Positions 1 through 64,000 of a stretch of DNA of 64,000 nt are shown here, one piece after another (position 1 is the stretch's first letter; every line of letters begins with the position of its first letter). Source of the DNA: Allomuricauda sp. (GTDB taxonomy: Bacteria; Bacteroidota; Bacteroidia; Flavobacteriales; Flavobacteriaceae); NCBI RefSeq assembly GCF_002699205.1, contig NZ_PABT01000049.1:183266-247265 (forward strand). The letters are read 5' to 3'. The translations under genes were made by a program, and so were the position numbers. The notes beneath the pieces were generated by a model. The model ran no database searches. It had not been told where the DNA came from and saw nothing but the letters and a program-made list of their open reading frames with translations.

Positions 1-450
1 CATTTGTCCCTTGCCTTTTGCCCTTCCCATACGGCCAAAGGCATATAATGAAAACCAAACGACCACCAAGAAGAACATGCCCAGCAGCCATAAGGTAATA
101 TCTTTTCCCAAAGCGTAATTGGAATAAGCAAAAATGCCCATTATGATGAACAACGTGCCCACTCCAAAATGCAGGAACATAAAAAATGTCCATAGGGTAG
201 GGTTGGGACCAAATACACCTCTAATATTGCAAATCCCTTCCTCAAAACAAGAAAGTTCTAAATGAAGTTGTGGCGTCCAAAAGTTGGTGTCCTCCTTTTT
301 AAACTTGACAAAAATATGGTCATCCAATCGTTTGATCATAAAAGAATCGCCCGAAACATTATCAAAAGCGGCTTTCAATTGCTCCAAATTTGTTCTCAGG
401 GAGACACGAAAACGGGGCCGTAAAACAATTTCATTTGTTAAGTCGCTCAT
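1..450 (-). CDS. Hypothetical membrane protein, 3' part truncated by window edge
   Basis: Open reverse-strand frame from ATG at 450 (MSDLTNEIVLRPRFRVSLRTNLEQLKAAFDNVSGDSFMIKRLDDHIFVKF...) with hydrophobic segments, running off position 1; absent from the ORF track because incomplete. Confidence 0.75.
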   Translation of the reverse strand, partial: MSDLTNEIVLRPRFRVSLRTNLEQLKAAFDNVSGDSFMIKRLDDHIFVKFKKEDTNFWTPQLHLELSCFEEGICNIRGVFGPNPTLWTFFMFLHFGVGTLFIIMGIFAYSNYALGKDITLWLLGMFFLVVVWFSLYAFGRMGRAKGKGQM

Positions 451-526
451 AATCATTTGAAAATGATTGAAAAAGGTATCATTTTTTCTTCATAATAAAT
501 GGTATTTTTGCCAAAAATTAAACCTA

Positions 527-1828
527 ATGGGAGCTATTGTAGCCATTGTGGGAAGGCCCAATGTTGGGAAGTCCACCTTTTTCAACCGACTCATTCAGCG
601 CCGAGAGGCCATAGTGGATGCCGTTAGTGGCGTTACACGTGACCGTCATTATGGTAAAAGTGATTGGAACGGCAAGGAATTTTCTTTGATTGATACTGGG
701 GGTTACGTAGTGGGTAGCGACGATATTTTTGAGAAAGAAATCGACAAACAAGTTGAATTGGCCATTGATGAAGCCGATGCCATCATTTTTATGGTGGATG
801 TAGAAGCAGGCGTTACCGGAATGGATGAAGATGTCGCCAAGCTTTTGCGCAAGGTGGACAAACCCATTTTTTTGGCCGTGAACAAGGTAGACAACTCCAA
901 ACGTATGGCGGATGCCGTGGAATTCTATTCCTTGGGATTGGGCGAATATTATCCGTTGTCAAGTATAAATGGCAGTGGTACCGGTGAATTGCTGGATGCC
1001 CTTGTGAAAGTATTGCCCGATGAGGAAGAAGAGGAAAGTGAACTGCCCCGTTTTGCCGTGGTTGGACGACCCAATGCCGGAAAATCCTCATTTATCAATG
1101 CGCTGATAGGAGAGGAAAGGTATATTGTGACCGATATTGCCGGAACTACACGAGATAGCATCGATACCAAATATAACCGTTTCGGGTTTGAATTTAATTT
1201 GGTGGATACGGCGGGTATCCGTAGAAAGGCCAAAGTAAAGGAAGACTTGGAGTTTTACTCCGTGATGCGTTCCGTAAGGGCAATCGAACACTGTGATGTA
1301 TGTATTTTGATGCTGGATGCGACCAGGGGTTTTGACGGACAGGTACAGAACATATTTTGGCTGGCACAGCGTAACAATAAGGGGATTGTGATCCTGGTGA
1401 ACAAATGGGACTTGGTGGAAAAGGAAACCAATTCGGTAAAAGAATACACTGCCAAAATAAAAGAGGTGATTTCCCCTTTTGATGATGTACCGATTCTCTT
1501 TGTATCCGTTTTGAACAAACAACGGATTTACAAAGCGATAGAAACTGCTGTGGATGTATATAAAAACCGTTCAAAACGCATTCCGACACGTAAACTGAAC
1601 GATGTGATGTTGCCCATCATTGAAAAAACACCACCTCCTTCGATCAAAGGGAAATACGTAAAAATCAAATTTTGCACCCAATTGCCCACACCGTATCCGC
1701 AATTTGCATTTTTCTGCAACTTACCACAGTATGTGAAAGATCCGTATAAACGGTTTTTGGAAAATAAAATCAGGCAGAATTTTGATTTTACCGGGGTTCC
1801 GATGACCATTTTTATGCGGAAGAAGTAA
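527..1828 (+). CDS. der: Ribosome biogenesis GTPase Der (EngA)
   Basis: Two G domains (GRPNVGKS and GRPNAGKS, two DTxG motifs, NKVD and NKWD). Track ORF begins at 467, but [16 protein letters not shown] at 527 is the probable start. Confidence 0.96.
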
Positions 1829-4201
1829 CTATTCACCCGAAGCTGAACGTACATCCACCAGTTGTTGAATCCGATTTCCAAAATTGTCCACAGCGGTAAG
1901 GATGTACTCCCCCGGTTCAATAGCTAGGATAAGCTCGTGGAAGTTTTCGGTCTTGCCCACAAAAGTTTCATCCAAATACCAATAAATAATGGCATTGGAT
2001 TGCTGATGGGCCAATTTTAGAACAATTTCAGAGGTTTTGTTGCCCAAATCCTTTGGTAGCAAAACTGCTTCGTTTTTTTTGGGGTAGATAAATTCCATTA
2101 AATTGTTTTCCAAAGCAGAGCAACCTTCCAAATAGGGGGGAAGGGGTTTGTAATTTGGATTGGAAGAAGTGTAATAGTATTCCAAAACAGGAGGAAGAAC
2201 CATCCAATTTTTGGTCACCATATCTTCCAAGGGATAACACTCCGAGTTGACCCTATATTGTTCCGATTTATCCAAAAATACCTGCTGATGATACGGACAG
2301 GGGGCACTTCGAGTACCGTGGGTGGGAACCAGGTCCTTTTTTGTGTCATCACAATATAAGGAAGCTCTATAACCGCTTTCTGAACAAACCTCTATTTCAA
2401 CTAAGTCATCAAATGGTTCCTGGAACCAACCACTATCGGGAAGTATATCCAAAACATCAAAAAGTAAAGGGGCCGCAGCGGTGATTCCTGTTAGTCCGGG
2501 CCTGCCCTCTCCATCGGCATTGCCCGCCCAAACGCCGATGGCATATTTGGGAGTTACACCAACTGCCCAAGCATCCTTAAAACCAAAACTGGTTCCTGTT
2601 TTCCAAGCAATGGGATGGGAGGAATCAAAAAACTGCCAGTTTTCATCACCTTCGGGCCGGTTTACCTCGTACATGGACCTGAAGGTACTATAGATTGCTC
2701 CTGCACCAAAAACTGTCGGGTCAAACTGTTGCTTACCAAAATCTTTGGATTCATTTTGTAAATAGGTAGCTTTTGTAAACTCAAGGTTTCTGTAAGTGCT
2801 GGAATGCGTTGTAAAATAATTCAAACTGGAGGCCATGGAAGCATAAGTCGAGGTCACTTCCCAAAGGGAACTTTCCGCACCTCCAAGAATCAAGGACAAT
2901 CCATAATAAGATGCCGGTCTGTCCAAAGATTCCATGTTCATCTTATGTAGTTTGTTATAGAATTTTTGAAGCCCGTATTCCCGTAGTAACCTAACTGCCG
3001 GCACATTCAGTGAACGGGAGAGTGCTTTGCTGGCAGGAACCGCCCCAACATGTTTCAAATCAAAATTCTGTGGATGGTATCCGTTGATCACTGTAGGTAC
3101 GTCCTCCACCAAACTATTTGGGAGTAGTTGGCCTTCATCCAATAAGGAAGCAAATAGAAAAGGTTTTAATGTGCTTCCGGTACTTCTTTTTTTGGTGATG
3201 ATGTCCACATAATTGGCATGTTTTTCCCCAGATGGTGAGTTTCCCACATACCCGAGTACTTTACGGGTCTCCACATCAAGGACCAAAATGGCCAGATTAT
3301 GGATCTCGTTGCTTTGCAATTGCCGATAATGTCTTTCGGCCAAAGTATTCAGCTGCTGCTGTAGCGACCTGTCCAAAGAAGTGGTGATGCGTTGGCCGGG
3401 ATGTTCATTTCGGATACGCTCGGTAAGATGAGGTGCTATATCCGGCAAAGGCATTGGTTTTTGTGGAAGTGGTTCAGAAATGGCCAGCTCGTAAGTGGTT
3501 TGGTCAATGATTTCTTTCTCCCATAGTTTTTTCAATAATCGATTTCGTTTGTCCAAAAAAGCCTGTTCGTTTCTTCCCGGGAAAATTAGGGCAGGTGCAT
3601 TTGGCAAAACGGCCAAGGCGGCAGATTGCCCCCAGCTCAATTCATGGGCAGGGATCCCAAAATAACGCCACGCTGCCGTTTCCAATCCCACTACATTGCC
3701 ACCATAGGGGGTGTGGGAGGCATAGAGTTTCAAAATTTCTTCCTTGGAGTACCGCAACTCCAACCGAGTGGCCATAAATACCTCGATGATTTTTTCCCAG
3801 TAGGTCCTGCTTCGATTTTTTCTGCTCAAACGGATGACTTGTTGGGTAATGGTACTGCCACCCCTACGGGTCTCTTTGGTGAGATTGTGTCCTATGGCCT
3901 TGATAATGGAAATGGGGTTAAACCCGGGATGCTTGTAAAAATACTCATCCTCAAAAAGTAAAATACTTTGCTTAAAGCGCTCTGGAACTGAGTCTATTTG
4001 TGGAAACCGCCATTGACCATCCTCCGCGATGCGTGCTCCGATAAGGAAACCATCGGAACTGTCCACAACGGTTGAGGTCGGGTCTTTGAAAAGGGCTTTG
4101 GGCAGACAAAACAACCATAAAACCAAAATGATGCCCAGAACACTGAGCTTGATTTTATGGTCGACTAGGATTCTTTTTACTGGCGCTAAAAATTCACTCA
4201 T
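1829..4201 (-). CDS. pbpC: Penicillin-binding protein 1C (transglycosylase/transpeptidase)
   Basis: Glycosyltransferase motifs (EDEYFYKHPGFNP, RRGGSTITQQVIR), transpeptidase STLKPF and KTGTS, C-terminal PBP1C-type domain. Confidence 0.93.
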   Translation of the reverse strand: MSEFLAPVKRILVDHKIKLSVLGIILVLWLFCLPKALFKDPTSTVVDSSDGFLIGARIAEDGQWRFPQIDSVPERFKQSILLFEDEYFYKHPGFNPISIIKAIGHNLTKETRRGGSTITQQVIRLSRKNRSRTYWEKIIEVFMATRLELRYSKEEILKLYASHTPYGGNVVGLETAAWRYFGIPAHELSWGQSAALAVLPNAPALIFPGRNEQAFLDKRNRLLKKLWEKEIIDQTTYELAISEPLPQKPMPLPDIAPHLTERIRNEHPGQRITTSLDRSLQQQLNTLAERHYRQLQSNEIHNLAILVLDVETRKVLGYVGNSPSGEKHANYVDIITKKRSTGSTLKPFLFASLLDEGQLLPNSLVEDVPTVINGYHPQNFDLKHVGAVPASKALSRSLNVPAVRLLREYGLQKFYNKLHKMNMESLDRPASYYGLSLILGGAESSLWEVTSTYASMASSLNYFTTHSSTYRNLEFTKATYLQNESKDFGKQQFDPTVFGAGAIYSTFRSMYEVNRPEGDENWQFFDSSHPIAWKTGTSFGFKDAWAVGVTPKYAIGVWAGNADGEGRPGLTGITAAAPLLFDVLDILPDSGWFQEPFDDLVEIEVCSESGYRASLYCDDTKKDLVPTHGTRSAPCPYHQQVFLDKSEQYRVNSECYPLEDMVTKNWMVLPPVLEYYYTSSNPNYKPLPPYLEGCSALENNLMEFIYPKKNEAVLLPKDLGNKTSEIVLKLAHQQSNAIIYWYLDETFVGKTENFHELILAIEPGEYILTAVDNFGNRIQQLVDVRSASGE

Positions 4202-4207
4202 GCAAGG

Positions 4208-7200
4208 TTACTGAACTATTTTTACCCATTTTCCTTTGTTTCGGGCTTGATAGTTGTTATCGTACATCGCTTCTGCTTGGGCACCTGGTAAATAATATTC
4301 ACCCAAGAAAGAGGCATTCAATTTGATGATAAAGGTTTTGGATTTTTTGGCATCCAAGTCAAAATATAAATTGGTTCTATCATCTCTGGTATCCACATAA
4401 TCCGCTGCGGAAGTGTTTGCATTGCCTCCCTCTGCAAATGAGGTATCCACAATCTCCCAACCACTGGGCACAATATGGGTGAGTGCAATGTTGTCGATAT
4501 AATCATCCGAACTGTTGAAAATACTGACCTGTGCTTGGAATTCGGTTCCTTGCCTAAGTTCATCCACGTTGATGGAATTACCAAGGGGATCAACATAGTT
4601 TACGGTTAACCTTAGGTTCTGTTGTTGCGCCAATTCTTCACCCACGGGCAATTTGCCCGATTGGGTCAGTGTGGCATAAATAGTATTTCCCTCATTGTTT
4701 TTTACCTCAATTTCTTCTTTAAAAGATGTAATGGCAAGTTCTCTTTGTGCAATGGCCCTATCTGTTTTCACAGTAACTTTTTTTCCGTTGTTGGTAAACG
4801 TGAGGTCGATGGATTTACCTCCATTTTTCAAAACCATTTTGGACATGGCCAAGAGGGCAAATGCCGTTTCTTGGGTACTGTACCATCGTTGGGACGATAA
4901 ATTTTTGGCCAAGGAAACGGCCAATTCCCTTTGTTGGGAATCACCTAAGATTACCATGGTCTCCAACGCCATTGCCCGGTTTCTGAATACGGAACCATAG
5001 GTTCTGTAATTATAATTGTTGGGGGTAAAGTTGATGTTCGCTTTTTGTGCAATGGCTTGTGCCACTTCTTTTTTGCCGACCAAGGCATAAGCGGCTGCCA
5101 ATCTCCATTTAGCCTCGTTGCTAAGATTTGCGGTTTCCCGTAAACGGTTCATGGCTGCCAGTTCGGGCTGTTGTGCCAAGGCCAAGGTGTACAGTCTGTA
5201 CGCTTGAGAAACATCATCGTTGTAATAGGTACTTTGGTTGCTCCATTGTCTTGCTGCATTTTTTTGGTATCTGAGCCAATTGCTCAAGAAGGTCAAGGGT
5301 AATTGGTATCCTTCTTGTTTTGCTTCCAACATAAAATGTCCGGCGTAAGAAGTGCCCCAATCATCGGCACTGCCATAACCGGGCCAGTAGCTTAACCCTC
5401 CATTGGAAAGTTGAAAATCACTAAGCCTATCAATAGCAGCTTTGATATTTTTCTCAATATCTTTCTTTTTGTCAAAAGTGATGTCCAACACATCGTCCAA
5501 GAACAATTGTGGGAATGCCGCCGAAGTTGTTTGCTCTATACATCCATGTGGGTACCGCAGCAAATAATCCATCCGTTTGGAGAAATCCATGGGAGGGAGC
5601 GTGGAGAATTCGATAAACGCTTCGTTGGTGCCCGATGTCCCAAAAGTCTCCATTGAAATGGTCTGTGTGCCATTGCCTTCCAAGGTATATAATTCACTTT
5701 TTGTGGTAACTGGGTTTGGGTTTTCCACATCAATTTCTGTTTCGTTACTGGCACTTTCCCCAGCTCCCGAAGCAGTTACTTTTATCGTCTGGAACGATGT
5801 TGCCGGGTTGACTTTAAAGTCAAAATTCACGATTTGCTCGCCAACGGTATTAAAGGTGATGTTTTTTGTTGTTCCGTTCAGAGGTTCCAATGCTTTGCCG
5901 GAATCAATGGATACCTTCACGTTTTTTACTTTGGGTTCCATGGCAAAAACTGTCACAGGGATGGTTACCTTTTCACCAGGTGATAATTTTCTTGGAATAG
6001 AGGTCAAAACCATCAATGGTTTGCGAACTGGAGTTGTTTTTTCTGCATTACCGTAGGCACTATTTTGGTTTCCTGCCACTACCATGGTTCGCACGGAGCC
6101 TACATAATTGGGCATATTGATAGTGTGGGAAGCCTTTTCTCCTGCCTTCAAGGTGAATGGTCCTAGATAGGTGACGACAGGTTTAAAACGTTGTGCTTTT
6201 CGGTTTTTTGCCCCTGAACCAATGCCACCACCACCAATGGCGTAGATATTATCCACACTTACAGAGTAAGCCCCCATCACATCATCAAAAATATCAAAGG
6301 TTTTTACCCCCAAGGCTTGCCTTGAATAGAATGAGCTATGGATATCTGGTGTTGTGAAGCGGGTAAGGTCCAACAGTCCTTCGTCCACCACGGCCAAGGA
6401 ATAGGTCATCGGTTTTTTACTGGCTTCGGAAACGGTAACCTTAAAGGCTTTTTCTGGCTCCAAAACATCCGGCATATTGATTACCGGTTCCAAGAATGTA
6501 GCGGGATTCTCCACTAAAAGGGGAACTACACCGTACAATCGTATGGGTAGGTCATTTTTAGCTTGACTATGGGGCTGTAATAATGAAATATTGACATAGG
6601 CGTTTGGTGCCATTTCAGCCGTAATCGGGATGGTTGCCTTGGTTTCCTTCGATGAGGTTTCAATCCATTGTTGGGATAATACTTCGGTACCATTTTCGAT
6701 GCTGACCAAGGCACGCCCACCTTTGTCCGAAGGGAAAGTAACGGTCGCTTTTTCTCCTAAAGTGTATTTTTCCTTATCGGTGGAGAAAATCAGGATTTTG
6801 GAACTTTCTGCGTCTGCGGAAGCAGGTCTTCTCCACCAATTTTGATAAAAATAAGCGGTACGGCCAGTCGCGTGCCCAGACACTTCATCAATAACGCGAA
6901 TCAGGTAACGGCCACCTTCCTCATCGGGAATATTGATGTTGAAATTGGCTTTTCCATTACTTTCCGTGGTGATGTTCATTTCCTTGAAAGGACGGTGAAC
7001 GGTTGCGTTTTCGTATCTAGATAGATTATCGTAACCGCGGTTCCACCACCAGCGCCATTCAATTTTGAATACGTGTACTTTTAACTTTCGGTTGCCCGAT
7101 GGGTTACCTTGGGCATCGACCGTGACCACATCAAATGTGTTGTTCTCGTCAGTTAAAAAAGAGCCATATTGCCTTGGTTTGGGAGAACGTAGTCCAACAA

Positions 7201-9769
7201 AATTTGAAAATGGCGCTAAATTTTTGGAAAACACATCAATGGAAAAATCACCCCCGCCTTCAAAAACTTTGGTGGTGAAAGTGGCTCTCAACATTCCAGG
7301 TGCATTGCCATTGATTTCTATTTTTTTATTGATGTCCAATTCACCGTTGGCATCCAATTGGGATGAGATCCATTGCAGTTCGGTCTCATTGAATGTTCGG
7401 GCAGGGTCTTGGAACACATAATCTTTGTATTTTGGAAATGCCACGGAGGACTGGCTCAATGTGGCATTGATATCGATTTTGAGGTTGCGGGCGGGAGCGC
7501 CGTGCAACCATTTTACCTCAGCTTTGCCTTTATTAAAAGAATTGGCTTCCAATACTTCATTTTCAAAAGCAAAATTCACTTTTAATCGATTTGGTTTCAC
7601 TGTGGCCACTTTTAAGCTTTTAGTGAACTGTGCGCCTCCAACAATCACTTTGGCCGACCAATTTCCTGTAGGGGCGGTTGCCTCTGTTGGGATGGGGAAA
7701 TAGTAGAAATTATTTTCCTTTTTGGCATAGTGACCATCGGAAATAGGAATACTCCCTTCTTTGAGTACATTACGCTGTACCAGTTTGCCGCGGGCGTCAT
7801 TCACCTCCAGAACAACAGGGTGCCCTTCGGGCAAAGGGTTGGCATTATCATCCAAAACAAAGGTCAAATGAATCACATCACCGGGTCGGTGAACCCCTCT
7901 TTCTGTATATAAATAGCCTTGCAAACCTTTCTGGAGCTGTTCCCCGGAAACATCAAACTTGCTAAGGGACAATGCGTTTCCATCTGAAAGTTTGGCGTAG
8001 GCAAAATTGTTGTTCTTTTCCGCCACGGCAAAAGCAATCCTTTTATCACTGTCAAAAATGGATAGTCCTGAGGCATCCGTAGTGGTTTCTCCGATAAGTT
8101 GTTGCTGGAAGTTGTAAAGCTTTATTTTGGCTCCGGCTTCGGGCTGGGTGGTGAGCAGATTGGTTACCGCAAAGTGGTACGAGCTGTTATTGCCTTTTTT
8201 TACGATAAGCCCTAAGTTGCTCCCCAGTAAGTTGGTGGCTGCGATCCTGTCATTATTATAGTAAGCGGAATGGCATGGATTGTCCCGTTCTTCCCAATTG
8301 TAGTCGTAGTTTCGATAATTGTATATTTCGTTATCCCAGTACAGTTCCTCTTTAGATGCTTCATCCGAAGTTTGTTCCAGTGCATACTCGGTAGTCGATT
8401 CCCCAGTTTCTGAACTTTCGCCACAATCATAAGTGGTGTGTTCTTTCTTAAAACTGAATTCCACTCGATATAATGAGCCTGGTTGAATTTGGATGAGTTT
8501 GGACAGATCCAGCCCGTGTGCTTGCCAATAACTTGTGTTTTCGTTGCCTTCATCCGTCAATGGGATTACTTTGTATGCCACCCTGCGTCCCACTGGTCTA
8601 AAATCTGGGTTGTAATTTTCCGTAAGATTATAGTTTTGCAGGTATTGTAGCATGTTGTTTTCATATACCTGTATTACCCTTACTTCAACGGCGGCAAGGT
8701 TGACCGTTTCAAAATAAATGGGCGTGGAGGTCGCATTGGGCAATATGGTTCCTTTGGAAATCAAGCGAACCGCTGGTTTTAACTGTTCAAAAGAGACCAA
8801 TTCGGAAAAGTTCTCCTTTAAGGTGAAGCCATATTCGCTTTTAATACCTTGAAATGCATTCACACGGACTTCTCCCAAAATTCGGTTGGACGGATAAACG
8901 CTCAAAACGTTTCCATTGATTTCATATCTAAGACTTTCCGCATTCTCGATGGTCACCAAACCGTTGAGGTTTTGGTCTTGCTTTAAGGGTTCCGAGAAAT
9001 TAAGGGTCAGTACGGCATTTGGTGAGGAAGTTGTCTTGGCATCAATTATCACGAATTTGTTTTTCCCGGGGATTGGATAGGTTTCCGAGCCTTCGTTGTC
9101 GATATCCAATGCCTTTCCGGTCCAATTGATGGTAAGCTCGCTATCTTCGGTCTTTCTGGGGATACTATCAATCTTAAAACTGAAGTACCGTGCATTATCA
9201 GTAGTATTGTCCCATTTTACGGGAATGTTTTTATCTCCTTGTTTTACCGAAAGTACCTTGTTTATTTTTGAGGCATCCAAAACGTCAGAAGCATCCAAAG
9301 TGCCCGTAACATATTGCCAATCTTTGCTGTACGATTGTAAATCACCGAGATTGATCCTGAAATTTGGTGCAATGGTCTTAAAACTGAAGGTATAGGTTTT
9401 AAACTCGTTATCAATATCTTGGAAGAGTTTATTGAGTTTCAGATTGATAGTGTATTCCGTGTTTGGCTTTAAATACTCTGAGGGTTGGAACAATAGCTCC
9501 CTACCATTTTCAATCATTAACTTTCCATCCACCTTTGGTGAAATCTCCAAGTACTCTTTGGGTAACTCTTGGGCCAATTCGTATTGCTCAAGCTGTTGGG
9601 CTAGGGCAATAGTGATGGGAGTGGAAATACTTTGTGTTCCGTTTGTATGATAACTGATATAGTCCTTGAACTTAAAAAGATTGTCGGTTTCTGAAGAACT
9701 GTCCTTTTTTTTGCAAGAAAATATAAGAATAAGAAAGGACAGAATAAGTGTTTTGTATGACCGGAACAT
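4208..9769 (-). CDS. Alpha-2-macroglobulin family lipoprotein (MG/bait region plus thioester domain)
   Basis: ~1850 aa, lipobox LIFSCKKK, thioester motif GCIEQ (YPHGCIEQTTSAAFPQ), adjacent to pbpC as in the known pbpC/yfhM pairing. Start placed at MFRSYKT rather than track start 9805. Confidence 0.93.
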   Translation of the reverse strand: MFRSYKTLILSFLILIFSCKKKDSSSETDNLFKFKDYISYHTNGTQSISTPITIALAQQLEQYELAQELPKEYLEISPKVDGKLMIENGRELLFQPSEYLKPNTEYTINLKLNKLFQDIDNEFKTYTFSFKTIAPNFRINLGDLQSYSKDWQYVTGTLDASDVLDASKINKVLSVKQGDKNIPVKWDNTTDNARYFSFKIDSIPRKTEDSELTINWTGKALDIDNEGSETYPIPGKNKFVIIDAKTTSSPNAVLTLNFSEPLKQDQNLNGLVTIENAESLRYEINGNVLSVYPSNRILGEVRVNAFQGIKSEYGFTLKENFSELVSFEQLKPAVRLISKGTILPNATSTPIYFETVNLAAVEVRVIQVYENNMLQYLQNYNLTENYNPDFRPVGRRVAYKVIPLTDEGNENTSYWQAHGLDLSKLIQIQPGSLYRVEFSFKKEHTTYDCGESSETGESTTEYALEQTSDEASKEELYWDNEIYNYRNYDYNWEERDNPCHSAYYNNDRIAATNLLGSNLGLIVKKGNNSSYHFAVTNLLTTQPEAGAKIKLYNFQQQLIGETTTDASGLSIFDSDKRIAFAVAEKNNNFAYAKLSDGNALSLSKFDVSGEQLQKGLQGYLYTERGVHRPGDVIHLTFVLDDNANPLPEGHPVVLEVNDARGKLVQRNVLKEGSIPISDGHYAKKENNFYYFPIPTEATAPTGNWSAKVIVGGAQFTKSLKVATVKPNRLKVNFAFENEVLEANSFNKGKAEVKWLHGAPARNLKIDINATLSQSSVAFPKYKDYVFQDPARTFNETELQWISSQLDANGELDINKKIEINGNAPGMLRATFTTKVFEGGGDFSIDVFSKNLAPFSNFVGLRSPKPRQYGSFLTDENNTFDVVTVDAQGNPSGNRKLKVHVFKIEWRWWWNRGYDNLSRYENATVHRPFKEMNITTESNGKANFNINIPDEEGGRYLIRVIDEVSGHATGRTAYFYQNWWRRPASADAESSKILIFSTDKEKYTLGEKATVTFPSDKGGRALVSIENGTEVLSQQWIETSSKETKATIPITAEMAPNAYVNISLLQPHSQAKNDLPIRLYGVVPLLVENPATFLEPVINMPDVLEPEKAFKVTVSEASKKPMTYSLAVVDEGLLDLTRFTTPDIHSSFYSRQALGVKTFDIFDDVMGAYSVSVDNIYAIGGGGIGSGAKNRKAQRFKPVVTYLGPFTLKAGEKASHTINMPNYVGSVRTMVVAGNQNSAYGNAEKTTPVRKPLMVLTSIPRKLSPGEKVTIPVTVFAMEPKVKNVKVSIDSGKALEPLNGTTKNITFNTVGEQIVNFDFKVNPATSFQTIKVTASGAGESASNETEIDVENPNPVTTKSELYTLEGNGTQTISMETFGTSGTNEAFIEFSTLPPMDFSKRMDYLLRYPHGCIEQTTSAAFPQLFLDDVLDITFDKKKDIEKNIKAAIDRLSDFQLSNGGLSYWPGYGSADDWGTSYAGHFMLEAKQEGYQLPLTFLSNWLRYQKNAARQWSNQSTYYNDDVSQAYRLYTLALAQQPELAAMNRLRETANLSNEAKWRLAAAYALVGKKEVAQAIAQKANINFTPNNYNYRTYGSVFRNRAMALETMVILGDSQQRELAVSLAKNLSSQRWYSTQETAFALLAMSKMVLKNGGKSIDLTFTNNGKKVTVKTDRAIAQRELAITSFKEEIEVKNNEGNTIYATLTQSGKLPVGEELAQQQNLRLTVNYVDPLGNSINVDELRQGTEFQAQVSIFNSSDDYIDNIALTHIVPSGWEIVDTSFAEGGNANTSAADYVDTRDDRTNLYFDLDAKKSKTFIIKLNASFLGEYYLPGAQAEAMYDNNYQARNKGKWVKIVQ

Positions 9770-9944
9770 GAGAAAGGAAGTGTTTGATTTATTAAAAAAA
9801 AGCATACAGCAAGATAATTAAAATTGCCCATCGACGGGGTAGAAATTGACAGATAGGCAGTTTGGATTTACGAATGGGGTCTATATTGATTTGTGCCCAA
9901 TTCAACTTTCAAACAAAAAAGTATTGGGGTATATAAAACCTTGA

Positions 9945-10427
9945 TCAAGGTTGGGGAATATAAATTGTGATAAACAATGGAAGTTGACTTAGCTCAATTA
10001 AATCATGGGAAAAGTTATCTACTTCAACATTTTCTACTAAAGTGTAGGGTCCACAGCATTCTCCTCCTTCAGAAAAACTGGTATCAAAACTTATTGTAAA
10101 AGGATTTCCTCCTTCAAAATTCACCAAAAAGGATTTTGATCCAAAAGTTTCTATTGAAACAGGGACCTTTACATATGTTACAGTTGAATATTGCTCAATA
10201 CCAAAGCTTACTTCATTGTTTTGTTCATCTAAAATTTCTATGGAGGAAGCCTCAATGCTTTCATCCAACAAACTTTCGTCATTTTCAGGGTTTATCAACT
10301 CGATGTACAAATTGTTGTCGGCAGCTGCACATAGTACCAATGAACAATCCAGATTTGTTGGGTTGTCATCTGATTTACAGGAGTATATGAATGCTATCGT
10401 GATAAATAAAAGGAATGCATTTTTCAT
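9945..10427 (-). CDS. Hypothetical lipoprotein
   Basis: 160 aa ORF with signal peptide and lipobox (FIYSCKSDD). Confidence 0.7.
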   Translation of the reverse strand: MKNAFLLFITIAFIYSCKSDDNPTNLDCSLVLCAAADNNLYIELINPENDESLLDESIEASSIEILDEQNNEVSFGIEQYSTVTYVKVPVSIETFGSKSFLVNFEGGNPFTISFDTSFSEGGECCGPYTLVENVEVDNFSHDLIELSQLPLFITIYIPQP

Positions 10428-10494
10428 TGGCTTGGCTTTTACACTAAGATGAGGAAAATGATGAGAAGTTGCTCATAAAAGCCATGAAACATAG

Positions 10495-11286
10495 CTACCA
10501 GCCCCCAGAGGCACCGCCTCCACCAAAGCCGCCCCCTCCGAAGCCACCACTAAAACCGCCGCCGCCGCCAAAGCCTCCTCCACTGCCAAAGCCACCTGAA
10601 GAACCTGAGCTACGGCCCATGTTGCTCAATATGATCATGTCCCAAATATCGAGTCCGCTGCCTCTTCGACCACCGCTGCCCCCGCCACCTTTGTTCTTAC
10701 GGCTCCAAAGAATAATCATGATGACAATAAAGAAGATGATTGGGAAAAGCGCACCAATAGGAGTTTTTTTGCCGTTGCCAAATGTTCTATCCTCAGTAAA
10801 TTCTCCGGTGAGTACTTTAAAAATGGCATCGGAACCTTTGTCCAGTCCACTGTAGTAATCTTCTTTTTTAAATTCTGGGATGATCACGGATTCTATAATG
10901 CGTTTGGACATCAGGTCGGTCAGACTTCCTTCTACACCATACCCTGTGTTTATTGCGATCCTACGGTCGTCCTTGGCAAGAAGTATAAGTACGCCATTGT
11001 CCTTGTCGGCTTGTCCGATACCCCATTTTTGCCCCCATTGTGCACCTAAATAATTGATGTTCTCACCTTCGGTGGAACTGATAATGGCAACAACAATTTG
11101 AGTGGATGTACTATCGGAATATTTCACAAGCTTTTGCTCCAAGGCATTGCTTTGTGAAGGGGATAGCAAGTTTATATAATCGTAAACACTGGTTTGCTTT
11201 TGGGGTTTATCGGGTATGGTAAATTGTCCCCAAGCAAGTGGGGCCCATAACAAAAACAGTAATAGACTACCCTTTGGATATCGCAT
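10495..11286 (-). CDS. TPM-domain (YgcG-like) protein with Gly-rich C-terminal tail
   Basis: Signal peptide, TPM-type core (YINLLSPSQSNALEQKLVKYSDSTSTQIVVAII...), one TM segment, GGGFGGGGGFSGG tail. Confidence 0.9.
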   Translation of the reverse strand: MRYPKGSLLLFLLWAPLAWGQFTIPDKPQKQTSVYDYINLLSPSQSNALEQKLVKYSDSTSTQIVVAIISSTEGENINYLGAQWGQKWGIGQADKDNGVLILLAKDDRRIAINTGYGVEGSLTDLMSKRIIESVIIPEFKKEDYYSGLDKGSDAIFKVLTGEFTEDRTFGNGKKTPIGALFPIIFFIVIMIILWSRKNKGGGGSGGRRGSGLDIWDMIILSNMGRSSGSSGGFGSGGGFGGGGGFSGGFGGGGFGGGGASGGW

Positions 11287-11704
11287 CGTTCAATTCGTTG
11301 ACATCGTTGTGGTTCCATGGAAAATGGGCTTCGAGTTCTTTTCCTGCCATTAGGATGCCCTCAACGATACCTTGTTTAAAATTCCCTTTTTTAAAATGGC
11401 CGGCAATAACATCTTTCGTTGCGTCCCAAAAACCTTTGGGGACAACTTTGTCGATTCCTTCACCGCCGTATATCACAAATTTTCTGTCGTCCACCGCTAC
11501 ATAGATGAGCACACCGTTTCCTTCTTTGGTGTTGTCCATTTTAAGGAAGTGAAAAATTTGCTGTGCCCTACTAAAATGGTCTATTTTGGCAGAGGATTCA
11601 ATATGTACCCGTATTTCGCCAGAAGTGTTTTTTTCTGCCTCAACAATGGCGTTTATAATTTCCTCTTCTTCCTTTGCTGTCAAAAACTCCTCTACGTGCG
11701 ACAT
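11267..11704 (-). CDS. TPM-domain protein, cytosolic type
   Basis: 145 aa, NTSGEIRVHIESSAK...NGVLIYVAVDDRKFVIYGGEGI; overlaps the upstream TPM gene start. Confidence 0.88.
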   Translation of the reverse strand: MSHVEEFLTAKEEEEIINAIVEAEKNTSGEIRVHIESSAKIDHFSRAQQIFHFLKMDNTKEGNGVLIYVAVDDRKFVIYGGEGIDKVVPKGFWDATKDVIAGHFKKGNFKQGIVEGILMAGKELEAHFPWNHNDVNELNDAISKG

Positions 11705-11707
11705 GGT

Positions 11708-12307
11708 TTAATTGAATTCGAAGTTAACTTCGGGAGCATTTTCAGAACCAGGATCTGCACTATATCTGGGCATTTCTTCAAAACCGAACCACCCTGCAAG
11801 TATTTTGCCCGGGAACTTTTTTATGTGGACATCATAAATGTTCACTTTTTCATTGTACCGGTCCCTTGCCACATTGATTCTGTTCTCGGTACCCTCCAAC
11901 TGGGATTGCAGTTCCAAAAAGTTTTGATTGGCCTTTAATTCAGGGTAACGTTCCACGGTCACCAATAATCTGGAAAGGGCGGAGGACAATCCTGTTTGTG
12001 CCTGTTGGAACTTGGCCAACTGTTCTGGTGTAATGTTGTTGGCATCTATATTGGTGGATGTTGCCTTGGCACGAGCCTCAATGACATCGGTCAATGTGCT
12101 TCTTTCAAAATCGGCGGCACCTTGCACGGTCTTCACCAAATTTCCTATCAGATCATTTCTTCTTTGGTAGGCACTTTCCACATTGGACCATGCTGTTTTG
12201 GCATCGGCTTCATATTGTACGGCCTTGTTGTTGAAGCCAACTGCCCATTGGTAGAGACCAAAAACAATGACTACGACAATAATCAAGGGGATTAACCATT
12301 TTTTCAT
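11708..12307 (-). CDS. LemA family protein
   Basis: N-terminal TM then AWSNVESAYQRRNDLIGNLVKTVQG and YPELKANQNFLELQSQLEGTENRINVARDRYNE, typical LemA. Confidence 0.95.
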   Translation of the reverse strand: MKKWLIPLIIVVVIVFGLYQWAVGFNNKAVQYEADAKTAWSNVESAYQRRNDLIGNLVKTVQGAADFERSTLTDVIEARAKATSTNIDANNITPEQLAKFQQAQTGLSSALSRLLVTVERYPELKANQNFLELQSQLEGTENRINVARDRYNEKVNIYDVHIKKFPGKILAGWFGFEEMPRYSADPGSENAPEVNFEFN

Positions 12308-12326
12308 TTTCTTATGGTATTAGTGT

Positions 12327-12656
12327 TTATAGTTGTTCTTTTATTTTTAACAGTTCTGCTTTCACTTTCTGTAATTTTTGAATCACTTCAAAATTGGACA
12401 GGGCTTTTTGCTTTTCTTCCTTTAGATGGATTTTGGCCCCTTCCAGGGTAAACCCTCGTTCCTTCACCAAATGATAGATCAGTTGAAGGTTTTGGATGTC
12501 CTGCGGTGTAAATTTACGGTTTCCCTTGGCATTTTTTTTGGGTTGTAGTACATCAAACTCTTTTTCCCAAAAGCGTATCAGGGATGTGTTTACCCCAAAG
12601 GCCTTGGCCACTTCGCCTATGCCATAATATCGTTTTTCTGGAAGATCTATGTGCAT
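12327..12656 (-). CDS. MerR family transcriptional regulator
   Basis: YYGIGEVAKAFGVNTSLIRFWEKEFDVLQPKKNAKGNRKFTPQDIQNL. Confidence 0.92.
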   Translation of the reverse strand: MHIDLPEKRYYGIGEVAKAFGVNTSLIRFWEKEFDVLQPKKNAKGNRKFTPQDIQNLQLIYHLVKERGFTLEGAKIHLKEEKQKALSNFEVIQKLQKVKAELLKIKEQL

Positions 12657-13633
12657 TAATCCAGTGATTGATTCTCTTGATTGGCCAATCTGAGCATATT
12701 CTCAAATTCCTCAGCCGACAAACTTCCGTAATAGAAATTGATCGGGTTGATGCGCTCCCCGTCCTTGAAAATTTCGTAATGGACGTGTGGGGCCTGGGAT
12801 CGTCCTGTACTGCCAACAAAGCCAATAAGGTCGCCTCTTTGCACTTTTTGGCCTACGGTAACATTGTATTTGCTCATGTGTGCATACAATGAAATATAAC
12901 CGTACCCATGATCTATTCTAACATGTTTTCCATATCCGGACGACCTATTGTCGGCACGCACTACTTTTCCATCACCCGTAGCATATATGGGAGTGCCTCT
13001 CGGGGCAGTAAAGTCCATGCCCCAATGCATCTTGCGTGCTTTGGTAAAAGGATCCGACCGCCACCCATAACCAGAAGCCATTCTTGTCAAATCCTCATTG
13101 CTCACCGGTTGAATGGCAGGAATGGAGGCTAGCAGTTTTTCCTTTTCTTCCGCCAATTTGGCAATTTCATCCAAAGACTTGGATTGGATGACCATCTCTT
13201 TTTGGATGATATCCAGTCGTTTGGTGGCATTGATGATGATTTCAGAATTGTTGAAACCTTCAAGGTCCTTGTATCGGTTAATACCACCAAAACCAGCCCT
13301 TCGCTGTTCTTCCGGTATCGGGTTTGCTTCAAAATATAATCTGTAAATATTGTTGTCGCGATCTTCAATATTGGCCAAAACCTGTTCCATGTGGTCCATC
13401 TTCCTATTTAAGATCTCGAACTGAAGTTCGTAATTGCGGACCTCACGCTCCAAGGAAAGTTCCTTGGGCGTATTTACCCAACGAGTATTCAAAAGGATAA
13501 TCAATCCCAAAAAACCAAAGAGTGCCGAGCCCAGTAGAAATAAGAAAATATTCCTATACTTTTTGGATTTCTTCGGTTCAATCTTTCTGTATGAAAGTGT
13601 ATCCGGATCGTAATAGTACTTTACTTTAGACAT
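12656..13633 (-). CDS. M23 family metallopeptidase
   Basis: TM near N-terminus, coiled coil, HWGMDFTAPRGTPIYATGDG...GYGYISLYAHMS...HVHYEI. Confidence 0.94.
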   Translation of the reverse strand: MSKVKYYYDPDTLSYRKIEPKKSKKYRNIFLFLLGSALFGFLGLIILLNTRWVNTPKELSLEREVRNYELQFEILNRKMDHMEQVLANIEDRDNNIYRLYFEANPIPEEQRRAGFGGINRYKDLEGFNNSEIIINATKRLDIIQKEMVIQSKSLDEIAKLAEEKEKLLASIPAIQPVSNEDLTRMASGYGWRSDPFTKARKMHWGMDFTAPRGTPIYATGDGKVVRADNRSSGYGKHVRIDHGYGYISLYAHMSKYNVTVGQKVQRGDLIGFVGSTGRSQAPHVHYEIFKDGERINPINFYYGSLSAEEFENMLRLANQENQSLD

Positions 13634-13737
13634 GAATGGATTTTATCCTATTTTTGCTCATTCATTTTAAACAGAACAAACAAATATAAAAATTGTTTTG
13701 CTTAAAGTGTTAAATTTAAGAAAACCCTAGGAATTCA

Positions 13738-16350
13738 ATGACATCCCAAGAAGTTAGAAAGCAGTTTTTAAACTTTTTTAAAGAAAAGAACCACAAGATT
13801 GTTCCATCGGCGCCCATGGTAATGAAGGACGACCCCACTTTGATGTTCACCAACGCCGGTATGAACCAGTTCAAGGAGTACTTTTTGGGGAATTCCGTTC
13901 CAAAGAGCAAACGATTGGCCGATACCCAAAAATGTCTCAGGGTAAGTGGTAAGCACAATGATCTCGAAGAGGTTGGAAAGGATACCTACCACCATACCAT
14001 GTTCGAAATGCTTGGGAACTGGAGCGTAGGTGATTATTTTAAAAAAGAAGCTATTGAATGGGCATGGGAACTGCTCACTGAGGTTTATAAAATTGATAGG
14101 GACAGTCTATATGTTTCGGTTTTTGAAGGAAGCGAGGACGATGGACTGCCACTTGATCAAGAGGCTTATAATCTGTGGAAGGCAATAGTGCCCGAAAATC
14201 GGATCATTAAAGGAAATAAGAAGGACAATTTCTGGGAAATGGGAGATCAAGGCCCGTGTGGACCTTGTTCCGAAATCCATGTGGATATTAGGTCCAAGGA
14301 AGAGAAAGCGAAGGTTGATGGAGCTTCGTTGGTGAACCAGGACCATCCGCAAGTGGTGGAAATCTGGAACTTGGTCTTTATGCAGTTCAACCGTAAGGCG
14401 GATGGAAGTTTGGAGCCGTTGCCCGAAAAGCACATCGATACAGGTATGGGCTTTGAACGTCTGTGCATGGTGCTTCAAGGAAAGCAATCCAATTACGATA
14501 CCGATGTGTTTACCCCACTGATTCGTGAGGTGGAGATCATCACGGGAAAGAAATATGGTAAGGACGAACAAACGGATATTGCCATACGTGTGGTTACGGA
14601 CCATGTTCGGGCTGTTGCCTTTTCCATTGCCGATGGACAATTGCCGAGCAATACAGGGGCTGGTTATGTAATAAGAAGGATCTTGCGCCGTGCCATTCGC
14701 TATGGATTCACTTTTTTGGATACCAACAAGCCATTTATCTACCGATTGGTAAAGGTATTGAGCGAACAAATGGGCAAAGCGTTCCCAGAGTTGAAAGAAC
14801 AATACCAATTGATTGAAAATGTAATCAAAGAGGAGGAAAGTTCTTTCTTGAGCACTCTTGAACAAGGATTGGTTTTATTGGATTCCGTGATAAAATCATC
14901 CAAGGACAAAACCATAAAAGGGGAAAAAGCTTTTGAACTGTACGACACTTTTGGCTTCCCTATAGATCTGACCGCTCTGATTTTGGAAGAGAAAGGGTAT
15001 CGACTTGATGTGGAAGGTTTTGAAAAAGCATTAAAAGCCCAAAAGGATCGTTCCAGGGCAGCATCCGAGGTATCCAAAGATGATTGGAATGTGTTATTGA
15101 CCGATACTGAACAAGAATTTATCGGCTATGATAGTTTGGAAACCACTGTGAAACTGGTGAAATATCGCAAGGTAACCAGCAAAAAAGAAGGTGAGCAATA
15201 CCAATTGGTGTTCAACCTTACCCCATTCTACCCCGAAGGAGGTGGGCAAGTAGGTGATAAGGGCTATCTGGAAGCTCCAAATGGTGATGTCATCTATATT
15301 GTGGATACCAAAAGGGAAAACAACGAAATAGTCCATTTCACCAAAACCCTCCCCAAAGAGGTTTCGGGAACATTTAAGGCAGTGGTGGATAAAAAACAGC
15401 GTTGGAGAACAGCTTGTAACCATACCGCTACGCACCTGTTGCACCAAGCATTGCGTGAAGTATTGGGAACACATGTTGAGCAAAAAGGTTCTGCGGTCCA
15501 TTCCAAATATTTACGGTTTGACTTTTCGCACTTTTCAAAATTGACCACAGAAGAGCTTCGAGAAGTCGAAAACTTTGTCAATGCACGTATTGATGGGCAC
15601 CTTCCTTTGGAAGAAAGGCGAAATGTGCCTATCAAAGAGGCCATGGAACAAGGGGCCATGGCGCTTTTTGGTGAAAAATACGGTGATACGGTGCGAACCA
15701 TCCGTTTTGGACAATCTATTGAACTTTGTGGTGGTACCCATGTACAGAACACAGGGGATATTTGGCATTTCAAAATTGTTTCTGAGGGAGCTGTTGCTGC
15801 TGGAATCCGTAGGATAGAAGCCATCACTTCCGATGCCGTCAAAGAGTTTTATTTCAACAATAACCGTATGCTCTTTGAGATCAAGGATATGTTGAAAAAC
15901 CCCCAAGATCCTGTAAAATCGGTGGCTGGTTTATTGGAAGAAAACCTTGCGCTGAAAAAACAAGTGGAGCAATTACTGAAAGATAAGGCCAAAGGACTCA
16001 AAAGCGAGTTGATCAATAAACTGGAGGATGTGAACGGAGTCCGGTTCTTGGCTTCAAAAGTGGATTTGGACGCTGGCGGTATCAAGGACCTTGCGTTTGA
16101 AATGGGAGGGCAAGTGGACAAGTTGTTCCTTTTATTGGCCTCCGAAAAAGACGGAAAAGCCATACTTTCCTGTTATATTTCCAAAGATTTGGTCTCAGCC
16201 AAAGATTTGAATGCGGGGACGATAGTTCGCGAACTTGGAAAGTATATCCAAGGCGGTGGTGGTGGACAACCGTTCTTTGCCACTGCGGGGGGTAAAAACC
16301 CAGCAGGAATTCCCGAGGCACTGGAAAAGGTGAGGGATTATATTTCTTGA
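13738..16350 (+). CDS. alaS: Alanyl-tRNA synthetase
   Basis: 870 aa, [26 protein letters not shown]..., [22 protein letters not shown] motif. Confidence 0.98.
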
Positions 16351-16383
16351 TGAATTTTATGAATAACCTCGCTTGTATTATGT

Positions 16384-17250
16384 ATGAAAAAACTCTTATA
16401 TATTTTTTTAATTTTTCAGGCCTGTTCCGAGAATGTGGACAAATCAACCGAGGTAAAAACATTAACCGAATCTGAAAGGGTTCTGTTATCAACTACCGAT
16501 TCAATAAAGGTTGCGAATTTCTGGCAAAAAGCTATGAAAGCTCCCATATATTCGGTTGAAAGGCAACATTATTTGGATTCAGCTTTGATAATTAAACCTG
16601 ATTCTGCCTATTTCTGGCAGCAGAAAGCAATGCCGTTATATAAAGAGCGTAAGTTTTCTTTAGGAAAGCCCTTTTTGGAAAAAGCTGTTTTATATGATCC
16701 TGAAAGATATTTGGATTACAGTGGGTTTATGAAATGTCTTTTCTCCAATGAGTATCAGGAGTCGATAGATGAACTAAATCTGGCAAAGGAGAAATTTGGG
16801 GATGGATATGTGATGGATCACACCTACAATTTTTATATAGCATTGGATTATCTGCAAATGAACCAGTTTGCCAATGCAAAAAAGTATCTTTTAAAAAGCA
16901 AAGAACAACAATTCAATGATTTTCCTAATGATTCTCCAGAAGAGGCTTGCCATTATATGGATTGGTTTTATATGGGTGTTGTTGAATATGAACTGAAGAA
17001 TTATGAAAAGGCAATCGAGAACTTTAATATGAGTTTAAAGGTTTATAAAAAGTTTGCCGATGCACTTTATTATAAGGGAATTTCATTGTATCAATCTGGC
17101 AAGAATGAAGAGGCACGGAAAACAATAGAATTGGCATGGGAAAATAATCAAAACACGATTAATGAAGATCAAGTTTATTATGTGATTTATCCATATCAAA
17201 TCTTTCACAAACTGAGTCCTTGGTCGACAAAACGCATGGATAGTAAATAA
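16384..17250 (+). CDS. TPR-containing lipoprotein
   Basis: Lipobox IFQACSEN and tetratricopeptide-like repeats (ADALYYKGISLYQSGKNEEARKTIELAW). Confidence 0.8.
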   Translation: MKKLLYIFLIFQACSENVDKSTEVKTLTESERVLLSTTDSIKVANFWQKAMKAPIYSVERQHYLDSALIIKPDSAYFWQQKAMPLYKERKFSLGKPFLEKAVLYDPERYLDYSGFMKCLFSNEYQESIDELNLAKEKFGDGYVMDHTYNFYIALDYLQMNQFANAKKYLLKSKEQQFNDFPNDSPEEACHYMDWFYMGVVEYELKNYEKAIENFNMSLKVYKKFADALYYKGISLYQSGKNEEARKTIELAWENNQNTINEDQVYYVIYPYQIFHKLSPWSTKRMDSK

Positions 17251-18209
17251 TGATACTACAGACCAAAATACCCTTAAACCCTTGCGATAATCCAATAGAT
17301 TATCAAAGTAGATTGGTGCTTTTGGGCTCTTGTTTTGTGGAAAATATAGGTAAGAAGTTGGACTATTTTAAGTTCCAACAATGCCAAAACCCCTTCGGAA
17401 TATTGTTCCATCCCTTGGCGATCCAGAACCTTGTCCAAAGAGCTGTCCAAGATATTCCGTACCACCCAGATGAAATTTTCGAACAAGATGGGATTTGGCG
17501 TTGTTTCGATGCCCATTCCGATTTGCGCGCCGGGGATTCGGAAGAATTGTTGCAGCTTCTCAACCAAAGGTTGATGGAAACAAAGTCTTGGTTGGCGGTA
17601 TCTTCCCATATCATCATTACGTTGGGAACAGCTTGGGTTTATGAATATTTGAATTCCAATAGAATAGTGGCCAATTGCCATAAGGTGCCACAAAAGCAGT
17701 TCTCTAAAAAGCTATTGGGCGTTTCCGAAATTGAGTCCAGTCTTCACCGTTTGATTGAATTGATTCAAAAAGTAAATTCCAACGCACAAATTATTTTTAC
17801 CATTTCTCCCGTTCGTCATTTAAAAGATGGTTTTATAGAGAACCAACAGAGCAAGGCACATCTCATCACCGCCGTTCATTCGCTATTGTCATCTCGAGGG
17901 CTGTCGAGAGACCTCAATTACTTTCCATCCTATGAAATTATGATGGACGAACTCCGTGATTACCGTTTTTACGGAAAGGACATGGTTCACCCGAACGAGT
18001 TGGCCGTGGATTATATCTGGGAAAAATTCAAATCGGTTTGGGTTGATGAAAATGAATACCCTATTATGGACAAGGTGGATGCTGTTCAAAAAGGGTTGAT
18101 GCACCGCCCATTTAACCCTGATTCAGAGGCACATCAAAAGTTTAAAACATCGCTCCGTACAAAAATTACGTATCTTCAAGAAAGGTATCCTTTTATGAAA
18201 TTCAGTTAG
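17250..18209 (+). CDS. GSCFA domain-containing protein
   Basis: Literal LLGSCFVENIGKKL motif and TISPVRHLKDG...; start overlaps upstream stop by 1 nt. Confidence 0.92.
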   Translation: MILQTKIPLNPCDNPIDYQSRLVLLGSCFVENIGKKLDYFKFQQCQNPFGILFHPLAIQNLVQRAVQDIPYHPDEIFEQDGIWRCFDAHSDLRAGDSEELLQLLNQRLMETKSWLAVSSHIIITLGTAWVYEYLNSNRIVANCHKVPQKQFSKKLLGVSEIESSLHRLIELIQKVNSNAQIIFTISPVRHLKDGFIENQQSKAHLITAVHSLLSSRGLSRDLNYFPSYEIMMDELRDYRFYGKDMVHPNELAVDYIWEKFKSVWVDENEYPIMDKVDAVQKGLMHRPFNPDSEAHQKFKTSLRTKITYLQERYPFMKFS

Positions 18210-18836
18210 ATGAAAAAATTTATAGCAGGAGCAGTAATTGCGTTGGCCTCGGTTTTGATCTATAAATCGTGCACCGATGACCGTGAGCAAAAATCAATTT
18301 TGGAAGAAAATACCATGCTCCTTCAGCAGGAGTTGAGAAATGTTTCCAAGTTGGTGGTCACTGAAGGACATTTTGCCGAAGTGTACAATTATAAAGATTC
18401 CAAAGAATTGTTCGGACCGCTGGTAACTGCCAATAAAAAAGCTTTGGTTGTGGTGAATGCCGATGTTTCCATTGCGTACGATATGTCCAAAATAGATTAT
18501 GATGTGGACGAGGAAAACAAAGTGCTCAAGATTACCCAGATTCCGGAGCCAGAAATAAACATAAGTCCCGATTTTGAGTACTACGATGTTACCGCGGACT
18601 ATTTGAACCCATTTGATGCGGATGATTATAACACCATCAAAAGAAATGTAAACGCATCTTTGATGAAAAAAATCGAAGCCTCCTCCTTGCGTTCCAACGC
18701 GGAAAACCGCTTGTTGAGCGAACTTTTCCGTATCCTAGTGCTTACGGACACCATGGGATGGACCTTGGTATATGAAGGTGTTACCGTTGATTCTCCGGAA
18801 AAATTAATGGACCTTAACAAAAGCTTGGTCGATTAA
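18210..18836 (+). CDS. DUF4230-like protein
   Basis: N-terminal TM then NVSKLVVTEGHFAEVYNYKDSKELFGPLVTANKKALVVVNADVSIAYDMSK. Confidence 0.75.
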   Translation: MKKFIAGAVIALASVLIYKSCTDDREQKSILEENTMLLQQELRNVSKLVVTEGHFAEVYNYKDSKELFGPLVTANKKALVVVNADVSIAYDMSKIDYDVDEENKVLKITQIPEPEINISPDFEYYDVTADYLNPFDADDYNTIKRNVNASLMKKIEASSLRSNAENRLLSELFRILVLTDTMGWTLVYEGVTVDSPEKLMDLNKSLVD

Positions 18837-20561
18837 ACGAATACCATCATCAATCAAGTGCCCCACTTTGGGGTTGTCCCGTTTGATGTTTTCCAGATGC
18901 GCTAAAATTTCATGCTGAAATTCTTGGTTGTTGTCCTGTTTGGCGAGTTCGTACAGTTCTACAGGTAATAACCAATCTTGTGGATGGTTGTTTTTGAGTT
19001 CCTGAAACACCTTGTTTCTGGAAATGGTGGTATTGGTGCCTTCCCTGAACTCGCGGACCTGTTGGTAAAATTGCTCAAGCTGTAACCTTTTTTTGTCCTT
19101 TTTGGATTTTATGGTACTCTCGGTAATTTGATGGCTCATCAAATTGAAACTGTTCAAATCCGCTGGGCCATTGTAGGCGGAAACAATTTTTTGGCCAACA
19201 GCCATATGGTAGAGTCCCCATTTAGGTTGGAACAAGACTTCATCCTTGTAGGTGACGGTGCAATTTTCAAAGGTGATGAGAATAATTTTCCCCATAAGGT
19301 TTCGGGTACCGGTAACAATGGTGCCTTCAACTTTTATGCCTCCTTCAAATTCTAGGGCAATTTGTTCGCCCTCATAAATTTTATAGGCTTTTAAATCGCG
19401 TGGTCCCATATCCTCAATGGCAATATTGATGCCTTTCAATTTTCCGATAGGGGAGCCAAAACCATCAGCGTGGTGGGCAGTGCTATGGCCGACCAATTCT
19501 TTTTCGCGATAGGCTAGGGCCGTGGCACCGCTGGTTTGTATGTAAATTGGTTTCCCGTCGTGTTCGATTACATTGCTGAACTCTCCTGAAATCTGTAATC
19601 CAGTGCTCAGTTCAATAGTGCCCAATGCGTTGGAGCCGATCAATTTTTTAATTCCGGAAAGACCACCGGTACGTACGGCCATGGTATTTGCGAAATCTTC
19701 CAAAACCTGACTTAAAAAGGCGAAATCTGGCGTGACAAAAAGTTGAGGCTGAGGTTTGGTAATATCGAACTCGGTATGTGCTGCTTCTATGGAGTATGGA
19801 ATCTTTTTGACCTTGTCCGTCATGCACCAAGTACTTTCCCCAATGGACGAAAGCAGTCCGGCACCGTAAATTTTTGGATTGTCCACCGTGCCGATCAACC
19901 CATATTCCACGGTCCACCAATGCAAGTTTCGAATTAGTGCCATTTCACTGGGTTCACCCATGTTTTCTTGGAGGTGTTCAATATGTTTTTCGGCTTTCTC
20001 TATCTCACTTTGAGGGGTTCCATGTGCCTCTTTTATTATCGAAAGATGACGAACCGCATTATATAGTTCGTAGTCCTTGGCACTGGAAATCGCCTTGCAG
20101 CCGATCTCTCCAAAACGACGCAAATATTCGGCATACTCTGGATTGGCGATAATAGGGGCGTGCCCGGCACCTTCGTGAATAATATCCGGTGCAGGGGTGT
20201 ATTCAATATTTTCAAGTTGCCGAATGTCCGAAGCAATCACGAGCACATTATAAGCTTGGAATTCCATGAAAGCAGCAGGTGGAATAAAACCATCCACGGC
20301 CACAGCTGCCCAACCAATTTCCTTGAGGATGCGGTTCATCCCGTACATATTGGGGATGTGGTCTATGGAAATCCCTGTTTTTTTGAGTCCATCAACATAG
20401 GATTTATGTGCCACTTTACTGAGATAGTCCACATTTTTCCGCATCACATACCGCCATACCGCTTGGTCAATGGCCGTGTACTCCTCATAATTTTGCGGTT
20501 TTATGAATTGTTTGAGGTGCTTTGGCAGTTTGTCCAGTATAGGATTGGATTCGTAGCTCAT
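18804..20561 (-). CDS. Aromatic amino acid (phenylalanine) 4-hydroxylase with long C-terminal extension
   Basis: PAPDIIHEGAGHAP (Fe-binding HxxxGH), WWTVEYGLIG, YGAGLLSSIGE typical of pterin-dependent hydroxylases; 585 aa. Confidence 0.9.
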   Translation of the reverse strand: MSYESNPILDKLPKHLKQFIKPQNYEEYTAIDQAVWRYVMRKNVDYLSKVAHKSYVDGLKKTGISIDHIPNMYGMNRILKEIGWAAVAVDGFIPPAAFMEFQAYNVLVIASDIRQLENIEYTPAPDIIHEGAGHAPIIANPEYAEYLRRFGEIGCKAISSAKDYELYNAVRHLSIIKEAHGTPQSEIEKAEKHIEHLQENMGEPSEMALIRNLHWWTVEYGLIGTVDNPKIYGAGLLSSIGESTWCMTDKVKKIPYSIEAAHTEFDITKPQPQLFVTPDFAFLSQVLEDFANTMAVRTGGLSGIKKLIGSNALGTIELSTGLQISGEFSNVIEHDGKPIYIQTSGATALAYREKELVGHSTAHHADGFGSPIGKLKGINIAIEDMGPRDLKAYKIYEGEQIALEFEGGIKVEGTIVTGTRNLMGKIILITFENCTVTYKDEVLFQPKWGLYHMAVGQKIVSAYNGPADLNSFNLMSHQITESTIKSKKDKKRLQLEQFYQQVREFREGTNTTISRNKVFQELKNNHPQDWLLPVELYELAKQDNNQEFQHEILAHLENIKRDNPKVGHLIDDGIRLIDQAFVKVH

Positions 20562-20628
20562 ATGTCATTTTTTGTGCGACTTAAAGATACAAAATAGGGA
20601 ACGGATTTTTCTTTATAGAAAGTTATAG

Positions 20629-20658
20629 GTATAAAAAAACCGCCTAAAAGGCGGTCTA
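20629..20658 (-). terminator. Rho-independent terminator
   Basis: ACCGCC-TAAAA-GGCGGT hairpin followed on the minus strand by a T-run. Confidence 0.8.
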
Positions 20659-20665
20659 TAAATTT

Positions 20666-21235
20666 TTAGTTGGAGGCCACGGCCATGTGGGGCGGGTACT
20701 CCTCAAGAATCTGCGAAACAAATTCTTTGATACGTTGCTCTTTCTTTTCAATGTTTTTGGTATTGTTCAAAGTACCTACACCACGACCTTGCCATACCAA
20801 TTCTTTTTTGTCGGCATCAATTACGTCGATGTACAGAGAACCTTCGGTTCGGGTACTAACGTTGTTGCCTCCCCAGCCCCAGCCCCAACCGGGACCCCAT
20901 GCATAAGGGCTGTAAAATCCTCCCCATCCCCAACCATAATTGTTGTAAACGTCCACGCGTTCACGTTCCTTGGTGAAAATACTGATCAGTACATCGGGGT
21001 TGTCGGATTTCACGAATCCACGGCTACCTAATTCGGCTTCAATGGCCCTTAAAATTCTTTTCTTGTCCAAATCGGAAATTTGAGCCTTGTCAATTCCCGT
21101 TTTGTAGAAAGCATAGCTTTTATAAGTATTGAAATCAGTTTTTTGATCGTAATCGGAAACTACCCGTACAGAGGTACAGGAGACCAGTAGGCCCAAGGTG
21201 AAGGCTGCCAGTGCAAAACGTTTTAAACTTTTCAT
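20666..21235 (-). CDS. DUF4136 domain lipoprotein
   Basis: MKSLKRFALAAFTLGLLVSCTSVRVVSDYDQKTDFNTYKSYAFYKTG. Track start at 21355 is rejected because it overlaps the DUF5522-like ORF. Confidence 0.85.
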   Translation of the reverse strand: MKSLKRFALAAFTLGLLVSCTSVRVVSDYDQKTDFNTYKSYAFYKTGIDKAQISDLDKKRILRAIEAELGSRGFVKSDNPDVLISIFTKERERVDVYNNYGWGWGGFYSPYAWGPGWGWGWGGNNVSTRTEGSLYIDVIDADKKELVWQGRGVGTLNNTKNIEKKEQRIKEFVSQILEEYPPHMAVASN

Positions 21236-21302
21236 GGTACTTTTTTTTAAAATTCTTGAGTTTTCTTCAGAAAATATCACAAATATTATGCCGAATATGT
21301 AT

Positions 21303-21464
<162 letters not shown>

Positions 21465-21635
21465 TTACAAAGCATTTTACTATATAAATTTAAGGTTTTC
21501 GCGTCAAAACAACGAAGGTTTTAAGATTTTGGAAACAATGTTATTCACCGAAAATGTTAATTGAATTATCATAACCGTCCAATTTTGAGCACTTTTTGCA
21601 GTTATATTTGTTAGGTAACCAATGATAACAACCAT

Positions 21636-21965
21636 TTGATATTAGTCTTTAAACATTTTTTCTATAAAAATTATGTAGGTCTTTCGCTATGGCCTTTCAT
21701 TATCTTAAAGGAAGATTCCCTAAAGACGGACGAGGTGCTCATCAACCACGAACGCATCCACTTGAAGCAGCAACAGGAACTCTTGATCTTGCCCTTTTAC
21801 ATCTTATATATTTCGGAATGGTTGTTCCGTACCTTGCTTTATCTGGACAGTTACCGTGCTTATCAAAATATTAGTTTTGAACGTGAGGCCTACGCCAATG
21901 AGAGGGATATGCAGTATCTTTCCAAACGTAAGATCTTTGGTTTTTTACAGTACCTGACCCGTTAA
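21636..21965 (+). CDS. Small membrane protein with HExxH motif
   Basis: VLINHERIHLKQQQELLILPFYILYISEWLFR...FEREAYANE: HExxH plus downstream acidic motif, hydrophobic segment. Confidence 0.7.
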   Translation: MILVFKHFFYKNYVGLSLWPFIILKEDSLKTDEVLINHERIHLKQQQELLILPFYILYISEWLFRTLLYLDSYRAYQNISFEREAYANERDMQYLSKRKIFGFLQYLTR

Positions 21966-21969
21966 TTTT

Positions 21970-22881
21970 TTGAGGTTGAACATACCCAATCAGCATATAG
22001 ATATGCCCCTTCTACGCCAAAAGGGCATTGGCCTCTACTTGAAAAGGGAGGACACCATACACCCATTCATTTCTGGTAATAAATATCGCAAACTCAAATA
22101 CAACCTGCTCGAAGCCAAAAAACAAGGCAAAAATACTTTGCTCACCTTTGGTGGAGCCTTTTCCAATCATATCGCAGCAGCGGCTTTTGCAGGGCACAAA
22201 GAAGGGCTGAAGACCATCGGGGTGATTCGGGGTGAAGAATTGGTGGACAAATGGCAAAACAATCCAACCTTGCAGTTGGCCCACGAACATGGCATGCAGT
22301 TCCATTTTGTGTCCCGAAGTGAATACAGGCTCAAAAATGAACCATCATTTCTTCAAAATTTGAAAGGGCGGTACGGTGATTTTTATCTGCTGCCCGAAGG
22401 AGGAACCAATTCCTTAGCGGTGAAGGGCTGTGCTGAAATCTTGACGGAAGATGATATGTTGTTCGATTATATTTGTAGTGCGGTCGGTACAGGCGGAACC
22501 ATGGCCGGACTCATCAATGCCTCGCAACCCGATCAGACGGTTTTTGGATTCCCTGCCTTGAAGGGCGATTTTTTGACCCAAGAAATCGGTGCATTTGTGA
22601 ATAACGACCGTTGGAGACTTGTAACCGATTATCATTTTGGGGGCTATGCCAAAGTGGACGAACATCTTATTGCATTTATAAACTTGTTCAAAGCCAAAAC
22701 GGGTATCCCTTTGGATCCCATATACACTGGTAAGATGCTTTTTGGTATTTTTGATCTTGTAAAACAGGATGTTTTTGAACCGGGAACCCAAATCTTGGCA
22801 ATACATACAGGGGGATTGCAGGGTATAAAAGGCATGAACCTTGTATTAAAAAAGAAGAATTTACCGTTATTGGACGTATGA
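21970..22881 (+). CDS. 1-aminocyclopropane-1-carboxylate deaminase / D-cysteine desulfhydrase family (PLP-dependent)
   Basis: YLKREDTIHPFISGNKYRKLKYNLLEA...LTFGGAFSNHIAAAAFAG. Confidence 0.9.
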   Translation: MRLNIPNQHIDMPLLRQKGIGLYLKREDTIHPFISGNKYRKLKYNLLEAKKQGKNTLLTFGGAFSNHIAAAAFAGHKEGLKTIGVIRGEELVDKWQNNPTLQLAHEHGMQFHFVSRSEYRLKNEPSFLQNLKGRYGDFYLLPEGGTNSLAVKGCAEILTEDDMLFDYICSAVGTGGTMAGLINASQPDQTVFGFPALKGDFLTQEIGAFVNNDRWRLVTDYHFGGYAKVDEHLIAFINLFKAKTGIPLDPIYTGKMLFGIFDLVKQDVFEPGTQILAIHTGGLQGIKGMNLVLKKKNLPLLDV

Positions 22882-23720
22882 TAAGGCGAATAGGATATGT
22901 ATTGATTGTGGCACTTTTGCTCTCTAGCTGTGGTGCCAAGAAAAGAAGGACGACCCAACAGAAGGGGGCTCCAGTAATCCGTAATTCGGAAAGCACCGAC
23001 ACCAATAGCAGCACCGACACCAAAGGAGACGCTGGTTTATATCCCATGCCGGAAGATACCGGGCGTTTTGAGCGTTTTTACATTTCGGATACCCAAGACT
23101 ATATTGAGACCTTTGCTGAGATTGCCCAGTACGAAATGCGTGCATATGGCATACCGGCCAGTATTACCTTGGCCCAGGGCATTTTGGAAAGTGGGTCGGG
23201 CCGTGGTGAATTGACCCTTAAGACAAACAACCATTTTGGCATCAAATGCCATGCCGGATGGGAAGGAGAGTTTGATTTCCATGACGATGATGCCAAAGGT
23301 GAATGTTTCCGCAAATACAACCATCCGATGTACTCTTTCCGGGACCATAGTATTTTCCTGTCCACACGTTCACGCTATGCGTTTTTGTTCAATTACAAAC
23401 GGGACGATTATAAAAAATGGGCCTATGGACTTCGGCAGGCCGGATATGCCACCGACCGCAAGTATCCCCAAAAATTGATTGCACTTATTGAGAAGTACGA
23501 CCTTCATAAGTATGACGAAGAGGTGGTCGAAAATGGGTTGTCAACAATCCGTGAACCTAAGCGGTATGAAGTTTTTACACATACCGTGAAAAAAGGCGAT
23601 ACGCTTTATGGTATTTCCAGAAGATATGACATTTCGGTGGATGAACTTCGTCGACTCAACAACCTTAATGATAACATTATTTCCATCGGTCAAATACTCA
23701 ATATCCGAAAGGCGCAGTAG
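22878..23720 (+). CDS. Glucosaminidase (lysozyme-like) with C-terminal LysM domain
   Basis: GIPASITLAQGILESGSGRGELTLKTNNHFGIKCH; LysM HTVKKGDTLYGISRRYDISVDELRRLNNL. Confidence 0.92.
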   Translation: MIRRIGYVLIVALLLSSCGAKKRRTTQQKGAPVIRNSESTDTNSSTDTKGDAGLYPMPEDTGRFERFYISDTQDYIETFAEIAQYEMRAYGIPASITLAQGILESGSGRGELTLKTNNHFGIKCHAGWEGEFDFHDDDAKGECFRKYNHPMYSFRDHSIFLSTRSRYAFLFNYKRDDYKKWAYGLRQAGYATDRKYPQKLIALIEKYDLHKYDEEVVENGLSTIREPKRYEVFTHTVKKGDTLYGISRRYDISVDELRRLNNLNDNIISIGQILNIRKAQ

Positions 23721-23760
23721 GTTTTTAATATCATTCTGGACAGAACGAATCCCTTTCAGT

Positions 23761-24227
23761 ACCTGCGTAAACCTGAACCCGTTTTAGGTTCCCACAAGGT
23801 TTTTTGACCGACAACAATGGGATGCTGAAATAAATTCAGCATGACGGTACTTCTTCATGGTAGAATTAACAATTTTAGCGAGGCAAAGAATCTCTCTTAA
23901 CCAGATGAATTCTGTTTCCAAGAACGAACGATCCTCATTACCTTTGCAGCACCTGCGTCAACCTGAACCCGTTTCAGGTTCTCACTGTTTTTTTGACCGG
24001 GAACAATGGGATGCTGAAATAAATTCAGCATGACGGCAGTTCTTCATGGTAGAATTATCAATTTTAACGAGGCAAAGAATCTCTCTTATCCAAATGAATT
24101 CCGTTTCCAAGTACGAACGATCCTCATTACCTTTGCAGCACCTGCGTCAACCTGAACCCGTTTCAGGTTCTCACAAGTTTTTTTGACCGGTAACAATGGG
24201 ATGCTGAAATAAATTCAGCATGACGGG
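23761..24227. repeat. ~190-bp tandem repeat array (about 2.5 units), each unit with an inverted pair of REP-like hairpins
   Basis: acctgcgt(c/a)aacctgaaccc starts at 23761, 23951, 24140 (periods 190 and 189); gatgctgaaataaattcagcatgacgg at 23821, 24010, 24200. Confidence 0.9.
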
Positions 24228-24244
24228 ATGAATAAAAGTATATT

Positions 24245-25522
24245 ATGATCTATCAACGAAGTAGCGCCCTGTTTGCAGAGGCCAAAAAATATATCCCCGG
24301 AGGGGTAAACTCACCAGTAAGAGCATTTAAAGCGGTTGGAGGTGATCCTGTATTTATCAAGGAGGCCAAGGGTGCCTACCTGTACGATGCCGATGGCAAT
24401 CAACTTATCGATTATATAGCTTCGTGGGGGCCGCTTATTTTGGGCCACGCCTACGAACCGGTGATACAAGCGGTGATTGACAAGGCCAAAAAAGGGACTT
24501 CCTTTGGAACGCCCACCGAAGTGGAGACCGAACTTGCCAAACTAGCGGTTTCCATGGTGCCAAACATTGATAAGATACGTTTTGTGAACAGTGGCACCGA
24601 GGCTTGTATGAGTGCGGTACGCCTCGCGCGCGGGTACACGGGAAAAGATAAGATCATCAAATTTGCCGGTTGTTACCACGGCCACTCCGATTCTTTTTTG
24701 ATACAAGCAGGAAGTGGTGCCGTTACCTTTGGTAGTCCCAACAGCCCCGGGGTTACGCAGGGCACGGCGAAGGACACCCTGTTGGCCGATTACAACGATT
24801 TGGAAGGGGTAAAAGCCTTGGTAGCTGCCAATAAAGGTGAAATTGCGGCCATTATTTTGGAACCCATAGCGGGGAACATGGGCTGTATTGTCCCCAAAGA
24901 AGCCTTTATAAAAGGCCTACGCGAACTCTGCACCCAAGAGGGTATTTTGTTGTTGTTTGATGAGGTAATGACGGGCTTCCGTCTCGGAAAAGGGGGCGCT
25001 CAGGAAGCTTTGGGCATTGATGCGGATATTGTAACGTTCGGAAAGGTCATTGGTGGTGGACTGCCCGTAGGGGCGTTTGCGGCCCGAGCTGAGATCATGG
25101 CGCATTTGGCCCCCGAAGGACCAGTGTACCAAGCGGGTACTTTGAGTGGAAACCCCTTGGCCATGAGTGCCGGACTGGCCATGCTCACCGCCCTTGACAA
25201 CCAGCCCGAAATTTTTGACAGCCTGGCCGAAAAAACGGAATATTTGCACAAGGGCATTGCCCAGACCTTGACCGAAAAAGGCGTAGCCCACCAGATCAAC
25301 CGATATGGCAGTATGATGTCTGTGCACTTTACGGAGGAGCCTGTGGTGGATTTTGCCTCCTCGGCGAAGGGCAATAATGATATGTTCAAGAAATATTTCC
25401 ATGGGATGTTGGAGAACGGGGTGTACTTGCCGCCCTCTGCTTTTGAAAGCTACTTTTTAAACGACGCCCTTAGCTATGCAGATTTGGATAAGACGATTGA
25501 GGCGGTAGGGAAGGTGTTTTAA
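24245..25522 (+). CDS. hemL: Glutamate-1-semialdehyde 2,1-aminomutase
   Basis: [32 protein letters not shown]..., [25 protein letters not shown]. Confidence 0.97.
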
Positions 25523-25749
25523 GTTCTGGTCATTTCGAAGATGTGTTGCGACTGAGAAATTTGTTTGTGTTTGAGATTTCTCTCGTTCCCTTGGGTTGAT
25601 TTAAAATGAGGTTGTGATGGGATGAAACCGTTTAAATGGAAGGAGTACAGGATGATTTTATCTAATTTCAACCCTTTTCTGAACTAAATTGTCAACGATC
25701 TTATGTATTGAAAACTTTAAAATGGGTTGTTAGAATCTGTTTTTTTAGC

Positions 25750-26475
25750 TTAAACGCTGAGTTGCAATTCAATTTCAGGCATTTCATCATAGGTTCTTCC
25801 ATTTAGTATTCTTCCATTTTTCTTTTTGTTTTTTCCGCCCCATTGTTTGAAAAAGAAGGCAACATCCGACTTTTCACATTGCTCTTGTATATCAAGCACC
25901 CAATCTGCATCCATTGGTCTTGGATTATGTCCGCTTTCTCCACCAACAATAACCCAATCAATATTGTCAAGATTCATATTTGGAAGTGGTCCGATTAGAG
26001 GTTCCAATGATAGGAATTTTACCCTTGCGTTTGTTTCTCTCAGAAAGTCAATTCTATTTTCTACTTTTTGTTCTTCAACTGAAACACCCATCCAAATATT
26101 ATGAGTCCATTTTAATTCTTGATGAAGTTCTTTTAGTCTTTCGGCTCTTTTGGTCAAAACTTGAAAAACGTGTTGCGGATTTTCATTCATTACTGTAAAA
26201 ACCTTTTGAATAAATTCAAGGGGAATTTTTTCGTGAAATAAATCACTCATTGAGTTTACGAAAACAACTTTTGATTTCTTCCAAGTGTATGGCGTTTTCA
26301 AGGCGTCTTCGTGAGTTTTAACCTCAAAATTATCTTTGTACTTTTCAACACCCATTGCTTGCAGTCTTTTAGACATTATTTCCGCATAACAAAATTTACA
26401 ACCTTGAGATATTTTGGTACAACCAGTTGTTGGATTCCAAGTCATTTCTGTCCATTCGATACTTGATTGTGCCAT
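25750..26475 (-). CDS. DUF5131 / phage Gp37-Gp68 family protein (three-Cys motif)
   Basis: SSIEWTEMTWNPTTGCTKISQGCKFCYAEIMSKRL; FVNSMSDLFHEKIP; WVIVGGESGHNPRPMDADWV. Confidence 0.92.
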   Translation of the reverse strand: MAQSSIEWTEMTWNPTTGCTKISQGCKFCYAEIMSKRLQAMGVEKYKDNFEVKTHEDALKTPYTWKKSKVVFVNSMSDLFHEKIPLEFIQKVFTVMNENPQHVFQVLTKRAERLKELHQELKWTHNIWMGVSVEEQKVENRIDFLRETNARVKFLSLEPLIGPLPNMNLDNIDWVIVGGESGHNPRPMDADWVLDIQEQCEKSDVAFFFKQWGGKNKKKNGRILNGRTYDEMPEIELQLSV

Positions 26476-27590
26476 TATTTAAGTTTTATAGTTAGTTTAT
26501 TAAAGTGCTTTTTATATTCTTTGTAATTTACATAAAAAGCTCCTTTTCTAATATTTGTATTGTCTTTTTTTGTTATTTCTAGTCTATTACCAGATTGAAG
26601 TTTTTTTAATATTTGAATGGAATGTTTTGGCAGAAACCCTTCTCTTAAAGTAAATTCATAAATTTCTCCGTTGGTTCTTGACCCTTTTAAGTAATCAAGT
26701 AATAATTCTTCAAGTCTATTTGTTTCTAAAACTGAAAAAAGTGTTGATTGTCCACTATCATATTTCCAGCCACGACCTTGTTCATTATCTATGTCCCATT
26801 TGGTTTCTAACATTTTTTCGTAACCTCGAATGTGGGAACTAAAGAAAAACAAACAGAAAACAGTATTTTCTTCTTTTTTTAGGGTGAAGCTGTCAACGAA
26901 ATATTCATTACCAATAAACTTTTGAAAACCGTCTTTTAAGGCGCGAATATATTCCCATTCATTCTTTAAATGTTCCTTGTCAATGCCAAGTTGCTTGTTG
27001 AAACTCTCCAATACTCCTGGCGTTCCAGATTTAGAAAATCTATACATAAATTGAATAGGTAGCCACAATAGAACTTCCGAATTATTGTTACAGTCCAGTA
27101 AATTTAAAATGTGTTCAGCTTTTATTTCCTTATATCCAAATGGGTCAATAAATACAAAGGCTTTAGTGTCCTTGAATTTTTGAAATTTACTAGGAAGTTC
27201 TTTTACGATTTCAAGGTAATCTTTATTGATTAAATTTAAAGTTCCATAGTTAGGATAATGTAATTTGTTTTCTTTTATATACTTTTCAAGTGTATTGATT
27301 CTCTCTTTGTCAATATCATTAAAATGACAATGAATTTGAGGTGATTTTACTTCTCGTTTGTCTATAAATTGATAGAAAGTTTGCTTTACTTTTTTCAAAG
27401 CAATTACCGGGCTTCCTTCTCCACCATTTTCATAAACTCCAGGTCCACAGAATAAGTCAACTATATGGATTGCTTTCGTGTATCCGTCATTGCAAATAAT
27501 ATTCAAATATTTCTGAATGTAGTCTCCAAATAGCTTGACCTTCGCTTCGGAATGGTTTAATAAATTTATCTGTGATTTCTTATCGCTCAT
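26475..27590 (-). CDS. tcmP: Three-Cys-motif partner protein TcmP-like (methyltransferase-like fold)
   Basis: AKVKLFGDYIQKYLNIICNDGYTKAIHIVDLFCGPGVYENGGEGSPVIAL, FIDPFGYKEI; abuts the DUF5131 gene by 1 nt. Confidence 0.88.
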   Translation of the reverse strand: MSDKKSQINLLNHSEAKVKLFGDYIQKYLNIICNDGYTKAIHIVDLFCGPGVYENGGEGSPVIALKKVKQTFYQFIDKREVKSPQIHCHFNDIDKERINTLEKYIKENKLHYPNYGTLNLINKDYLEIVKELPSKFQKFKDTKAFVFIDPFGYKEIKAEHILNLLDCNNNSEVLLWLPIQFMYRFSKSGTPGVLESFNKQLGIDKEHLKNEWEYIRALKDGFQKFIGNEYFVDSFTLKKEENTVFCLFFFSSHIRGYEKMLETKWDIDNEQGRGWKYDSGQSTLFSVLETNRLEELLLDYLKGSRTNGEIYEFTLREGFLPKHSIQILKKLQSGNRLEITKKDNTNIRKGAFYVNYKEYKKHFNKLTIKLK

Positions 27591-27775
27591 TTGTTTTTTC
27601 AGCTTTTAGTAAAGTGTTTATATGGTGTAATATATATTTTACATTTATATGCATCGAATATGGGATGCATTCACTCCATTCATCATCCTATATGCCAAGC
27701 ATAACTAGTCTCTGTAAAGTATAGGGGAGGGGCTGCGAGAAGGCAAATTACTAATTACCAGTAAAATAACATTGT

Positions 27776-27811
27776 GGAAAAACCTTAAAAAAACTGGGGT
27801 TTTCCATAAAT
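27776..27811. repeat. 36-bp direct repeat, copy 1
   Basis: ggaaaaaccttaaaaaaactggggttttccataaat, identical to 29657..29692. Confidence 0.95.
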
Positions 27812-27878
27812 ATGAAATATGAAGTCAGAAGTACGAAGTCATTGGATGGTTACCAGTGGACAATTAAGGGTAATAGGC

Positions 27879-28727
27879 TTAGGGTTGAAGTATAAGTCCT
27901 TCTTGATGGATAATTTTTCTTAGTTGCTTATCCAAATTGTCAATATATATACTTTCTCCGGTAACAAAGTTACCGCTGTAAATTATTGTGCTGTCCTTTA
28001 GGATAATTAAGTGAGGATAAGCATTAAAGTCCAAAGCCTCCTGTACTTTTTTCATAGGTCCACCGTAAATGGTGGTGTAGGAGTAATTCAATTTTGCTTC
28101 TACTTTTGACCGCTCTTCAAAACTTTGGTTTTTTAAAGGTATGTTCACCGAGTAGAAGGCAATATCCGGCTGTTGGTATTTTTCACTGATTTTTTCGTAG
28201 TAAGGGAATTTTTCAAAACAAGGTTTGCAGGAGGTGTTCCAAAAGTCCAAAACAATTATTTTGCTGCCAAACCGAACAGTGTCCTTATACTTATCGGTAA
28301 AAACGAGTTCTTTTGGAAACGGCTTGGTGTCATAAAATTTAGAGTCGTCCACTAGGGCCAAAAGCACGCTGGGGTATCCAAATTTCCCCAAAAACACGGC
28401 CAATAGTATAGTAAAGGTCAATTTGGGCATAAAATGTGCTTTTTTTGCCCAACGTCCTAGGAGAATACAAACGGGTATAAAAGCCAAATAGAGGATGGAT
28501 CGTTTGAAATCCATTTCAATTAACGAAGGAACCAAAATTAACAACCAAAGAGGTATAAAGACCAAGAGCATTCGTTTTATTCCCTCTTTCACATAATAAG
28601 CGGTCAAAAAGCAAGCGATAAGGGTGAGCGGCAACATATAAAAGTGGTCCCCATAAAAGATGACTCCGGCCAGTATGTAGATGAGGGGAACAACAAAGTA
28701 TTTAAGTTTTTGGAAAACTAACTTCAT
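27879..28727 (-). CDS. Membrane-anchored TlpA-like thioredoxin
   Basis: N-terminal half with several hydrophobic helices, then IIVLDFWNTSCKPCFEKFPYYEKISEKY (CxxC) and cis-Pro region NAYPHLIIL. Confidence 0.88.
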   Translation of the reverse strand: MKLVFQKLKYFVVPLIYILAGVIFYGDHFYMLPLTLIACFLTAYYVKEGIKRMLLVFIPLWLLILVPSLIEMDFKRSILYLAFIPVCILLGRWAKKAHFMPKLTFTILLAVFLGKFGYPSVLLALVDDSKFYDTKPFPKELVFTDKYKDTVRFGSKIIVLDFWNTSCKPCFEKFPYYEKISEKYQQPDIAFYSVNIPLKNQSFEERSKVEAKLNYSYTTIYGGPMKKVQEALDFNAYPHLIILKDSTIIYSGNFVTGESIYIDNLDKQLRKIIHQEGLILQP

Positions 28728-28774
28728 AATTTAATGTATTTCTACTCCTGATTTTTCAGGAGCAGAATTTGTGA

Positions 28775-29392
28775 CTAAACTTTTTCAACACAACTTTGAA
28801 GCCATAAGAACCCACATCCTGTTGTGGTTTCATTGCAATTGGTGTCGGAATAACCGTTGTTGTACCAATCACAGGTCCAGCTACAATTGCAATCAACCGA
28901 CTTACTAGTCAAGCTGGTCTTCTTCGTTTCAAACGATCCTATGTTTAGCAAGTTTTCCTGTAATTGAATTGAAATGAAACTATCGTGAAATTCTCCGTTA
29001 ACCTTTGGTGAATAGTCATCTAAGTTGCCAAACATCATCAGGAAATCATGTTCTGGGGTTATCTTAGCCAGGTCTACAGCCAATGAAGTTATTTCCTCCA
29101 TATTTGGAGAATCCTCTTTTAACTGTTGGGATAGTTTTTGAATTAAATCTGTATGGTTCTCAGATAGATTTAACTTTTTTAACTGATTGAGTTTTTCAAC
29201 CCATAAATCAATTTTAGTCGAATTTTCGAGATTTGCATAATCACTTTTTACTTGTTTATATGCTTTATCCTTTAAAAAAGTTGCTCGTAATTCATCAGTT
29301 TCATCGGACAAATCATTTTGTGGATCAGAACAAGAAGTGAATAATACAATTGCGATAATAACGAGGTTAAGTGTTTTATGATAATTGGACAT
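28775..29392 (-). CDS. Fulvocin C-related bacteriocin-like lipoprotein
   Basis: Lipobox LFTSCSD; C-terminal Cys-rich module DCNCSWTCDWYNNGYSDTNCNETTTGCGFLWLQSCVEKV resembling proteins annotated 'bacteriocin fulvocin C-related'. Confidence 0.75.
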   Translation of the reverse strand: MSNYHKTLNLVIIAIVLFTSCSDPQNDLSDETDELRATFLKDKAYKQVKSDYANLENSTKIDLWVEKLNQLKKLNLSENHTDLIQKLSQQLKEDSPNMEEITSLAVDLAKITPEHDFLMMFGNLDDYSPKVNGEFHDSFISIQLQENLLNIGSFETKKTSLTSKSVDCNCSWTCDWYNNGYSDTNCNETTTGCGFLWLQSCVEKV

Positions 29393-29656
29393 TCTTTTAA
29401 ATTTTAAATGTTGGTAATACCCTACTCTTTAGATTTTCGGATACTCGTCCAATTATTTTTGGTGTCTTTTTTTGGCTTTCACATTTTTGACGTTGGATGG
29501 TTAGTCCACTTGTAACCTCTTAGTAATTTGACTAACAGGTATAGGGGGGTTATCCTATGATCCTACGACTTTTGGATCATAGTCACAATACATGTTGAAA
29601 TAAATTAATGGGAGGTTGAGCATGCAAACTAGTAATTTTCAAATAAATAGCATTAC

Positions 29657-29692
29657 GGAAAAACCTTAAAAAAACTGGGGTTTTCCATAAAT
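29657..29692. repeat. 36-bp direct repeat, copy 2
   Basis: Exact copy of 27776..27811. Confidence 0.95.
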
Positions 29693-29735
29693 CACAAAGT
29701 AAAAAAGGTAAAAAACAGAAGGAATAGGCCAGCGG

Positions 29736-30461
29736 CTACAGTTGGTCGGACAGGTATAGGTAGCATATTCCGGAAAGTATGGCCAGTCCAAAACTCAATA
29801 GCGTACCGATGAGCACATATTCCGTCAGCTTTCTGTTTTTGCCTTTGTTGAGGTCCCCGAACCGGAACACTGATTTAGCGGCGATCAACAGGCCAATAGC
29901 GGCCCATTGCTGTATCAGGATAAACCCGAATACAAAGAGGCGTTCCAACATGCCAATATAGGTTCCAGCATTTTTAAGGGAACCGCCCTCACTAGGCTCG
30001 TCGCTTTTGGCCACTTCATCAATATAGGGAGCCAACAACATCCGCATAATGATTCCGCACACATAGGTGACAAATACCAAAAATGTGATCACCAACAGGG
30101 TTTTTTCATCGAAAACTTGGGAGAAATCGATTTGAAAGGGATACACCCAATACAGTACACCGCATAGCACCAAAAGGTGTAGCACTTGGTCCACCACAAA
30201 GAGCCACCGATAGTTTTTGGGGTTGGTGAGGTAGAGTTTCCCCAGATCTATGAGGTAATGGGTTGCCACAATAACCATAATGGCGCCCAGATGTTGAAAT
30301 TGCAATAGGAGCAAAAGCACCAATAAATGCACACCGATATGGAAGTAGAGGTATTTAGATCTGCCCTTCTTTTGTAGTTTGTCCTCGACCCAATGCCTTG
30401 GTTGGAACACAAAGTCTCCCATGAAATGGGCCAGCAGCAGTTTTAGGGCGAAAAGCATCAT
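29736..30461 (-). CDS. DUF3307 family membrane protein
   Basis: LLLAHFMGDFVFQPRHWVEDKLQKKGRSKYLYFHIGVHLLV; polytopic; 4-nt overlap with upstream SatD gene. Confidence 0.87.
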   Translation of the reverse strand: MMLFALKLLLAHFMGDFVFQPRHWVEDKLQKKGRSKYLYFHIGVHLLVLLLLLQFQHLGAIMVIVATHYLIDLGKLYLTNPKNYRWLFVVDQVLHLLVLCGVLYWVYPFQIDFSQVFDEKTLLVITFLVFVTYVCGIIMRMLLAPYIDEVAKSDEPSEGGSLKNAGTYIGMLERLFVFGFILIQQWAAIGLLIAAKSVFRFGDLNKGKNRKLTEYVLIGTLLSFGLAILSGICYLYLSDQL

Positions 30462-31066
30462 AATTGGGCGAGTTGGTTGTTGTAAAATTGAATCATTTTT
30501 TTGACTTCGTCAAATCCGGCTTTGTTGAGTTCCTCGCTAATGTTCCCTTGTGATTTGTTGAGCAAGGATGCCAGTTCTTTTTGGTTCATCCCTGGGTTTT
30601 CCATGGCGCATTTTACCGTTTTGGAAATGGCGGGCGTCCAATTGTCCATGGTGAGAAGGGCCAGTTCAAGCAATAGGTTGATTTGTTCGTCAAACTTTTT
30701 GTTCGATGTGCGGATGCCTAAATTCTGCTTTTTGAGGTTTTCAAAACATTGACCGGAGTTTACAAAGGCCGGACCGTTGGATTCCGTGATTTTTGGGGCT
30801 TCGTAGTTTTTTTTACCCAACCCAATGGCTATCCTGACATCCATATGCCGGATTTGCTTGATACTCGCCTTGATATAGATCGCTGCTTCCAAAGCATTTT
30901 CCGGGATGGTCTGCAGTTGAAAACTGTCACCACGGTAAATTTCCCAATCAATTGGCTCCTTGCCATATCTGGCCAATGCCTGTTTGAGCAAGGGCAACCA
31001 TTTACTGGCTTTATGTTCCGAGGAGTTTTTGATATCTCCGGTAAGTATGGCAATCATGGACATCAT
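30458..31066 (-). CDS. SatD family protein with C-terminal HTH
   Basis: MIAILTGDIKNSSEHKASKWLPLLKQAL...YRGDSFQLQ; C-terminal MNQKELASLLNKSQGNISEELNKAGFDEV HTH. Confidence 0.85.
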   Translation of the reverse strand: MMSMIAILTGDIKNSSEHKASKWLPLLKQALARYGKEPIDWEIYRGDSFQLQTIPENALEAAIYIKASIKQIRHMDVRIAIGLGKKNYEAPKITESNGPAFVNSGQCFENLKKQNLGIRTSNKKFDEQINLLLELALLTMDNWTPAISKTVKCAMENPGMNQKELASLLNKSQGNISEELNKAGFDEVKKMIQFYNNQLAQL

Positions 31067-31076
31067 TTTTGATAAA

Positions 31077-31160
31077 TATCTTCTAAAAAGCAGATAATTT
31101 TAAATATCTGTTATTTAGCAGATAATCAAATATATCTGTAAATTAGCGGATATTCAAATA
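31077..31160. promoter_or_regulatory. Three tandem 28-bp palindromic operator-like repeats upstream of SatD
   Basis: TATCTTCTAAAAAGCAGATAATTTTAAA / TATCTGTTATTTAGCAGATAATCAAATA / TATCTGTAAATTAGCGGATATTCAAATA; core TATCTG-N8-CAGATA. Confidence 0.85.
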
Positions 31161-31193
31161 TTTTGGTAAAAAAGATGCATAAAAGCATAAAAA

Positions 31194-31226
31194 AAGAAAC
31201 CGCGACCATGGCAGGCGCGGTTTCTT
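31194..31226 (-). terminator. Hairpin terminator
   Basis: AAGAAACCGCG...CGCGGTTTCTT inverted repeat downstream of 31245..31694. Confidence 0.75.
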
Positions 31227-31244
31227 AAAAATCAACAAAAAACA

Positions 31245-31694
31245 CTATCCTCTTCTCCCTCTCTCCTCCATTTTTTTCTTGCCGTTCATAAACTTTTTGC
31301 GTTTGTGCATTTTTTTCCAGGATTCGTATTGATCTTCGTCCAGAATTTTTTTCATTTTTTCCTGAACTGCGATCTGACGATCCAATCGTTCATTTTCCAT
31401 TTCAAATCGCTCTTCAGAAGTTGGCTTTTTACGTTCACCACTTTCTTTTAAGGCCTTCATCTCTTCCCATTTCGCTTTCCTAAACCGGGCGTTTTCCAGA
31501 TTGATATCATACACCTTATCTTGTTGCGACTTGGTCAAGTCCAATGCCAACGTCATTTTTTTAGTTTGCAAGGTGGCCATTTCCTCAGCTGTTAGGTTCA
31601 TTTCGGGGCCTTTGTGCATTTTGGGGCTATCATGTTTTTGGGCGGCCATGCCGATACTTATCAGCATAACCAATACTACTGTCAATCGTTTCAT
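31245..31694 (-). CDS. Small periplasmic Spy/DUF4890-like protein
   Basis: Signal peptide; MTLALDLTKSQQDKVYDINLENARFRKAKWEEMK...; charged helical. Confidence 0.7.
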   Translation of the reverse strand: MKRLTVVLVMLISIGMAAQKHDSPKMHKGPEMNLTAEEMATLQTKKMTLALDLTKSQQDKVYDINLENARFRKAKWEEMKALKESGERKKPTSEERFEMENERLDRQIAVQEKMKKILDEDQYESWKKMHKRKKFMNGKKKMEERGRRG

Positions 31695-31801
31695 ATGTCT
31701 AAATTTTAATGATTTGTAGTTTGGACAGGTAGGATGGCCAAAGGTTTAATCATCATCATATAGTTTATGAAGCTTTTAACAGTACGGATGTTTTAAGGGG
31801 G

Positions 31802-31993
31802 TTACTTGAGTTCTTCCTCAAGATTTTTCTTGGTATCATCATCAAAATCGTCGGCATCTTGAAAATGGGTTTCAACGTAGGTGTCCGAACTGAGATGATC
31901 TTCGAATTTATCGTGTTGTTCCACTACATAGTACAGTGTGGACGCTGCCACGAAACAAATAAAGTAAATGAGGCTTTTTGTTTTGTAGGTCAT
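31802..31993 (-). CDS. Small membrane protein, 63 aa
   Basis: N-terminal TM (SLIYFICFVAASTLYYVV) and acidic tail. Confidence 0.55.
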   Translation of the reverse strand: MTYKTKSLIYFICFVAASTLYYVVEQHDKFEDHLSSDTYVETHFQDADDFDDDTKKNLEEELK

Positions 31994-32092
31994 GATGTTG
32001 AGATTTGGGATTACTAAGGTAATTAAACCGAATGGGAATCTCAGCGATTTGTTGTGAAATGATCATGTTTAGATGTGTACTCGAAAAAAAAT

Positions 32093-32126
32093 AAGGTGTA
32101 ACCGAAAAAAACATCGGTTACACCTT
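32093..32126 (-). terminator. Hairpin terminator
   Basis: AAGGTGTAACCGA-N8-TCGGTTACACCTT. Confidence 0.8.
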
Positions 32127-32158
32127 TATACAATTTGTACGTATCTATAAAAGTGGGC

Positions 32159-34657
32159 CTATTTAGGCTCCAAGATCAAGTCTATGCGTTCCAGTGCATC
32201 TTGCAAATGGTAACGGCTCATAGTGTCTGATATTCTGGAAAGGCCACCTCTGATATCCCTTTTTAAATTGTTGAGCTCTGCACGTGCCACCGAACGAATG
32301 TCGGATTGGCTTGTGTTGATGGGTGTAGATTTTCTATACCCTCCAAAATCTGGCTGTTTACGTTGGCTATCGGCGGTCATTAGATACTCCAAACGATCGA
32401 TATGTGCTTTTTGAAGGTTTCTCCTGTAGGTATCGATGGTTTTACCGCTACGGGTCTCGGACCAAATTCCCCTACGAAGGTCACGCATCATTTCTACCAA
32501 ACTATACGCCTCGTCACCGTTCAATGTTTCATTTTCTATGATCCTGGCCAATTTGCCCAAGTGCAATATGGTGTTCAAGTAACGCTCTTGTGTGGCACGG
32601 ATACGTTCCACGGAACCGGAATATTCAATTTTGTTGAAAATATCCTTGTCAATCAACCACTCGGGTGTCTCAAAGAGTTGTTCCTGCATGAAGGCCATGC
32701 AATTTTTTTGATGTTCTTTGCTCACATGGACATATACTGGTCCTTCTTGGTCCGCAGTTTTATGGTACTCGTAAACACCTCCGATATTATTGGAAACGTG
32801 TCCCATGTATCTTTGGAATTGTGCAACCACCTGTCCGTACATGGTTTCAAGGTCATCATAGTTTTCACCCTCTTCTGTGGTCCATTCCATCAACTTTGGA
32901 ACAATACGCTTCAGGTTTTCGATACCGTACAGACTGGCTTTAATGGCATCATCTCCTAGATCCTCGGTTTGTGAACTTGGATCGTGGATATCGCCAACCT
33001 GTTGGTGACCGAAACGGTACATAGGATCTCCGGCGTGTTCCAAAATCCAACTGTTAAGGATGGGTTTTTCTTCCTCTGCCGTTTTGTCCAAAATAGGTTT
33101 GTATCCCCATTTAATGGCATATTTATCGTAAACACCAATGTTTGGCATTAGGGCAACGCCTTCGTCTCCTGGTTGGGCCACATAGTTGAAACGGGCATAA
33201 TCCATAATGGATGGTGCCGTACCATATTTTTTGGTAAAACTTGCCGAGCGCAACGAATCCACGGGGTAGGCAGCGCTACTGCCCATATTGTGGGGCAATC
33301 CTAAAGTGTGGCCTACTTCGTGAGATGATACAAAACGTATCAATCTACCCATGATTTCTTTTTTGAACTGGGTCTTTTGAGCTTCTGGGTTGATAGCTGC
33401 CGTCTGCACAAAATACCAGTTGCGCAACAGGCTCATTACATTGTGGTACCAATTGATATCGGATTCCAAAATTTCACCGCTCCTGGGGTCGCTCACGTGT
33501 GGCCCGTTGGCGTTTGGAATTGGGGAGGCCAAATAGCGCACTACGGAATATCTTACATCCTCGGGGGACCAATCCGGATCCTCTTCGGGGGATGGTGGGT
33601 CCTTGGCTATAATGGCGTTCTTAAAGCCCGCAGCTTCAAAGGCTACCTGCCAATCTTCGATACCTTGTTTGATATAAGGTACCCATTCTTTGGGTGTGGC
33701 ACGGTCCACATAATAAACAATGGGCTTTTTGGGCTCGACCAGTTCACCGGCCTTAAATTTTTCAATGTCCTCATCTTTTACTTCCAGTCTCCAACGATCT
33801 AGATAGGTTACGGTTTTACTTTCTTGTGCATCCAGTCCGTAATCCACTTGGCCTCGGGCAAACCATCCTACACGTTCGTCAAAATAGCGACGTTTCATGG
33901 GTTCCTTGGGCAATAAGATCATGGAGTTGTTGATTTCCAACGAAATGGACCCAAGGCTGGAATTGCTTGGTGGGTCGTTGGAAAGATATGTTTTTACATG
34001 GCGTGCCTCGATGTTCAACGGATAACTCCTTATGGATTCGATATAGCTACGGTCGCTATCCATACGGGTTACCTTATACCTTTTTCTATAACGATCCGGA
34101 AAGCCAAGAGCTTTTACATCATTGGAGAAAAGAGGGTCTATTTCTATAACGGTTGATGGGTTCAGGGAATCTTTTTTATTGAAGGCCTTGATGTCAAACG
34201 AAAAAAGAACGGGTTCAAAGTTGGAATTGACGACTGCCTCATGAACTGGCAACGAATCGGCCGCAACATTTTCGTAAGATGCTACCCGCACCAATACTTT
34301 CTTGTCCATTTTTTGCCAACGTAGCACCTGTGTGTTGATTTTTCCCCCACCAAAACCAATTCCAGTGGCTGTTTTGGAAATTCGGCTCACCATGAGCATT
34401 TCACGGTTAAACAAGGAGTCGGGAATTTCATAATAGTGTTTATCGTCCACGGTGTGCACGCTGAAAAGCCCTGTATCGGTTTTTGCATCTTTGGTGATTA
34501 CCTTGTCATAAGGTTGGATGTCGCCCGGTTTTGACTTGTTTTCTTTTTTTTGTTCGGTGTCTTTTTTCTTCTTTTTGAAAAGTTGGGCTTCCGTAGTTTG
34601 GAAAGTACCCAATAAAATGACTGCTAGAATGAGTCGAGGTAGTAATTTTTTGATCAT
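32159..34657 (-). CDS. Zinc-dependent metalloprotease (DUF5117/DUF5118 type)
   Basis: SSHEVGHTLGLPHNMGSS (HExxHxxGxxH), PNANGPHVSDPRSGEILESDINWYHN. Confidence 0.93.
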   Translation of the reverse strand: MIKKLLPRLILAVILLGTFQTTEAQLFKKKKKDTEQKKENKSKPGDIQPYDKVITKDAKTDTGLFSVHTVDDKHYYEIPDSLFNREMLMVSRISKTATGIGFGGGKINTQVLRWQKMDKKVLVRVASYENVAADSLPVHEAVVNSNFEPVLFSFDIKAFNKKDSLNPSTVIEIDPLFSNDVKALGFPDRYRKRYKVTRMDSDRSYIESIRSYPLNIEARHVKTYLSNDPPSNSSLGSISLEINNSMILLPKEPMKRRYFDERVGWFARGQVDYGLDAQESKTVTYLDRWRLEVKDEDIEKFKAGELVEPKKPIVYYVDRATPKEWVPYIKQGIEDWQVAFEAAGFKNAIIAKDPPSPEEDPDWSPEDVRYSVVRYLASPIPNANGPHVSDPRSGEILESDINWYHNVMSLLRNWYFVQTAAINPEAQKTQFKKEIMGRLIRFVSSHEVGHTLGLPHNMGSSAAYPVDSLRSASFTKKYGTAPSIMDYARFNYVAQPGDEGVALMPNIGVYDKYAIKWGYKPILDKTAEEEKPILNSWILEHAGDPMYRFGHQQVGDIHDPSSQTEDLGDDAIKASLYGIENLKRIVPKLMEWTTEEGENYDDLETMYGQVVAQFQRYMGHVSNNIGGVYEYHKTADQEGPVYVHVSKEHQKNCMAFMQEQLFETPEWLIDKDIFNKIEYSGSVERIRATQERYLNTILHLGKLARIIENETLNGDEAYSLVEMMRDLRRGIWSETRSGKTIDTYRRNLQKAHIDRLEYLMTADSQRKQPDFGGYRKSTPINTSQSDIRSVARAELNNLKRDIRGGLSRISDTMSRYHLQDALERIDLILEPK

Positions 34658-34922
34658 TATATGTCAGTTTAATTTGCTAAAGCATCCAAAGAACTTAAAA
34701 ATCGATTGAATTAACTGTTAAATAAATATTAACAGTCATTTTTTTAACGGAATGCCCCAACCTTCGGGAGTCCTGCGTTTTACTAATGGTTTGAGCTTTA
34801 TTGCCCTGTATAGTTGGCCTCAGCGAGTATTTATTTTTTATAAAACTATCTTAATGAGTGTAACGTTTTAGGTTTTGGACAGTCTTATAGGCATATCATC
34901 AATCATAAAATTCAATCAATAA

Positions 34923-35645
34923 ATGAACAAGTTATTATTAATTTATGGCAGCGTATTATTAAGTAGTACCGCCATAGCGAACGATCAACAAAATGCCAAG
35001 GTTGTCGAATTTCAAACAGGGATCCTTGGTAGTTTAGAAAACAGTTTGACCACATTGAACATCAATGCCGAGTTAAACGATTCAACTTTGGAGATGAATG
35101 ATCACGCATCGTATGAGTTGAATTTGAACGAAGTAGTTTATATTGAGGAAGAGCCCGAAGTGGATTTAGGTTTTGATACCTCTGCGTATCTTCCAGAGGG
35201 TTTTGATCCTTACGAAAACTATTTTGATTTGAATTCCATCATATATCTCGAAAACAAAGTTGAACCAACGTTAGGTTTTGATACCCACAAGTATTTGCCG
35301 GAGAATTTTGATCCTTACACGGATGTAGTGGATGTACATGCTATCAACTATATGGAAGAAGAGGATATGGATCTTGGTTTTGATACCAAGGATTATCTTC
35401 CTGAGGATTTTTCTCCCTACGAGGTTTATGTGGATTTAAAATCAATTCCATACGTAGAGGAAGGGGTAGAACTTGGATTTGGTTTGGACAGTGAGTATCT
35501 GTTGCCAGAAGGTTTTGATCCTTATACCGATGTAATTGCAATCACCTCTATCAACTACATGGAGGACGAAGACATGGAATTGGGTTTTGATACGTTGAAG
35601 TATCTCCCAGAAAATTTTGACCCGTACTCTGGGTCAATACAGTAA
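34923..35645 (+). CDS. Secreted acidic repeat protein (five ~35-aa repeats)
   Basis: Signal peptide; repeats LGFDTxxYLPExFDPYxxxxDxxxIxYxEEE; clear terminator downstream. Confidence 0.85.
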   Translation: MNKLLLIYGSVLLSSTAIANDQQNAKVVEFQTGILGSLENSLTTLNINAELNDSTLEMNDHASYELNLNEVVYIEEEPEVDLGFDTSAYLPEGFDPYENYFDLNSIIYLENKVEPTLGFDTHKYLPENFDPYTDVVDVHAINYMEEEDMDLGFDTKDYLPEDFSPYEVYVDLKSIPYVEEGVELGFGLDSEYLLPEGFDPYTDVIAITSINYMEDEDMELGFDTLKYLPENFDPYSGSIQ

Positions 35646-35684
35646 AGTGTTTTTCATTTTACGACTTATTAGAGTTAGCTAAGA

Positions 35685-35718
35685 AACCCCTCGACAGAGG
35701 GGTTTTTGTTTTTTTTGG
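35685..35718 (+). terminator. Rho-independent terminator
   Basis: AAACCCCTC-GACA-GAGGGGTTTTTGTTTTTTTT. Confidence 0.9.
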
Positions 35719-36059
35719 CGGTCATTTTTCGTTAAAGAAATCTTATAAGTTGTTGGTTAACATAAATATAACATCACCCTTCATATGAATGGAATTCTTA
35801 AGGAAATGATTCTTTTACTACAAAAAATTCAATCAATCGGCATATTGTCGGCAGCAAGTTCAACATTCTTGATTATTTGATGAAAAAAGGGATGCGACCT
35901 TAAATCTTTTCGGTCGTTAATAAAAAACTAATTACAATATTTTTCACAAAAAAGGGTTTTAACTTTGTACCTAACAAAGAGTTACGCATGACTTGTGAAA
36001 ATTCGAGTAGCGTTAGTTTAAGTTAGTTTCTTACATTTTTTTGAGTTAGTTAGTTTGTA

Positions 36060-36092
36060 AAAATGCCCTTCCGCCCCGGAAGGGCATTTTTA
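36060..36092. terminator. Bidirectional hairpin terminator
   Basis: AAAATGCCCTTCCGccccGGAAGGGCATTTTTA. Confidence 0.85.
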
Positions 36093-36094
36093 GT

Positions 36095-37525
36095 TTAGAA
36101 GAGTAGTGGAATTACAAACTGGAACATCAAAATAAGCAATACCACCGCAATAAGGTTCAGTAATACCCCAACCCGTGCCATTTGTGGAATTTTTACATAG
36201 CCACTTGCAAATACAATGGCATTGGGAGGTGTTGCCATAGGAAGCATAAAGGCGCAGCTACTGGCAATGGTAACGGGAATCAACAAGTGTAGCATTGGAA
36301 TATCCAGACCTATGGCAATACCGGCCACTACGGGTGCTAAAACGGCGACAAGAGCCACGTTGCTCATCAATTCGGTCATAAAAAGCATCAGAAAAATTAA
36401 CAGGGCGGCTGTGAACAAAACACTTATCTCGCTTTGGGCAATACTATTGGCCACCATGTCGACAATGCCGCTAGTGGACATTCCTTGGGCCAAAGCAAGC
36501 CCTCCACCGAACAAAACCAAAATGCCCCACGCCAGTTTTGAAGTATCCTTCCAATTGATGATGAAATCCCCCTTTCTTATATTGTAGGGAATGGCAAAAA
36601 GCGAGATTGCAGCAAAAATACTGATCATGGTATCTGTAAGCCCCAAGTTAGGAAAGATACTATTGATCAATGTTCTGAAAATCCAAAGAAAAATAGTTAC
36701 ACCAAAAATAATGAGCACCATCTTTTCCTTACCCGATGTAGGCCCCAATTTTTCCAGTTCGGCATGTATGACTTCTTTGGAGGCATTGAATTTTAGACCC
36801 CGGTTGGGAAACATCCATTTTGCCAATACCAAATAACTGATGGCGATCATGATGATGGAAAATGGTAATCCGATGGTCATCCATTTTAAAAATGAAATCT
36901 CGGTATTGTATTCGTTTTCGAGCAAACCAATCAATACAGAGTTGGGTGGGGTTCCTATAACGGTCGCTATTCCCCCGGCATTTGCAGAAAAAGCGATACC
37001 GAGCATAACACTTAAGGCGAAATTTTGATCATTTTTGGTAAAGCCATCCTCATCATCAATCAATAGATTGATAACAGAAATGGCAATGGGAAGCATGACC
37101 ACCGTACTAGCCGTATTACTGATCCACATACTCAATGTGGCAGTGGCGATCATGAAACCTAGGATCACCTTATTGGGTGTGGTCCCGGTAAGTCTAATAA
37201 TGTTGAGTGCAATGCGACGGTGCAAGTTTACCTTTTCCAGCGCAAGAGCCATCACAAACCCTCCAAAGAAAAGGAAGACGATAGGGCTTCCATAGTTGGC
37301 GCCAACCTCCGCTATGGGCAATACTTTTAAAATAGGCAATAGAAGTAAGGGGAGTAAAGCGGTTACCGAAATGGATACTGCCTCAGTGATCCACCAAATC
37401 AACATCCATGCGGCTATTGAAATAACGGGGTCGCCTTTTTCGGATACCAACTCAAAAGGCAATATGTTCAAAACGAGAAAGATGGCTGGTCCTAGGATCA
37501 GCCCAATTTTTTTGCTTAGTTCCAT
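36095..37525 (-). CDS. SLC13/DASS family anion:sodium symporter
   Basis: ~12 hydrophobic helices; SNTASTVVMLPIAISV, ANAGGIATVIGTPPNSVL, MLPMATPPNAIVFASG. Confidence 0.92.
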   Translation of the reverse strand: MELSKKIGLILGPAIFLVLNILPFELVSEKGDPVISIAAWMLIWWITEAVSISVTALLPLLLLPILKVLPIAEVGANYGSPIVFLFFGGFVMALALEKVNLHRRIALNIIRLTGTTPNKVILGFMIATATLSMWISNTASTVVMLPIAISVINLLIDDEDGFTKNDQNFALSVMLGIAFSANAGGIATVIGTPPNSVLIGLLENEYNTEISFLKWMTIGLPFSIIMIAISYLVLAKWMFPNRGLKFNASKEVIHAELEKLGPTSGKEKMVLIIFGVTIFLWIFRTLINSIFPNLGLTDTMISIFAAISLFAIPYNIRKGDFIINWKDTSKLAWGILVLFGGGLALAQGMSTSGIVDMVANSIAQSEISVLFTAALLIFLMLFMTELMSNVALVAVLAPVVAGIAIGLDIPMLHLLIPVTIASSCAFMLPMATPPNAIVFASGYVKIPQMARVGVLLNLIAVVLLILMFQFVIPLLF

Positions 37526-37572
37526 CGGGGTTCTAAGCTATGCTTTTTTGCTAAATTTTGAAAATAAATAAA

Positions 37573-37594
37573 GAAGCCCCAAAAGTGGGGCTTC
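37573..37594 (-). terminator. Hairpin terminator
   Basis: GAAGCCCC-AAAAGT-GGGGCTTC. Confidence 0.75.
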
Positions 37595-37625
37595 CAAAAA
37601 CATACTATTATCCAATGGAGGTTGA

Positions 37626-40496
37626 TTATTTTAAAGTAAGGTTGATTCTTCCAAAAAGAAATCTACCACCAATTCCAAATTGTTGCGCTCTTCTGGACCA
37701 ATCAAAGCGTCCATCACTTCTGTTGTTTCCTCCATCGGCCAAAGTTTCGGCTGCTCTATCCGGATAGATGTCCAATAGGTTGTTCGCTCCAATGGTGAAG
37801 GTGAGTGAAGGAGTGGCTTTATACCCAATAGATAGGTCGGTAACCACTTTAGTCCCGAATACTTGTTGCCTATCTATGTTGGTGGTGGCCTCTGTGACTT
37901 CCCCAAAATATACATTTCTTAAAAAGACAATGAACTTATCAGACGTTAAGCTATTGGATAGGTTTATCTTAGTTCTGGGAACAGCCTCTTCCAAGTATAC
38001 CCTACTATCTTCTGGAAAATAAGTATCTACCAATCCTGCATTTTCCAAAACTTCTGAGGCATTTATATCTCCCACCTTTCTTGTTTGGGAAAAAGTACCC
38101 GCTAGGTCGGATTTTAAACTCCAATTACTGCCAAACTGAGCCTTGTGTGTAATAACAACATCCAAACCTTTTGATTCTGTGTCGATGGCATTGGCAAAGA
38201 AAGATGCTGCAGTAGCATTGGCCTGACTTAACAAATTGTCGAGTTCAGTCCCATTACCAGGTCCTTGAAATTGTCCTGTATAAACTACCCTGTCATTTAT
38301 TTTAACAAAATAACCATCTACAGTTACAGTTAGATTTGCATCTGGGATTTTAGCAGTAAGGCCTAAACTAATGCTGCTGGATGTTTCTTCCTTTAACTGT
38401 GGTATGCCCAAAAGCTGTGCCGCCCTACTATCATTGGCAAAAGTACCGACCTCTTGTGGGTTTCCGTTTTGATCAAAAATTGTTGATGTGGAATTAAAAT
38501 TAATTTGATGTAAGGAAGGAGCTCGGAATCCAGTGTTTGCTGCTGCTCGGATATTTATATGGTCTGTAATTTTGTAACGGGTCGCTAATTTAAAATTGAT
38601 GGTGGACCCAAAATCACTATAATCCTCAAATCTAGTGGCAAAACTTGCCAAAAATCTTTCTGAAAAATCAGCTTCTACATCAAAATACCCTGCAACACTA
38701 CTTCTGCCTCTAGAAAGTTCGTTGTTTGGACTAAAGCCAGGAAAAACCTGTGAACCACCTGGTCTAGCATTTCCAAAGAAATCTCTGGAAGGTTCTTGCG
38801 AAGCTAGGGTTATTACTTGGCCTTCTGCCGTATATTGGGAGTAAGATGCCTCCTCACCTGCTTCAATGTTATAGTTTTCTACTCTATATTCCGCGCCGAA
38901 AGCCACGTTCAGACCAGACATTACATCGTCAAAAAATTGATTGATATCGAGGTTGGTGGTGTTTTGGCTAAAGGAAAACCCCCCTGCATCAAAAACAGTG
39001 GGAGAGGAGCTTTGTAAAGAAGCATTAAAGGTGTTTCCAATGGTGTATAAGAAAGAGTTTTTCCCGTAGGTATTGCTGAAATCCACATTCCAATCACCAA
39101 CCATACCTTTTATACCAGCAGATAATGAATGATCTCTGATGGTAGAATTGATTTCAGGTAAAAATCCATTAATGTAGGCCGGTGTATAGGTTCTACTTTG
39201 ATTTGGAAGTCTATAGAATCCAGCAGAATTCCCTGTTCTTGAGCTAATACCTGCAAAAGAGTATAATTCAGTACCCTTATCATCCAAGGGCAATGAAAAG
39301 TTGGTGAAGAATCTTCCACCTCGTAAAGCGGATTGACCAACACGCATATTAAAATCACTTCTTTCCAGCCCTCGTGCTGCGAGTTCTGCCTCGGTATTAT
39401 CTGCAGCTAAAATGGGTTGAAGCTCTTCTTTTGTCGTTGCACCGTTCAGATTAATATTGGCCTGATTTGCATACTGAATTACATCTGCAACATCGTCGTC
39501 CAATAGATTGGCCAGATTATAACCATCTTGATTGGCAAAACGTTCCACCGTATTGTAAAGATTAAAGACGCTGCCTTCCCATTCTTTCATCCGATTATAA
39601 TCTTGACGAACATCAAAATCACCTGAGAAGGTGATATATCCACCATTTTCACCAAGAGGCAAACCATAACTAGCTGCAAAGTTTGTTGTTTCACCATCTA
39701 TACCACCTGTTTGTCCGTTTGCATTTTTGGAAAAATTGGCGCCACTGGTTACGGTAGCCGTTAATTCATTTACAGTGGTATTCAAAACAATATTGATTAC
39801 ACCGGCAATGGCGTCTGAACCATATTGTGCAGCTGCACCATCCCTTAGCACTTCAATACGCTTTATTGCTGCCGCGGGAATTGCATTTAAATCGGTTCCA
39901 ACACTACCTCGACCAAATGTTCCATTTACATTAATTAAGGAAGAGGTATGTCTGCGTTTACCATTGATTAATACCAAAACTTGATCAGGTCCAAGTCCTC
40001 TTAAAGATGCCGGGTCTATATGGTCTGTACCATCGGAAATGGTTTGGGTGTTGGATGTAAAGGAAGGCGCAACATAATTTAATATTTGATTTAAATTTAC
40101 CTGCGGCGCCACATTGTTGAGTTCCTTTATGTCTATGACATCTACAGGGACAGTACTTTCTGTAGCGGTCCTATTCGGGTTTCTGGAACCGACCACTACG
40201 ACATTCTCTAATTCCAGACCTGCTTGGAGGGTTACATTTAATGTATTGCCCGTAACGGTGACTTCCAGGGTATTGAAACCTACATAGGAGAAGACCAAAA
40301 TATCTCCTGTGTTTGCTTCAATGGTATACTTTCCATCAAAATCGGTGATTGTTCCTGTTTGAGAGCCTTTAACTTGGACGGAGGCCCCGGGCAGAGGCAC
40401 ATTTTGGTCGTCGAAAACTGTTCCCGTTACCTCTTGGGCAATGGTTGTTAACGTAGCCAACAAGGCTAGGAAAAAGGTGAATTTTAACTTTTTCAT
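37626..40496 (-). CDS. TonB-dependent receptor with CarboxypepD_reg-like domain
   Basis: [39 protein letters not shown]; plug domain [11 protein letters not shown]; 956 aa. Confidence 0.93.
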
Positions 40497-40624
40497 GATA
40501 GTAGATTTTAGTTAGATATTGTTATGTTGGGGATGCTGAAATTCCTTTTTTATTTGAAGGAATTATCGAGTAAGGTAATAGTTTTTTTTCAAATTGTTGT
40601 TGAATATCAAAGCTTTAATAAAAA

Positions 40625-40650
40625 AAAGAAGGGCCCATTAGGGCCCTGAA
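40625..40650 (-). terminator. Hairpin terminator of lysS
   Basis: AGGGCCC-ATTA-GGGCCCT with T-run on the minus strand. Confidence 0.8.
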
Positions 40651-40736
40651 AATTGTAAAAGGTATTGCTCAATGATGGTGTTGAGGATTCCCTTACGACT
40701 ATTTATTTTTTATAAAATTTCTACTTTGATTATTTC

Positions 40737-42428
40737 TTAACTGGTATACTTCACAAGCAAGGCATCTTCAGTCTTTTCCACTTTTATAAGCCCGTGCTTG
40801 GAAAGACTTTTGGTGCTCTTGTCCCATTTTTTATTGCTTAAACCTGCTTTTACTTTAAGGTCTGCCAATGGCATTTCTCCTTCAGGTTTAAGCAGATCTA
40901 AAATAATCTTTTCCTCTTCTGTAAGTTCCACTTGCTTTTTCTCTGGTCGCATTTGTGGGAAGAACAATACTTCTTGGATGGATGAATTGTTCGTCATCAA
41001 CATCACCAAACGATCTATACCGATACCGATGCCCGAAGTAGGGGGCATTCCGTATTCCAATGCACGTAAAAAATCTTGGTCTATGAACATGGCCTCATCG
41101 TCTCCTTTTTCGGAAAGTCTAAGCTGATCTTCAAAACGCTCGCGTTGATCAATAGGGTCGTTGAGCTCTGAATAGGCATTGGCCAATTCCTTTCCATTCA
41201 CCATGAGTTCAAAGCGCTCCGTAAGCCTTGGATTGGTTCGGTGTTCTTTGGTCAACGGACTCATCTCTTTTGGGTAATCTATGATAAATGTAGGTTGGAT
41301 GTAGTGATGTTCACATTTTTCACCGAAAATCTCATCGATCAATTTGCCCACCCCCATGGTTTCATCCACCTCAATATCCAATTTCTTGGCAACTTCGCGT
41401 AATTCATCTTCGTCCATATCGGAAACATCATATCCTGTATGGATTTTAATGGCTTCCAAAATAGGTACCCTTGGGTAAGGGGCCTTAAATTCAATTTCAT
41501 GGTCACCTACCCTAACTTTGGAACTGCCCGTGGCATCGATGGCCACTTTTTCCAATAGCTTTTCGGTGGTTTCCATCATCCAATTGTAGTCTTTGTAGGC
41601 CACATAGAGTTCCATTACGGTAAACTCTGGATTGTGGGTACGGTCCATGCCTTCGTTACGGAAATCTTTGGCAAACTCATACACTCCATCAAATCCACCA
41701 ACAATCAATCTTTTTAGATAGAGCTCATTGGCAATCCTCAAGTACAAAGGAATGTTCAATGCATTGTGATGCGTTAAAAATGGACGGGCCGCAGCTCCTC
41801 CTGGAATAGGTTGCAAAATAGGGGTCTCAACTTCCAAATATCCTTTTTGATTGTAGAATTCCCGGATGCTGTTAGTGATTTTTGTTCTTTTGATAAAGGT
41901 GTCCTTTACGTGCGGATTTACGACCAAATCCACATACCGCTGGCGATAACGAAGCTCTGGGTCGTTGAAGGCATCGTATACATTTCCCTCGTCATCTACC
42001 TTTGGTAACGGTAATGGACGCAAGCTCTTGCTCAAAAGCGTGAAGTTTTTTACCATCACGGTTTTTTCGCCCACTTGGGTGGTGAACAGCTCACCCTCCA
42101 CACCGATAATATCGCCAATGTCCAATAATTTTTTGTAGACATCGTTGTACATCGTTTTGTCCTCTCCCGGACAAATTTCATCCCGATTAAAATAGATTTG
42201 GATACGTCCTTCACTATCTTGTAGTTCGGCGAAAGAGGCTTTTCCTTGGATACGTCGCGACATCAATCTACCGGAAATCACTACTTTCTTTCCTTCTTCG
42301 AAATCATTCTTGATGCTCTTGGAAGTGGCATCAACAGGATATAGTGCTGCGGGATATGGATCGATTCCCATTTCCCTGAGTTTGGTCAATTTTTCCCTTC
42401 GAACGATTTCTTGTTCCGATAGTTGCAT
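40737..42428 (-). CDS. lysS: Lysyl-tRNA synthetase, class II
   Basis: [57 protein letters not shown]. Confidence 0.97.
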
Positions 42429-42442
42429 AGTCTGTAAAAAAT

Positions 42443-42474
42443 TTAAAGCGCAAAATTACACTTTTGCGCTTTAA
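42443..42474 (-). terminator. Hairpin terminator
   Basis: Perfect 13-bp stem TTAAAGCGCAAAA-TTACAC-TTTTGCGCTTTAA. Confidence 0.8.
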
Positions 42475-42493
42475 ATCCTTGTTTTGGCCAAAT

Positions 42494-43036
42494 TTAATAT
42501 GCGTAATTGGGCACGTAGTCCTTTTTAAAAACTATTTGGGCAATGTCTTCCTCCAAAGTGTCCAAAGGACTTTCCACAATTCGGTTAACTTCTTTTCCAT
42601 CTTTAAAAAATATGATGGTGGGTACTTTTATAATGTTCAAGCCCTTTTCCTCTCCTGTTGGACTGGTTTTGTACAGCTCTTTGCGGTAGTCCAGTGCAAT
42701 GATTTCCAATTGTTCCATGGGGAAGTCTACGGCTTCCAATATTTTAATCAATTTTGGACTTTCCCGTTTACTGTCACCGCACCAAGTTCCCAAAAATAGC
42801 TTTATGTTGTATTCGCCCAACTTTTTATGGAGCAATGCAACCATGGTCTCATCTGGTACATAGTTGTCGTGTCTGGGTTGGAACCAGTTGCTGTAAGGTT
42901 CGGACTGTAATCCTTCTACGTTAATTTGTCCCACCAAGAACCTTCGGCCGTTTTCGGTGGTGATTTCCTTGTTGAATTCTTGTGCCGAAACACAAACAAT
43001 GCAAAGCATAAGCAATGCGGTCAAAACTTGTTTCAT
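42494..43036 (-). CDS. Thioredoxin family protein (CxxS-type)
   Basis: KLFLGTWCGDSKRESPKLIKILEAVDFP...KVPTIIFFKDGKEVNRIVE. Confidence 0.85.
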   Translation of the reverse strand: MKQVLTALLMLCIVCVSAQEFNKEITTENGRRFLVGQINVEGLQSEPYSNWFQPRHDNYVPDETMVALLHKKLGEYNIKLFLGTWCGDSKRESPKLIKILEAVDFPMEQLEIIALDYRKELYKTSPTGEEKGLNIIKVPTIIFFKDGKEVNRIVESPLDTLEEDIAQIVFKKDYVPNYAY

Positions 43037-43117
43037 GATTTTATGTGATTTATGGTTTGATGGCCAAATTCACTAAAATCAATGGCTGAACGATTTTTTT
43101 GACGATGGAAATCGGGA

Positions 43118-44179
43118 CTAGACCGGGGGTTGAAATTTATTTTTGAAGAGAACGGACATCTCATCGCGAGAGCTGATATCCAGTTTTTTGTACAAGTTGT
43201 TGATGTGTGTTTTTACAGTGCTCACACTGACAAAAAGTTCTGAAGCAATTTCTTTGTTGGTCTTGTTTTCTAGAATTAGATGGACAATTTTCTGTTCTTG
43301 CGAAGTGAGTTTTTCGAGCAGGTTTTTGGCTTTGTTCTTGTTTTTTTTGCGCATAAAAAAGAAAACATTTCCCAGTACCGAAATGGCTAAAAACACGATA
43401 ATGATACGGTTCCATCTGGACAATTTAGGTTGGTTGAAACTGGCCAACTCCCGGTCGGTGGTTATTTCTGCTTGGTATTGTTGGGTGAATTCCGTGTTTG
43501 GGTAAATATCGTTAAGTCTTTCCGATAGATTTTCGTAATAATCATTTGTAGTCAGATCTTGCAGGTAATACTTAAAAGTTTCGTTCCTTTTGTCCGATAT
43601 AAAATCGTAGATGTATAGCTCGGACAACGGCTCGTTGGCTTCCTTTCCATAGTCGTGGAGGATGTTGAACCATTTGTCCAAGTTCATTTTTTTATTGGCC
43701 TCACTGGGGAAATCTACAAAATCGTAGGCCATTTGTTCTTTTAAGTGATTTATTTCCAAAAGCAATCCAGATTTCGGGTTGGTCGAGGAAATGGTACAGA
43801 GGGATTGGTCCTCAAAAGAAGTGGGAAACTCCAGGGTATCTTTATTGTTCGCTATAAAAAGCACATTCTTGCTGTTGTTGCACTGTCCTAAAAAATGGAT
43901 GGACCCGGTATTGTCCGAACAGCCATCCAAGTGGATGCGATATATTCGATTTTGGTCGTTCAGATTGTTTCCTTCAAAATAAAAATGCCCTAAGGAGTCA
44001 ACTTCCGATTTTTTAACAATTTGATCAAGATATACTCTGGTGGATTTGCGATAATCCTCGACCAGCGACAGGTAAACGGAGTTGCCTGCGTTTTCCTTGG
44101 AGACTTCTCCGGAAAAACGGTATTGCCCAAAAAGAGTAGATGAGCTTATAAGTAATAAGATGAGGGCAAAAAACCGCAT
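43118..44179 (-). CDS. Transmembrane LuxR-type transcriptional regulator
   Basis: Signal peptide, ~230-aa extracytoplasmic region, TM (IIIVFLAISVLGNVFFFM), C-terminal LTSQEQKIVHLILENKTNKEIASELFVSVSTVKTHINNLYKKLDISSRDE. Confidence 0.88.
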   Translation of the reverse strand: MRFFALILLLISSSTLFGQYRFSGEVSKENAGNSVYLSLVEDYRKSTRVYLDQIVKKSEVDSLGHFYFEGNNLNDQNRIYRIHLDGCSDNTGSIHFLGQCNNSKNVLFIANNKDTLEFPTSFEDQSLCTISSTNPKSGLLLEINHLKEQMAYDFVDFPSEANKKMNLDKWFNILHDYGKEANEPLSELYIYDFISDKRNETFKYYLQDLTTNDYYENLSERLNDIYPNTEFTQQYQAEITTDRELASFNQPKLSRWNRIIIVFLAISVLGNVFFFMRKKNKNKAKNLLEKLTSQEQKIVHLILENKTNKEIASELFVSVSTVKTHINNLYKKLDISSRDEMSVLFKNKFQPPV

Positions 44180-44270
44180 TTTTTATCCGATTCTGGTTAA
44201 AAATAGTGGTTTTCTGTAACAAAACACGAATTTTGTTTACTAATAGGGTACATCAATCAAATATATAATC

Positions 44271-44426
44271 ATGAGTTTTTGGAGAGTATTGCTTGCTATA
44301 TTTTTCCCTCCACTTTCCGTAATCGGGAAAGGTTGTGGGTCTTTTCTTATTGTATTACTTTTAACCTTTTGTGGATGGGTTCCCGGAGTTATCGGGGCCT
44401 TGGTCATTTTAAATAACACTAACTGA
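44271..44426 (+). CDS. YqaE/Pmp3-like small membrane protein, 51 aa
   Basis: Hand translation MSFWRVLLAIFFPPLSVIGKGCGSFLIVLLLTFCGWVPGVIGALVILNNTN*; absent from ORF track (too short). Confidence 0.88.
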   Translation: MSFWRVLLAIFFPPLSVIGKGCGSFLIVLLLTFCGWVPGVIGALVILNNTN

Positions 44427-44433
44427 TTTTTTT

Positions 44434-45174
44434 ATGAGAAGAACCCAAATCTTTATTGCGGCAATTATTATTGCCTTGGTGTATTCATGCAATTTTACTG
44501 AAGAAATACATTTAAAAGAAGATGGCTCCGGTAGATTGTCCATCAGTTTTGATGGTTCCGAAATGATGGATATGGCTGGTGACGAAATGGCGAAGACAGA
44601 CGAGAAGGCCATTGATTCCATCATCTCTTTCAAAGATTTTTTGGAGGAGAAAAAAGACAGTATCGCACAATTGCCCAAAGATGAGCAGGAAAAACTCAAA
44701 AAATTGGAGCCTTTCAGTATGCGAATGGTGATGGATCCCGAGAAAAGTGTTATGATGTTCGATTTGTTCAGCGAATTTAAAAATGTGAACGAAGTAAATG
44801 ATGCCTTCAGTGCTTTTCAAGATGCAAGTTCCATCGGTGGCAAAACCAATCCCCAGCAGGGACCAATGAAACCTTCGGAACAGCAGCCTACAGAGGTCAA
44901 TTATACTTTCAAGAAAAATAGGTTTACCCGTACCGCCAAGATTGTGGACCAAGAGTTGTTCCAGCAGCAATTGGATAGTTTGCAAGGTGCCGAAATGTTC
45001 CTTTCAGGTTCTACGTATACTTTAAAATACCATTTTCCACGAAAAATAAAATCCACTACGGCGGAAGCGGCAACTTTTAGCCAAGATGGCAAAACCTTGA
45101 TCTATGAGGTGAACTTTATGGATATGATGAAGAATCCCTCAGTTTTGGATTTGGAAGTGGAACTGGAGAAATAG
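44434..45174 (+). CDS. Hypothetical lipoprotein
   Basis: Lipobox LVYSCNF; 246 aa between YqaE-like gene and lipB. Confidence 0.75.
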   Translation: MRRTQIFIAAIIIALVYSCNFTEEIHLKEDGSGRLSISFDGSEMMDMAGDEMAKTDEKAIDSIISFKDFLEEKKDSIAQLPKDEQEKLKKLEPFSMRMVMDPEKSVMMFDLFSEFKNVNEVNDAFSAFQDASSIGGKTNPQQGPMKPSEQQPTEVNYTFKKNRFTRTAKIVDQELFQQQLDSLQGAEMFLSGSTYTLKYHFPRKIKSTTAEAATFSQDGKTLIYEVNFMDMMKNPSVLDLEVELEK

Positions 45175-45206
45175 TTTTCCATTATTGCACTTCGTATCTT
45201 TGTGGC

Positions 45207-45911
45207 ATGAACAAGAAAGTTGCCCTACAGGATTTAGGATTTAAGGATTACAAGGAGACCTGGGATTACCAAGAAGCTCTTTTTAAGGATATTGTGGACA
45301 CCAAAGTGCGCAACCGGCGGGAGGATGCCGGGCTTGAAACCCCAAACCATTTTTTGTTCGTGGAGCACCCGCATGTGTACACTTTGGGCAAGAGTGGGGA
45401 TATCAACAACTTGTTGGTGGACGAAAAAACCTTGGCAGAGAAAGGTGCTTCTTTTTACAAGATCAACCGTGGGGGGGATATTACCTACCATGGCCCTGGG
45501 CAAGTGGTGGGCTACCCTATTTTGGATTTGGACAATTTCTTCACGGACATTCACAAATACCTTCGTTTTTTGGAGGAGATGGTCATACTCACCTTGGCCG
45601 AATATGGCATAAAAGGGGAGCGCTCCAAAGGAGAAACAGGCGTTTGGTTGGATGTGGGCACTCCTTTTGCCCGTAAAATATGTGCCATGGGCGTACGCGC
45701 CAGTCGTTGGGTGACCATGCACGGTTTTGCCTTGAACGTAAACACGGATTTGGGCTATTTTGATATGATGATTCCCTGTGGTATCAAAGATAAGGCTGTG
45801 ACTTCCCTTAATGTGGAACTGGGCCAAAAAGAAGTGGATATGACAGCAGTGAAAGAAAAATTGCTGAAACATTTTACCGAACTTTTCGAGGCGGAGTTGA
45901 TTAGGGAATAG
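45207..45911 (+). CDS. lipB: Lipoyl(octanoyl) transferase
   Basis: FVEHPHVYTLGKSGD, NRGGDITYHGPGQVVGYPILDL, KICAMGVRASRWVTMHGFALNVN. Confidence 0.96.
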   Translation: MNKKVALQDLGFKDYKETWDYQEALFKDIVDTKVRNRREDAGLETPNHFLFVEHPHVYTLGKSGDINNLLVDEKTLAEKGASFYKINRGGDITYHGPGQVVGYPILDLDNFFTDIHKYLRFLEEMVILTLAEYGIKGERSKGETGVWLDVGTPFARKICAMGVRASRWVTMHGFALNVNTDLGYFDMMIPCGIKDKAVTSLNVELGQKEVDMTAVKEKLLKHFTELFEAELIRE

Positions 45912-46012
45912 GGAAGAGGCTGGGGTTTAGATTATCTTTTATCTGCCAACTCAATAGCCCATTCATCAATTGCCGGTGGAATTTTAACGAGAAAAATACT
46001 AACTTCACTTGC

Positions 46013-46040
46013 CTATGCTGAACTTGTTTCAGTATCGGTC
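46013..46040. repeat. Degenerate single REP-like hairpin
   Basis: ctatgctgaacttgtttcagtatcggtc, same hairpin class as the elements at 23.8-24.2 kb and 51.2 kb. Confidence 0.6.
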
Positions 46041-46217
46041 GATATCATTCATTTAAAAACGAATCATATCTTGTAACGTTGGCAACAAGCTGAAAACCTG
46101 CCGCACATTTTAGCACTTTCGGTTTTTGCCGAAACACAAATCCAACGCAAGAAAACCAAAAGAGCTAAAATTTTCCCAACACTAAGATTTGGATAGTTCA
46201 AATAAAAAATCTAATTT

Positions 46218-46235
46218 TGTTACTTATAGTCAACA
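46218..46235 (+). promoter_or_regulatory. Single C-box-like operator in front of the methylase gene
   Basis: TGTTACTTATAGTCAACA; shares the 14-mer TGTTACTTATAGTC with the operator upstream of the controller gene. Confidence 0.82.
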
Positions 46236-46245
46236 CCAGAGGAAT

Positions 46246-48123
46246 ATGAATAAAAGCACAATAAATGAACTAATTAACTCTCACGAGATAAACCTCATTG
46301 AGAAACATCTCATTTATTCATTTCTTCAAAACAACGATTTAGATTATTCAAAAAGTCCAATAATTTCAGAACTATTAACTGACTTTAAAGCAGAACCCGA
46401 AATCTATTTACTCGTTTCAACTCTGGACATTAAGGATTTAAAACTATTAGAGAATTATCTTGAACTTTTAATTCCCAAAAACGACAGGAAGGTAAATGGA
46501 GCATTCTTTACTCCTACTTACGTTGTAGATTTTATTATCAATGAAGTATCACCGAAAAACAATGACAAATGTTTAGACCCAAGTTGTGGTTGTGGAGCAT
46601 TTTTAATTGGCTTGGTTGAATATTTCCAAAAGACTTTTGATAAAAGTGTCAAAGCAACTATCAAAGAAAACATATATGGTTCTGATATATTGGGTTACAA
46701 TGTAAAACGCTCAAAAATAATCTTATCACTTTACGGACTTCTAAAAAATGAAATTATAGAAGAATCCGATTTTAATATTTACCATCAAGATAGTTTAAAA
46801 GCTGACTGGTCAACTAAATTTGAAATTATTGTTGGGAATCCACCATATGTTAAGTTTCAAGATTTAAGTGATGAAAACAGACATTATTTAATAAACAATT
46901 GGAAAAGTATTGAAAATGGAACTTTCAATTTATATTTTGCCTTTTTTGAATTGGGGCATAAACTTTTAACAAAAAATGGAAAGTTAGGTTACATAACACC
47001 AAACAATTATTTCACTTCGTTGGCAGGTTTGTCGCTTCGTCAATATTTTCTACAAAATAAATGTGTCACACGAATTGTAGATTTTAGGCATAAAAAGGTT
47101 TTTGATGCACAAACTTATACTGCTATAACTTTTCTTGACAACAAGAAAAATGAATCTATTTTATTCGACAAAATCAAAGATGAACAAACTTGTCCAAGTT
47201 TTTTAATATCTGCAAATGGTTCACCAAACTATATAGAAAACCTCAATGTAAATAAATGGCGTTTACTCAAAACGCAAGAACAGGAAAACATTAGAATTAT
47301 TGAAAACATTGGTACTCCGATAAAGCAATTATTTAATATCGCTGTTGGTATTGCGACATTAAAAGATGAAGTCTTTTTTATAGATTCTGTTGGCGAAAAA
47401 AATGGTTATTTAACCAAAACCACAGAAAACGGAACATTCTTAATTGAAAAAGAAATTACAAGACCAGTTTATAAAATATCTCAATTTAAAAGCCAAAAAG
47501 ACATTGAAAACAACACTTTAAGAATTATTACTCCTTATCACACGAATGCAAAAAATGCAGTTCCAATTTTAGAAGATGAATTCAAAATAAAATATCCAAA
47601 ATGCTACGAATACCTACTTTCTGAAAAGGAGAAATTAGAAGGAAGAGGAAAAGGAAAAAAAGTATTTACTCCGTTTTATATTTGGGGAAGAACACAAGGT
47701 ATTACAAGATTTGGTAAAAAAATATTGAATCCTACATTTAGTAAGCACCCAAGATTTTTATTTGTGCCAGAGGAGGATGCTTATTATACAAACGGTTACG
47801 GAATTTATTTTGACAGAGACCATTCAAATAAAGCAACATTATTTGAGGATTCAATTCATCCATTATCAAAAGAAGAAAATATTTTGGTTGTTCAAAAAAT
47901 CTTGAACTCTATTGTAATGGATTACTATGTAAGTAACACAAGTGTATCAATTCAAGGAGGTTTTCCTTGTTATCAAAAAAACTTTATTGAAAAATTTACT
48001 ATTCCTAAATTCTCAAAAGAAGAAGTTCAAATATTGAATAGTCTTGATGACAAAATGGAAATTGATGAGTTTTTAGTAGAAAAATATCAGCTAAATCTTC
48101 CTTTGCCAAATCTTGTTTCATAA
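46246..48123 (+). CDS. N6-adenine DNA methyltransferase, Eco57I/TaqI-like gamma class
   Basis: GAFFTPTYVVDFIINEV...CLDPSCGCGAFLIGLVEYF (motif I), IIVGNPPYVKF (motif IV), C-terminal TaqI-type specificity region. Track start 46189 replaced by ATG 46246, which lies just after the C-box. Confidence 0.92.
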   Translation: MNKSTINELINSHEINLIEKHLIYSFLQNNDLDYSKSPIISELLTDFKAEPEIYLLVSTLDIKDLKLLENYLELLIPKNDRKVNGAFFTPTYVVDFIINEVSPKNNDKCLDPSCGCGAFLIGLVEYFQKTFDKSVKATIKENIYGSDILGYNVKRSKIILSLYGLLKNEIIEESDFNIYHQDSLKADWSTKFEIIVGNPPYVKFQDLSDENRHYLINNWKSIENGTFNLYFAFFELGHKLLTKNGKLGYITPNNYFTSLAGLSLRQYFLQNKCVTRIVDFRHKKVFDAQTYTAITFLDNKKNESILFDKIKDEQTCPSFLISANGSPNYIENLNVNKWRLLKTQEQENIRIIENIGTPIKQLFNIAVGIATLKDEVFFIDSVGEKNGYLTKTTENGTFLIEKEITRPVYKISQFKSQKDIENNTLRIITPYHTNAKNAVPILEDEFKIKYPKCYEYLLSEKEKLEGRGKGKKVFTPFYIWGRTQGITRFGKKILNPTFSKHPRFLFVPEEDAYYTNGYGIYFDRDHSNKATLFEDSIHPLSKEENILVVQKILNSIVMDYYVSNTSVSIQGGFPCYQKNFIEKFTIPKFSKEEVQILNSLDDKMEIDEFLVEKYQLNLPLPNLVS

Positions 48124-48977
48124 GTCTTTAGTAAGTCTGTAAAAAAAGTATCGAAGGTTAAATTTTTTATTGTTGCGCTAGTCGTTTTTGGTAATAACCC
48201 ATCCTTTTTCAATTCGGCATCTGTATTATAAATCTTCAAAGTATTGAAATCTACTATTAATAAACATACTTTTTCATATTTGTATGCTTCATCCGTTTTA
48301 GAACTTCTTTGATTTATAGCATCAAAAGCGAGTAAATATTTTTCAATATGCGCATCAACATTATTATTCTTTGTAAAAGAAACTTTTTTCTTTTTTGCAT
48401 CAGTTTTATCGAATTCATTAACTGCTATCATATAAAACTCTCCTAAAACCATATTTGGACACCTTTTATGAAGATTTAACGCTTCTGCGAATGTTCTTTC
48501 ATATAAAGTGTCAAAATTGTTATTAAAGGAACTTAACTGACTTCTAACGTTTACAGTTAGAACTTTTTCTGTATAATTTTTACCATAATCATCATTTTTA
48601 CTTTTTAATATGCCGTCAGTTAACAAGATCTCTAATTTCATTTTCTCATTATTCGGTACTAATGAGACATCTTGGTCTTTTTTCTTTAAAATTCCAGCTA
48701 ATTTTAATTCTCCTTTTGATAAACCAAATCCTGGTTTAATGTGATTAGCATTTACACCTTTTCTTGCAAATTCGCTTTTCACAACTTCGTGCAGAAGATT
48801 TATTATTTTTTTAGTTTTTATTAAGTTGCCTTTACTTGTATTTCCTCCATAAATAATTGAATCTGAAATAGCTCTCTTTATAATCTTTAACGCTCTATCA
48901 ACTTTGATTCTCTTTGTTTTGCAAGATGATATTTCTTTTTCTAAATCATCTTTAATTTGAACATATGTTCTAGCCAT
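48087..48977 (-). CDS. Restriction endonuclease-like protein, paralog A
   Basis: Paralogous to the next gene (NVRSQLSSFNNNFDTLYERTFAEALNLHKRCPNMVLGEFYMI); R position in a C-M-R locus; overlaps methylase 3' end by 37 nt. Confidence 0.65.
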   Translation of the reverse strand: MARTYVQIKDDLEKEISSCKTKRIKVDRALKIIKRAISDSIIYGGNTSKGNLIKTKKIINLLHEVVKSEFARKGVNANHIKPGFGLSKGELKLAGILKKKDQDVSLVPNNEKMKLEILLTDGILKSKNDDYGKNYTEKVLTVNVRSQLSSFNNNFDTLYERTFAEALNLHKRCPNMVLGEFYMIAVNEFDKTDAKKKKVSFTKNNNVDAHIEKYLLAFDAINQRSSKTDEAYKYEKVCLLIVDFNTLKIYNTDAELKKDGLLPKTTSATIKNLTFDTFFTDLLKTYETRFGKGRFS

Positions 48978-48989
48978 TTTTTGGAAAAC

Positions 48990-49805
48990 TTAAAAGCGAT
49001 TATTATAACTTTCTAAAATATTATCGGTAAAAATTTCCCAAGACAATTCATCTATACTAGCGTCAGAATTTGCATCTAATAAACCGTCATTTATCAACTC
49101 TTGATTTGAACTATAAATTTTAGCAGGGGTTTGAGCAAAATCTACAAGCAATAAACATACTCTTTCATACTTATAATCCTCGCGAGTAAAATCTTGTCTA
49201 CCATTAATTGCTTGAAAAGATTTAATATACTTTTCAACCGCACCAACCTTATCAATAAACTGTACTATATTACTATCCATAACAGAAGCATCATACTCTT
49301 TAACCGGAATCATATAAACTTCTCCTAAAACCATTTTCTGACATCTAACGTGTAAATTTTGGGCTTCAGCAATAGTTCTTTCGTAAAGTGTGTCAAAATT
49401 TTTAGCAAGAGAACTCATTTGACTTCTAATATTTACAGAAATCGTACGCTCTGTATAATCTTTACCATAATAATCAGTTGCTTCTCTTAAAATTCCTTCA
49501 GTCATTGTTTCAGATTCTGGGACATATCCTTCAGGTGTAACGCAAACATCTTGATGTTTTTGTTTAATGAAACCAGCTAATTTAAGTTCAGGCTTTGATG
49601 CTCCAAGTGGCGGATGAATTCTATCAGGAGAAATTCCTTTTCTAATAAAATCAGCTTTGACAGCCTCGTGAATAAAGTTAATTGGTCGTGATGACCTAAT
49701 CATTGCTTCTTTTGCTTTAATTCCACCTTCAATAATTGATGTTTCTATAAGTTCTTTAAAACCATCAACTGCTTGTTGAATCGTTATCAAATTTGTCATT
49801 TCCAA
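48990..49805 (-). CDS. Restriction endonuclease-like protein, paralog B
   Basis: NIRSQMSSLAKNFDTLYERTIAEAQNLHVRCQKMVLGEVYMI; KPELKLAGFIKQKHQDV has a possible ExK motif; downstream of the controller gene. Confidence 0.65.
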   Translation of the reverse strand: MEMTNLITIQQAVDGFKELIETSIIEGGIKAKEAMIRSSRPINFIHEAVKADFIRKGISPDRIHPPLGASKPELKLAGFIKQKHQDVCVTPEGYVPESETMTEGILREATDYYGKDYTERTISVNIRSQMSSLAKNFDTLYERTIAEAQNLHVRCQKMVLGEVYMIPVKEYDASVMDSNIVQFIDKVGAVEKYIKSFQAINGRQDFTREDYKYERVCLLLVDFAQTPAKIYSSNQELINDGLLDANSDASIDELSWEIFTDNILESYNNRF

Positions 49806-50001
49806 AAAATTCTTTCAATGTAACTCCAAGTGCAACAGCAATTTTTTCAATATTGACAATTGATATGTTTCTTTGACCATTTTCAACACTTGCAATGTAA
49901 CTACGGTCTAAATCAGAAGCATAAGCTAAATCTTTTTGCGACATTTGCTTAACTTCCCTCAATTCTTTGATTCGAATTCCTATTTTAGACTTTATTTCCA
50001 C
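49765..50001 (-). CDS. XRE-family controller (C) protein of the restriction-modification locus
   Basis: IGIRIKELREVKQMSQKDLAYASDLDRSYIASVENGQRNISIVNIEKIAVALGVTLKEFF; GTG at 50001 proposed because the track start (TTG, 50037) falls inside the C-box. Confidence 0.85.
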   Translation of the reverse strand: MEIKSKIGIRIKELREVKQMSQKDLAYASDLDRSYIASVENGQRNISIVNIEKIAVALGVTLKEFFGNDKFDNDSTSS

Positions 50002-50020
50002 GGTTACAAAATTGAGGAAA

Positions 50021-50054
50021 TGTTGACTATAAATCAAAGACTATAAGTAACATA
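50021..50054 (-). promoter_or_regulatory. Tandem C-box operator of the controller/restriction operon
   Basis: Minus strand TATGTTACTTATAGTCTTTGATTTATAGTCAACA: two TTATAGTC-containing sites ~20 bp upstream of the controller start. Confidence 0.85.
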
Positions 50055-50443
50055 CAGAAATTAATCCAACACTTAAAGCCATACACATTTACAATTCGCT
50101 TCAACCAGCACACAAGCCAAAATTACAAAAGAGTATGCCTTTTCCAACGCTACAAACAGAACGAAAAAAAGCACAAAAACACAACAAATTATATAAAAAA
50201 TAGGCGATATAGCACTAAAATCAAAGCTTTCGCTCGTATCAAAGTTCGGGCTTAACCGAAAGGTTTATAAGTAAAATCCACTACTACTCATACACAAGAC
50301 CGATAAGTGCAACTCCAGCAAACCCTGTCCTAAAAATTCTTACCTTACTACTGTACTAAATAGGTTCTTGTGGCACAAATCAGTGGATGAATTCATATTC
50401 TGCTCGTTAGCTTCCCTATTTTCAATAACTAAATTACTATACC

Positions 50444-51124
50444 ATGAAACAATTTATCACAGTAATTGCCCTGATAGGAGTTTTGTTTTCCTGCAAAAAT
50501 ACAGGTGAAAACAAAAAAGAAGACCAATCAGCTGTTGCGGAAACCGTTGGGGATGGCACAACAGATGAAGTCAAAACGAATTACGTTCCCATTGATTCTG
50601 ACGAAGCCCTGATTGCTGCATCATTGATGGCCGCCCCAGAGGAAAGTCGGGCTGGATGTAAGGTCATAGGGTACAATATGGCCGGAGAATTTGTGACGCT
50701 ACGAGAAGGGGATAATGAATTTATAGTGCTCGCGGATGACCCTAATAAATCGGGATTCAATGCAGCGTGCTATCATAAAAGTTTGGAACCTTTTATGGCT
50801 CGGGGCAGGGAGCTTCGGGCCGAAGGGAAAACTGCCCCGGAAATCTTTGAAATTAGGGAAGAAGAGGCAAAATCGGGCCAATTGGATATGGGAACACCAG
50901 GGGCAACCCTTCATATCTATTATGGTCAAAGTGAACTGTATGACCCGGAAACTTCCAAAGTGGAGGGGGCACATTACCGCTATGTGGTCTATTTGCCATT
51001 TGCTACGGCAGCGTCTACCGGACTACCTGAAAGACCTATAGCTCCCAACCATCCCTGGATCATGAACCCTGGGACGCACAGAGCCCATATTATGATTTCA
51101 CCTTTGCCAGAAGATAACAATTGA
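50444..51124 (+). CDS. Hypothetical lipoprotein
   Basis: Lipobox VLFSCKN; 226 aa. Confidence 0.8.
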   Translation: MKQFITVIALIGVLFSCKNTGENKKEDQSAVAETVGDGTTDEVKTNYVPIDSDEALIAASLMAAPEESRAGCKVIGYNMAGEFVTLREGDNEFIVLADDPNKSGFNAACYHKSLEPFMARGRELRAEGKTAPEIFEIREEEAKSGQLDMGTPGATLHIYYGQSELYDPETSKVEGAHYRYVVYLPFATAASTGLPERPIAPNHPWIMNPGTHRAHIMISPLPEDNN

Positions 51125-51135
51125 TTCAAAAAAAA

Positions 51136-51264
51136 AGGCTGTCTAAAATGTCGGTTTTCGTCAACCTGAACTAGTTTCAGGTTCTCATACTGATTTACTT
51201 ATCAATATGATGGGATTCTGAAACAAGTTCAGAATGACGTATTTCAATGCTTTTTGGACAGCCT
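51136..51264. repeat. Inverted repeat (terminator-like) containing a REP pair at 51159..51239
   Basis: Outer arms aggctgtctaaaa / ttttggacagcct (12/13 complementary); inner CGTCAACCTGAACTAGTTTCAGGTTCTCA ... TGGGATTCTGAAACAAGTTCAGAATGACG. Confidence 0.85.
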
Positions 51265-51289
51265 CTTCTGTTTTTTCTAAGTACATACT

Positions 51290-51970
51290 TTATTTACTGA
51301 ATTGGGTGAGCACCATACTGGTCATCAGCTTGCCCTTTTTATTGTAGGATTCTTGTTTTACCATACCAATGCCCTCGGCCAACCAAGTGCGTTGCTTGGT
51401 CGTAATCAGTTTGGTCTTGTTTTCGCTATAGACTACGTAACAGTCAAAAGTGCCGGCGGGGGTGGTCACATTTTCCTGTTTTTCCACTTTTCGGTTAATG
51501 TTTTCAATATAGGTGTTCATGTTTATACCACCTCCCATTTTCATTTTTACACTTACGTTTGCATCTGGCAATTCCTGTCCTACCGATAGATTATTGGGCA
51601 ATTCTACATCGGTTCCGGAAATGTCCATTTCAATATCTCCCATCTGACTCAGCATTTGTTCGTTCATCAAGGATTTAAAATCAATTTTTACGACGTTGCC
51701 ATCACAGACTACATCATAATCGGAAGTATAGATTTTTCCCCTTTTATTCACCAATTCCATCATCATGGTGGCTTTTACGTTATCACCACTGCTCTCCACA
51801 TGGGTGACTTTGTAGGTGGTTTTACCATTTTCTTCACCTTTTTTATTGTAGATCGTGTATTGGAAATTGGCGCCGTCCACCAAGGGGTAATATGTGCTAC
51901 AGCTGGATTGGGCGTTGGAATTATGTGTGGCCAATACTGCGAGAACAAGTAAAAGAAAATAGTGCTTCAT
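51290..51970 (-). CDS. Secreted DUF3108-like protein
   Basis: Signal peptide MKHYFLLLVLAVLATHNSNAQ; CSTYYPLVDGANFQYTIYNKKGEENGKTTYKV. Track start at 52069 overlaps the upstream OmpA gene and is rejected. Confidence 0.75.
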   Translation of the reverse strand: MKHYFLLLVLAVLATHNSNAQSSCSTYYPLVDGANFQYTIYNKKGEENGKTTYKVTHVESSGDNVKATMMMELVNKRGKIYTSDYDVVCDGNVVKIDFKSLMNEQMLSQMGDIEMDISGTDVELPNNLSVGQELPDANVSVKMKMGGGINMNTYIENINRKVEKQENVTTPAGTFDCYVVYSENKTKLITTKQRTWLAEGIGMVKQESYNKKGKLMTSMVLTQFSK

Positions 51971-51989
51971 AGGTTCAGTGTGTTTAGGT

Positions 51990-53306
51990 TTACAGTTTAA
52001 TAAATTCAACTCGTCTATTTTGTGCCTTACCTTGCACTGTGCTGTTGTCGGCAACAGGCTCTGTTTCACCTTTCCCCTCCGTGCTTAGTCTGTCCCCTGA
52101 GATTCCATAAACGGTCTCCAAGGCTTTTTTTACCGATTCCGCCCTACTTTTGGAAAGTGCTAAGTTGCTTTCGTCCGTACCATCTGAGTCCGTATGTCCC
52201 ACAATATTGAGGCTTATTGAAGGATCTTGGTTCAAAACCTGGGATATTTGCCTAATTATGCCCATGGATTGTGGTAGGATATCTGCTGAACCGGAGTTGA
52301 ACAAAATTCCATTTGTGGAAATTCTACCTTCGGCCAAAAGTTTACGTCGCAAATCAACCCCGCCTTCGGATATTTTTAGGTTGCTGATCAAAACTTGTTC
52401 CTGTTTTTTTTGCTTGTCGATACCGTTCACATAAAATTTTACATAATTGACCAATTCGGGCTGTGTGATAAATTGCGGAAGATCCACAATTTTGTTTTCG
52501 TTGAGCCAGAGTCGGTATCTGTTTTTGTTGACGGCAATGGAAACATGCACCACGTCTTGATAAATTTCCCTTAAATCTTGTTGCATGGTGTTTTGAATGG
52601 GTGAGGGGTCGCCTTTAAAATTGTTGTCCACTCTTACGCCTACGGGGATGTACTGACAGAAATGGATGCTTGACATTGCGTTGTTCTCATTGGTGGTTAA
52701 ATTGGAGGTTTCTGCCAGAAAGATGCGCAAAGTTGCTTGGGAACTGGTGCTTTTTGTCAAATTTGCCACCTTTAGGTCAAACTCCAGGGTAAAATCCTCT
52801 GGAAGCGTGGTGCCCAGGTTGGGAATGGTCAAACTTTTATTGGCGATGGAGTACCATTTGCCGGGAATGGTTCCTAACGTAACAATTTCGCCGGATCCGT
52901 TGGTGTTCCATTTGGATGGAAAATCACCTATAAACTCTTCATTGAAATCATCAAAGAACAAAGGCTTGTCCCCGGGTACAAAATCAAATTTGCTATAGAC
53001 TTGGATGGTTTGTGGACCAGTTGAAACCTTCCCTGTTACAGTTGTACTTTCGTTGTTGGTTTCCGTAGTGTTCCCATTTTCTGGGGTGGTTCCCGGTGCT
53101 TTTTTTTCGCCGGATCCCGGTTCCAAAATGCTGTCCAGTACTTGGTCTGTTTTTTTTGAAGTTTCTCTATCTACTCGATTTTCAACTGTGCGTTCAGCTG
53201 CCTTTTCGGCTTTTTTGGCCAATTTTTTAAAAAATTGAGCCTCCGAACTGGTGCCCAACAATAATGCAAAGGACAAACAGCAGAGTAGTTTGTTGGAGGT
53301 TTTCAT
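51990..53306 (-). CDS. OmpA family protein
   Basis: C-terminal LNIVGHTDSDGTDESNLALSKSRAESVKKALETVYGISGDRLSTEGKGETEPVADNSTVQGKAQNRRVEF. Confidence 0.92.
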   Translation of the reverse strand: MKTSNKLLCCLSFALLLGTSSEAQFFKKLAKKAEKAAERTVENRVDRETSKKTDQVLDSILEPGSGEKKAPGTTPENGNTTETNNESTTVTGKVSTGPQTIQVYSKFDFVPGDKPLFFDDFNEEFIGDFPSKWNTNGSGEIVTLGTIPGKWYSIANKSLTIPNLGTTLPEDFTLEFDLKVANLTKSTSSQATLRIFLAETSNLTTNENNAMSSIHFCQYIPVGVRVDNNFKGDPSPIQNTMQQDLREIYQDVVHVSIAVNKNRYRLWLNENKIVDLPQFITQPELVNYVKFYVNGIDKQKKQEQVLISNLKISEGGVDLRRKLLAEGRISTNGILFNSGSADILPQSMGIIRQISQVLNQDPSISLNIVGHTDSDGTDESNLALSKSRAESVKKALETVYGISGDRLSTEGKGETEPVADNSTVQGKAQNRRVEFIKL

Positions 53307-53429
53307 TTTAATAGTGTTTTAGTTTGTTGATAAAGCAATGCCGAACAAGCTACCAAAACAAAGTATTCACACTATTTAAAAATGTATGTTTCGTAGAAAC
53401 TATTGTATAGGTTGCAACAAGAGGATTTG

Positions 53430-55883
53430 CTAGTTTATTTTATACACTATCAAGGAGTTGTCCTGATCTTTGGCAACCAGTTCCAGTTTTCTGTCATTGT
53501 CCATGTCCGTGAGGTCGATCAAAGAACTGCCGAATACGGGGAAACCTGGAATAGGCTCCGCCTGACTGTCGAACAAATAAATTTGATGGTTCTGGATATC
53601 TGTTACGGCAACATAAATTTTGTCGTAGATGTAGAAAATTTTTGGTTTTGAATAAACGCCCAATTCCAGTTCCACTTTTTTCCCCTTAATACTGAGCACA
53701 TTGTCGTCCATAAAAACCAAGGTGTTGCTGGTTGCATAGAAACCATGATCCGGGGTCAGGTTAAAATTGGTGGCGGTCAGTTTTCCGTTGGTATCGATTT
53801 GATGCAGCACTCCCTTTTTATTGGTGACGGAAAACTTGTTCTTGTACAGGAACACTTCGTTGTTGGAGAAATCTATCTTTTCGGGCACTTTTATGCGGTC
53901 GCTACCTACTCGATGTAAAATCCGTAGAGTACTGTTATCCTGTTTGAACACCAAATAATCTTTATTGGCCACCCTAAAATGTTTTGGGACGCCCAATATA
54001 TTGCTTGGTGCTTCTTTAAAGGTAAAGCCATTGACAATTTTCGCTTGGTTGTTGTACATATAAACCTTGCGTCCCTGCGTGACCACAAAGCGGTAGTTTC
54101 GGCTTCCGTCGTAATCAAAAACGGCCAAGGGATTTAGGTTTCCTCCCTCAAAGTCAATGGTAAATGGAGGTACTTCATCACCATTACGATCCAATATCAA
54201 GAATTGGTCGTTGGTACAGAAAGCGAGCTGTAGTTTTCCGTTTTTATAAATGTCCACTTGTTGTATCTCCCCTTGTATTCTTCCTCCAAGCTGTTTTGTC
54301 CATAACACTTTTCCATCCGTGGAGATAAGGTAGAGCACATTGTTTTGGTCCTGCACCACAATCTCTTGCTGTTTGGTCCTATGGTTTTTCACAAACTGGG
54401 GGTCGGTTGCCAAATCGGTGTTCAGTTCCAAGGTGAATAGTGGGGAAACGGTGTTTCGTTCTTGATTCTTTTCGATTTTGGAAACCAAGATATTGAAATG
54501 TCCAAAACCCTTGTCCATCACTATTTGTGATGCGAAAACCTGTTCCTTTAGGTCATTGTCCTTTATATTTTCGACCGCTTCTTCAGAAAGTTCCTGTTCT
54601 GCAAAAAAGTCAATACCTGAAGATTTGGAAACAAACAACATACTGGATTCACTGGCCAATGATGCTTTTGCGGTCTGGAAACCTTGGTCATTATCAAAAG
54701 AAGAGGAGCTTTTATGGCTGCTTATAACGGTCTGTAAAGCTTCTTTGTTTTCTGAAAAAAGGAAACTGTTTTCCAGGAGGGTACAGAAGTTGGATTCAAA
54801 ATTTTTAACCAATGGCGTGAAGCCTTCTTCAACAAGTTTTTGGTCTTGGAGTTCCAGAATTTCACTGCCCTGATAGTTTTGTGAGGCGATTTTACGGCTA
54901 TCCAAATAGTCATATAGGCTCTCTGTGCCATAAGATTTCAGCAGCACCACTTTTTCGTTGTTCAAATAAATAAGGCCAACTTCCTCAACGGTATTAAAAA
55001 GTGAATCACTTTTCTTTATCCTATCCAAATATGCGTTTTGATTTTCCGCAAAAACCTGATAATCATCAAAAGTATAGGACAGAATGGCTTGGGCACTCAA
55101 CGGGGCATACAACGGTGTTTTGTTGGCCAAGGGTGAAGTCCCCTTGAACAAATTGATGAAATTTTTTGTGGAATCTGGAGCCATGGCCACACCATTAAGG
55201 TTTACTTCGTCTGAATTGGCCGTAAAATCCAAAGAGATCCATGATGAGAACGGCGGGCTGTCATCATTTCCTTCTTTTAGCGAAAGTAAAGAAGCGTTGC
55301 CTACGGGGTTGATAAAGAATGTTGCGGATTTATCCAGTGAGCTGGCGCCGTAAAGTTTCTCTAAAGTGGGATCCACAGGTGTATTGTCGCTGACCCTTAT
55401 AATGTTTTCCATGAGCAACATGGAAGAGCTCATCAATATGTCATTGTTTTTCTGGATACTATATATTTCCAGGCCATCAATGGTGTATTTGGTAAAGTTG
55501 GTCTGCTGATAGGTCAATGTCTCCACGGTCTTATTGGAGATGCTATCCAGATTGAACAACCCGGAATCATTTTTGGCCGCCAAAATATAGTCGAAGTTCC
55601 CCTTGCCAACTTCATAAAGTGCTAGCACGCAAGTTTTGTCCGTAGCAAGGTAGTCCAGACCTTTAATTTTTTCCAAAACCTCCTTTGTGTTGGAAAAATC
55701 CTCAACAACTTTAATGAAGGAATTGTTTTTGAGCTCACTTTTAAAATTGGTGAGGTTCGTAATCTTCAAGACAAGTGATGGATCGGGCGGTAAATGTTCC
55801 AATAGGGAATCTTTGGTCTTTACTTCTTTTGTGCAGGATGCAATAACGATGGGGAGCAAACAAAAAAGTACCTTTGATCTCAT
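53430..55883 (-). CDS. Large lipoprotein, probable beta-propeller C-terminal half
   Basis: Lipobox VIASCTK; C-terminal repeats such as DQNNVLYLISTDGKVLWTKQLGGRIQGEIQQVDIYKNGKLQLAF. Confidence 0.75.
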   Translation of the reverse strand: MRSKVLFCLLPIVIASCTKEVKTKDSLLEHLPPDPSLVLKITNLTNFKSELKNNSFIKVVEDFSNTKEVLEKIKGLDYLATDKTCVLALYEVGKGNFDYILAAKNDSGLFNLDSISNKTVETLTYQQTNFTKYTIDGLEIYSIQKNNDILMSSSMLLMENIIRVSDNTPVDPTLEKLYGASSLDKSATFFINPVGNASLLSLKEGNDDSPPFSSWISLDFTANSDEVNLNGVAMAPDSTKNFINLFKGTSPLANKTPLYAPLSAQAILSYTFDDYQVFAENQNAYLDRIKKSDSLFNTVEEVGLIYLNNEKVVLLKSYGTESLYDYLDSRKIASQNYQGSEILELQDQKLVEEGFTPLVKNFESNFCTLLENSFLFSENKEALQTVISSHKSSSSFDNDQGFQTAKASLASESSMLFVSKSSGIDFFAEQELSEEAVENIKDNDLKEQVFASQIVMDKGFGHFNILVSKIEKNQERNTVSPLFTLELNTDLATDPQFVKNHRTKQQEIVVQDQNNVLYLISTDGKVLWTKQLGGRIQGEIQQVDIYKNGKLQLAFCTNDQFLILDRNGDEVPPFTIDFEGGNLNPLAVFDYDGSRNYRFVVTQGRKVYMYNNQAKIVNGFTFKEAPSNILGVPKHFRVANKDYLVFKQDNSTLRILHRVGSDRIKVPEKIDFSNNEVFLYKNKFSVTNKKGVLHQIDTNGKLTATNFNLTPDHGFYATSNTLVFMDDNVLSIKGKKVELELGVYSKPKIFYIYDKIYVAVTDIQNHQIYLFDSQAEPIPGFPVFGSSLIDLTDMDNDRKLELVAKDQDNSLIVYKIN

Positions 55884-55912
55884 TCTTGAAGTTTGACACA
55901 AAGTTAGGGTTT

Positions 55913-56518
55913 TTAAATATCCAGAGTCAACTGTTCGGGGAGTTGTCTAAAGCTTTTTCTGTGGTATTTGGTGAGGCCGTATTGTTTTATGGCTTCTCGG
56001 TGCTCCTTGGTAGGGTAGCCTTTGTTCTTTTTCCAGTTGTACATGGGAAATTCCTCGTGGATCATTGCCATGTATTCGTCCCGGTACGTTTTTGCCAATA
56101 CCGATGCGGCTGCAATGCTCATATATTTTCCATCTCCTTTAATAATACATTCATGTTCAATACCGGGGTAGGGCTTAAACCGGTTCCCGTCCACAATAAT
56201 AAAAGAAGGGGCAGGCTCCAACTTTGCTATGGACCGGTGCATGGCCAAAAATGAGGCGTTCAAAATGTTGATTTCATCAATTTCATTCTGAAAAACATGG
56301 CATACTGAAAAGGAAATCGCTTCTTTTTCCAAAATAGGCCTTAAAAAAGCTCGTTTGGTCTCCGAAAGCTGTTTGGAATCGTTTAAAACAGTATTTCTAA
56401 AATTTTCAGGCAAAATTATTGCCGCAGCTGTAACTGGACCTGCAAGACATCCTCTTCCCGCTTCATCCGTACCTGCTTCGGTAACAGAGTGATAACACAA
56501 CTTTAACATACGCGGCAA
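55913..56518 (-). CDS. rnhB: Ribonuclease HII
   Basis: [59 protein letters not shown]. Confidence 0.95.
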
Positions 56519-56743
56519 AAATTTAACAAATCAGGGGTTAAGAAAAACATAATCATCAATAAAAAGTTAAAAAAAATCCTACATGTCTAATAAATAGGTC
56601 TTTGTGTTGTTGATAGTGTGTTAAAGTTATCAAAAAGATTGACGCTAGTACGGTACGCCCTGTGCGTGCAAGGTTGTTAATTTTTTTGAATATTAACTTT
56701 TTATATTGATTTTTGGCGCGGACTAATTCAAAAAATGAAATAA

Positions 56744-59700
56744 ATGAAAGCTAAGTTAGCATGGATGCTAACACCTTTTTTGGTGTTATGCATGTCTTTC
56801 TCTTATGGACAAGAGAAAACAATTTCAGGTAATGTGACGGATCAAAATGGTTTGCCTTTGCCTGGTGTATCCATTTTGGTTGTTGGAACTTCCAATGGAA
56901 CACAGACGGACTTTGACGGTAACTATACATTAACGGCGGCGAATGGCCAAGTGTTGCGTTTTAGTTACATCGGTCAAAAAACAATCGAAAGAACAGTTGG
57001 GTCTTCGAATATCATCAATGTTCAGATGGAAGAAGATGCCCAAGCTTTGGAAGAGGTTGTTGTGACGGGTTATGGGACTACTTCTAAAAAGAAAGTTACT
57101 ACTTCCATTTCCCAAGTGAAATCCGAAGATGTGCAAAAAGTCTCTACGGCTAACATATCTGGTGCCCTTCAGGGTAATGCAACCGGTATTCAAGTGAGCC
57201 AAGCCTCTGGTGCACCAGGTGGAGAAATTAGATTGAGAGTTAGGGGTGCCACTTCTATCAACGGATCTAACAGTCCACTTTACATTGTTGATGGGGTTCA
57301 GATAGAAACCAGTGCAACTGTTTCAGACTCGTTCGGAGGTCAGCAAAACAGTGCTCTTTCGAGTATCAACCCAAATGATATTGAATCCATCGAGATTTTA
57401 AAGGATGCTGCATCTGCTGCAATCTACGGGTCTAGGGGTTCCAATGGTGTTGTAATTATTACCACTAAAAAAGGTAAGGCTGGAAAGCCGACCATTTCCG
57501 TTGGTTCATATGTGGGTTTTCAAAATCCTGTGAACAAGTATGACGTAAGTAACTATGGGGAGTGGTTAAAGTATGGCGATGATTATTATGCCGAAGCTTA
57601 TGGCACTGGAGCTTGGTCAGGAAATACGGGATTGTCAGCAAGCGAGTTGGAGGATTTCTATGAGTCTGTTGCCGATCAAGGAGATGATTATATGGATGCC
57701 ATCTACAAGGACAATGCTGTTGTTCGTGGATTGGATGTCAGTATTTCAGGTGGATCTGACAAGACTAAGTATTTCATTGCAGGAAACTCTTATAACCAAG
57801 AAGGTGTTATTTTAGGGCAGTCCTATTTAAGGGAGAGCTTTAGAATGAACCTTAGCCAGGATTTTACCGATAAATTCAGGTTCATTGGTGGTGTTTCCAT
57901 TACTGATGAAGATCAGAGCTTGGTTAATGGTGACAACAATATATATGGTGTATTGTCTACCGCTATTCTTGAGTCACCAGGAAACAATATCTATAATGAG
58001 GATGGAACTTTTGACAGTTCTTCCTGGTTGTTCTCCAACCCTGTGCAAAATGCCTTGGAAAACGAAGCCAATGGTGAAACTTTCAGGGTTTTGGTAAATG
58101 CTGAATTCCAATACGATTTGTTCGACTGGATGACCTTTACCTCCAAATGGGGTATGGATAACTTGGATTTTTATCAAAAAACATATTTGCCTTCTACTTC
58201 CACAAGGGGAGCTGGTTCCAATGGATATGCGGAAGACAGACAGCGTGTAATCAGAAGATTGATGACGACACAAGGTCTTTTGATCGATAAGAATTTCTCT
58301 GATTTTAATGTTGGTGGGTTCCTTGGTTTTGAGTACAATGGACGTCATTCAAGAATAACAATTGCCGAAAGAACTGGTTTTGCATCTACATTGTTGAAAA
58401 ACGTTTCATCAGGTGCAACGGTTACCAATTCGGACGGTACGTATGTAGAGGATAATTTAGTTTCTTATATCGCTAGAGCTTCTCTTAGTTACAAGAATAA
58501 ATACCTTTTAGAAGCCTCAATGAGGGCGGATGGGTCGTCCAAATTTGGACCTAATAATAAATATGGTTATTTCCCATCGGTGTCCGCAGGTTATATTGTT
58601 TCTGAAGAAGATTGGTTCAGAAATGACGTGCTTACTTTCTTAAAGCTTAGAGGATCTTATGGTGTTACTGGTAACGATACAGGTATTGGCTCATATGATG
58701 CCTTGGCCGGTGTAGGTGCCGTTAGTTATGCTGGTACGGTGGGAACTGCAATCACCACAATTGGTAACCCAGATGTAAAATGGGAAGAAACTACTCAGAT
58801 TAACATTGGTGCTTCATTAGGTTTTTGGAACGATAGAATAACCTTGGAGTACGATTATTTTGATAAAGAAACCAACGACTTATTGTTGGCTGTACCGTTG
58901 CCCGGTAATACTGGTTTTGGTGTTGCTGTGGATGGAAGTACGGCTGGTATTTACAGTAACGTAGGTTCCATGACCAATAAAGGTCATGAATTCGGTTTGA
59001 GCGCTGATATTTTTACAGGAAACGATTTTACTTGGTCTACTTCCATTGGTGTTAGTACTTTGGACAATGAGGTTACTTCATTGGACGGAAACGCTCCATT
59101 TACAAGAGGTTTTGTGAGCCGAATTGAAGAAGGTGCACCACTTGGCGCGTTCTATGTGTTGGAAGCAGATGGTCTTTATCAAGAAGGAGATGATATACCT
59201 GCTGCCTTGGCCGCTGATGGTGTGAGTGCTGGTGATGTCAAGTATGTTGATCAAAATGACGATGGAATTATCAATGATGAAGATTATATCATTGGAGGAA
59301 GTCCATGGGCTGATTATACTGCACACTGGAAAAATACAATTACCTATAAAGGGTTCGATTTGGATTTCCTTTGGGCAATGTCAGAAGGTAATGAAGTGTT
59401 CAACGCTACCCTTCAATTTGCAGGTTCTGCCACAAACCCATACTATGGTAAGTTTAAAAGTCAGTTGGATTATTGGACCCCCGATAATACAGGTTCCAAT
59501 TTGCCTAGGCCTAATCTAGCTACGGCTAGCCACAACAACTATGATTCCACTAGGTTTGTTGAGGACGCATCTTGGATCAAGTTGAGAAACGTAACATTGG
59601 GATATACACTCCCAAGTGGTATTATGGGACTTGATTCTGTAAGGTTCTATGTTTCTGGGGATAACCTGTTGTTGTTCACAGATTATTCTGGAATTGATCC

Positions 59701-59803
59701 TGAGGTGAACTATAGTGGTGCCTCTGCTGTTACTTCTGGTACTGATTTCTTGACACAGGGAGGTAACAAAGTGTGGAAATTTGGTGTAAATATCACATTC
59801 TAA
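56744..59803 (+). CDS. SusC/RagA family TonB-linked outer membrane protein
   Basis: ISGNVTDQNGLPLPGVSILVVGTSNGTQTDFDGNYTL, EEVVVTGYGTTSKKKVTTSIS, plug IEILKDAASAAIYGSRGSNGVVIITTKKG. Confidence 0.96.
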   Translation: MKAKLAWMLTPFLVLCMSFSYGQEKTISGNVTDQNGLPLPGVSILVVGTSNGTQTDFDGNYTLTAANGQVLRFSYIGQKTIERTVGSSNIINVQMEEDAQALEEVVVTGYGTTSKKKVTTSISQVKSEDVQKVSTANISGALQGNATGIQVSQASGAPGGEIRLRVRGATSINGSNSPLYIVDGVQIETSATVSDSFGGQQNSALSSINPNDIESIEILKDAASAAIYGSRGSNGVVIITTKKGKAGKPTISVGSYVGFQNPVNKYDVSNYGEWLKYGDDYYAEAYGTGAWSGNTGLSASELEDFYESVADQGDDYMDAIYKDNAVVRGLDVSISGGSDKTKYFIAGNSYNQEGVILGQSYLRESFRMNLSQDFTDKFRFIGGVSITDEDQSLVNGDNNIYGVLSTAILESPGNNIYNEDGTFDSSSWLFSNPVQNALENEANGETFRVLVNAEFQYDLFDWMTFTSKWGMDNLDFYQKTYLPSTSTRGAGSNGYAEDRQRVIRRLMTTQGLLIDKNFSDFNVGGFLGFEYNGRHSRITIAERTGFASTLLKNVSSGATVTNSDGTYVEDNLVSYIARASLSYKNKYLLEASMRADGSSKFGPNNKYGYFPSVSAGYIVSEEDWFRNDVLTFLKLRGSYGVTGNDTGIGSYDALAGVGAVSYAGTVGTAITTIGNPDVKWEETTQINIGASLGFWNDRITLEYDYFDKETNDLLLAVPLPGNTGFGVAVDGSTAGIYSNVGSMTNKGHEFGLSADIFTGNDFTWSTSIGVSTLDNEVTSLDGNAPFTRGFVSRIEEGAPLGAFYVLEADGLYQEGDDIPAALAADGVSAGDVKYVDQNDDGIINDEDYIIGGSPWADYTAHWKNTITYKGFDLDFLWAMSEGNEVFNATLQFAGSATNPYYGKFKSQLDYWTPDNTGSNLPRPNLATASHNNYDSTRFVEDASWIKLRNVTLGYTLPSGIMGLDSVRFYVSGDNLLLFTDYSGIDPEVNYSGASAVTSGTDFLTQGGNKVWKFGVNITF

Positions 59804-59813
59804 AAAAAAAAAG

Positions 59814-61157
59814 ATGAAAAAAATATTATATAGTTTAACATTGTCTTTGCTTGTATTGGGCACAGGTTGCGAGGAGACATTATTGGATTTGGAGAATCCA
59901 GATCAATTGGGAACGGATCAGTTTATTATCGACGATCAAACTGCTGAGCAGGCTGTGGTTGGTATTTACAGTGCGTTCCAGGATACCAATATCGGTGGTG
60001 CGGTGCCAATTCAGGTTACTGGTCTATATGCTGACGAACTTTCACATACAGGGTCTTTCCCTACCTATACGGAGTTTTTTCTAAACAACGTTACGGCCAC
60101 GGGGAATACCAATAACACTAATATTTGGGAAAGTATTTATGCCGCTATATTTAGAGCTAATGCTGTAATCTATGCTTTGGAAAACCTTACCGAAGGTGAA
60201 GTTTCCAGTAGTGTAAGTTCCGCTTCCATTGCTGAGGCAAAAGCATTGAGGGCATATTTTTACTTTTACCTTGTACGTGCCTATGGAGGAGTGCCGATTC
60301 CTGATACTTTGGTAACACAAGTAGGTTCTGCCGCTGGAAATGTCGCGCGATCAACTGAGAGCGAAGTTTATGCGTACATCCAAGCTGATATTGATGCCGC
60401 ATTGGGCAATCTAAATGATAATGGGGTGTATAGGTTTTCCAATGATGCTTTGCGAGTGTTGAAAGCTAAAGTTCATATGGAGCTTGGTGAATATCCAGAG
60501 GCCCAAGATGCTTTAGAGCCTCTTATTGGTAACTATGCGTTGCTTGATAATTATGAAGATTTGTTTGTTCCTGGTGATAATTCCGAAGCTATCTTCAGAT
60601 TGAATTATTCGGCAGATGACAGCAATGCATTGGCATTTTATTTCTACCCATCGGCAGATGGTGGTAGACGGGAAACTGCACCTACCATGTCGTTGGCATC
60701 TAGTTTTGATGATGATGATACACGTATCTCCATGATAGCTAACCCTACAGATGCGTCTTCAATTATTTTGACCAAATATAGCGATGTGTCAACTGGTACC
60801 GATCAACCTTACATTTACCGATATGCGGATGTGTTGTTGATGTATGCCGAGTTGTTGGCTCGTGATGGCGATGCTTCTGCATCAGATTATATCAATGAAG
60901 TAAGGTCAAGGGCAAATCTTGATGATGTTGTTTTGACTTCCGCCAACGTTGTTGATGTAATTGCACAGGAAAGACTTTGGGAACTTTATGGTGAAGGACA
61001 TAGATGGTTTGATGTAAAAAGACTTGGACTTGCTCAAGAAGTAATTGAGTCAAAAGGTCTTACTTACAATGCAAACAGATTGGTTTGGCCAATACCTCAA
61101 GATGAAATCAATGCAAATGAATCTATTACCCAAGCGGATCAAAATCCTGGTTACTAG
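59814..61157 (+). CDS. SusD/RagB family lipoprotein
   Basis: Lipobox LGTGCEE; YRYADVLLMYAELLARDGDA...RLWELYGEGHRWFDVKRLG. Confidence 0.95.
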   Translation: MKKILYSLTLSLLVLGTGCEETLLDLENPDQLGTDQFIIDDQTAEQAVVGIYSAFQDTNIGGAVPIQVTGLYADELSHTGSFPTYTEFFLNNVTATGNTNNTNIWESIYAAIFRANAVIYALENLTEGEVSSSVSSASIAEAKALRAYFYFYLVRAYGGVPIPDTLVTQVGSAAGNVARSTESEVYAYIQADIDAALGNLNDNGVYRFSNDALRVLKAKVHMELGEYPEAQDALEPLIGNYALLDNYEDLFVPGDNSEAIFRLNYSADDSNALAFYFYPSADGGRRETAPTMSLASSFDDDDTRISMIANPTDASSIILTKYSDVSTGTDQPYIYRYADVLLMYAELLARDGDASASDYINEVRSRANLDDVVLTSANVVDVIAQERLWELYGEGHRWFDVKRLGLAQEVIESKGLTYNANRLVWPIPQDEINANESITQADQNPGY

Positions 61158-61180
61158 ATTTGTCTAAAGACTTATATTTT

Positions 61181-61211
61181 AAAAACCCTGCCTAATGGCA
61201 GGGTTTTTTTT
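61181..61211 (+). terminator. Rho-independent terminator after susD-like gene
   Basis: AAAAACCCTGCC-TAAT-GGCAGGGTTTTTTTT. Confidence 0.92.
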
Positions 61212-61276
61212 ATGCCTAAACTTTTCACATTTCTTTAGAAACAAATCTTATACCTTTGCCCAATCAATATCGTGGA

Positions 61277-63325
61277 ATGAGATTTTTAGTGTTGACCCTG
61301 CTTTTATGTATTTCCCAATCAGTCTTGGCGCAACAAGATTCGATTCCTCCCAAAAAAGAAATCGATTCTTTGCGACTAGAGGACAAAGATTCCCTTTTAA
61401 AGCAATCAAGGGATACTATTTCAAAGGATTCCACAAAACGTGGCCCCAAGGGGAAGGGACTTGATGGGTTGAAATCCAAGGAAAAAGACTCCGTTGGTAT
61501 CGGGGACTATAAAATCATATCCTATGGGAGGGACACTACATTTGTGGATACCACGCTGACCATTAAAAAGGAATATAAATATAATTACCTGCGTAAAGAC
61601 GACTTTGAGCTAATGCCCTTTGCCAACATGGGGCAACCTTATAGCGAACTGGGCAAAAGCTTTGCAAACACACCGTATTACCCAGGTATTGGCGCAAAGG
61701 CGAAGCACCCCGGCTATTTTGAAAAAGAAGATGTCGATTATTACAATGTAGCAACTCCCATGACCGAGCTTATGTTCAAGACGACCATGGAGCAAGGACA
61801 ATATTTGGATGCTTTGCTGGCTTTCAATCTGTCAAAACGATTTAATGTTTCCATAGCCTATAATGGCTTTAGGTCTTTGGGAAAATATAGATACGAAGAA
61901 GCAGAGGACGGAAAATTTAGGACAACTTTCAATTACCTTACCGAAAATGGGCGATATGGGATCAGAGGTCATATAACGGCCCAAGAAATGCAGACCGAGG
62001 AAAGTGGGGGCTTGCTTTACCCAGAACAATTCGAGGAAGATGAAGATGAGTTTCAGGATAGGGCAACAATTGACCTGGTGTACGAGAATGCCAACAGCAG
62101 GATATTGGGAAAACGTTATTTTTTCGACCATCAATATAAATTGGTCAATCATAAAAAAGACTCAACGGATAATAACCCCACCACCTTACTTATAGGGCAT
62201 GAGTTCAGTTATGAATCCAAAATTTACGACTTTGAACAAACGGCCCAGAACGATGCGCTTGGAGAAGACCCTTTTTTGACCCCAATCGAAGATCGTGCAA
62301 GACTGAAAACCATGTTCAACAGGGGCAGTGTCGAGTTCTCCAACAAAACTTTGGGAAGATTATCGGGAAACATAAGTCTATTCAACTACAATTATTTCTT
62401 TAACAGTATTCTGATTTCTGAGGAAAATACCATTCAGAATAAATTGGAAGGAGAAGAGATTTCAATTGGAGGTACGTATAAAAACACCATAGGGCCCGTG
62501 GATTTGGAAGGGAAAATAAATTATACTGTATCCGGTGAGCTCACGGGCAACAATTTTGATGCTTTGGCCAAATATAGGCTCAATAAAAACAATTTGATAA
62601 CGGGTGCCATACACGTATCTTCCCGAATGCCTGATTTTAATTATCTGCTATACCAGAGTGATTATCGAAATTTTAACTGGCAAAACAATAATACTTTTGA
62701 AAAAATACAGACAAAAAGCATAAAATTTGGTCTGGACTCCAATTTTTTTGGACTATTGGATGCCGAATATAGTTCGGTGGACAACTACACCTATTTTGCA
62801 TCCACAGCGAGTGATGAAGAAATTGAATTAGGGGAAGAAACCGCATTTGTAAATCCATTTCAGGAATCGGGGACCATAAGTCATTTGAAGGTCAAATATC
62901 AAAAAGAATTTAAATACGGGAAATGGGCGTTGATGAATACAGTGATGTATCAAGAAGTCACACAGGACAATCAAGTGCTCAATCTTCCTCAGTTGGTCAC
63001 TAGGAACAGTCTGTACTTTTCGAGCGATGTGTTTGAAAAGGCAATGTTCTTGCAAACCGGTGTTACCTTTAAATACTTCACTTCGTATTATATGGATGCC
63101 TATAATCCCTTATTGGGGGAATTCTATATTCAGAACAACGAGGAGTTGGGAGGATACCCCTTATTGGATGTTTTTATAAACGCCAAAGTGAAACAAACAA
63201 GGATTTATTTAAAAGCGGAGCACCTAAATTCAATCTTTTCAGAACCTAATTATTACTCGGCTCCAAATTATCCATATCGTGATTTTGTGATCCGATTTGG
63301 GTTGGTCTGGAATTTCTTTGCATAA
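61277..63325 (+). CDS. Putative porin (beta-barrel outer membrane protein)
   Basis: Signal peptide MRFLVLTLLLCISQSVLAQ; alternating barrel strands; terminal FVIRFGLVWNFFA. Confidence 0.82.
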   Translation: MRFLVLTLLLCISQSVLAQQDSIPPKKEIDSLRLEDKDSLLKQSRDTISKDSTKRGPKGKGLDGLKSKEKDSVGIGDYKIISYGRDTTFVDTTLTIKKEYKYNYLRKDDFELMPFANMGQPYSELGKSFANTPYYPGIGAKAKHPGYFEKEDVDYYNVATPMTELMFKTTMEQGQYLDALLAFNLSKRFNVSIAYNGFRSLGKYRYEEAEDGKFRTTFNYLTENGRYGIRGHITAQEMQTEESGGLLYPEQFEEDEDEFQDRATIDLVYENANSRILGKRYFFDHQYKLVNHKKDSTDNNPTTLLIGHEFSYESKIYDFEQTAQNDALGEDPFLTPIEDRARLKTMFNRGSVEFSNKTLGRLSGNISLFNYNYFFNSILISEENTIQNKLEGEEISIGGTYKNTIGPVDLEGKINYTVSGELTGNNFDALAKYRLNKNNLITGAIHVSSRMPDFNYLLYQSDYRNFNWQNNNTFEKIQTKSIKFGLDSNFFGLLDAEYSSVDNYTYFASTASDEEIELGEETAFVNPFQESGTISHLKVKYQKEFKYGKWALMNTVMYQEVTQDNQVLNLPQLVTRNSLYFSSDVFEKAMFLQTGVTFKYFTSYYMDAYNPLLGEFYIQNNEELGGYPLLDVFINAKVKQTRIYLKAEHLNSIFSEPNYYSAPNYPYRDFVIRFGLVWNFFA

Positions 63326-63413
63326 AATTTGCTAAGGGCTAAAGAAAGGAAAACCTGAAAAACAAGCACTTATAAATTAATTGATTTTTTTTCAAAAAAA
63401 ATATGCAAAAACA

Positions 63414-63446
63414 TTTTGTGGAGATCAAATAACGTGCGTATATTTG
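63414..63446 (+). promoter_or_regulatory. Bacteroidetes-type promoter of the rRNA operon
   Basis: TTTTG at 63414..63418 and TATATTTG (TAnnTTTG -7 box) at 63439..63446, ~20 nt spacing, upstream of 16S. Confidence 0.7.
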
Positions 63447-63620
63447 CACCCGCTTAGCTGATAAGGCAGGGCGCTTCCGAAGGGCCGAGAGGTTGGATTC
63501 GGGAGGAAAAAAACAAAGAAGTTCATATACATATTGTAACGACAGCGTAGAATTAAGAAAAGAACCATTTTGATGCGGGGGACTCGGATTTCCGGGTGTC
63601 GGACAGACATTCAAGGAAAT

Positions 63621-64000
63621 ACAATGAAGAGTTTGATCCTGGCTCAGGATGAACGCTAGCGGCAGGCCTAACACATGCAAGTCGAGGGGCAGCGGGGAAA
63701 AGCTTGCTTTTCTGCCGGCGACCGGCGCACGGGTGCGGAACGCGTATGGAACCTGCCCCTGTCAGGGGAATAGCCCAGGGAAACTTGGATTAATGCCCCA
63801 TGGTATCATTTTATCGCATGATAGGGTGATTAAAGATTTATCGGACAGGGATGGCCATGCGTACCATTAGTTAGTTGGTGGGGTAACGGCCCACCAAGGC
63901 AGCGATGGTTAGGGGCCCTGAGAGGGGGATCCCCCACACTGGTACTGAGACACGGACCAGACTCCTACGGGAGGCAGCAGTGAGGAATATTGGACAATGG
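63621..64000 (+). rRNA. rrs: 16S ribosomal RNA, 5' part (truncated by window edge)
   Basis: AGAGTTTGATCCTGGCTCAGGATGAACGCTAGCGGCAGGCCTAACACATGCAAG ... ACTCCTACGGGAGGCAGCAGTGAGGAATATTGGACAATGG. Confidence 0.99.

What the first reader, a model, noticed from the sequence alone, without database searches (positions are those of the whole stretch)
46013..50054. Controller-regulated restriction-modification locus with two paralogous endonuclease-like subunits
A gamma-class N6-adenine methylase (+) converges on two adjacent paralogs (-) preceded by an XRE controller gene. The paralogs align by eye across a long block (YGKNYTEKVLTVNVRSQLSSFNNNFDTLYERTFAEALNLHKRCPNMVLGEFYMI versus YGKDYTERTISVNIRSQMSSLAKNFDTLYERTIAEAQNLHVRCQKMVLGEVYMI). 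Tandem R-like genes suggest a heterodimeric endonuclease, yet only one methylase is present. An asymmetric target would normally need both strands protected, so either the site is palindromic or one paralog is accessory or inactive. I do not recognise the endonuclease family; a possible ExK lies in KPELKLAGFIKQKHQDV.
Basis: partly seen in the sequence, partly recalled or inferred. Interest (0 to 1): 0.78.

Follow-up and report, generated by a model that had tools for sequence, protein, structure and literature searches.

The report
Restriction system with second nuclease gene
This is an ordinary-looking bacterial DNA-cutting defence system that carries two different versions of its cutting enzyme but only one protective enzyme; the extra cutter seems to have arrived by gene exchange with a related system, which may show how two-part cutting enzymes begin to evolve.

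Summary
The locus is a controller-regulated Type II restriction-modification system in a Bacteroidota genome: one gamma-class N6-adenine methylase (M, +) converging on C, RA and RB (-). RA and RB are 47% identical, and both match PADLOC endonuclease model PDLC03558 (4e-85, 8.6e-67). C-box-like operators sit before C and at the start of M, as in Esp1396I.

The tandem is the unusual part. None of about 36 related loci has two R genes side by side; the Bacteroidota relatives are C-R converging on M. Against the closest relative (Lutibacter L003), identity is 96-98% outside, but about 78-81% inside, a 1.34-kb block (47943-49281) holding the 3' end of RA, all of RB and the 3' end of M. A block already containing RA'-RB-M' was apparently exchanged by homologous recombination.

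One methylase is no paradox, because single-R relatives also have one. Both R proteins are predicted confidently (pLDDT 91-92) with a PD-(D/E)XK-like core, nearest PspGI, then BbvCI. RB looks intact, so a working second subunit or redundant nuclease is likelier than decay, but activity is untested. New variant of a known kind.

The parts
46246..48123 (+). M: gamma-class N6-adenine DNA methylase, 625 aa (open frame from 46189)
   Evidence: Pfam Eco57I 3.7e-29, N6_Mtase 2e-24; PADLOC MTase_II 5.6e-132; CamA and BseCI methylases in the PDB at 2.8e-20 and 4.4e-17
46218..46235 (+). OM-like C-box TGTTACTTATAGTCAACA, just upstream of the M start codon
   Evidence: exact ACTTATAGTC; kept upstream of M in L003, L004, L005, L008, L013, L010, L045
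48087..48977 (-). RB: second R paralog, 296 aa, starts 12 nt after the RA stop; its 3' end overlaps the 3' end of M by 37 nt
   Evidence: PADLOC REase_II PDLC03558 8.6e-67; 47% identical to RA; AlphaFold2 pLDDT 92.2, pTM 0.91
48990..49799 (-). RA: main R gene, 269 aa from ATG (TTG start possible at 49805)
   Evidence: PADLOC REase_II PDLC03558 4e-85; 95-96% identical to the R of Lutibacter L003; pLDDT 91.0, pTM 0.90
49765..50001 (-). C: controller protein (XRE/HTH_3), likely GTG start at 50001 (open frame to 50037); overlaps the RA start
   Evidence: PADLOC Control_protein 7.3e-24, Pfam HTH_3 1.3e-13
50025..50048 (-). OL/OR-like tandem C-boxes ACTTATAGTC...ATTTATAGTC upstream of C
   Evidence: the same pair upstream of C in L003, L004, L005, L008, L012, L024, L034, L035, L045, L067, L068
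47943..49281 (.). recombination block: 3' end of RA + all of RB + 3' end of M, from a diverged donor lineage
   Evidence: change-points versus L003: M 96.4% to 77.9% at 47943 (LLR 35.1, largest shuffle 7.8); C-RA 98.0% to 81.2% at 49281 (LLR 41.2, largest shuffle 11.7)
45929..50336 (.). whole insertion between lipB and a lipoprotein gene
   Evidence: empty site in congener L048: 45928 and 50337 are 32 bp apart there

Best explanation
A C-protein-controlled Type II restriction-modification system, organised like Esp1396I, of an R family that normally acts with one R and one M. In this genome the C-R operon has gained a second, diverged R gene (RB) through homologous exchange of a 1.34-kb block with a related locus that already carried RA'-RB-M'. 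RA and RB are translated from one operon and both keep the family's invariant residues, so both probably make nuclease subunits that act at the site methylated by the single M, as mixed RA/RB assemblies and/or parallel homodimers. C delays the R genes and represses M through C-boxes. Shown by sequence: gene order, homology, operators by consensus, recombination block. Inferred: symmetric target, shared specificity, activity of RB, co-assembly.
For: Family assignment of all four genes. Single-R, single-M relatives. Change-points on both sides of RB. RA part inside the block: dS about 2.5 (saturated) with dN 0.05, so RA stayed under purifying selection in the donor lineage; the RA part outside has dS 0.10. 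RB has an intact 296-aa frame, keeps 49 of the 54 columns invariant in the other 25 members and its five changes are mostly conservative. Confident similar folds for RA and RB, both closest to PspGI (E 1.8e-3 and 3.0e-3) and then BbvCI. The methylase recognition region is as conserved across the Bacteroidota clade (59-64%) as the rest of M, which suggests one shared target.
Against: No assay. RB is on a long branch (1.45) and has no close relative (best 52%), and loses invariant E20 (to S), R36 (to K) and S37 (to T), so it may have relaxed constraint or an altered function. The D/ExK position N-x-R is not a standard catalytic motif.
Confidence: 0.5

Rival explanations
1. RB is an independent, redundant isoschizomer: RB homodimers cut the same M-protected site and RA and RB do not mix.
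For: RB-like proteins stand alone as the only R in L012, L013 and L034, its nearest relatives, so an RB-type protein can be a complete enzyme.
Against: RB has diverged far from those relatives (long branch, 49-52% identity); an exact duplicate function gives no obvious reason for retention.
Confidence: 0.25
2. RB is an inactive or decaying passenger brought in with the recombination block, or a dominant-negative subunit that dampens RA.
For: RB shows accelerated divergence and the second-highest loss of invariant columns in the family (5 of 54; only L028 loses more, 6 of 55); only one side of the recombination needs to have been selected.
Against: Intact frame, all core motif columns kept (QD, N-x-RSQ, N-x-DTL-x-ERT), coding-type codon-position composition, confident fold. 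Close orthologues are missing, so dN/dS of RB cannot be computed.
Confidence: 0.2
3. RA:RB is already an obligate heterodimer with an asymmetric or altered target, an incipient Type IIT enzyme.
For: Two adjacent paralogous R genes, as in BbvCI (PMC6326814), and BbvCI among the top fold matches.
Against: Type IIT systems generally have two methylases or a fused pair (PMC4081073); here there is one, and no other close methylase in the genome (best 27-29% identity).
Confidence: 0.05

Closest known systems
Esp1396I RM system (C/R operon convergent with M, operators OL, OR and OM; PMC4041747)
   Same: gene order C-R converging on M, XRE controller, two tandem C-boxes before C and one at the start of M
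   Different: second R gene in the operon; relation of the R protein to R.Esp1396I could not be tested (its sequence was not held)
BbvCI / Bpu10I, heterodimeric Type IIT endonucleases (PMC6326814, PMC4081073)
   Same: two adjacent paralogous R subunits of about 270-300 aa; BbvCI is among the best fold matches of RA and RB
   Different: no sequence family match; one N6-adenine methylase here instead of the two methylases usual for Type IIT; N-x-R instead of E-x-K; asymmetric target not shown
PADLOC REase_II model PDLC03558 with MTase_II model PDLC03335
   Same: RA, RB and M match these models over nearly full length
   Different: the usual locus has one R gene
PspGI (PDB 3bm3)
   Same: best fold match of both models, probability 0.98-0.99
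   Different: TM-score only 0.36-0.39, 9-13% identity, no sequence match

Membership tests
C-controlled Type II RM system (Esp1396I-like organisation) | XRE controller gene in an operon with R, M convergent | tested here: met
C-controlled Type II RM system (Esp1396I-like organisation) | tandem C-boxes upstream of C and one C-box at M | tested here: met
   by consensus and conservation across loci; binding itself not tested
PADLOC REase_II PDLC03558 | full-length profile match | tested here: met
   4e-85 (RA) and 8.6e-67 (RB)
PD-(D/E)XK nuclease superfamily | alpha-beta-beta-beta-alpha-beta core | tested here: met
   predicted only: strand and helix order; top PDB matches PspGI and BbvCI, E 1.8e-3 to 1e-2, so remote
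PD-(D/E)XK nuclease superfamily | canonical D/E-x-K on the third strand | tested here: not met
   N124-x-R126 in RA, same in RB and most of the family; N is G in L028 and L069, R is invariant. The 2014 review notes that residues of this motif can be recruited from elsewhere (PMC4081073)
Type IIT heterodimeric endonuclease | two different R subunits | tested here: inconclusive
   two R genes present; assembly not testable here
Type IIT heterodimeric endonuclease | usually two methylases, one per strand of an asymmetric site | tested here: not met
   one M at the locus; other genomic matches only 26-29% identical
Type IIT heterodimeric endonuclease | asymmetric recognition site | not testable with these tools
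   needs methylome or cleavage data
XhoI family (PF04555) | sequence or profile relationship | tested here: not met
   no Pfam match; profile-profile probability 2.2%, E 0.022, although D and K/R-S-Q columns line up

The most novel reading that the evidence does not exclude
RA and RB form a mixed nuclease under a single methylase: a natural intermediate on the path from a homodimeric, palindromic enzyme to a heterodimeric Type IIT enzyme, spreading by exchange of a small R-containing block; and its active site uses arginine where lysine is standard.
Probability: 0.25. Interest if true: 0.65.

Novelty: new variant of a known kind. Interest (0 to 1): 0.42.

Why it matters
Heterodimeric restriction enzymes are thought to have diverged from homodimeric relatives (Bsu36I, Bpu10I and BbvCI are cited as divergent kin in PMC4081073), but intermediates with two R genes and one methylase are not described in what I could read. 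Here the single-R relatives, the recombination borders and the intact second gene are all available, so the first step of subunit specialisation could be tested directly. The family also lacks a Pfam model and a solved structure, and its N-x-R motif makes the catalytic residues worth testing.

Tried and rejected
Pfam and NCBIfam for RA and RB: nothing above chance. PDB sequence search with RB (phmmer) and with the family profile: nothing significant. Phage records and viral contigs: no relative. XhoI family as a parent: rejected at profile level. Tandem duplication of RA as the source of RB: rejected, since RA is 96% identical to L003 R while RB is 47% identical to RA and groups with L012/L013/L034. 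Overlap of reading frames as the cause of the M tail divergence: rejected, since the change-point lies about 144 nt before the 37-nt overlap. Apparent second R fragments in L024, L030 and L036/L046: split single genes, because the pieces cover successive parts of the profile. G774 weak match (L041): chance-level with the family profile. An integron integrase in the window's genome: only generic tyrosine recombinases below the family cut-off. Rfam: nothing real.

Full report
What is there. Between lipB (45207-45911, +) and a lipoprotein gene (50444, +) lies a convergent pair of units: M (46246-48123, +) and C-RA-RB (50001-48087, -). M matches Pfam Eco57I and N6_Mtase and PADLOC MTase_II; its motif order is gamma. 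C matches PADLOC Control_protein. RA and RB have no Pfam or NCBIfam match but both match PADLOC REase_II PDLC03558 at 4e-85 and 8.6e-67. They are 47% identical to each other over 272 columns. The genome holds no further R of this family and no close second M.

Regulation. ACTTATAGTC occurs exactly twice in the 64-kb window (46222 and, on the minus strand, 50048), at the start of M and upstream of C; a second half-matching box follows the latter (50034, minus strand). The pair upstream of C is kept in eleven of the other loci checked, and the M box in at least seven, sometimes with one change. This is the layout of Esp1396I, in which C first activates and then represses its own operon and represses M (PMC4041747). 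Binding was not tested.

Family and usual architecture. A scan of genome contigs gave 30 relatives, and samples of the phylum, family and class gave seven more, one of them chance-level (L041); about 1% of the genomes sampled carry the family. Three plasmid records add more. In the Bacteroidota and Acidobacteria loci the order is C-R converging on M with a single R; Bacillota and others have single R with M in varied orientation. No other locus has two R genes side by side; split copies in L024, L030 and L036/L046 are single broken genes. The one-methylase state is therefore ancestral and needs no special explanation: the simplest inference is a symmetric site.

Origin of the second gene. RA groups with L003 (Lutibacter, 96%) and L004 (Phaeodactylibacter, 92%); RB groups with L012, L013 and L034 (support 95/85) on a long branch. 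Against L003, M is 96.4% identical in DNA up to 47943 and 77.9% after it (LLR 35.1; largest of 300 shuffles 7.8), and C-RA is 98.0% identical up to 49281 and 81.2% after it (LLR 41.2; largest of 200 shuffles 11.7). RB lies between these borders. L003 against L004 shows no comparable step, and the window's M tail is the odd one out, so the window is more likely the recipient, although loss of RB in the L003 lineage by the reverse exchange is not excluded. In either case the block contains the 3' part of an RA-type gene, RB and the 3' part of an M gene in contiguous order, so the tandem existed in a donor lineage that had already diverged from L003 (dS in the RA part about 2.5, saturated, against 0.10 outside). 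RA remained constrained there (dN 0.05).

Is RB functional? It is an intact frame 12 nt downstream of RA, with coding-type codon-position composition. It keeps 49 of 54 columns that are invariant in the other 25 members; the five changes are E to S, R to K, S to T, Y to F and I to L, three of them (E20, R36, S37 in RA numbering) in the N-terminal helices. That is compatible with an active protein with an altered interface, and also with relaxed constraint. No orthologue close enough for dN/dS was found.

Fold and active site. AlphaFold2 models from family alignments have pLDDT 91.0 (RA) and 92.2 (RB). Order of elements: N-terminal helices, a short kinked hairpin (RA 74-83 and 86-88), strand 121-127, helix 136-153, strand 159-166. 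The best PDB matches of both are PspGI (E 1.8e-3 for RA, 3.0e-3 for RB, probability 0.98-0.99) and BbvCI R2, with low TM-scores (0.26-0.39), so this is a remote resemblance, not membership. Q-D85 opens the second strand and N124-x-R126-S-Q ends the third, where PD and D/E-x-K normally sit. R126, S127, Q128, N135, E141 and E146 are invariant in the 26-member alignment. XhoI-family proteins align with WD to QD and ELKSQ to NIRSQ, but the profile score is not significant. Which residues are catalytic is therefore inference: D85 and R126, with E141 or another glutamate recruited from elsewhere, as known for some enzymes of this superfamily (PMC4081073, PMC6326814). Residue numbers are those of the 270-residue translation of 48990-49802.

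Mechanism and verdict. The committed reading is that C, RA and RB are made from one late-activated operon, M early; RA and RB both contribute nuclease subunits acting on the site that M protects. Whether they mix is open (mixed and/or parallel 0.5, strictly redundant homodimers 0.25, passive or dampening 0.2, obligate asymmetric heterodimer 0.05). It works somewhat like Type IIT pairs in having two subunits, but is not filed there, because the two-methylase feature was tested and not met and the asymmetric site could not be tested. A limit: the window comes from a draft assembly (53 contigs), and reads were not available to check the block, although its borders fall inside intact reading frames.

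Mobility. Congeners show an empty site (L048) or other genes (L051, L052) between the same borders, and in L003 and L004 the system is flanked by long hairpins resembling integron attC sites (three of three in L003 fold better than nearly all shuffles; z -4.1, -2.4, -3.5), with a XerA/integron-type tyrosine recombinase next to M in L004. The system therefore probably travels as a cassette; the window's own left border hairpin is not significant (z -0.29).

Noticed in passing
window 45929-50336; L048, L051, L052: The lipB/lipoprotein gap is an insertion hotspot in the genus: empty in L048, an HNH-like gene in L051, an HTH gene and further genes in L052, with L051 and L052 sharing the left border up to 46081 and L051 the right border from 50281.
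   Followed up: partly
L003:118-250, 722-866, 4070-4200; L004:2715-2860 and 6081-7841: attC-like long hairpins flank the RM system in Lutibacter and Phaeodactylibacter, and a XerA/integron-type tyrosine recombinase with a roughly 290-aa N-terminal extension lies next to M in L004: the RM system looks like a cassette.
   Followed up: partly
L006 and L009 (CP058707.1, about 14 kb apart): Two copies of the RM system in one chromosome with near-identical R genes; M is intact in one copy and broken into four pieces in the other. The record has ambiguous bases, so errors are possible.
   Followed up: partly
L069:1489-2178 (-): A short distant homologue (229 aa) of the R family that keeps D, RSQ and KN motifs but not the N of N-x-R; neighbourhood not examined.
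   Followed up: partly
L082 and L083 (plasmids of Pontibacillus and Limosilactobacillus oris): R-family genes annotated as hypothetical proteins with no annotated methylase among the neighbouring genes shown (the plasmid gene table is incomplete).
   Followed up: no
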